Position numbers and translations under genes: made by a program
Part shown: in pieces, positions 1 to 34,439 of the stretch
Position numbering within the stretch: position 1 is the stretch's first letter
Layout of the letters: each line of letters begins with the position of its first letter
Notes under the pieces: model-generated
Database searches by the model: none
The model's input: the letters and a program-made list of their open reading frames with translations, nothing else
What the model was told of the DNA's origin: nothing
Assembly (NCBI GenBank): GCA_002085025.1
Contig: MZGK01000015.1
Coordinates: forward strand, 1-34,439
Direction: 5' to 3'
DNA from: Candidatus Omnitrophica bacterium 4484_213
Lineage (GTDB): Bacteria > Omnitrophota > 4484-213
DNA length: 34,439 nucleotides

Positions 1-27
1 CTTTGAGTTCCATTTGCGGTATTTCAT
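1..27 (-). CDS. N-terminal fragment of a possible transposase (MKYRKWNSK...), running off the left edge
   Basis: Reverse complement reads gggggagcaaATGAAATACCGCAAATGGAACTCAAAG: a purine-rich RBS and an N-terminus resembling IS3-type OrfA proteins. Only 9 codons are visible. Confidence 0.3.
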
Positions 28-192
28 TTGCTCCCCCTTTTTGGTGCTATTATAAGAGATTTTCTCCTAAATTGCACTTATTTGTTAATGGGGAGCAGTA
101 TAAATCCGACCTAATTTACTTTTATCTACTAAAAAGTTAGAAAAAAGCGGTTTTAAGGCAAGGCATATAAAAGAGACATTAGAGGAATGTGT

Positions 193-220
193 CCAAAGTT
201 ATCTGAAGTATTAACTTTGG
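193..220. repeat. Perfect 8-bp inverted repeat CCAAAGTT...AACTTTGG just upstream of an RBS
   Basis: Read directly from the sequence; followed by aggaattttaaaaggag and the ATG at 243. Confidence 0.6.
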
Positions 221-321
221 AGGAATTTTAAAAGGAGCATCAATGAAAAAAATTATATTTTTATTTCTCTTTATTTTTATAAATATTGCCTTTGCTGAAG
301 CGCAGGAGCGGGAAAGGTTCG

Positions 322-378
322 CCCTGTTAAATAATTCGCCTATGGCGGATTCCCCGCCTTGGCGGGGATTTAACAGGG
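322..378. repeat. Three-way-junction palindromic element, copy 1, in CDS
   Basis: CCCTGTTAAAT-aatt-CGCCtatGGCG-gatt-CCCCGCCttGGCGGGG-ATTTAACAGGG: closing stem plus two hairpins. Confidence 0.8.
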
Positions 379-1010
379 TAAAGGGTATAAAGGATACTGA
401 CCTGAAGGCAATTGCTGTTAATAAAGAAAATCCCGATATTATCTATGTTGGCTCAAAATTTATCTACAGGACCGAAGATGGGGGCGAAAACTGGCAAGAG
501 GTCTTTACTTTGCCGGCGATGGCAGAGGTAAATTTTTTATTGGTGGATGGAAATGCTATACAAGCAGAATAATTTGATTTACCTCGGCACACAAAAAGGG
601 TTATTTAGAAGCAAAGACGGCAAGAGTTGGCAGAGAAGCAAGGGAAAATTAGGTGACGCCGAGATTTACAGGCTAAAGGTGGACCCCGAAGACCCAAATA
701 CAATCTACACTGTCAGCGATGAGGGATTTTTCAAGACCGATAATCAGGGGAGAAATTGGAGAAAGGCCTTTGTTATCTCTAAAATTGCCGAGGAAGAAGC
801 AGAAGAGGAAGAAGAACCGGCAGACAGATTAAACGATTTAGCAATTGCTCAAAATGTACTTTATTTAGTCGGCAAGGATATTTTACTGAGAAGTAAGGAT
901 AAAGCAGAAACCTGGCAGGAAATGGACAAATGGGTTTTAAGGGGCGCAGATATCCGCTCAATTATTGTTGCTGGTAGTAAAATCTTTTTAGGAACAGACA
1001 GGGGCGTATT

Positions 1011-1045
1011 CACGCTCCACGCCGCATGCTCCACGCCGCACGCTC
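1011..1045. repeat. Heptanucleotide array (CACGCTC/CACGCCG)x5
   Basis: cacgctc cacgccg catgctc cacgccg cacgctc, inside the CDS (TLHAACSTPHAP). Confidence 0.85.
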
Positions 1046-1796
1046 CAGGGATAAAAAATGAACAACAAGAAAGCAAAAAAGAAGCTGAAGGAAACTGGAA
1101 GGAAATTTATGTTGGTTTACCCTCTCTTGATGTCCGAAAGATTGCTCTGGCCGGCGATGATTTATGGGCAATTACGGAGAAGGGGGTATTCAAGCTGGAG
1201 GCTAAAAACCAAGAAGAAAAAGAGATAGAAAAAGATAAAGAAGTAAGTTTAAAGCAGAAGATTTTTGAGTTGTTTGCCCACGAGCCGAGTATTCGCGAGG
1301 TGCAAGAAAAGGCGATTGAATACGCCGAGGTTCATCCCGATAAAATAAAGAGGTGGTGGCGGCTTTCGGCAAAGAGAGCCATATTGCCTAAATTTAGTGT
1401 AGGGGTGGATGGTAATAAGGATATCACTTCTAGCGATAGCATTTGGGGTAGTACCTCAAAAGAGTTTTACCATACCGGCCCCGACGACAAAACTGTATAT
1501 GATAAGTTCGGCTGGGATGTTTCGCTTACCTGGGATTTAGGGGATTTAATTTGGAGCGACGCCCAGACCAGTATTGATGTCCGTTCCCGCTTGATGGTCC
1601 AATTGCGCGAGGATATCCTGGATGAGGTAACCCGCACCTATTTTGAGAGAAAACGGCTGAAGATTGAACTCTTTTTGTCACCGCCAAAAGACGAACAGAG
1701 AAAAATAGAAAAGGAATTAAGATTGGAGGAACTTACTGCCAACTTAGATGCCTTGACTGGCGGCTGGTTCTCGGAAAATATCGCTGATGCCACTGA

Positions 1797-1832
1797 TAAT
1801 CAGTGTAATCAGTGGCATCAGTGTAGTCAGTG
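1797..1832. repeat. Nonanucleotide array (TAATCAGTG)-type x4 immediately upstream of polA
   Basis: taatcagtg taatcagtg gcatcagtg tagtcagtg, 5 nt before the polA ATG at 1838. Confidence 0.8.
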
Positions 1833-1837
1833 TTTCT

Positions 1838-4414
1838 ATGAAAAAACTATTTCTAATTGACGGAAATGCCTGTTGTTATCGGGCTTATTATGGAATTAAA
1901 GACCTAAGAAATTCTCAGGGGCAACCGACAAATGCTGTTTATGGTTTTGTTAAAATTCTAAATATGCTTATCAAAAAGGAAAAACCCGATTATTTAGGGG
2001 TCGCCTTTGACTTGAAGGCACCTACTTTTCGGCACCAAAGATATGAGCAATATAAAGCCCAGCGCAAACCAATGCCCCTGGAATTAGTGAGCCAGATTCC
2101 CTTGATAAAAGATATTGTGCGGGCTTATAACATCCCTTTGTTTGAGAAAGAAGGCTTTGAAGCCGATGATATCTTAGCCACAATTGCCGAGAAAGCCAGC
2201 AAAGAGGAAATCTTGGTTTATATTGTTAGCGGCGATAAGGATATCTTGCAGTTGGTTAGTGACAGAGTCAAAGTTTATAATACGCATAAAGAGGGTTTGA
2301 TTTATGATTCTGAAAAAGTAAAGGAAAGATATGGGGTAACTCCAGAGAAGATAATAGAAATTTTGTGTCTGATGGGTGACGCTTCAGATAATATCCCCGG
2401 GGTACCGGGTATAGGTGAGAAGACAGCCATTGAGTTAATAAAGAGATTTGGGAGCTTGGAGAAGGTTCTGGCGAATATTAACGAGATAAAAAGAAAAGCA
2501 ACGAAGAATGCTTTGCGGGAATTTGGCGAGCAAGCACGAATAGCCCGAGAGTTGCTCATATTAGATAGAAATGTTCCTTTGAAGATAGATTTTGAGAGAT
2601 TACGCCTGGAATCCCCGGATAAAGAGAAATTGAATGAGATATTTACAAAATTAGAATTTAAAAGCTTGCTCTTGAATAAGAATAATAATCATTCCCAGAA
2701 GGCTATCCAAAAGGTAGATAATTTATCGGAAAAAGAAATCTCTCTATTAAGAAAGAGTTCGCAGTTTGTTTTTGATATCAAATTGAAAGATAATTTCGGG
2801 ATTGAGAATATCTCTTTTATTCTGCAAGGTAGAGAGATTATTCTTCCTCGAGAGAATATCCAGCAATTGAGGCCTGTCTTTGAAGACAAAAACCTCAAAA
2901 AAATTGGGCACAATCTAAAACCGCAAATTCTTGCTTTAGCTAACTTGGGCTTTTTTTTAAAAGGAATCGGTTTTGATACTCAGATTGCTGCTTATCTGCT
3001 TACCCCCGAGCAGTCAAATTATGACCTTAAAACCCTTGCCTTTATTTATCTCTCGGAGACTTTTTCCAATCCCTCGCCGGTTATCATCTTGCGACTAAAA
3101 AAGGTTTTAGAAAAAAGGTTAAAAGAAAAGAATTTGTTTCATCTCTTTGCCAATGTAGAGATTCCTTTAATCAAGATATTAGCCGATATGGAAAGAGAGG
3201 GAATTGGTATAGATAGAAATTTGTTAAGCAAGATTTCAGCGAATTTAGAGAAGAAATTGCGCATTTTAAATAAGGACATTTATGAAATTGCCGGTGAAGA
3301 ATTTAATATAAATTCTCCTCTGCAGCTCAGAAAGATTCTCTTTAATAAACTGAAACTGCCAATAGTAAAGAAAACCAAAACCGGCCCATCTACCAGTGAA
3401 GAGGTATTAGAGCAACTTTCTACTCGGCATAGTTTACCAGCAGCTATTTTAGAATATCGCCGTTTGTTTAAGTTAAAATCTACTTATGTAGATACCTTAC
3501 CTTCATTAGTCAATGAGAAAACAGGTCGGATCCATACCACCTTTAACCAGACCGTTACATCTACCGGTCGCCTAAGCAGCAGCAATCCTAATCTACAGAA
3601 TATCCCCATCAAGAGCGAACTCGGCAAAGAGATTAGAAAGGTGTTTGTAAGCAGAGGTCTTTTTCTCTCGGCGGATTATTCGCAGATAGAGTTGCGTATT
3701 TTGGCTCATCTTTGCGGAGATGAAAATCTGATAGAGGCATTCAAAAGGGATTTGGATATTCATAATTACACAGCAAGTTTAATTTTTAGCCTTCCTGTAG
3801 AAAAGATTGATGCTGAGAAAAGAAGGATAGCCAAGACAGTGAACTTTGGAATTATCTATGGGATGGGGGCGCATCGGCTCTCCCAGGATTTAAAAATCTC
3901 TCATAAGCAAGCAGAGGAGTTTATCAATGCCTATTTTAAAAGATATCCAGGCGTCAAGGTCTATATTGAAGAGCAAATAAGGCAAGCAAGAGAAAAAGGT
4001 TATGTAAGGACAATGCTTGGCCGACGGAGATATGTATCCGAGATAAACAGCGAGGAGCATAATGTGCGTGGATTTGGCGAGCGGATAGCGATAAATATGC
4101 CTGTTCAGGGCTCAGCGGCCGACTTAATCAAAATGGCAATGATTGATATATCGCAGGAACTTGAAAAACAGAGGTTAAAAACAAAACTAATCTTACAGGT
4201 TCACGACGAACTTCTATTTGAGGTTCCAGAAGGAGAATTGTCAGCGAACCTCCTTAGAAAATCCGGGAAGGTTGAGGAGGAAGCATTTTCTAAGGGGGTG
4301 AAAGAAATAATTAAAGAAAGGATGGAAAAAGTGATGCAGCTAAAGGTGCCTTTGAAGGTAGATATCAAAGTTGGCAGGAGTTGGGGGGAGTTAACGAATG
4401 AAAGTCAAGGGTAA
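1838..4414 (+). CDS. polA: DNA polymerase I, family A
   Basis: N-terminal 5'-3' exonuclease (MKKLFLIDGNACCYRAYYGI, GDASDNIPGVPGIGEKTA) and polymerase motifs (SADYSQIELRILAHL, RRIAKTVNFGIIYGM, QVHDELLFEVP). Start chosen at 1838 within ORF 1787-4414. Confidence 0.97.
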   Translation: MKKLFLIDGNACCYRAYYGIKDLRNSQGQPTNAVYGFVKILNMLIKKEKPDYLGVAFDLKAPTFRHQRYEQYKAQRKPMPLELVSQIPLIKDIVRAYNIPLFEKEGFEADDILATIAEKASKEEILVYIVSGDKDILQLVSDRVKVYNTHKEGLIYDSEKVKERYGVTPEKIIEILCLMGDASDNIPGVPGIGEKTAIELIKRFGSLEKVLANINEIKRKATKNALREFGEQARIARELLILDRNVPLKIDFERLRLESPDKEKLNEIFTKLEFKSLLLNKNNNHSQKAIQKVDNLSEKEISLLRKSSQFVFDIKLKDNFGIENISFILQGREIILPRENIQQLRPVFEDKNLKKIGHNLKPQILALANLGFFLKGIGFDTQIAAYLLTPEQSNYDLKTLAFIYLSETFSNPSPVIILRLKKVLEKRLKEKNLFHLFANVEIPLIKILADMEREGIGIDRNLLSKISANLEKKLRILNKDIYEIAGEEFNINSPLQLRKILFNKLKLPIVKKTKTGPSTSEEVLEQLSTRHSLPAAILEYRRLFKLKSTYVDTLPSLVNEKTGRIHTTFNQTVTSTGRLSSSNPNLQNIPIKSELGKEIRKVFVSRGLFLSADYSQIELRILAHLCGDENLIEAFKRDLDIHNYTASLIFSLPVEKIDAEKRRIAKTVNFGIIYGMGAHRLSQDLKISHKQAEEFINAYFKRYPGVKVYIEEQIRQAREKGYVRTMLGRRRYVSEINSEEHNVRGFGERIAINMPVQGSAADLIKMAMIDISQELEKQRLKTKLILQVHDELLFEVPEGELSANLLRKSGKVEEEAFSKGVKEIIKERMEKVMQLKVPLKVDIKVGRSWGELTNESQG
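4250..4298. mobile_element. Probable in-frame CCCGTTAG-type palindromic element in polA (decayed arms)
   Basis: CTCCTTAGAAAAT...ATTTTCTAAGGGGG arms; peptide SANLLRKSGKVEEEAFSKGV interrupts the usual EGEL-KEIIKERMEKVM junction. Confidence 0.6.
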
Positions 4415-5412
4415 AGATTATAGAACCGTTTGGATGGAAGGTTCATCTGTATTTTTGATAGAGCAAAATCTCCTCCCCTTTGATTTTAAGATTTATGAGG
4501 CGAGGAATTATCTTGAGACCTGTCAAGCTATTAAGACAATGAAGGTAAGGGGAGCGGGCGCAGCAGGTGAATCCGCCGGCTTTGCAATGGCTCAGGCGTT
4601 TTTAGGAGCCCCTGAGGATAGTTTTGGGGAATATATTGGAAAAGCCAAAAAAGAGATAGAAGCAACAAGGCCAACCGCCCAAAATTTATTCTATGCGGTG
4701 AGGCGTGTTTTTAAGACAGCGAAGGAATCAATCGAACCGAGGAAAGCAGCGGTCGCAGAAGCGCAAAAAATTGCTGACGAGGATGTTGAGGCCTGCAGGA
4801 GAATAGGCGAATACGGAAATGAACTAATCAAAGATGGTTTTAATATAGAGACGCATTGTAATGCCGGATGGCTTGCCTTTGTTGACTATGGCACTGCTTT
4901 ATCTCCGGTATATTCTGCTCGTAGAAGCGGAAAGAGGGTAGTTGTCTATGTTGATGAAACAAGGCCAAGAAAAGGGAATTCCTTATGTTATTTTGCCTGA
5001 CAATGCCGGTGCTTACTTGATGTTTCAAGGAAAAATAGATATAATACTTGTTGGAGCGGATAGGATTGCCGGAAATGGTGATGTGGTTAATAAAATAGGG
5101 ACCTTTGAAAAAGCCATTGTAGCAAAGGAACTCGGGGTTCCTTTTTATGTTGCTGCTCCGAGCTCCACATTTTATTTGAATTGTAATTCTGGCAGAGATA
5201 TGCCGATTGAGGAAAGAAGCGAAGATGAGGTTTTGTATCAAACAGGTCTTAGCGAACGAGGAAATCTTGAGGAGATTCTTGTCTGCTTGCCCCATTCTAG
5301 GGCCATCAATCCCGTCTTTGATATAACACCGGCAAAATATATCAACGGAATTATAACCGAGAAGGGGATAATCCAACTAAGAGAGAATTTAATAATAGGA
5401 TTGTTTTCTTAA
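4398..5412 (+). pseudogene. mtnA: S-methyl-5-thioribose-1-phosphate isomerase-like (MtnA/eIF2B family), frameshifted with internal deletion
   Basis: ORF 4398-5000 (KVRGAGAAGESAG, VYVDETRPR) and ORF 4942-5412 (GIPYVILPDNAGAYLM, VGADRIAGNGDVVNKIGT). The usual QGARLTAWEL segment is missing at the junction. Confidence 0.8.
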
Positions 5413-5421
5413 TTATATTAT

Positions 5422-6015
5422 ATGGGCTATCAAGGGGTAAAGTTTAGAACAGAAGTAATTGGCAGAGAAGTTCCTCAAAGCCCTCGCATCAAAGAACTGA
5501 AGTATTGGTGCAGAAAATTTAGTTCTCAGGGTTTTGCTCCCGTATATGAGGGGGGTTCTTACGGAAATTTGAGTTTCCGCCTCCAAGAGAGCAAGGACCA
5601 ATTTATTATTACCGCCTCGGGGATTGACCTGGGAGAGGAGTTATCCGATGATTGCTTTGTGAAAGTGGAGGATTGTGATTTAAAAAAGGGAGTAGTTTAT
5701 GCATCTGGGGAGAGAGAACCCTCGTCAGAAAGCATCCTCCATTTTGTAATTTATCATGAGAGAAAGGATGTCAACGTAATATTCCATGGGCATTCTAAGA
5801 ACATCTTAGAGCAGGCAAATGAATTAGGAATACCTCAAACAAGTAAGGAAGAACCTTGCGGACCAAATGAGTTGGTACGAAGGGTTTTTTATGATAAAGC
5901 ATTTTTGATAATGAAGAATCACGGATTTATTTCTCTGGGCAGAACTATGAGAGAGGCTGGGGAGTGGCTCAAGCCTTACTCCGTCGACGGAGGAAGGGGC
6001 TTTCTAACGGGGTAA
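5422..6015 (+). CDS. Class II aldolase/adducin-family protein (possible DHAP-shunt Ald2-type)
   Basis: GGSYGNLSFRL, ITASGIDLGEELSDD, HGHS and KNHGF motifs; directly downstream of mtnA. Confidence 0.8.
   Translation: MGYQGVKFRTEVIGREVPQSPRIKELKYWCRKFSSQGFAPVYEGGSYGNLSFRLQESKDQFIITASGIDLGEELSDDCFVKVEDCDLKKGVVYASGEREPSSESILHFVIYHERKDVNVIFHGHSKNILEQANELGIPQTSKEEPCGPNELVRRVFYDKAFLIMKNHGFISLGRTMREAGEWLKPYSVDGGRGFLTG
5971..6012. repeat. Palindromic element remnant at the 3' end of the aldolase gene
   Basis: aagccttaCTCCGTCGACGGAGgaaggggctttctaacgggg: self-complementary core plus the family right arm TTTCTAACGGGG; encodes the C-terminal FLTG*. Confidence 0.55.
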
Positions 6016-6019
6016 AAGT

Positions 6020-8206
6020 ATGAAGGAGAGGTTATTGATTGTTTCAAATAGGTTGCCGATTAGCGTTGAAAAAAGAAAAGGGAAATTGCGTTTTCGCCAG
6101 AGTGCCGGCGGTTTAGCCACAGGGATAGGTTCATTTTATAAAGCATACAATAGTATCTGGTTGGGGTGGTGCGGAATCCCTTCGGATAAAGTAGATAGAA
6201 AAGAGAAAAAGAAGATCGAAACAAAATTAATCAGCGAGCATAACAATTATCCTATATTTTTATCCAAAAGAGATATCGAGAGGTATTATTACGGTTTTTT
6301 CAACAAGACCCTCTGGCCGCTCTTTCATTGCTTTAGCCAATATGCAGTTTATGATGAGAGTTTATGGTTTGCCTACAAGCAGATAAATGAGCTTTTTTGT
6401 GATAAGGTCATAGAGGTTGCTGAGGCAAAGGATACTATCTGGATCCACGATTACCATCTAATGCTTCTTCCTAAGCTTATAAGGGAAAGATTGCCTAAGG
6501 CCAAGATAGGCTTCTTTTTGCATATACCATTTCCGCCTTTCGAGATATTTCGTCTGCTCCCCTGGCGGAAGGAGATTTTAAAGGGGCTTTTGGATGCCGA
6601 CCTTATTGGATTTCACACCTATGATTATGTTTGCCATTTTTTGTTTAGCGTTGAGCGTCTTTTAGGCTACGAGCACACGCTTGGGCAAATTAGCGTAGGT
6701 AGTCATGTAGTAAAGGTGGATAGTTTTCCGATGGGGATAGACTATGAGCGATTTAATAGCGCTGTGAGTGATTCGGGAGTTCGCAAAGAGAGCAATAAGA
6801 TTTGCAAGAAAGCAGGTAGCCGCAGGATAATCTTATCAATAGACCGTTTGGATTATACAAAAGGGATAATCCAGCGTCTGGACGCGTTTGATCTCTTTCT
6901 GGAGAAAAACCCGAAATATAAAGAGAAGGTAGTTCTCATCCTTGTAGCCGCCCCTTCACGCACAAAGGTAGAGCAGTATAAGTTATTAAAGAAGCAAGTA
7001 GATGGACTTGTGGGCAAGATCAATGGGAAGTATGGGAGTATTGGTTGGATGCCCATTTGGTATCTCTACTCCTTCCTGCCCTTTGATAATCTCGTTTCTC
7101 TGTATAGTGCTGCCGATGTCGCTTTAATAACTCCTTTGAGGGATGGAATGAACTTGATAGCTAAGGAGTTTATTGCCAGCAAAACCGATGGTAGGGGTGT
7201 TTTGATTCTCGCTGAGATAACCGGAGCGGCAAAGGAATTGGGAGAAGCGATTATAGTGAACCCAAATAATAAGAAGGAGATTGTCGCGGCCTTAAAAGAG
7301 GCGCTGACAATGCCTGAAGCAGAACAGATAGAACGGAATAGAACAATGCAAACGAGGTTAAAGCGCTATAATGTTCGGCGGTGGGCAAAGGATTTTATGG
7401 ACAGCTTATCCGACATCAAAAGGGTTCAGCAAGAGCTTTGTGCACGCAGGTTATCGTCTGCGGGAAAAAAGGAGTTACGCGCCGATTACTCCAAGAGTAA
7501 AAAACGGCTAATCCTGCTTGATTATGATGGAACCCTTACCGCTTTTGGAGAAAAACCCGAAAAGGTAGAGCCGGATAATCAACTCCTCGGATTGCTTAAA
7601 GCCCTTGTTTCTAATAGAAGAAATGAAGTGGTAGTTATAAGTGGACGAGATAAGAATGTAATGGAGAGATGGTTTGCTTCCTTAGACATTGTCTTAATTT
7701 CTGAACACGGGGCATGGCTTAAACAAAAAGGTAATAGCTGGGAAACAATAGAGCCGCTCAAGAATGATTGGAAAGAAGAAATAAAACCGATCCTTGAACT
7801 CTATGTAGATAGAACACCTGGTTCCTTTGTCGAAGAAAAGGATTTCTCTTTTGTTTGGCACTACCGAAGGGTTGAGCCGGAGTTAGCTTTGGCCAGGGCA
7901 AGGGAACTAAAGAGCGCCCTTTTTCATCTTACCGCTAACTTCAACCTTCAGGTCTTGGAGGGGAATAAGGTCATCGAAGTTAAGAGGGTAGGCATAAACA
8001 AAGGTCGGATGGCGTTAAAATGGCTTGAGAAGAAAAGCTGGGATTTTATTTTAGCCATTGGAGATGATTGCACTGATGAGGATGTGTTTGCCGTGCTGCC
8101 TGATAAAGCCTATTCGTTCAAGGTTGGCTTATCTCCTTCAAAGGCGAAGTTTAATCTTGATTCAGTAACGGAAGTGAGATTATTATTAAAAGAACTCGTG
8201 AGGTAA
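6020..8206 (+). CDS. otsA-otsB: Bifunctional trehalose-6-phosphate synthase/phosphatase
   Basis: GT20 motifs (RLPISVEKRKGKLRFRQSAGGLATG, WIHDYHLMLLP, SIDRLDYTKGI, PLRDGMNLIAKEF) followed by a HAD phosphatase (LILLDYDGTL, ISGRD, AIGDDCTDEDVF). Confidence 0.95.
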   Translation: MKERLLIVSNRLPISVEKRKGKLRFRQSAGGLATGIGSFYKAYNSIWLGWCGIPSDKVDRKEKKKIETKLISEHNNYPIFLSKRDIERYYYGFFNKTLWPLFHCFSQYAVYDESLWFAYKQINELFCDKVIEVAEAKDTIWIHDYHLMLLPKLIRERLPKAKIGFFLHIPFPPFEIFRLLPWRKEILKGLLDADLIGFHTYDYVCHFLFSVERLLGYEHTLGQISVGSHVVKVDSFPMGIDYERFNSAVSDSGVRKESNKICKKAGSRRIILSIDRLDYTKGIIQRLDAFDLFLEKNPKYKEKVVLILVAAPSRTKVEQYKLLKKQVDGLVGKINGKYGSIGWMPIWYLYSFLPFDNLVSLYSAADVALITPLRDGMNLIAKEFIASKTDGRGVLILAEITGAAKELGEAIIVNPNNKKEIVAALKEALTMPEAEQIERNRTMQTRLKRYNVRRWAKDFMDSLSDIKRVQQELCARRLSSAGKKELRADYSKSKKRLILLDYDGTLTAFGEKPEKVEPDNQLLGLLKALVSNRRNEVVVISGRDKNVMERWFASLDIVLISEHGAWLKQKGNSWETIEPLKNDWKEEIKPILELYVDRTPGSFVEEKDFSFVWHYRRVEPELALARARELKSALFHLTANFNLQVLEGNKVIEVKRVGINKGRMALKWLEKKSWDFILAIGDDCTDEDVFAVLPDKAYSFKVGLSPSKAKFNLDSVTEVRLLLKELVR

Positions 8207-8210
8207 AACT

Positions 8211-9419
8211 ATGCATAGTTTAGAGGATTATTATGAACTCGCAGGGGATAAGGTTATATCTGATATTCATAAAAAGGCAAGAAAACTCTATGGAAAACAT
8301 ATCCTACACATCAATTCTACCTGCCAGGGCGGTGGTGTGGCCGGGATACTCGCTTCCCTCATCCCCCTAATGAATGATGTGGGAATAGAGGCCGGCTGGA
8401 GAATACTGCACGGTAACCCTGATTTCTTTTCAATAACCAAGAAGTTTCATAATGCCCTCCAGGGAGAACAGATAAATCTCTCCGAGATAAAAAAGGAGCT
8501 ATATACCCAAACCAATAAGCTCTTTTCTGTATACACCCACATAAATCACGATTGTGTTCTAATACACGACCCGCAACCTTTACCGCTTATAAAGCTTTAT
8601 GAGAAAAAGCAACCCTGGATTTGGCGCTGCCACATAGATTTATCCCATCCCAATGAGGAGATTTGGGAGTTTCTGAAGAGATTCATTCTTAGATATGACG
8701 CAGTTATCCTTTCAAATAAGAAGTATAGAAGTAAACACCTACCCGTAGAGCAAAGGGTTATCTATCCGGCCATTGACCCACTTTCGGCAAAGAATAAAGA
8801 ACTTTCTGAGGGTGATATTTCAAAATACTTAAAAAAATTTAGAGTTCCTACAGACAAGCCGCTTATAGTTCAAGTATCAAGGTTTGACAAGTGGAAAGAC
8901 CCGGTAGGTGTAATAGAGGTATTTAATCTTGTTAAAGAAAAAATAGATTGCAGATTGGTCTTGTGCGGAAGTATGGCTGGAGATGACCCCGAGGGATGGA
9001 TGATTTATGAGATGCTAAAGAAAAAGGCAAACCGGCTTATTGAAAATAAAGATATTATATTTATAACCAGTGAGAACAGTATCCTCGTAAATGCCCTTCA
9101 ACGAAGTTCAGCAGTCATAGTTCAGAAGTCGATAAGAGAGGGTTTTGGGCTTACGGTAACTGAGGGGCTCTGGAAAGAGAAACCAGTGGTAGCGACAAAT
9201 GTGGGCGGAATTTCCCTTCAGATAGATAATGGAAAAAACGGGTTTTTGGTTGAGCCATCAGATATAAAAGGATTTGCCCAAAGGGTTGTTCAAGTCCTGA
9301 AAAACCGTAAACTTGCCGAGAAGCTTGGTAAAAAGGGCAGAGAGATTGTCAAAGAAAAATTCCTGATAACCCGACTTTTATCCGATTATTTGGATTTATT
9401 GAATGAAATGATAAGATGA
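8211..9419 (+). CDS. GT4 glycosyltransferase, trehalose glycosyltransferring synthase (TreT)-like
   Basis: HINSTCQGGGVAGILASLIPLMNDVGIEAGWRILHGNPDFF, HDPQPLPLI and a GT4 C-terminus SIREGFGLTVTEGLW. Confidence 0.8.
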   Translation: MHSLEDYYELAGDKVISDIHKKARKLYGKHILHINSTCQGGGVAGILASLIPLMNDVGIEAGWRILHGNPDFFSITKKFHNALQGEQINLSEIKKELYTQTNKLFSVYTHINHDCVLIHDPQPLPLIKLYEKKQPWIWRCHIDLSHPNEEIWEFLKRFILRYDAVILSNKKYRSKHLPVEQRVIYPAIDPLSAKNKELSEGDISKYLKKFRVPTDKPLIVQVSRFDKWKDPVGVIEVFNLVKEKIDCRLVLCGSMAGDDPEGWMIYEMLKKKANRLIENKDIIFITSENSILVNALQRSSAVIVQKSIREGFGLTVTEGLWKEKPVVATNVGGISLQIDNGKNGFLVEPSDIKGFAQRVVQVLKNRKLAEKLGKKGREIVKEKFLITRLLSDYLDLLNEMIR

Positions 9420-10486
9420 ATAATAAAAATTCAAGAAGAATACTGGTGAGTGGAAACGAAGCGGTTGGGGAAGCGGCAATCCAGGCTGGATGCACTTTTT
9501 ATGCCGGTTATCCAATTACTCCCCAGAATGAACTCACCGCTTATATGTCCAGAAGGATGTCCGAAACCGGGGGGACTTTTATCCAGGCTGAGAGTGAGTT
9601 GGCGGCGATTAATATGGTCTTTGGCGCCTCGGCGGCTGGTGCGCGGGCAATGACCTCTTCCTCCAGCCCGGGAATTTCCTTGAAGCAAGAGGGGATTTCT
9701 TATCTCGTTGGTTGCAAACTGCCGGCAGTGATTGTAAATATGATGCGCGCCGGTCCGGGTTTAGGCAATATTACTCCTGCCCAGGGCGATTATTTTCAGG
9801 CAACCCGGGGCGGTGGCCACGGCGATTATCGGACAATTGTGCTTGCTCCGAGTTCTGTCCAGGAAGCATTTGAACTGCAGATACTCGCCTTTGATTTAGC
9901 TGATAAATACCGCAATCCGGTGATACTTTTAGGAGATGGAACGCTCGGGCAGATGATGGAACCGCTCACCCTACACCCTACACCCTACACCCTACACGCT
10001 ACTCAGAAACCCTGGGCGGTGACGGGTTGTAAAGAGAGAGAACCGAATGTAATTCGTTCCCTATTTCTAAAAGAAGGAGTTTTGGAAGAACACAACAAAA
10101 AATTGCAAAAAAAATTTGCCGAGATAGAAAAGAAAGAAATTCGTTATGAAGAGAAAAACACAGAGGATGCTGAGGTAATCCTGGTAGCTTATGGGACAGT
10201 AAGCCGAATCTGCCAGGCGGTAATGGAAAAAGCGAGAAGAAAAGGAGCCAAGGTTGGTTTAATCCGCCCGATTACTTTATGGCCGTTCCCTTACGGGATG
10301 ATAAATAAACTTGCTGATTTAAAGAAAAAATTTTTAGTGATAGAAATGAATTACGGCCAGATGCTTGAGGATGTAAAATTGGCAGCGGAAGGAAAGAGTA
10401 AGGTGAAATTTTATGGACGGGGAGGAGGGGGGATACCGCAAGAAGAGGAAATAATGACAGAACTTTTGCATTTCTCACTCTCGTGA
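9416..10486 (+). CDS. korA: 2-oxoacid:ferredoxin oxidoreductase alpha subunit (KorA/VorB-type)
   Basis: GNEAVGEAAIQAGCTFYAGYPITPQNELTAYMS, TSSSSPGISLKQEGISYLVG. The C-terminus LLHFSLS* lies inside a repeat element. Confidence 0.9.
   Translation: MNNKNSRRILVSGNEAVGEAAIQAGCTFYAGYPITPQNELTAYMSRRMSETGGTFIQAESELAAINMVFGASAAGARAMTSSSSPGISLKQEGISYLVGCKLPAVIVNMMRAGPGLGNITPAQGDYFQATRGGGHGDYRTIVLAPSSVQEAFELQILAFDLADKYRNPVILLGDGTLGQMMEPLTLHPTPYTLHATQKPWAVTGCKEREPNVIRSLFLKEGVLEEHNKKLQKKFAEIEKKEIRYEEKNTEDAEVILVAYGTVSRICQAVMEKARRKGAKVGLIRPITLWPFPYGMINKLADLKKKFLVIEMNYGQMLEDVKLAAEGKSKVKFYGRGGGGIPQEEEIMTELLHFSLS
9968..10002. repeat. Heptanucleotide array (ACCCTAC)x4 plus a degenerate unit inside korA
   Basis: accctac accctac accctac accctac acgctac; encodes TLHPTPYTLHAT. 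Confidence 0.9.
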
Positions 10487-10727
10487 TTTTTATAGTTGCC
10501 CTGTGGGCAACTCCCCTAGCTTAACGCTAAAATCTGCGTTTCGGCAGGGCAAAATCAAACTTGGCCACCTCAGCCTCGAAACGGTTCGGGTCTTCGGCGG
10601 TCTTCGGACATGATTTGCTAGAACCTATATCATTATAGAGACGATAGAAATTGTCTCTAATAATACCTGCCTCAACTTGATTTTAGCTAAGAAAATCAAT
10701 GTTCGCTCAAAACGGCAAAAGTTCTGT
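10457..10727. mobile_element. ~270-bp fold-back element, copy A (no nested MITE)
   Basis: Perfect 13-bp outer inverted repeat ACAGAACTTTTGC (10457-10469) / GCAAAAGTTCTGT (10715-10727); inner arms shared with copies B and C (TTAACGCTAAAATCTGCGTTTCGGCAGG ... GATTTTAGCTAAGAAAATCAATGTTCGCTCAAAAC). Confidence 0.8.
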
Positions 10728-10746
10728 TAGCAATTAGTAGTGTAAA

Positions 10747-11487
10747 ATGAAAGACGAGAACAATAAAGAGAAGATCAAATCTCTCCGCAATGTACCAATG
10801 CATTATTGCCCGGGGTGTGGGCATACTATTGCTCACCGTTTAATCTGCGAAGTAATTGACGAATTGGATATTCGCGAGAAGATGATTGGTATTGCCCCGG
10901 TCGGTTGCGCCGTAATTGCCTATGATTATTGGAACTTTGATGTTACCGAAGCCGCCCACGGCAGACCACCAGCCGTAGCTACGGGCATAAAGAGAGTAGA
11001 ACCGGATAAGATTGTATTTACCTATCAAGGAGATGGCGACCTTGCCTCTATCGGCACTGCCGAGATTATTCACTGCGCCAACCGGGGAGAAAATATATCT
11101 GTTTTTTTTATCAACAACGCTATCTATGGAATGACCGGTGGACAAATGGCACCCACTACGCTTATTGGACAAAAAACAGCAACTACCCTTACGGGGAGGG
11201 ATATTAAAAGAGATGGTTATCCTTTGAAGATCTGCGAGTTGCTTGCTCTCCTGCCGGGGGCAAAATATATTGAGAGGGTAGCCTTGAGTTCAGCAGAGAA
11301 TATTAGGCAAGCAAAAAGAGCGATGAAAAAGGCATTTCAAACCCAAATAGAAAATAAGGGATTCTCTCTGGTAGAAATTCTTTCTCCCTGTCCAACTAAT
11401 TGGCGCCTGTCACCGGCAGAGGCTATGAAATGGATAGACAAAAAGATGACTTCCTATTTTCCTTTGGGAGTGGTGAAGGATGACTGA
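10747..11487 (+). CDS. korB: 2-oxoacid:ferredoxin oxidoreductase beta subunit
   Basis: MHYCPGCGHTIAHRLICEV, GRPPAVATGIKRV, TYQGDGDLASIGTAE (TPP motif), NNAIYGMTGGQMAPTT. Confidence 0.93.
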   Translation: MKDENNKEKIKSLRNVPMHYCPGCGHTIAHRLICEVIDELDIREKMIGIAPVGCAVIAYDYWNFDVTEAAHGRPPAVATGIKRVEPDKIVFTYQGDGDLASIGTAEIIHCANRGENISVFFINNAIYGMTGGQMAPTTLIGQKTATTLTGRDIKRDGYPLKICELLALLPGAKYIERVALSSAENIRQAKRAMKKAFQTQIENKGFSLVEILSPCPTNWRLSPAEAMKWIDKKMTSYFPLGVVKDD

Positions 11488-12031
11488 AAGGATTATTTGC
11501 GCTGGTTTTGGCGGACAAGGAATAGTAACATTGGGTAAGATACTTGCTCATACTGGAATGCTTGAGAAGAGGAATGTAACCTATATTCCCAAGTATGGCG
11601 CCGAGATGCGCGGTGGCACTGCCCATTGTATGGTAATAATTTCTGATAATCTTATTTCCTCTCCCCTCGTGAGCGTTCCCGATTCAGCAATAGTGATGAA
11701 CTTACCTTCCTTGCTTAAGTTTGAAGAGAGCCTTAAAGCAAAAGGAGATTTGTTTCTAAATAGTTCTTTAATTAAGAAGGAAACAGAAAGAAAGGATATC
11801 AGAGTAATAAAAATCCCGGCAACCGAGATTGCTACCAAATTAGGTAATAAGCAGGTAGCCAATATGGTGATGCTCGGGGCCTATTTCAAACAAAAGAGGA
11901 TGTTTTTCGAAGAGAACATTTTTATAGCATTAGAGGAGGTTTTAAACAAACCAGAGTTATTGTCAATAAACAAGCAGGCGGTCAAGGAAGGAATGAAAGA
12001 GGTCTCTGAAAAATACATCAGTGACCTCTGA
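11480..12031 (+). CDS. korC: 2-oxoacid:ferredoxin oxidoreductase gamma subunit
   Basis: ICAGFGGQGIVTLGKILAHTGM, YIPKYGAEMRGGTAHCMVIIS. Confidence 0.92.
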   Translation: MTERIICAGFGGQGIVTLGKILAHTGMLEKRNVTYIPKYGAEMRGGTAHCMVIISDNLISSPLVSVPDSAIVMNLPSLLKFEESLKAKGDLFLNSSLIKKETERKDIRVIKIPATEIATKLGNKQVANMVMLGAYFKQKRMFFEENIFIALEEVLNKPELLSINKQAVKEGMKEVSEKYISDL

Positions 12032-12114
12032 TTACAGAGATTACAAAAGATTGCAGAAATTTTTTCCACTGGTAAGGTAATCGCTGTAATCTATATTAAT
12101 CGTTGTAATCAGAG
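12026..12114. repeat. GATTACA-type fold-back repeat
   Basis: CTCTGATTACA (12026-12036) inverted against TGTAATCAGAG (12104-12114), with internal GATTACA/AATCGCTGT units; contains the korC stop. Confidence 0.75.
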
Positions 12115-12138
12115 ATTTCTAGTTTTTTCAGAAATCTC
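12112..12138. promoter_or_regulatory. Hairpin GAGATTTCT-agttttttc-AGAAATCTC upstream of the gltX RBS/ATG
   Basis: Perfect 9-bp stem ending 8 nt before the ATG at 12147. Confidence 0.45.
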
Positions 12139-12146
12139 ACGGAGAT

Positions 12147-13583
12147 ATGTTAAAGGTTAGATTTGCCCCCAGCCCTACCGGCTCATTGCACTTAGGCAGT
12201 GCGCGCACTGCCTTATTTAATTTCTTATTTGCCGGGAATAAAAAGGGGAGATTTGTTCTAAGGATTGAGGATAGCGATAGAGAGCGTTCAGATAAGAAAC
12301 TGGTGGAGGAAATTTTAGAAGACCTCCGCTGGTTAGGCTTGCAATGGGACGAGGGTCCCTATTTTCAGAGTGAAAGAATAGACCTCTACAAAAAATATGC
12401 CGAGAAGTTATTGAATGAAGGGAAAGCGTACTTGGAAAAAGCGCAAAGCGCAAAGCGCAAAGCGCAAAGCGCAGCTATAGTTTTTAAAGTACATCCGCAG
12501 AAGATTAAAATAAACGATTTGATTTACGGAGAAATTGAATTCGACACCAGTGTCCTCAAGGACCAGGTGTTGATGAAATCAGATGGTTCTCCTACCTATA
12601 ATTTTGCCTGCGTCATTGATGACCATCAACTGAGAATTACCCATATAATCCGCGGGGATGACCATATTTCCAATACCCCAAAGCAGATAATGTTTTATCA
12701 GGCACTTGGTTGGCAAATTCCTGAATTTGCTCATATTCCTTTGATTATGGAACCGGGAGGGGGGCGACTCTCCAAGCGCTACGGAGCAACTGCCGTGGGG
12801 GAATATCGCCAGAAAGGTTATTTGTCCGAGGCGCTAATTAATTATCTTGCTCTCTTGGGCTGGGCGCCGGCGGGCACCCGCGAGATTGTTTCTTTAGACG
12901 AAATGATTTCCAAATTCTCTTTGTCTAAAATCAACAAAACAAAGGCTATATTTAATATTGACAAGCTAAATTGGCTTAACGCTCAGTATATTAAACAAAC
13001 GGAGACAAAAAGGATGGTGGAGCTTTGTATTCCTTTTTTGCGGAAGGACGGATTAATCTCTAATGATTACGATTTTAGCCACTTAGAGAAAATCGTTGAT
13101 TTATTTAAAGGGCGGCTAAAGTATCTTTCCCAAATCAGTGCGATGGCTGATTATTTCTTTCTACCGGCAAGGCTAAAGTATTCAAAAGAAGCAAAAACCG
13201 TTATTAAAAAATTAGATAAAGAAATTTGGCAGGAGTTAATAAAGCGATTAGATAATATAGATGATTTTACCCCGTTAGAGAAAGCTGTCGATTTTAATCG
13301 GCGGTCATTACCGATTAAAGGTGACGGTGGTTTAAAGCCGCCGTCACCCCAGACCCTTAGAGAACGAAGTTCTCCAACGGGGTTTACTGCCGATAACGTA
13401 GAAAAGGCTTGCCGTGAGATAATTGCTGAAAAGGGAATAAAGGGCGCCGAACTTATCCATCCCCTAAGAGCGGCTTTAACTAATATGCCAGTAGGGCCGG
13501 GTTTATTTGAGTTAATTTCTGTATTAGGAAAGAAAAAGGCGATAGAGAGACTTAAAGTATGCCTCGCTACGCTTGGCATATGA
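12147..13583 (+). CDS. gltX: Glutamyl-tRNA synthetase (Glu/Gln-tRNA ligase)
   Basis: RFAPSPTGSLHLGSARTALFNFLFA, LRIEDSDRERS, GGGRLSKRYGATAV (KRSKR-type motif), LINYLALLGWAP. Confidence 0.97.
   Translation: MLKVRFAPSPTGSLHLGSARTALFNFLFAGNKKGRFVLRIEDSDRERSDKKLVEEILEDLRWLGLQWDEGPYFQSERIDLYKKYAEKLLNEGKAYLEKAQSAKRKAQSAAIVFKVHPQKIKINDLIYGEIEFDTSVLKDQVLMKSDGSPTYNFACVIDDHQLRITHIIRGDDHISNTPKQIMFYQALGWQIPEFAHIPLIMEPGGGRLSKRYGATAVGEYRQKGYLSEALINYLALLGWAPAGTREIVSLDEMISKFSLSKINKTKAIFNIDKLNWLNAQYIKQTETKRMVELCIPFLRKDGLISNDYDFSHLEKIVDLFKGRLKYLSQISAMADYFFLPARLKYSKEAKTVIKKLDKEIWQELIKRLDNIDDFTPLEKAVDFNRRSLPIKGDGGLKPPSPQTLRERSSPTGFTADNVEKACREIIAEKGIKGAELIHPLRAALTNMPVGPGLFELISVLGKKKAIERLKVCLATLGI
12441..12473. 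repeat. Heptanucleotide array (GCGCAAA)x~4.7 in gltX
   Basis: gcgcaaagcgcaaagcgcaaagcgcaaagcgca; encodes KAQSAKRKAQSA. Confidence 0.92.
13271..13382. mobile_element. In-frame CCCGTTAG-type palindromic element in gltX, with 5-bp TSD TTTAC
   Basis: TTTAC(13266-13270)-CCCGTTAGAGAA...TTCTCCAACGGGG-TTTAC(13383-13387). 112 bp + 5 = 117 bp = 39 codons. Removing it restores DDFTADNVEKA. Confidence 0.85.
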
Positions 13584-13601
13584 TTAGAGTGATTAAACCA
13601 C

Positions 13602-13661
13602 GATTACATAGATACACTTTGCGTTGGCAATCGCTGTAATCTGTTTTCAATCTGTGTAATC
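13602..13661. repeat. GATTACA-type fold-back repeat
   Basis: GATTACA (13602-13608) inverted against TGTAATC (13655-13661), with aatcgctgt/aatctgttt/aatctgtgt units. Confidence 0.7.
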
Positions 13662-13692
13662 AAGTATCGAATAAAATCCAATACTATATAAA

Positions 13693-14334
13693 ATGCATAA
13701 TGCCTGGATATTCTTTGCAAGCGGGATAATTCTAAACTGGGGGCCTTGTGTGGGACAGTGTGCCCCTTTTTTTATTCCCTATGTTGTCTCTACAAAAACC
13801 AGTGTTCAAGAGGGGATAAAGGCCTGGATTTCTTTTTGGGCCGGCAAACTCGTTGCTTATTTACTGCTGGGACTTCTCGTCGGTTTATTGGGCGAAAGGG
13901 CACTATCCTATAATCAAGGGCTGAGACACCTTTTTTGGCTTGGAGGGATATTTATTGCTCTTTTAGGGATTCTTATTTTTTTAGGTAAAGAGAATAGAAT
14001 GCCTTTTTGCTCTTTTCTACACAGAAATATTGTCAAAAGAGATAGAGGAATTTTTGCTGCCGGTTTTTTTATCTCTGTTTTGCCCTGTCTGCCTTTATTG
14101 GGAATTTTTTCTTATCTCGTCTTAATTATAAAACACTGGTGGCAGGGAATTTTCTACATCCTCTGTTTTGGCTTGGGCAGTTTCTTCTCTCCTTTGCTTA
14201 TCTTGACAATCTTCTCAGCCATCTTTCCCAAGATATTCCTGAATAGGCAAAGAATCTATCTGATATTCCAGCGCATCTGTGGAATTTTTATCTTTGGTTT
14301 GGGGATGAAAATATTGTTTACAGTCTACAGATGA
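13693..14334 (+). CDS. Polytopic membrane protein, CcdA/sulfite exporter TauE-UreH-like
   Basis: NWGPCVGQCAPFFIPYVV and FFISVLPCLPLLGIFSYLV: paired TM repeats with Cys-Pro motifs. Confidence 0.6.
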   Translation: MHNAWIFFASGIILNWGPCVGQCAPFFIPYVVSTKTSVQEGIKAWISFWAGKLVAYLLLGLLVGLLGERALSYNQGLRHLFWLGGIFIALLGILIFLGKENRMPFCSFLHRNIVKRDRGIFAAGFFISVLPCLPLLGIFSYLVLIIKHWWQGIFYILCFGLGSFFSPLLILTIFSAIFPKIFLNRQRIYLIFQRICGIFIFGLGMKILFTVYR

Positions 14335-14351
14335 CAGAAGACAGAAATCAG
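14317..14351. repeat. Heptanucleotide array (NNNACAG)x5
   Basis: tttacag tctacag atgacag aagacag aaatcag, overlapping the stop of the preceding gene. Confidence 0.75.
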
Positions 14352-14458
14352 AAACCAAAATCACCGATAACCAAGATACTATAATCAAAACAGAAAGAAA
14401 GCATTAGATTTAATTGTTTGGTTATTGATTATTGGATATTGTGATTTGTTTGTATCTT
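14352..14458. repeat. AATAACC/GGTTATT fold-back element, copy 1
   Basis: Left arm aaaccaaaatcaccgataaccaagatac, right arm tttggttattgattattggatattgtgatttgtttgta with 7-bp periodicity; similar to 27174-27290. Confidence 0.6.
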
Positions 14459-14462
14459 GCCT

Positions 14463-15181
14463 GTGCCCGCTAGGGTATATCTTGGAATATTAGCGAAAAA
14501 GAGATATTTGCCAGCGGAAAAGAAAATAATCATCTAACCCGTGTCCTGCGGTTGACAAAGGGAGAGGAGGTTGTTGTCTTTGATGGCAAGGGAAGAGAAT
14601 ATTACGGAGTTATCAAAGAAATTTCTTCGCAAAGGACGTTGATAGAGATTAAAAAAGTTGAGGAGAGAAGAAAGGAAGAAAAGGTAAAGATAACCCTGGC
14701 GCAAGCAATTCCCAAAAAGGCAAAACTCAGAGACATTATTGAGAAGACAACACAGTTGGGAGTTTCGGGGGTTATCCCGATGATTAGCCAGAGGACGGTT
14801 GTACACCCTCCTGAAGAAAAAGAAAGGTTGCATCTAGAAAGATGGCGAAGGATTGCTCTTGAGTCCTGTAAACAGTGCGGGAGAATAAAGCCACCTTATA
14901 TTGAAGAGATAAGAAGTTTTAGAGATTTAATGGTTACGACCCATAAATATGATTTAGCCCTGATGCCTTCTCTCATAGGTGAAAGAAAAGGGCTCAAAGA
15001 TATCTCTTTGCGAGAAGCAAAAAACATTATTTTCTTTATCGGTCCCGAAGGGGGATTTACTAAATCGGAAATTAACCTCGCTGAAAAAAATAGAGTGGTT
15101 CTTGTTGATTTAGGTGAGAGAGTATTAAAAACGGATACTGCAGCGATTGCAATGATGGCAATCTTGGATTTTTTGACCTGA
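14463..15181 (+). pseudogene. rsmE: 16S rRNA m3U1498 methyltransferase, N-terminal frameshift
   Basis: GTG CCC GCT AGG GTA TAT CTT (VPARVYL) then a shift to NISEKEIFASGKENNHLTRVLRLTKGEEVVVFDGKG...; C-terminal FIGPEGGFTKSEINLA and LGERVLKTDTAAIAMMAIL. Confidence 0.75.
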
Positions 15182-15328
15182 ATTTTGTTCCAGACCCCGA
15201 TATATCGTCGGGGCAGGTGCATTGGAAGTTAATCAGAAATCAGAAAACAGATTTTCTGTCGGTGAGGAAATAATGGTGAGTCGTCTTTAATTTTAGCATG
15301 ATAAGCGAACAGATAGTTCGCAAACCGT

Positions 15329-15337
15329 GTTATACGC
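15329..15337. other. attC-like simple site GTTATACGC (right core of a first cassette junction)
   Basis: GTTATACGC, same as at 16131-16139; 34 nt before the next ORF ATG. Confidence 0.4.
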
Positions 15338-15371
15338 CATTGAACATAATTAAGTTTACAAGGTGAATTTT

Positions 15372-15951
15372 ATGAGTAATTTAGCATTGGTTATTCTTAT
15401 AGGATTAGGCTTTTTGTAGTGGTAGGAGGGATAGTTGGTATTCATGTTTACTATCTAAAGAGAATATTGAAGCCTTGTCTATCAATAATTGAGGGAGAAA
15501 TTTCTATCTCCATCTTTTCTATAGGTGTAATATTAACTGGAAGATGGCAGGGCAAAAGAGTAGAAATAAAACTCACTTCCCATAAATCTGACTGTGGCAT
15601 TTTAATTAAATTTTATCATCACTTTCCTTTCTCGTGCCAAATCTTTCCAGATAAAGATAATAGATTCATTATTTCTATTCCTCCTTATGGATTTTTAGGG
15701 TCTAAAAACAAAATCTTTGAAGGTAGGTTGGATGTTTCTAATTTATCTTATAAGATTTTTTTTACTCAAGAGCGCCGAGAAGCTCATTTATTTTTGAAAA
15801 AGGTTTCGATTATATAGATATCTCTAACAATTACATAGCAACAAGAATGAGTAGTAGAACAATGGTTCCGCTTAGAGGTCGCGGAAAAGAGATACTTCAG
15901 ATAGAATCAATGAATAAAATATTGGAAGCAATTAATTTATTTTTAGATTAA
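15372..15951 (+). pseudogene. Hypothetical membrane-anchored protein, at least two frameshifts (cassette-like gene)
   Basis: MSNLALVILIGLGFL then a frameshift to VVGGIVGIHVYYLKRIL...; a second shift to FEKGFDYIDISNNYIATRMSSRTMVPLRGRGKEILQIESMNKILEAINLFLD*. Confidence 0.5.
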
Positions 15952-15962
15952 GATATTCAACG

Positions 15963-16139
15963 GCGCATAACACAGCATAAAAGGTTCGCGCCTTGCGGCA
16001 TTCACCCAAACCCAGCCCTTTATGCATATTTTCATAGGGGCTAGGAAGATTGTTTTTTTAATAGATCCACTAAAATTTGAGAAATGCTTATAGATGGCAT
16101 AGGGGGCAGGGTTTCTTTTATGGCGAAGCCGTTATACGC
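15963..16139. other. attC-like recombination site
   Basis: GCGCATAAC (15963-15971) inverted, one mismatch, against GTTATACGC (16131-16139); inner GCATAAA/TTTATGC pair; starts 11 nt after an ORF stop. Confidence 0.45.
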
Positions 16140-16171
16140 AATGGTTGCTAAGTAAAAAAGATGAGGTAGAT

Positions 16172-16743
16172 ATGAAGGTGAATCGCGCCGAATTTATATT
16201 GGTTAATAACCCTCTGCGAGGATTGATTCAGGAGGAATACGAACTCAATATTTTGTGCAAAATGTCTTCACTAAAAGATATAGAAATAGCATTGGAAATT
16301 GGCTGTGGGAATGGTAATGGAACAAAATTGCGATTGACCTTGATGAGAAAATGATAAATATTGCCCAACGCAATAATGATACTTCTGTTACTTATAAAGT
16401 AATGAATGCCTCAAAACTTGCTTTCCCTGACAATTGCTTTGATACAGTATTTGATTTTGGTACAATTCATCATATTCCGAACTGGAAAGATTGTATAGAA
16501 GAGGTAGGATAGGTGTTAAAGCCAAATGGTGAATTTATATGTGGAGAAGTATCTATCGAAACATTTACAAAAGGTATTAATAGATTATGGTGCAAACTAT
16601 TTAATCACCCCTATGATTATATGTTTACACCAAGGCAATTTACTGATTATTTACATCACAGAGGTTTTGAAATATTGAATTATAAAGAATTGAATCCTTT
16701 AAGATTGATAAGTCATTTTTCACTTAATGCAGTCAGGAAATAG
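16172..16743 (+). pseudogene. Class I SAM-dependent methyltransferase, frameshift plus in-frame TAG
   Basis: IALEIGCGNGNGT / IAIDLDEKMINIAQRNN / ASKLAFPDNCFDTVFDFGTIHHIPNWKDCIEEVG*VLKPNGEFICGE; TAG at 16510-16512. Confidence 0.75.
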
Positions 16744-16776
16744 AAATAACATAGCGCAGGTAAAAGAGATTTTTGC

Positions 16777-16876
16777 GTTTATACTTGAGCTACGCTCAAG
16801 TCCCTTAGGAGCGAACATTATTTGGAATTTATACTTGACCTTTGGTCAAGTTCCCTAGGGTCATTGGGATTTACTT
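16777..16876. repeat. Tandem pair of 50-bp units with covarying hairpins
   Basis: ACTTGAGC-tac-GCTCAAGT (16783-16801) and ACTTGACC-ttt-GGTCAAGT (16833-16851), exactly 50 bp apart, each followed by tccc(t)taggg-type sequence. Confidence 0.8.
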
Positions 16877-16905
16877 AACCCTGACTCTGGCAAAGTTGAG
16901 TTATT

Positions 16906-18189
16906 ATGACCATCACCTTCAAAACCATTGGATGCAAGGTCAATCAGTATGAGACGCAATTACTGCGCGAGCAGTTTGCTTCTATTGGCTGGCAGGAAGT
17001 CGAGGAAGGTGGGGATGTCTATCTAATAAATACCTGTTCGGTTACTGCTGCCGCCGATAGAAAATCAAGGTATCTGATAAACAGTGCCTTAAAACTAAAC
17101 CCTCAGCCAAAAGTGATAGTTATTGGCTGTGGAGTGAATAACAGATTTAGCGGAATTAGAGATATTAAAGGGGTAGTTTTTAATGTCCGAAGTTTCGCTT
17201 CGGACAAACCCCAAACCATCTCTTATTTTAAAAATCATACTCGGGCATTTATCAAAATTCAAGACGGGTGTGATAACTTTTGCTCCTTTTGCATTATTCC
17301 TTATTTGCGGGGAAGATCTCGCAGTCGAGATGTAGAACAAATTATAACAGAGGTAAAACAATTAGCTGATAATCGGTTCAAGGAAATAATTCTCAGCGGG
17401 GTTAATTTAGGGGCTTACGGAAAGGATATCGGGATGAATCTAATAGATCTGATTGAGGAGTTAGAAAAGATAAAGGGGATTGAAAGGATTAGATTGAGTT
17501 CGCTAAACCCAGAGGATGTTACTCAAGATTTAATCGCCAAATTTAGGGATTCCCAAAAACTCTGCCCGCATCTCCATATCTCTCTTCAGAGCGGGGATGA
17601 TGCTGTCCTGAAGAGGATGAACCGTCCTTATACCAGTAGTGACTTTTTAAATTTAATAGAAAGAATTAGAAAAATAGACCCTTTATTCTCCTTTACTACT
17701 GACATCTTAATTGGCTTTCCTGGTGAAGGAGAAAGAGAGTTTCTAAACACGCTAAAGTTGGTAAAGAAAGTAGAATTCACTCGCACTCATATCTTTTCTT
17801 ATAGCCCACGAGAAGGTACTAAAGCGGCAAGTTTCCCCCAGATGGTTTGTTCGGCTGAGATTAAGAGAAGGCTCAATCTTCTCAAAGAGATAACCGCAGA
17901 GTCTTCTTATAACTATCGTCGAAGGTTCCTAAATCAAGATGCAGGCCCCGTTAGAAACAGAACACCAAAGGTATCCGTCGGTCACCGAAGGCAATCTTTC
18001 TTTAGCAGCGTAAAGGTCTTAGTAGAAGATAAAAAAGATAAAAATGGTTACCTAAAGGGCTACACCGAGCGTTATGTTAAAGTTCTTTTAAAAGGAAGCA
18101 ATAAGTTGAAAAATAAGATAATTTCTGTTAAAATAAACAAAGTGGATGTAGAGAGAACCTTTGGAGTAGTTGAGCGGAGCGAAAGATAA
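16906..18189 (+). CDS. mtaB: tRNA t6A37 methylthiotransferase
   Basis: FKTIGCKVNQYETQLLREQF, NTCSVTAAADRKSR, IKIQDGCDNFCSFCIIPYLRGRSRSR (radical SAM), HLHISLQSGDDAVLKRMNRPY, TDILIGFPGE. Confidence 0.96.
   Translation: MTITFKTIGCKVNQYETQLLREQFASIGWQEVEEGGDVYLINTCSVTAAADRKSRYLINSALKLNPQPKVIVIGCGVNNRFSGIRDIKGVVFNVRSFASDKPQTISYFKNHTRAFIKIQDGCDNFCSFCIIPYLRGRSRSRDVEQIITEVKQLADNRFKEIILSGVNLGAYGKDIGMNLIDLIEELEKIKGIERIRLSSLNPEDVTQDLIAKFRDSQKLCPHLHISLQSGDDAVLKRMNRPYTSSDFLNLIERIRKIDPLFSFTTDILIGFPGEGEREFLNTLKLVKKVEFTRTHIFSYSPREGTKAASFPQMVCSAEIKRRLNLLKEITAESSYNYRRRFLNQDAGPVRNRTPKVSVGHRRQSFFSSVKVLVEDKKDKNGYLKGYTERYVKVLLKGSNKLKNKIISVKINKVDVERTFGVVERSER
17184..17206. repeat. 23-nt perfect palindrome TGTCCGAAG-TTTCG-CTTCGGACA inside mtaB
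   Basis: Identical to 27632-27654 in tsaB. Confidence 0.9.
17946..18010. mobile_element. Probable decayed palindromic element in the mtaB C-terminal region
   Basis: Left arm CCCCGTTAGAAAC; peptide GPVRNRTPKVSVGHRRQSFFS interrupts the expected YRRRFLN...VKVLVEDK; right arm diverged (ctttctttag). Confidence 0.5.
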
Positions 18190-19283
18190 TGAAACGTATC
18201 TTGATAATGTATATTAGCCCTCATTCCGGACATCACCAGGCAGCACAGGCAGTTGAGGAGGGAATAAAAAGAGTTCATCCGGGAGCAGAGATACTGAACA
18301 TAGATGCCTTTAACTACACTAACCCCATCTTAGAGAAAGTGGTAAACAGGACATACACTGGAATAATTAAGAGAAGACCAGAGGTTTGGGAGTATCTCTA
18401 TGACAATCCATTTATCTTCCGTAAGGTTAAAAAATGGCGCCAGTTAGTCCATAGATTTAATTCTCCTAAATTAAGGTATTTGCTCGATAGTTTTAACCCC
18501 GATGCAGTTATTTGCACCCAGGCATTTCCCTGCGGGATGATTGCTGATTGTAAACCGCGAGATATCCTCCTCATCGGTGTTCTTACTGACTATATGCCTC
18601 ATTCTTACTGGTTAAGTGAGAAGGTAGGCTTTTATGTAGTTTCCTCGGAGGAGAGTAAACAAAGGTTAAAGGAGGAAGGAATAGAAGAAGAGAGGATTAA
18701 AATTTTAGGAATTCCGGTGCATCCCAAATTTGATGATGAGGTAAACAGAAAAAGGGTATTTCAAGAACTGAATTTAGACCCCAATTTGCCCAATATTCTG
18801 ATAATGGGCGGGGGGCAGGGTGTGGGACCTATAAAAACAATTATCTATCTTCTTGCTTATTTAGATCTGCCCTATCAAATTTTAGTAGTGGCCGGAACAA
18901 ACAAATCCCTCTTAAGGTGGTTAAAAAGAAGAGAACCTCGATTTAATAAAATAAGGGCATTAGGTTATGTGGATAATGTTAATGAACTGATGGATATTTC
19001 TTCTTTAATAATTACAAAGGCCGGCGGAATTACTACTGGCGAAGCGTTAGTGAAAAACCTGCCGATGATAATTATAAATCCGCTTCCCGGACAGGAACGA
19101 AAAAATACCCAATTTCTTGTGAAACAAGGTGTTGCCTTAGAAGCGAAAAATAGTAAGCAGGCGGCGGTACTTGCCAAGAGACTGCTCAGCAAACCGGAGA
19201 GACTGAGGGAGATTCAAAGAGAGATAGAAAAAATCAGGAGACCGCGAGCGGCGATTAATATTGCTAAATTAATATGTTCCTGA
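18189..19283 (+). CDS. MGDG synthase/UgtP-like diacylglycerol glycosyltransferase family (GT28)
   Basis: SPHSGHHQAAQAVEEGI, TDYMPHSYW, VGPIKTIIYLL, GYVDNVNELMDISSLIITKAGGITTGEAL. Confidence 0.87.
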   Translation: MKRILIMYISPHSGHHQAAQAVEEGIKRVHPGAEILNIDAFNYTNPILEKVVNRTYTGIIKRRPEVWEYLYDNPFIFRKVKKWRQLVHRFNSPKLRYLLDSFNPDAVICTQAFPCGMIADCKPRDILLIGVLTDYMPHSYWLSEKVGFYVVSSEESKQRLKEEGIEEERIKILGIPVHPKFDDEVNRKRVFQELNLDPNLPNILIMGGGQGVGPIKTIIYLLAYLDLPYQILVVAGTNKSLLRWLKRREPRFNKIRALGYVDNVNELMDISSLIITKAGGITTGEALVKNLPMIIINPLPGQERKNTQFLVKQGVALEAKNSKQAAVLAKRLLSKPERLREIQREIEKIRRPRAAINIAKLICS

Positions 19284-20131
19284 AGGACCAACCTTTTATT
19301 GTCTATAGAATCTGTCAAGAAATTGTCTTGCATTTACCTTTAAAATTTAGTTATAAATTAGCTTCGGCTATAAGCAATGTTTATCGTTGGCTGCACAAAA
19401 GAGATTACTTTACTATCCAGAAAAATTTAAGGATTATTTTTCCTGATAAATCAGAAAGGGAGATAATCAAATATGCTCGTGAGACATTTAGAAATTTTGC
19501 TATGCATCTGGTTGACTTTTTGTATTTTCCTAAATTAAATAGAGAGTATATTAAGAAGAATATAAAAATTGAAGGTGTAGAAAATTTTGATTCGGCTCTT
19601 TTAAAAAAACAAGGGATCGTTGGGATAACCGCCCATTTAGGGAGTTGGGAAATAGGCGGAGCAATAGCCGCTCTCCTGGGTTATCCAGTAAATGCAATTG
19701 CCTTGGAGCACTCTAATCGTAAGGTCCAGGATTTTTTTCTCCGCCAGAGAGAAGAAAAGGGAATTAAGGTAATCTTTCCGAGAGATGTAGCCAGAAAGAC
19801 CCTCGCGGCTCTTGGTAGAAAGGAAATCGTATCCTTCCTGAACGACAAGGATTATTTCGGTAGTGGGCTCGAGCTTTCCTTCTTTGGGCGAAAAACTTTG
19901 ATACCCCGCGGAGCAGCAGTGTTTGCACTTAAGACAAAGAGCTTGGTTGTCCCCGGTTTTACAGTAAGAGAGGCTGGTTGGCTTAAATTTGTTGTTGAGG
20001 AACCTCTATCTTATAAACCAAGCGGCAATGAGAAAAAGGATATAAAAGAGATTACCCAGAAGATTATTGCAATAATTGAGAAATATATTCGCAGGTATCC
20101 CGGACAGTGGTATTATTTTGATGAACTATAA
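19274..20131 (+). CDS. LpxL/HtrB-like lysophospholipid acyltransferase
   Basis: GITAHLGSWEIGGAIAALLGYPVNAIALEHSNRKVQDFF, PRGAAVFALKTKSLVVPGF, YPGQWYYF. Confidence 0.87.
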   Translation: MFLKDQPFIVYRICQEIVLHLPLKFSYKLASAISNVYRWLHKRDYFTIQKNLRIIFPDKSEREIIKYARETFRNFAMHLVDFLYFPKLNREYIKKNIKIEGVENFDSALLKKQGIVGITAHLGSWEIGGAIAALLGYPVNAIALEHSNRKVQDFFLRQREEKGIKVIFPRDVARKTLAALGRKEIVSFLNDKDYFGSGLELSFFGRKTLIPRGAAVFALKTKSLVVPGFTVREAGWLKFVVEEPLSYKPSGNEKKDIKEITQKIIAIIEKYIRRYPGQWYYFDEL

Positions 20132-20144
20132 AAACAAAAATATC

Positions 20145-20198
20145 TACGAATTTACTAATCTATACGAATATACTAATGTTTTTATTCGTATATTCGTA
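20145..20198. repeat. TACGAAT fold-back repeat
   Basis: tacgaatttactaatcta tacgaatatactaatg (18-bp period); TACGAATATAC (20163-20173) inverted perfectly against GTATATTCGTA (20188-20198). Confidence 0.7.
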
Positions 20199-20242
20199 AT
20201 GGATTCATAATTAGTTGATGGTTTTAAATTTGTGATTTTATC

Positions 20243-20959
20243 ATGAATATTCCCATTCTTATCCCTGTTTATAATGAGCAGGCGACTATTGGACAATTGG
20301 TGAAAGAATGCCGCCGCTATTCCGATAGTATATATGTCGTTAATGATGGCTCAAGAGATAGGAGTGCGCAGATTGCCCAAGATGAAGGAGCGGTTATTAT
20401 TACTCACAGTAAGAATAAAGGAAAGGGAGCATCCCTTCGCGATGGCTTTCAAGAGATTCTCAAAGAGGATTTCAAGGCTCTCATTACTATGGATGGAGAT
20501 GGGCAGCACGATCCTCTTGAAATACCCAAGTTTATCCAGAAGTTTCAAGAGACTAACGCCGATTTAATTCTGGGCAGCAGAATAGATAGAAAAACAATGC
20601 CCTTTATTCGCCGGATTACTAATAGATTTATGTCGCGACTCATATCTTCTATGGTCGGACAAAGGATTCCCGATACTCAATCCGGGTTTCGTCTAATTAA
20701 GACAGAGATACTGAAAAATATCAATTTAGAAACATCTAATTTTGAGATAGAATCAGAGTTAATTATGAAAGCAAGCAGAATGGGTTGCCGAATTATTTCT
20801 ATTCCCATTTCTACTATCTATCGGCGGGAAAGAAGTAAGATTAAGCCAATAACAGACGCCTGGAGATTTTTGAGGTTGGTTATTAACCCTGTTAGGAATT
20901 CTGATGAGAAGCTCTTTCAAAACTTGGAAGGTTTATCTCATTCTAAGGGTAATTTCTAA
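20243..20959 (+). CDS. Family 2 glycosyltransferase (polyprenyl-phosphate glycosyltransferase-like)
   Basis: IPILIPVYNEQATIGQLVKECRRY, VVNDGSRDRS, KGKGASLRDGF, TMDGDGQHDPLEIP. Confidence 0.9.
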   Translation: MNIPILIPVYNEQATIGQLVKECRRYSDSIYVVNDGSRDRSAQIAQDEGAVIITHSKNKGKGASLRDGFQEILKEDFKALITMDGDGQHDPLEIPKFIQKFQETNADLILGSRIDRKTMPFIRRITNRFMSRLISSMVGQRIPDTQSGFRLIKTEILKNINLETSNFEIESELIMKASRMGCRIISIPISTIYRRERSKIKPITDAWRFLRLVINPVRNSDEKLFQNLEGLSHSKGNF

Positions 20960-20963
20960 CGGG
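20888..20963. mobile_element. Palindromic element forming the C-terminus and stop of the GT2 gene
   Basis: CCTGTTAGGAATT...AATTTCTAACGGG; encodes NPVRNS...GNF* with the TAA in the right arm. Confidence 0.65.
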
Positions 20964-20970
20964 CGAAAAG

Positions 20971-21687
20971 ATGGAGTTTCCCAAGGATGATAGATATTGG
21001 CAGGAAGAGCGGAGGAGGATGGCGGAGGAACAGTTGATTCCCCGTGGAATTAATGATAGAGAGGTTTTATCCGCTTTTTTGAAGGTCCCGCGGCATCGAT
21101 TTATTCCCTTTGAGTTTATTAACTCTGCTTATGCTGACCATCCTCTTCCTATTGGAGAAGGACAGACAATTTCTCAGCCTTATATAGTGGCTTTAATGAC
21201 CCAATGTTTAGAGTTAAAAAAGGGAGATAAGGTTTTAGAAATTGGCACTGGCTCAGGCTATCAAACAGCCATTCTTGCCGAGCTCAATTGTTCTGTTTAT
21301 TCAATGGAACGTTTCCCTTCTTTAGCCAGGCGGGCTAAGAATATTTTGGCTGAGTTAGGGTATGGGGTTCAGGCTGTTAAATCCCGCAAAGCGGAAATTT
21401 CGCCTTCAGCGAAATTATTTAACAGGGTGAAAATAAAAGTTGGGGATGGCACTAAGGGATGGCCAGAGTTTTCTCCCTATGCAAAGATAATAGTTGCTGC
21501 CGCCGCTCCCAGTCTTCCACCTTCTTTGTTTGAGCAGTTAAAAGAAGGCGGAGTGATGGTTATTCCTTTGGGAGATAAGTTTAGTCAAATGCTTACTTTA
21601 GTAAGGAAAATAAAAGGTAAGGTAAAAAGTGAAAATATCTGCGGTTGTCGGTTTGTCTCCTTGGTAGGGGAGGAAGGTTGGAGGTAA
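20971..21687 (+). CDS. pcm: Protein-L-isoaspartate O-methyltransferase
   Basis: AYADHPLPIGEGQTISQPYIVALMTQCLELKKGDKVLEIGTGSGYQTAILAEL; GGVMVIPLGD. Confidence 0.94.
   Translation: MEFPKDDRYWQEERRRMAEEQLIPRGINDREVLSAFLKVPRHRFIPFEFINSAYADHPLPIGEGQTISQPYIVALMTQCLELKKGDKVLEIGTGSGYQTAILAELNCSVYSMERFPSLARRAKNILAELGYGVQAVKSRKAEISPSAKLFNRVKIKVGDGTKGWPEFSPYAKIIVAAAAPSLPPSLFEQLKEGGVMVIPLGDKFSQMLTLVRKIKGKVKSENICGCRFVSLVGEEGWR
21374..21426. repeat. Three-way-junction palindromic element, copy 2, in frame in pcm
   Basis: CTGTTAAAT-cCCGCaaaGCGG-AAATTTCGCcttcaGCGAAATT-ATTTAACAG; peptide VKSRKAEISPSAKLFNR inserted in GYGVQ...VKIKVGDGT. Confidence 0.8.
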
Positions 21688-21742
21688 ATGAAGCCACAAT
21701 TTAAGCGACTAAAAGGAGATTAAATTGTATGACTGAATTTAC

Positions 21743-21802
21743 CCTGTTAAATAATCCGCCTTTGGCGGATTCCCCCGACATTACGTCGGGGGATTTAACA
21801 GG
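21743..21802. repeat. Three-way-junction palindromic element, copy 3, intergenic
   Basis: CCTGTTAAAT-aat-CCGCCtttGGCGG-att-CCCCCGACattacGTCGGGGG-ATTTAACAGG. Confidence 0.85.
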
Positions 21803-21816
21803 GTTCAATGCGCACA

Positions 21817-21848
21817 GCAACTTATGTTCACTTCGTTCCATAAGTTGC
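21817..21848. repeat. 10-bp-stem hairpin GCAACTTATG...CATAAGTTGC upstream of the aminotransferase
   Basis: Read directly; ends 13 nt before the ATG at 21862. Confidence 0.7.
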
Positions 21849-21861
21849 CTGCTTATTAAAA

Positions 21862-23046
21862 ATGCATCCAGCAAATAGATTAAAAAGATTGCCGCCTTAT
21901 TTATTTACAGTAGTTGACGAATTAAAAGAAAGAGTGAGCCAGAGAGGTGTAGATGTTATTGACCTGAGTATGGGGAGCCCTGACCAGCCACCTCCCTTAG
22001 AGGCGATTGAGGAATTATGCCGTGCTACCAAACAGGAAGGAAATCAGCGTTATTCTCGGGAAAATGGCAAGATTGAAAAAAAGCTAAAACAAACAATTGC
22101 TAAGTGGTATGGGGAGCGTTTTGGAATTGAGCTCAGTCCAGAGACAGAGGTTCTTCCGCTTATTGGCTCTAAGGAAGGCATTGCTCATCTCTCGCTTACC
22201 TTTTTAAACAATGATGATATTGCTCTGGTTCCCTCGCCGGCTTATCCGGTGCATTTTAATGGGGCGATTATGGCTGGCGGAATTCTCTATAACCTTCCTC
22301 TCAAAGAAGAAAATGGATACAAACCTGATTTGAAAAAGTTAGATAAAAACATAATCCGGATGGCTAAACTCCTCTTTCTGAGTTATCCACATAACCCTAC
22401 TACTACTGTGGCAAACCTTGATTTTTTTAAAGAGGTAGTTAATTGGGGAAAGGGAAAAGAGATTATTATCGGAAATGACCTTGCCTACTCGGATATTGTT
22501 TTTGATGGATACAGAGCGCCTTCTATTCTGCAAGTGAAAGGGGCGAAAGATTTTTGCGTAGAATTTCATACCCTTTCAAAATCTTACAATATGCCGGGTT
22601 GGCGGATTGGTTTCTGCGTTGGGAATGCCGAGATTTTAGCCAGTTTAAAAAAGACAAAGAGTTATATTGACTTCGGTTTGTTTCGGGCAATTCAATCTGC
22701 AGCTATAAAGGTCTTGTCCGGGCCTCAGGATTGTGTGGCGAGAACAGTAGAGACCTATAGAAAGAGAAGAAACTTTTTTGTAGATGGCTTGAGGAAGATT
22801 GGTTGGAATGTGGAGACGCCAAAGGCGACCTTCTACATCTGGGCGCGTATTCCCCTTAAGTACTCGGCATTGACTTCAATGGAGTTTACACAGTTGTTGT
22901 TAGAAGAGGGAGGGGTGGCGGTTGCTCCCGGAACCGGCTTTGGCGAATATGGAGAAGGATTTATCCGCTTTGCTCTGGTAGAAAAAGAAGAAAGATTAAA
23001 GGTCGCTTTGGAGAGGATTAAAAAGATATTAGAGATTGAAGGTTAA
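21862..23046 (+). CDS. Class I/II PLP aminotransferase (AlaC/DapL-like)
   Basis: DLSMGSPDQPPP, YSRENGKIEKKLKQTIAKWY, FLSYPHNPTTTVA, HTLSKSYNMPGWRIGFCVG. Confidence 0.9.
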   Translation: MHPANRLKRLPPYLFTVVDELKERVSQRGVDVIDLSMGSPDQPPPLEAIEELCRATKQEGNQRYSRENGKIEKKLKQTIAKWYGERFGIELSPETEVLPLIGSKEGIAHLSLTFLNNDDIALVPSPAYPVHFNGAIMAGGILYNLPLKEENGYKPDLKKLDKNIIRMAKLLFLSYPHNPTTTVANLDFFKEVVNWGKGKEIIIGNDLAYSDIVFDGYRAPSILQVKGAKDFCVEFHTLSKSYNMPGWRIGFCVGNAEILASLKKTKSYIDFGLFRAIQSAAIKVLSGPQDCVARTVETYRKRRNFFVDGLRKIGWNVETPKATFYIWARIPLKYSALTSMEFTQLLLEEGGVAVAPGTGFGEYGEGFIRFALVEKEERLKVALERIKKILEIEG

Positions 23047-23055
23047 GCTTTGCTT

Positions 23056-23126
23056 GATTACAGCGATTAAATTAAGATTACAGCGATAATTTCAGCAATC
23101 TTTGTAATCAGAGTTTAATCTGTGTA
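23056..23126. repeat. GATTACA-type fold-back repeat
   Basis: gattacagcgattaaattaagattacagcgataatttcagcaatctttgtaatcagagtttaatctgtgt. Confidence 0.75.
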
Positions 23127-23188
23127 TCCTTATGGGGGCAATAGAGAAGTTGCCTCTAATAATACCTGTAATCAGGCATAACGAAGTT

Positions 23189-23905
23189 ATGCCATGTTTT
23201 GTGGGTACTTCCGGGTGGTATTACGAGCACTGGGCAGAGCGTTTTTATCCGGCTGATATTTTAAAAAGTGAATTGCTACCTTATTTTTCCCGCTATTTTT
23301 CCACTGTGGAGTTAAACAATAGTTTTTATCACCTGCCTACAATCCAGAGTTTTAAAAATTGGTATAAAAAAACACCGCCAGATTTTATCTTTAGTGTAAA
23401 GGCAAGTCGAACAATTACGCACTACAAGAAGTTGGTGAACATAGAGGGTTCTTTAGAAGTTTTTTTGAGTCGGGTTATTTTATTAAAGGAAAAGTTAGGC
23501 CCAATCCTTTACCAATTGCCACCTTCATTGAAGAAAGATATTAATCTACTAAAGTCATTTTTGGCTAATCTTCCTAAAACTCTGAGGCAAACGATAGAGT
23601 TTAGAGATTCTTCCTGGCTGGATAAAGAAACCTTTAGTCTTTTAAGTAAATTTAATATTGCTCATTGCATTATCAGTATGGAGGGTTTCCCGCTTTGCTT
23701 AGAGACAACTGCTGATTTTGTATATATCCGAATGCACGGCGCGAGATATACTACTTCTTATTCTGAGAAGGACTTGAAAAAATGGGCAGGTTATATAAAA
23801 GATTTTTTACAAAAGGGTTTAGATGTGTATATCTATTTTAATAATGATTACAATGCCTATGCTATAGAGAATGCAAAAAGGATAAAAGAGTTATTAAACT
23901 GCTAA
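23189..23905 (+). CDS. DUF72 family protein
   Basis: FVGTSGWYYEHWAERFYP, TVELNNSFYHLP, FSVKASRTITH, LGPILYQLPPS, YIYFNND. Likely start at 23189 within ORF 23132-23905. Confidence 0.9.
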   Translation: MPCFVGTSGWYYEHWAERFYPADILKSELLPYFSRYFSTVELNNSFYHLPTIQSFKNWYKKTPPDFIFSVKASRTITHYKKLVNIEGSLEVFLSRVILLKEKLGPILYQLPPSLKKDINLLKSFLANLPKTLRQTIEFRDSSWLDKETFSLLSKFNIAHCIISMEGFPLCLETTADFVYIRMHGARYTTSYSEKDLKKWAGYIKDFLQKGLDVYIYFNNDYNAYAIENAKRIKELLNC

Positions 23906-23917
23906 ATTGGCAAGGAT

Positions 23918-24151
23918 TTTTGCATTCCTCGCTCTCGTGGGTTTTTCTTAACGCTAAAATCTGCGTTTCGGCAGGCAAAAATCAAACTCGCCCGCCTCTG
24001 CCCCTCAACATTTCGGGACATCGGCGGTCTCCGTTAGAAATATCTGTTTTTTTATGTTTCAGTGTTAGAAGTTTGGCAAAATTGCTGACATTGGGAATTT
24101 CTAACGGGGTCAACTCGATTTTAGCTAAAAAAACCAATGTTCGCTCAAAAC
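23918..24151. mobile_element. Fold-back element, copy B, carrying the nested CCCGTTAG MITE (24031-24109)
   Basis: Near-identical to 33782-34028; 3' end supplies ATGTTCGCTCAAAAC to the next gene. Confidence 0.85.
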
Positions 24152-25084
24152 AACAAAGAGATATCTACACTTGGTTCAAACTCTTTAACTCAAAAGATAA
24201 AAGCGGAGGAATTAAGCAAAGTAGTTGCGGAGAATAAAAGTTTGAAAGAGAAATTATCGGTTATTAGCTTCTTTTTTACATTGATTTTAATAAGCGGGAT
24301 AGTTTTATTAATGAGATTTTGTTATTTGAAACTACAAGGAAAAGAAATAATAAATAGATTTTCAGAAGTCCCCATTAGGATTAACTGGGAAATAGGAGAT
24401 ATCGCGAGGGTAATAATATTGCTCCTCTTTTTTGCTTATTTTATCCATATTTTTTTATACCTTCTTTTTCGCCTGTTTTTAGTTAATCTTCATTCTAATC
24501 TAAGATCCATTATTAGCACAGGAATTGTTGACCTTCTCGCTTTATTTTTTGTTTTTTATTTTGTGCTTAAAAAGTATAAACAGAAAATTACCTCTTTAGG
24601 AATAAATTTTAAACATTTCTTTAAGAAAATAAAATTGGGAGTCGCAATCTATATCGCTATTATACCTATTTTAGTTCTATTAGTTGTTTTTCTTGGGACT
24701 CTGGTACAGCGGTTGAATTATCAACCACCAGTACATCCTTTAGCAAATATCATTCTTGGAGAAAAAAATATCCTTTTTTTAATCTTCTTGTTTTTATTAG
24801 GGGCGATTATCGGACCAATCATTGAGGAAATCTTTTTTCGGGGATTTGCTTATCCGGCGCTCAAAAAGAAAACAGGGATATTTTTTTCTATTATAATTAC
24901 GGCGACTTTTTTTGCCGCTTTGCACCAAAACCTCTTTGCTTTTCTGCCTATATTCTTCTTGGGAGTGGTTTTAGCCTATGTTTATGAAAAGAGCGATTCG
25001 CTAATTCCCTCAATGACCATTCACATTTTACACAATTCTCTGATGATTACGGGGATGTTTCTGATGAAAAAAAATCTTTTTTGA
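24137..25084 (+). CDS. CPBP family intramembrane metalloprotease (CAAX protease-like)
   Basis: GAIIGPIIEEIFFRGFAYPALKKKTG (EExxxR), FFAALHQNLFAFLPIFFLGVVLAYVYEKSDSLIPSMTIHILHN. Confidence 0.87.
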   Translation: MFAQNNKEISTLGSNSLTQKIKAEELSKVVAENKSLKEKLSVISFFFTLILISGIVLLMRFCYLKLQGKEIINRFSEVPIRINWEIGDIARVIILLLFFAYFIHIFLYLLFRLFLVNLHSNLRSIISTGIVDLLALFFVFYFVLKKYKQKITSLGINFKHFFKKIKLGVAIYIAIIPILVLLVVFLGTLVQRLNYQPPVHPLANIILGEKNILFLIFLFLLGAIIGPIIEEIFFRGFAYPALKKKTGIFFSIIITATFFAALHQNLFAFLPIFFLGVVLAYVYEKSDSLIPSMTIHILHNSLMITGMFLMKKNLF

Positions 25085-25093
25085 GGTGAACCA

Positions 25094-25696
25094 ATGAATA
25101 TTCTTTTATTTGTAATTGTGTTAGCTGTTTTTGCTTCGGTTCATGAATATGCCCACGGCTGGGTGGCTTATAAATTAGGTGACCCTACGGCAAAGTATGC
25201 CGGTCGGCTGACCTTAAATCCATTGGCACACATAGACCCGATGATGAGTATCTTTCTTCCGTTGTTTTTACTCTTAATTACCCGGGGGACATTTGCCTTT
25301 GCTGCTGCTAAACCAGTGCCGGTAAATTTTAATAATCTGAGGAATCCTCGACAGGATATGGTCTGGGTAGGATTAGCCGGCCCGGCAAGCAATTTTATCT
25401 GTGCGATTGCGCTTTCTATATTACTGAAGATTCCGTTTTTAGGACTTTTGAGTCCGCTTTTTCAGATAGGTATTTTTGTCAATATGATTTTAGGTGTATT
25501 TAATTTAATCCCTATTCCTCCTTTAGATGGCTCGAGGGTTTTGATGGGCCTCTTGCCACGCGAGTTTGCCTATTCTTATGCCCGTCTGGAGCCTTACGGG
25601 TTTCTTATTCTGATGGGACTGATATTTATGGGGCTGATCAGGGCAATTTTTCCGATAATAATAGGGCTGTGTCGGCTATTGGGAGTGGATCTCTAA
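25094..25696 (+). CDS. Site-2 protease-type M50 zinc metallopeptidase
   Basis: SVHEYAHGWVAYKLGDPTAKYAGRLTLNPLAHID (HExxH), GLAGPASNF, NLIPIPPLDGSRVL. Confidence 0.93.
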   Translation: MNILLFVIVLAVFASVHEYAHGWVAYKLGDPTAKYAGRLTLNPLAHIDPMMSIFLPLFLLLITRGTFAFAAAKPVPVNFNNLRNPRQDMVWVGLAGPASNFICAIALSILLKIPFLGLLSPLFQIGIFVNMILGVFNLIPIPPLDGSRVLMGLLPREFAYSYARLEPYGFLILMGLIFMGLIRAIFPIIIGLCRLLGVDL

Positions 25697-25724
25697 AAAA
25701 GGATTTTTTATCTTTCTTGCTTGA

Positions 25725-26747
25725 TTGTTTAACCTCGATCAATTTAAGATGGAAATTGGTGAAATTGGAGAAATAGACTTAATTGATAAAATTGCCCGCG
25801 AGACAAAGATAGATAGAACTGTAATCAAGGGAATTGGCGATGATACAGCTGTTCTAAAATATTCCAACAAAGAGTATCTATTATTTACCACTGATATGCT
25901 ATTGGAAGGAGTCCACTTTACCCACTTGCGCCCCAGGGGTGCAAGTAAGGTCAGGCTCTTTTATAATATTGGCTGGAAGTCTTTGGCTTGCTCTATCAGT
26001 GATATTGCGGCAATGGGTGGAATTCCTCAATATTGCCTCGTTTCTCTTGGATTGCCACCAAATTTAGAATTGGATTCTCTTAAGCAATTATACTCAGGAA
26101 TTAAAACGATTGCCCGAAAATTTAAGATTAATGTTGTTGGCGGAGATACTATAAAAAGCAGGAGATTAATTATCAATATTGCTCTTTTAGGAAGGGTGCT
26201 TAAGGAAAAGTTGGTTCTTCGTTCAGGGGCGAAAAAGGGAGATGCTATTTTAGTAACAGGAAGCTTGGGGGAAGCTATTTTGGGTAAACATTTGGCCTTT
26301 ACCCCGTTAGAGAAGTTTTTAACACGGAGTAAAAGAGGTATCCATAATGTTGGAGAGTGCTCAAAGTATTCTTTAACGGGATTTACTCCTCGCTTAAAAG
26401 AAGCTCAATACTTGGTAAATAATTTCAAGATTCATTCAATGATTGATATTTCCGATGGTTTGATTTTGGATTTATGGCGTATTTTAAAACAGAGCGGGAA
26501 GGGGGCAAAGATTTTTTTAGAAAAAATTCCTATTTCGGCGGTGGCCAAGAGAGGAAAAAACGGCTTAAAGAAAGCGTTATACGGCGGAGAGGATTTTGAA
26601 TTGTTATTTACTGCAAGCAAAAGAACGGCTCAAAAAATAGCTGCTCAGAAACTGGCGCGCATCATCGGAGAAATTAACGACAGAAGGAATATTATAGAAT
26701 CCTCTGATGGAAGGAAGCTAAGGATAAATGGCTATCGACACTTTTGA
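25725..26747 (+). CDS. thiL: Thiamine-monophosphate kinase
   Basis: GIGDDTAVLKY, FTTDMLLEGVHFT, WKSLACSISDIAAMGG, VVGGDTIKS, MIDISDGLILDL, ALYGGEDFELLFT. Start could be 25749. Confidence 0.94.
   Translation: MFNLDQFKMEIGEIGEIDLIDKIARETKIDRTVIKGIGDDTAVLKYSNKEYLLFTTDMLLEGVHFTHLRPRGASKVRLFYNIGWKSLACSISDIAAMGGIPQYCLVSLGLPPNLELDSLKQLYSGIKTIARKFKINVVGGDTIKSRRLIINIALLGRVLKEKLVLRSGAKKGDAILVTGSLGEAILGKHLAFTPLEKFLTRSKRGIHNVGECSKYSLTGFTPRLKEAQYLVNNFKIHSMIDISDGLILDLWRILKQSGKGAKIFLEKIPISAVAKRGKNGLKKALYGGEDFELLFTASKRTAQKIAAQKLARIIGEINDRRNIIESSDGRKLRINGYRHF
26303..26381. mobile_element. In-frame CCCGTTAG-type element in thiL with 5-bp TSD TTTAC
   Basis: TTTAC(26298-26302)-CCCGTTAGAGAAG...TCTTTAACGGGA-TTTAC(26382-26386). 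79 bp + 5 = 84 bp = 28 codons. Removal gives GKHLAFTPRLKEAQYL. Confidence 0.87.
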
Positions 26748-27159
26748 AACAATTACCCGCTCTCCCCAAGAGACCCAAGAATTAGGAAAAAAATTTGCTG
26801 TGTCATTAAAAAAGGGTGATATCGTTGCTCTATTCGGAGAATTGGGGAGCGGCAAAACAACTATGATTCAAGGAATAAGTTGGGGATTGGGTGTCTCCAA
26901 GGATATTTATGTAAATAGCCCCTCCTTTGTTATCTTAAAGGAATACCAGGGGAAATTTCCTATTTATCACTTTGACCTTTATCGCTTAAAGAATTTCTGC
27001 GAATTAACTGAGATTGGCTATCCGGATTTATTGGACAATAAAGGGGTTGTGCTTATTGAATGGGCAGAGAAGATAGAAAAATATTTAGACCGGTATATTA
27101 AGATAGAGATAAGATATGTGAATTTGGAAGAAAGACGGATAGCAATAGAAAATGTCTAA
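26728..27159 (+). CDS. tsaE: tRNA t6A biosynthesis ATPase TsaE
   Basis: SPQETQELGKKFA, GDIVALFGELGSGKTTMIQGI, SPSFVILKEYQG, HFDLYRL, EWAEKI. Confidence 0.94.
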   Translation: MAIDTFETITRSPQETQELGKKFAVSLKKGDIVALFGELGSGKTTMIQGISWGLGVSKDIYVNSPSFVILKEYQGKFPIYHFDLYRLKNFCELTEIGYPDLLDNKGVVLIEWAEKIEKYLDRYIKIEIRYVNLEERRIAIENV

Positions 27160-27173
27160 TCAACTAAATAATA

Positions 27174-27290
27174 AATAACCAAGAACCAAGAAACAATAAC
27201 CAAATAATAACCAAATTCCAATAACCAAACGAAAACTATTATCCCAGTTTGGTTATTGATGATTGGGATTTGTTTGTATTTTATATCTTA
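27174..27290. repeat. AATAACC/GGTTATT fold-back element, copy 2
   Basis: aataacc aagaacc aagaaac aataacc ... caataaccaaac / gtttggttattg-atgattgggatttgtttgta. Confidence 0.75.
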
Positions 27291-27315
27291 GTGATTGAAA
27301 TTTATTTGTTTACTA

Positions 27316-28041
27316 ATGATCCTTCTTGCTTTTTCCACTTCCAGTGAAATGCTCAGCGTGGCTTTATTCAGCGACAGTCAGCTAATTAAAGAAGAAAATC
27401 ATTTTTCAGGACTCAAGCACTCGGAAAGGCTTCTGCCGACGATAAAGGATATATTGGGTGTTTCCTCCTTTTCTTTAAAGGATATTGACGCTTTTGCTGT
27501 TGATGTTGGGCCGGGGTCTTTTACCGGTTTGCGCATTGGTTTGGCCACCTTAAAGGGGCTGACTTTTGGCGAGAGGAAAAAGGTAATCGGGGCGTTGTCC
27601 CTGGATGCGCTGGCGGAGAATGTTAATAGCCTGTCCGAAGTTTCGCTTCGGACAGAAGTTCGGACAAAAACTTTAGTTTGTCCAATCATTGACGCCAAGC
27701 AGGAAAGGGTCTATTCGGCGATATATGAAATTACTAAATCAGGGCGACTAAAGAGAAAGATAGATTATTCTGTGATTAAAATCAAAGATTTGTTAAAAAA
27801 ATTGAATAGGCAAGGGGGTTCGCCAAGGCGAATACAAAAAACTATATTCTTGGGAGACGGGCTAGAAAAATATCAGGATTTTATTACTCAGGCAAAAAAG
27901 GATGTAGCCTTTCTTCCCCGCGAATTCTGGTTTCCTTATGCTTCAGTAATTGCTAAATTAGGATTAGAGAGATTAAAAAGAGGTAAAAGCGACAACATCA
28001 ATTCACTTTCGCCGATGTATCTAATTCCACCTATAAAATGA
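27316..28041 (+). CDS. tsaB: t6A biosynthesis protein TsaB
   Basis: MILLAFSTSSEMLSVALFSD, HSERLLPTIKDIL, AVDVGPGSFTGLRIGLATLKGL, PIIDAKQERVYSAIY. Confidence 0.93.
   Translation: MILLAFSTSSEMLSVALFSDSQLIKEENHFSGLKHSERLLPTIKDILGVSSFSLKDIDAFAVDVGPGSFTGLRIGLATLKGLTFGERKKVIGALSLDALAENVNSLSEVSLRTEVRTKTLVCPIIDAKQERVYSAIYEITKSGRLKRKIDYSVIKIKDLLKKLNRQGGSPRRIQKTIFLGDGLEKYQDFITQAKKDVAFLPREFWFPYASVIAKLGLERLKRGKSDNINSLSPMYLIPPIK
27632..27654. repeat. 23-nt perfect palindrome TGTCCGAAG-TTTCG-CTTCGGACA inside tsaB
   Basis: Identical to 17184-17206 in mtaB. Confidence 0.9.
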
Positions 28042-29138
28042 AACGCACTTGGGTTGAAATAAATCTTTCTGCATTAAGGTATAACCTTCGCCAGATAAGA
28101 AAGAAGTTAGCCAATAAGGCGAAGATATTGGCTGTAATAAAAGACAATGCTTATGGACATGGTTTGCTCAAGGTTTCTCAAACGTTGGTTAAAGAAAGAA
28201 TCGATTATTTAGGAATTTCTAATCTCCGTGAAGCAAGGGAGTTAAGGAAAGCCGGAATTAAGACCCCTATTTTAAACTTAGGAGGCATCTCTTGCAAAGA
28301 AGAAGCAGAAGAGATAGTAAGGTATGAGGTTGCCCAAACCGTGTACAGTAGAAGGATAGCCGATTTATTAAGTAAACAGGCTGCGAGAAGGAATAAAAAG
28401 GTTAAGGTCCATCTTAAGATTGATACAGGGATGGGGCGACTGGGGGTTTTTACAGAGGAAGGGATAAGATTGGCTAAGTATATCTCTCGTCGGAAAAATC
28501 TCCAATTAGAGGGGATTTTCACCCATTTCCCCGACGCCGAGGATAGAAGATTTACTCTTTCCCAGATCAGAAGGTTTAAAGCTTTTTTACGGGGGGTAAT
28601 AAGAGAAGGGATTAATTTTGTCTATCAGCACAGCGCTAACAGCACTGCTTTTCTAAATTCCCCTGAGACATGGCTTAATCTCATTCGGCCGGGTTTGATT
28701 CTTTACGGGATTTATCCTAATCTTTATTTGAGTAAGAAATTCAAGCTAAAACCTGTTCTTTCCTGGAGGACAAAAGTGGTTTATATAAAGGATATCCCAA
28801 AGGGCTGGAGTGTGAGCTATGGAAGGACCTGGATTGCTCCCAAAAGGGAAAGAATCGCAGTTCTCGCTATAGGTTATGGCGAGGGTTATTTTCATAGTTT
28901 ATCTAACAAAGCAAGGGTTTTAATAAAAGGAGATTCTTTTCCAATTGTAGGCAATGTATGTATGGACCAAACAATGGTGCGTGTAAATGGGGATGTCAAA
29001 ATAGGGGATGAAGTTATTTTAATCGGCCAGCAAGGGGATAAACAAATAAAGGTTGAGGAATTGGCTAAATTAGGTAAGACAATTCCCTATGAAATAGTTT
29101 GTCGGCTTAGTCATCTGGCGCATATTTATAAAAGGTAG
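28038..29138 (+). CDS. alr: Alanine racemase
   Basis: ILAVIKDNAYGHGLLKVSQTL (PLP Lys), KIDTGMGRLGV, RPGLILYGIYP, VGNVCMDQTMV. Confidence 0.96.
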   Translation: MKRTWVEINLSALRYNLRQIRKKLANKAKILAVIKDNAYGHGLLKVSQTLVKERIDYLGISNLREARELRKAGIKTPILNLGGISCKEEAEEIVRYEVAQTVYSRRIADLLSKQAARRNKKVKVHLKIDTGMGRLGVFTEEGIRLAKYISRRKNLQLEGIFTHFPDAEDRRFTLSQIRRFKAFLRGVIREGINFVYQHSANSTAFLNSPETWLNLIRPGLILYGIYPNLYLSKKFKLKPVLSWRTKVVYIKDIPKGWSVSYGRTWIAPKRERIAVLAIGYGEGYFHSLSNKARVLIKGDSFPIVGNVCMDQTMVRVNGDVKIGDEVILIGQQGDKQIKVEELAKLGKTIPYEIVCRLSHLAHIYKR

Positions 29139-29176
29139 TTCGGAGGAGATTTTGCATTATACTTGACTTTTTTTAA

Positions 29177-29205
29177 TTGACAAAAACAATAATTAGGGCT
29201 AAAAT
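29177..29205 (+). promoter_or_regulatory. Strong sigma70-type promoter for ilvB, possibly leaderless
   Basis: TTGACA (29177-29182), 17-nt spacer, TAAAAT (29200-29205); ATG at 29215. Confidence 0.6.
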
Positions 29206-29214
29206 AAGAGCACT

Positions 29215-30879
29215 ATGAGACTAAAAGGAGCACAGATTTTAGTAGAGGCATTAAAAAAAGAAGGGGTAGAGTATATCTTCGGCATACCTGGAGGAGTTCT
29301 ACTGCCTATTTTTGATGTTCTTTACGATTCCCCAATAAAATTTATTCTCACCCGCCATGAGCAGGGGGCGGCCCACGCCGCCGATGGCTATGCCCGGGCA
29401 ACCGGCAAGGTAGGGGTTTGTATAGCTACCTCTGGTCCGGGGGCTACAAACTTAGTTACCGGTATTGCTACGGCGAATATGGACTCTATCCCGATGGTTA
29501 TCTTTACCGGTCAGGTAAGGAAAAAACTGATTGGCAACGATGCCTTTCAGGAAGCCGATGTTACCGGAATTACCCGTCCGATAACCAAACATAATTATTT
29601 AGTTAAAGAAACAGGTGATCTGGCAAAGGTAATTAAAGAAGCATTTTATATCGCCTCCAGCGGCAGACCTGGCCCTGTACTGGTTGACCTCCCTGTAGAT
29701 GTCACAATTGAAGAAAGCGAATTTGAGTATCCCGAAAAAATAGAACTGCGCAGTTATAGACCTACTTATTTAGGCCATCCTGGCCAAATAAAGAAGGCTG
29801 CGAGGTTAATAAAGGAAAGCAAAAAGCCAATTATCTATGCCGGCGGTGGCGTGCTTATTGCCAATGCTATCCAGGAATTAAAGGAATTAGTTGAAAAAAC
29901 CTCTATTCCAGTAGCTACTACGCTCCTTGGGCTGGGTTCGTTTCCAGAGACGCATCCTTTGTCCTTAAAGATGTTAGGGATGCACGGCACGATTTACGCC
30001 AATTACGCCATTATGAATTCTGACCTGATTATTGCTATTGGTGCTCGTTTTGACGACCGGGTTACCGGCGATACAGAAAAATTTGCCCCCGAGGCAAAGG
30101 TAATTCACATTGATATTGACCCTACGACCATTGGTAAGAATATCCCTGTTGATGTTCCTATTGTCGGCGATGCTAAAAATGTCTTGAAAGAGTTGAATAA
30201 GATTGTCCAGAAACCAGATATTGAAGATTGGCTCACCCAGGTCAAGGAATGGAAGACAAAGAATCCTTTGCGCTATAGCCGGAAGGGAGGATTGAAACCC
30301 CAATATGTAATAGAAGAGATTTACAAGTTGACCAAAGGAGAGGCAATTATCGTTACCGAGGTTGGTCAAAATCAGATGTGGGCGGCCCAATTTTATAGCT
30401 ACACAAAACCGCGGACTTTTATCTCCAGCGGCGGATTAGGCACAATGGGTTATGGTTTACCTGCGGCTATCGGCGCTCAGTTTGGCTCGCCGGACAAAGT
30501 AGTATTTGATATTGCCGGCGACGGCTCCATTCAGATGAATATTCAGGAATTAACCACTGCCGTTTTAAATAAGTTACCAATTAAGATTGCCATTTTAAAC
30601 AACAGTTATTTAGGAATGGTGAGACAATGGCAGGAATTATTTTACAAAAAGCGATATTCACATACCTATCTGCTTAACCCCGATTTTGTCCGATTAGCCG
30701 AGGCATACGGTGCGGTGGGCTTCAGGGTTATTAGAGAAGAAGATGTTGTTGCCACGCTAAAAAAAGCCCTGAATATCAAAAAGCCGGTGGTTATGGATTT
30801 TATAGTTAAGGAAGAAGAGGATGTCTTTCCAATGGTTCCGGCCGGCGAAGCCATTGACCGAATGATTGAAATGGCTTAA
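29215..30879 (+). CDS. ilvB: Acetolactate synthase large subunit
   Basis: GIPGGVLLPIFDVL, RHEQGAAHAADGYARATGKVGVCIATSGPGATNLVTGIATA, GDGSIQMNIQELTTAVLNKLPIKIAILNNSYLGMVRQWQELFY. Confidence 0.97.
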   Translation: MRLKGAQILVEALKKEGVEYIFGIPGGVLLPIFDVLYDSPIKFILTRHEQGAAHAADGYARATGKVGVCIATSGPGATNLVTGIATANMDSIPMVIFTGQVRKKLIGNDAFQEADVTGITRPITKHNYLVKETGDLAKVIKEAFYIASSGRPGPVLVDLPVDVTIEESEFEYPEKIELRSYRPTYLGHPGQIKKAARLIKESKKPIIYAGGGVLIANAIQELKELVEKTSIPVATTLLGLGSFPETHPLSLKMLGMHGTIYANYAIMNSDLIIAIGARFDDRVTGDTEKFAPEAKVIHIDIDPTTIGKNIPVDVPIVGDAKNVLKELNKIVQKPDIEDWLTQVKEWKTKNPLRYSRKGGLKPQYVIEEIYKLTKGEAIIVTEVGQNQMWAAQFYSYTKPRTFISSGGLGTMGYGLPAAIGAQFGSPDKVVFDIAGDGSIQMNIQELTTAVLNKLPIKIAILNNSYLGMVRQWQELFYKKRYSHTYLLNPDFVRLAEAYGAVGFRVIREEDVVATLKKALNIKKPVVMDFIVKEEEDVFPMVPAGEAIDRMIEMA

Positions 30880-30922
30880 ACAGGTTGCAAGCTTCAAGAT
30901 ACGGAGGCAGATATGACAAAAT

Positions 30923-31246
30923 TTGGAGAAGTTAAAAAAGCAGCAGGAGAAACTGGGTATAAGAATAGAAAAGGTAGAATTGAGATTAAATAAAATAGAA
31001 AAGAAATTAAAGGAGTAGGAAATAAAATTAGAGAAGCTGGAAGTTGAAGTTGCCAGAAATACAAAGTCCATAGATAATTTAGCCGAGCAGGTTGTAGAGA
31101 ATACAGAAGTGATAAAACAGATGGTTGCTCGTGAAGAATTTTATGAAAAAACAAGAGAAATTTTAGACGGTCAGGATAAAGCGGTGACCATTCTAAAGCG
31201 ATTAGACGAGGAGAGGATTTTTGCAAATACACGATTAGTAGATTAG
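30923..31246 (+). pseudogene. Small coiled-coil hypothetical, interrupted by in-frame TAG
   Basis: EKLKKQQEKLGIRIEKVELRLNKIEKKLKE*EIKLEKLEVEVARNTKSIDNLAEQVVENTEVIKQMVAREEFYEKTREILDGQDKAVTILKRLDEERIFANTRLVD*; TAG at 31016-31018. Confidence 0.45.
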
Positions 31247-31262
31247 AAGAGAAGGTATTATA

Positions 31263-31745
31263 ATGAAACACACAATTTCAGTATTGGTAGAGAATAAGCC
31301 CGGGGTTCTGGCACGAATTGCCGGGTTGTTTTCAGCGCGGGGGTTTAACATTGATAGCTTGAGCGTAGGCCGAACCGAAGACCCGACAATCTCGGAGATG
31401 ACTGTAGTTGCTGAAGGAAACGAACGCATCCTTGAACAGATTACCAAGCAATTGTATAAACTGATTGATGTGATAAAGGTTGAGGATTTGACCAAAGCCA
31501 AGGTAGAGTTTATTGAACGGGAGTTGATTTTGGTACGAATGAAAGTCAATCCTCGTGAAGAGAAAAAAATCCAGGAGACTACTGAAGAAATCGGAGCACA
31601 GATTTTGAAAAAAAGTAAAGATGTTTTGATTGTTGAAGTTGTCGGTGAACAGAACGAAATCGAGACAAGTTTGGTTCTTTTGAAACAATTTGATATCCAG
31701 AGAATTTTTAGGACAGGAAAGATTGCAATGAAGGCATCCGCTTGA
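31263..31745 (+). CDS. ilvN: Acetolactate synthase small (regulatory) subunit
   Basis: HTISVLVENKPGVLARIAGLFSARGFNIDSLSVGRTEDPTISEMTVV. Confidence 0.96.
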   Translation: MKHTISVLVENKPGVLARIAGLFSARGFNIDSLSVGRTEDPTISEMTVVAEGNERILEQITKQLYKLIDVIKVEDLTKAKVEFIERELILVRMKVNPREEKKIQETTEEIGAQILKKSKDVLIVEVVGEQNEIETSLVLLKQFDIQRIFRTGKIAMKASA

Positions 31746-31755
31746 GGCGGATGCC
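31733..31755. repeat. Hairpin GGCATCCGC-ttgag-GCGGATGCC with the ilvN stop in its loop
   Basis: 9-bp perfect stem; TGA at 31743-31745. Confidence 0.7.
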
Positions 31756-31756
31756 T

Positions 31757-31791
31757 GATTACAGCGATTTAAAAAACAGATTACAGCGCTG
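31757..31791. repeat. GATTACA-type repeat
   Basis: gattacagcgatttaaaaaacagattacagcgctg. Confidence 0.65.
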
Positions 31792-31820
31792 AGAAATACG
31801 ATCAGAAGAATTATTTTAAT

Positions 31821-33767
31821 ATGAATATCTGTAATATTGTTTTGCTTTCTCATTCTGGAGCTGGAAAGACTTCTTTAGCCGAGAGATTTCTTTTTAATAC
31901 TGGCGAGATAACCCGCTTGGGCAAGGTAGAAGAAGGAAATACAGTCAGCGATTATAGCCCTGAAGAGATTGAGCACAAAATTTCTTTAAGCCTTTCTCTT
32001 TTACACTGTCACTACAATAATACAAAAATAAATATTTTAGATACCCCCGGCTATGCTGACTTTATCGGTGAAACAATCTCAGGTTTAACTGCTGCTGAGG
32101 CAGGGATTCTGATCATTGATGCTGTTTCCGGTATTGAGGTAGGTACAGAGCGCGCTTATAATCTTTTAAAAGAATATCAGTTACCTTTTTTTATCTTCGT
32201 AAATAAACTGGACAAAGAGAATGCGGATTTTGCCAGGGTCCTCGAACTCATCCAGAAAGAATTTGGAAAAGAATGTTTTCTTTTCCAGTATCCATTAGGT
32301 AAAGGAAGCGATTTCAAAGAAGTAGTTAATATTTTGTCCTCTGATATAGAGGAGTTATCCGGCGAAGGGAAAGAAAAAACCGAGGAGTGGAGGAAAAAAA
32401 TAATAGAAGCGGCCGCTGAAAGCGAAGATACCCTGTTAGAGAAATATCTTGAGGAAAGTGAACTTTCCCCGGAGGAAATTGTTCAAGGTTTGAAGAAAGC
32501 GATTGCCGAGAGAAAACTCGTGCCTATCTTTTGTGGCTCTGTTTTAAAAAATATTGCAATAGATTCTCTACTCAAGGCAATCGTCGACTTCTGCCCCGCA
32601 CCTCAGTCTTCAAAAGATAAACCATTGAACGGACAGATATTCAAGACAATCTTTAACCCTTATGTGGGGCAGTTGAGTTTATTTAAGGTTTTCTCAGGCG
32701 AACTTGTTTCAAATAGCGGATTTTATAATTCCAGTAAAAAAGAAAAAGAACGAATCGGTTCACTCTATTTTCTCCAAGGGAAGGAGCAAAAACCAAGTCC
32801 AAAGGTAGAAGCGGGCGATTTAGGAGCAGTAGCAAAACTAAAGAATACCCATACTGGCGATAGTATCTGCGATGAGAAGAATCCAATTACCTTTCCGCAG
32901 ATTGAATTTCCTCGTCCTCTAATTTCTCTTGCCTTAAAGCCAAAGTCAAGCAAAGATGAGGCAAAGATTTCTGATGCCCTTACAAAGCTTACTCACGAGA
33001 ACCCTACCTTTCAGGTTTCCCGTGACCAGCAGACAAAGGAGTTGATTATCTCAGGAATGGGCAATCTGTGTTTAGAGATTGCTATTGCTCGCTTGAAGAG
33101 GGAGTTTAAATTAGAGGTAGAGGTTGGAGAGCCAAAGATTGCCTATAAGGAAACGATTACGGGCACGGCAGAGGTGCAGGGAAAGTATAAACGGCAGAGT
33201 GGCGGACACGGCCAATATGGCGATGTCTGGTTAAAACTTGAGCCATTAGAGCGAGGTAAAGGATTTGAATTCGTAGATAAGATTGTGGGAGGAAGGATTC
33301 CCCGGCAGTATATTCCAGCGGTTGAAAAAGGAATAAAACAGGCGATGTCTGAAGGAGTTCTGGCCGGTTATCCACTGGTTGACTTAAAAGCCACTCTCTA
33401 TGATGGTTCTTTTCACTCGGTAGATTCCTCGGATTTGGCTTTTCAGATTGCCGCGGCGATGGCTTTGCGTAAGGGGGCACTCGAAGCAAAACCGGTTCTT
33501 TTAGAGCCGATTGTGGAGGTGGAGGTCGATGCTCCCGAGGAGTATATGGGTGATATAAACAGTGGGTTGAGTTCTAAGCGGGGAAGGATTATGGGGCTAG
33601 AAGGAAGGAAGATTAAAGCCATTGTGCCTTTGGCAGAGATGGCTCATTATGCTGCCGATTTAAAGTCGGTCACTGGCGGACGGGGCTCTTTCTCGATGAA
33701 GTTTTCGCATTATGAGGTTGTGCCGCAGAAAATAGCGGAAAAAATAATTGAGCAAAGTAAGAAGTAA
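31821..33767 (+). CDS. Elongation factor G-like GTPase (EF-G paralogue)
   Basis: LLSHSGAGKTSLAERFLF, ILDTPGYADFIGE, FVNKLDKE; C-terminal QSGGHGQYGDVWLKLEP, RGRIMGLEGR. Confidence 0.93.
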   Translation: MNICNIVLLSHSGAGKTSLAERFLFNTGEITRLGKVEEGNTVSDYSPEEIEHKISLSLSLLHCHYNNTKINILDTPGYADFIGETISGLTAAEAGILIIDAVSGIEVGTERAYNLLKEYQLPFFIFVNKLDKENADFARVLELIQKEFGKECFLFQYPLGKGSDFKEVVNILSSDIEELSGEGKEKTEEWRKKIIEAAAESEDTLLEKYLEESELSPEEIVQGLKKAIAERKLVPIFCGSVLKNIAIDSLLKAIVDFCPAPQSSKDKPLNGQIFKTIFNPYVGQLSLFKVFSGELVSNSGFYNSSKKEKERIGSLYFLQGKEQKPSPKVEAGDLGAVAKLKNTHTGDSICDEKNPITFPQIEFPRPLISLALKPKSSKDEAKISDALTKLTHENPTFQVSRDQQTKELIISGMGNLCLEIAIARLKREFKLEVEVGEPKIAYKETITGTAEVQGKYKRQSGGHGQYGDVWLKLEPLERGKGFEFVDKIVGGRIPRQYIPAVEKGIKQAMSEGVLAGYPLVDLKATLYDGSFHSVDSSDLAFQIAAAMALRKGALEAKPVLLEPIVEVEVDAPEEYMGDINSGLSSKRGRIMGLEGRKIKAIVPLAEMAHYAADLKSVTGGRGSFSMKFSHYEVVPQKIAEKIIEQSKK

Positions 33768-33781
33768 CTATGCCAACAGAA

Positions 33782-34028
33782 GTTTTGCATTTCTCGCTCT
33801 CGTGGGTTTTTCTTAACGCTAAAATCTGCGTTTCGGCAGGCAAAAATCAAACTCGCCCGCCTCTGCCCCTCAACATTTCGGGACATCGGCGGTCTCTCCT
33901 GCCTCAACCCCGTTAGAAATATCTGTTTTTTATGTTTCAGTGTTAGAAGTTTGGCAAAATTGCTGACATTGGGAATTTCTAACGGGGTCAACTCGATTTT
34001 AGCTAAAAAAACCAATGTTCGCTCAAAA
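33782..34028. mobile_element. Fold-back element, copy C, with intact nested MITE
   Basis: GTTTTGCATTTCTCGCTCTCGTGGGTTTTTCTTAACGCTAAAATC ... GATTTTAGCTAAAAAAACCAATGTTCGCTCAAAAC (imperfect inverted ends). Confidence 0.87.
33909..33987. mobile_element. Nested 79-bp CCCGTTAG-type MITE with TSD TCAAC
   Basis: TCAAC(33904-33908)-CCCGTTAGAAAT...ATTTCTAACGGGG-TCAAC(33988-33992); empty site gccTCAACttgatttt in copy A (10672-10676). Confidence 0.88.
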
Positions 34029-34194
34029 CATAATCTTTTGCATCATAATCGCTTTTTTTATGTTTATTTTTTATAAAGTAATTCATCCGGTGAATATAAT
34101 GATGGTGAGGGAGTATAAGGATTATATGTTAAATACTGATGATGAGAAGGATGTTCAGAATAAAGTTGAAGGGCGGATTGAGGTAACCCAATAG
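34015..34194 (+). CDS. Small membrane protein beginning MFAQN from repeat copy C
   Basis: MFAQNIIFCIIIAFFMFIFYKVIHPVNIMMVREYKDYMLNTDDEKDVQNKVEGRIEVTQ*, 59 aa with one TM segment. Confidence 0.5.
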   Translation: MFAQNIIFCIIIAFFMFIFYKVIHPVNIMMVREYKDYMLNTDDEKDVQNKVEGRIEVTQ

Positions 34195-34204
34195 GATTTA
34201 AAAA

Positions 34205-34232
34205 GTAGAGAGTAGAAAGTAGCGAGTAGAGA
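34205..34232. repeat. Heptanucleotide array (AGTAGAG)x4
   Basis: agtagag agtagaa agtagcg agtagag. Confidence 0.85.
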
Positions 34233-34338
34233 GAAAAAATGGGGGAAAAATGGAAGTAAAAGAATTGATCGCCAAAGAAATAGAAAATGTTCCTGAGTTC
34301 TATCTTATAGGTGCTGGATTTATCTAATTTTTAACTGT

Positions 34339-34439
34339 CGAATAGCACCGCATATATGACCGTTTTTTGGTTCTTTGTCATATGACTCTTAAGTGTCAAT
34401 TTGTAGCAGCGGATGTATGACCATAGGTTATAATCTCCT
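34339..34439. mobile_element. Possible insertion-sequence terminus at the right edge
   Basis: Two imperfect direct repeats tagcaccgcatatatgaccgt and tagcagcggatgtatgaccat inside non-coding DNA; truncated by window end. Confidence 0.3.

Follow-up and report, generated by a model that had tools for sequence, protein, structure and literature searches.

Palindromic sequences inserted in frame have been described in Rickettsia and, to a lesser extent, among the ERIC, Correia and Yersinia repeats (PMC2229807; PMC10969869). The Rickettsia palindromic elements (RPEs; Ogata et al. 2000, reviewed in PMC2229807 and PMC10969869) are palindromic sequences dispersed in intergenic regions and, in frame, within genes, and such "selfish DNA in proteins" has so far been treated as a peculiarity of Rickettsia with scattered minor parallels. 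Like RPEs, the elements described here measure ~105 to 150 bp, are palindromic and reside in frame in unrelated, often essential genes with an open frame throughout. They differ in their hosts, which are Omnitrophota and other phyla and not Rickettsia (in a nonexhaustive scan), and in having a clear TTTA duplication, a spread over several phyla, a strong preference for the cleavage motif of prepilins and two covarying inner hairpins. The original prediction, made from sequence alone, had likened the element in gltX to RPEs in concept; the comparison held in concept only, and no sequence kinship was found.

ERIC, the 107-bp form of Correia/NEMIS and Yersinia YPAL (PMC2229807) are also short, lack a transposase gene, carry terminal inverted repeats, duplicate their target and form in-frame fusions, but those described are each confined to one genus or family, whereas the present family has a TTTA-like duplication and is common in core genes. 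With REP/BIME and their RAYTs (PMC3733652) it shares composite hairpins and a right end also found as a solo hairpin; however, it lacks the GTAG/CGTC tag, carries target duplications, and no RAYT was found beside its ends. No GTAG/CGTC-tagged palindrome was present, and other palindromes border the RAYT-like genes of the host genome (G000), G096 and G075. IS608 and the IS200/IS605 group (PMC5934647) similarly have TTAC adjoining the left end and AAAG before the first hairpin, whereas the present family duplicates its target on both sides and no associated tnpA was found.

An in-frame insertion in gltX

The window, the whole stretch of 34,439 nucleotides analysed here, is contig 37 of G000, the fragmented 0.93-Mb MAG of an uncultured Omnitrophota bacterium, 86% complete. 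Two of the genomes compared with it, G001 and G002, belong to the same genus and a third, G003, to the same family. The gene holding the element (Table 1) is identified as gltX by TIGR00464 gltX_bact (475.6 bits against a cut-off of 290) and by the Pfam domains tRNA-synt_1c and Anticodon_2. No other gltX was found in this 86% complete genome, and the two other matches of the GltX search there are copies of the element. The gltX frame runs through the element without a stop, and the net insertion of 117 bp encodes 39 codons, with the peptide PLEKAVDFNRRSLPIKGDGGLKPPSPQTLRERSSPTGFT, which includes GDGGLKPPSPQTLR.

Table 1. Features of the gltX and thiL loci and of an intergenic copy (window positions)
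Feature	Position	Strand	Remarks
gltX, glutamyl-tRNA synthetase	12147..13583	+	478 aa including the insert
Left target-site copy TTTA	13266..13269	+	
Palindromic element body	13270..13382	+	113 bp; with one TTTA copy, net 117 bp
Left terminal inverted repeat CCCCGTTAGAGAA	13270..13282	+	13 bp; pairs in the outer helix
Hairpin A	13285..13304	+	8 pairs, 6 with compensatory changes
Hairpin B	13320..13348	+	11 pairs, 9 with compensatory changes
Hairpin C	13354..13382	+	Self-fold of the right end, in competition with the outer helix
Right terminal inverted repeat TTCTCCAACGGGG	13370..13382	+	
Right target-site copy TTTA	13383..13386	+	Followed by C, T
thiL, thiamine-phosphate kinase	25725..26747	+	Holds a second in-frame element; TIGR01379, 265 bits (cut-off 184)
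thiL element, other subtype	26298..26385	+	TTTA + 80 bp + TTTA; net 84 bp, 28 codons; FTPLEKFLTRSKRGIHNVGECSKYSLTGFT
Intergenic element, related ends CCCCGTTAGAAA...TTTCTAACGGGG	33908..33987	+	TCAA target copies on both sides

Alignments to other GltX relatives break off near residue 375 and pick up again near 413, with the inserted segment missing, and the GltX of G002 reads DD-FSTENIERV at the insertion site with no insert. When compared with Thermotoga GluRS1 (2o5r), the blocks flanking the insert join at chain residues 414/415 and the insert itself has no counterpart. This alignment places the 39 insert residues in the anticodon-binding domain. The gltX contig of G001 starts with CGGGGTAAAATCATC, the reverse of GATGATTTTACCCCG, and so is cut off within an element, at the same base. 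Probably, therefore, G000 and G001 share the insertion, which would have arisen after they diverged from G002. Over the part of gltX common to G000 and G001, dS is 0.10 and dN 0.025, a ratio of 0.25 that indicates a gene still under purifying selection. That the insert peptide is retained in GltX is an inference, without transcript or protein data behind it.

The original prediction had proposed a MITE-like palindrome inserted in frame in gltX, 117 bp and 39 codons long, and had suggested aligning GltX with insert-free relatives and searching related genomes for the element. The proposal was supported. The relatives lack the 39-residue segment, the search returned many dispersed copies with matching target duplications, and thiL provided a pair of empty and occupied sites. 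The thiL copy, the spread across phyla and the preference for prepilin genes had not been foreseen.

As a separate observation, positions 12437-12477 of gltX hold an in-frame tandem repeat of AAGCGCA (LEKAQSAKRKAQSAA), where G001 carries a different in-frame repeat (KAGSGERETGSGQKTE); the gene that houses the element also has a hypervariable in-frame satellite.

Structure of the element

The arms of the gltX element (ACCCCGTTAGAGAA and TTCTCCAACGGGGT; 14 nt) are 93% complementary, and its predicted fold has an energy of -52.2 kcal/mol compared to -29.7 ± 3.6 for shuffled sequences (z = -6.3). We built a structure alignment of 50 full copies and assessed covariation over the 49 distinct ones. 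The 13 pairs of the outer helix were paired in 98.1% of cells. For the outer helix together with hairpins A and B, 92.7% of cells were paired, against 33 to 53% in slid controls, and 123 cells showed a double change compared to 42.6 ± 6.2 in shuffles. The inner hairpins A and B are thus maintained across phyla by compensatory change, with the caveat that common descent of related copies can inflate such counts. Hairpin C showed little covariation and is also found elsewhere alone, as a solo palindrome of ~30 bp. The original prediction had included a hairpin TAATCGG/CCGATTA; it exists, but it is a lineage variant, and the hairpin conserved in the family is hairpin A.

Net element length falls mostly between 111 and 150 bp, with common master lengths of 114 and 117 bp, both multiples of three. 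Six element-encoded peptides had no NCBIfam or Pfam match even at E ≤ 10, and neither the window nor nine element-bearing loci matched Rfam at the gathering score.

Target site and duplication

Direct repeats of TTTAC stand at 13266-13270 and 13383-13387, and a 5-bp duplication with a 112-bp body had been predicted from them. We refine this to a 4-bp duplication, TTTA, with a 113-bp body. In 1.34 Mb of DNA, 126 of 156 element pairs had identical 4-bp flanks. TTTA is so dominant that, in most copies, a duplicated target and an invariant element terminus look alike. The unusual targets TTGA, TGAA, TCTA, CTTA, TTCG, TTAG, TTAA, CCCA and TCAA were all found duplicated (nine non-TTTA cases, all exact). 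Among copies taken by their core alone, with flanks unselected, matching unusual flanks were again seen (CTTA twice, TTCG, TTAG, TTGA, TGAA and TCTA). The flanks differ in 17 of the 26 copies with an unusual left flank, many by a single base.

In 68 of 107 copies a T follows the right TTTAC, compared to 22% for background TTTAC (p = 6e-23). The fifth base of the repeat is part of a preferred target, TTTA-C-T, and on the left it coincides with the first C of the element. The target duplication is best read as 4 bp and the preferred target as TTTA followed by CT. A duplication of this length fits a staggered double-strand cut and does not fit the IS200/IS605 route.

Further copies in the window and host clade

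The host genome has five copies of the gltX-element subtype by BLAST and 15 exact end motifs, with none for the reversed control. The element in thiL is missing from all 19 relatives searched, in which the protein match stops at 194 and resumes at ~219. The empty site in G001 reads ...GAATTTTACTCCTCGCTTAAAAGAAGCTC..., and its right flank is identical to that of G000 over ~80 bases; the left flank has locally diverged. Other in-frame copies in the host clade lie in gatA and at the N terminus of aspC in G000 and in murG of G003. The dxs gene of G001 (L327, G001:C23) holds two adjacent elements with two successive left ends (FTPLEKSTPLEKF...), one element having landed within or next to an older copy with the frame still kept.

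Several related repeats were noted alongside these copies. Two near-identical intergenic repeats, at 23920-24140 and ~33780-34030 of the window (the latter containing the TCAA-flanked copy), hold a CCCCGTTAGAAATATCTG...TTTCTAACGGGGTCAA palindrome and represent a sister family with related ends. Ends of the CCCCGTTAGAAA type also occur inside an MtaB-like gene (17946-18010; GPVRNRT...), at the C terminus of a glycosyltransferase (20885-20965; INPVRNS...) and at the C terminus of a gene ending FLTG (6000-6015), related palindromes that shape protein ends. Short PTPHA/TLHA-like segments within conserved proteins (9416-10486, TLHPTPYTLHATQ; 547-1860, TLHAACSTPHAPG; and gatA of L330, RTPHAPRPTPHAKK) suggest a second type of repeat inserted in frame. 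At a G001 locus (L007, G001:C98), an element sits within the loop of a different palindromic repeat (CCCCGTTAGATG[element]TATCTAATGGGG).

Distribution of the family

BLAST matches to the element were present in 10 of 96 genomes searched, and the exact 19-base left end was found in more than 119 stretches of GTDB genomes. At least 80 loci were recorded, from several phyla and groups: Omnitrophota, Elusimicrobia, Nitrospirae/Nitrospirota, Deltaproteobacteria, Scalindua, Phycisphaerales (Planctomycetota), Auribacterota, one Gammaproteobacterium and one Nanoarchaeote, with the reservation that single bins may be misassigned. Of 386 Omnitrophota genomes, 93 contain the exact 13-nt end motif, and control matches were few. 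The richest genomes tested had 108, 81, 71 and 53 ends (none for the reversed-motif control in those genomes), and the family reaches ~50 copies per genome. Searches of the IMG/VR, phage and plasmid collections gave no match to the element.

In the open-access literature searched, neither the end sequence nor NPVRN could be recognised as a described repeat. Within that limited scope, the gltX element belongs to a large and apparently undescribed family that spans several phyla and often lies in frame inside genes.

Reading frame and host genes

Two of the six frames of the element are usually open, the forward TTT-ACC-CCG (FTPLEK...SLTGFT) and the reverse GTA-AAC-CCC (VNPVRE...AFSNGV). Because a class of copies defined as in frame in a long ORF has openness built into its definition, our phase claim uses a non-circular test in which the flanks were joined and an ORF of at least 60 codons was required on each side, independently of the openness of the element. 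By this test 17 of 18 deep-intragenic copies lie in one of the two open phases, have a length of 3n and are stop free (14 of 14 when 80 codons are required). For intergenic copies, 44 of 75 are 3n, and 32% and 41% are both 3n and open in the two frames. The p-values for 3n length and openness from this comparison are circular in the same way as the class definition and carry no weight here. Nor does the argument lean on the overall excess of 3n lengths, much of which stems from two partly clonal length classes (114 and 117); it rests on the contrast between genic and intergenic copies and on the fixed phases. With genic copies in frame and open and intergenic ones less constrained, selection has treated the segment as though it were translated.

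By Pfam and NCBIfam, host genes include gltX, thiL, gatA, dxs, murG, proB, ybeY, mtaB and gspG, among others. Further host families are an alpha/beta hydrolase, GH77, two histidine kinases, a glycosyltransferase, a tyrosine recombinase and T2SS/pilin proteins.

Insertion at prepilin processing motifs

Many in-frame copies end exactly at a prepilin motif, as in ...KGRSSLTG|FTLVEILIVVAIIA. Among in-frame TTT-AC sites, those within a prepilin G^FTLxE motif were occupied in 14 of 21 cases, compared to 16 of 374 elsewhere (odds ratio, 45; p = 6e-13). This count was restricted to the ORFs of element-bearing loci, and selection for holding an element affects both classes alike. The right end of the element encodes SLTG^FT, of which CTA ACG GGG TTT AC supplies LTG^FT, with basic residues before it. 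An insertion thereby rebuilds the cleavage motif, so that the inserted peptide should leave with the leader, and as G^FT is restored the mature pilin should be unchanged; both steps are inferred.

In the pilin/type II secretion clusters of G096 (L239, L241 and L093), several successive prepilin genes hold an element at G^FTLxE. The same clusters include another interior subtype (GTTAGAGACAGGTCGCC...).

Mobilization and alternative explanations

The gltX segment is short, has no transposase gene, carries terminal inverted repeats, is flanked by a target duplication and belongs to a dispersed multicopy set, as expected of MITEs. We are confident that it is a non-autonomous mobile element of this kind, with 13-bp terminal inverted repeats and a 4-bp target duplication, while current mobility, the type of transposase and translation of the peptide are inferred. 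Presumably, a transposase making a 4-bp staggered cut would move the element in trans. The common net lengths of 114 and 117 bp are multiples of three and two frames are normally open, so that selection spares genic insertions in just these two phases; all they then do is extend a loop, linker or terminus that tolerates the extra residues. At prepilin genes, the target falls within the G^FTLxE codons and the right end rebuilds the motif, from which it is inferred that the inserted peptide is cut off with the leader.

No autonomous, transposase-bearing copy was found in the 1.34 Mb of DNA or in the end-motif maps inspected. Long end pairs (500 to 4000 bp) were considered as autonomous copies and rejected, as all look like adjacent short elements, several of them in pilin clusters. 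The Y1, IS1380-type and DDE_Tnp_1 loci inspected lack the element ends CCCCGTTAGAGA; other transposase families were outside the search. The DDE families PF13701 and PF01609 were accordingly rejected as the mobilizing enzyme, as was Y1/RAYT, whose own flanking palindromes also differ. Four RAYT-like Y1 genes (L220 in G000:C32, L228, L237 and L226) each have their own, different palindrome (e.g., CTTCCACACCAGGTGTGGAAG) and are separate REP-like systems in the same genomes.

One alternative is a non-autonomous element of the IS200/IS605 type, moved by single-strand Y1 (HUH) transposition and inserted 3' of TTAC without a target duplication. In its favor, the left end (TTTAC|CCCGTTAGAGAAAG plus hairpin) resembles IS608 in its TTAC left cleavage site and an AAAG guide just 5' of the hairpin (PMC5934647), the subterminal hairpins covary and Y1 domain genes are present in every element-rich genome tested. 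However, unusual targets (TTCG, TTAG, TTGA, TGAA, CTTA and TCTA) are duplicated on both sides, which the Y1 mechanism does not do, the Y1 loci examined lack these ends and those closely inspected adjoin other palindromes, and the constancy of AAAG is no evidence, as it was part of the search pattern. We consider this explanation unlikely, and the IS608-like reading was dropped because the flanks are concordant. True kinship with RPEs, spread horizontally, would account for the same behavior, namely, palindromes of 105 to 146 bp in frame in unrelated genes and tolerated in core enzymes (PMC2229807; PMC10969869). We hold it to be highly improbable, however, given that the six element peptides have no match at E ≤ 10 in NCBIfam or Pfam (libraries that may or may not hold RPE models), that no Rickettsia is among the at least 80 loci of the nonexhaustive scan and that the RPE target duplication is entered as "?" in the reviewed table and is clear in the present family.

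Two further alternatives concern the segment within gltX itself. Splicing of the mRNA, or ribosomal bypassing of the hairpin, would leave the segment out of mature GltX, and the strong fold and the essential nature of the gene could be taken to support this. We regard it as very improbable, as deep-intragenic copies are 3n and stop free in 17 of 18 cases, which would be needless under splicing or bypass, and intergenic copies are not so constrained. An ordinary lineage-specific loop expansion in GltX, or an assembly artifact, might be suspected given that the host is a fragmented MAG and the G001 contig breaks exactly at the site. The same DNA, however, is found again, with target duplications, elsewhere in the host genome and in other species, and the G001 break lies in the first bases of the element, where a repeat at that site would be expected to cause it, leaving almost no room for this explanation.

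Implications

Insertion of a MITE-kind element into protein genes has practical consequences, in that many MAG proteins from these phyla have FTPLEK...LTGFT or NPVR...FSNGV segments foreign to their protein family, which can mislead annotation and structural studies, and assemblies seem to be interrupted at the repeats, G001 being an example. A family residing in core genes (gltX, thiL, gatA, dxs and murG, among others) of several uncultured phyla makes the question of how such insertions are tolerated testable in many independent cases, and the prepilin preference is a concrete candidate for a mechanism of tolerance. On a bolder reading, the element has adapted to a safe harbor at the protein level, with the prepilin processing motif as the preferred target, the peptidase site rebuilt and the translated insert removed with the leader, while elsewhere it is a tolerated insertion of 28 to 50 residues. 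We find this possible but on balance lean slightly against it, and the removal at prepilin sites is inferred. If true, it would be a case of a transposable element hiding its own translated product by means of a signal-processing protease of the host.
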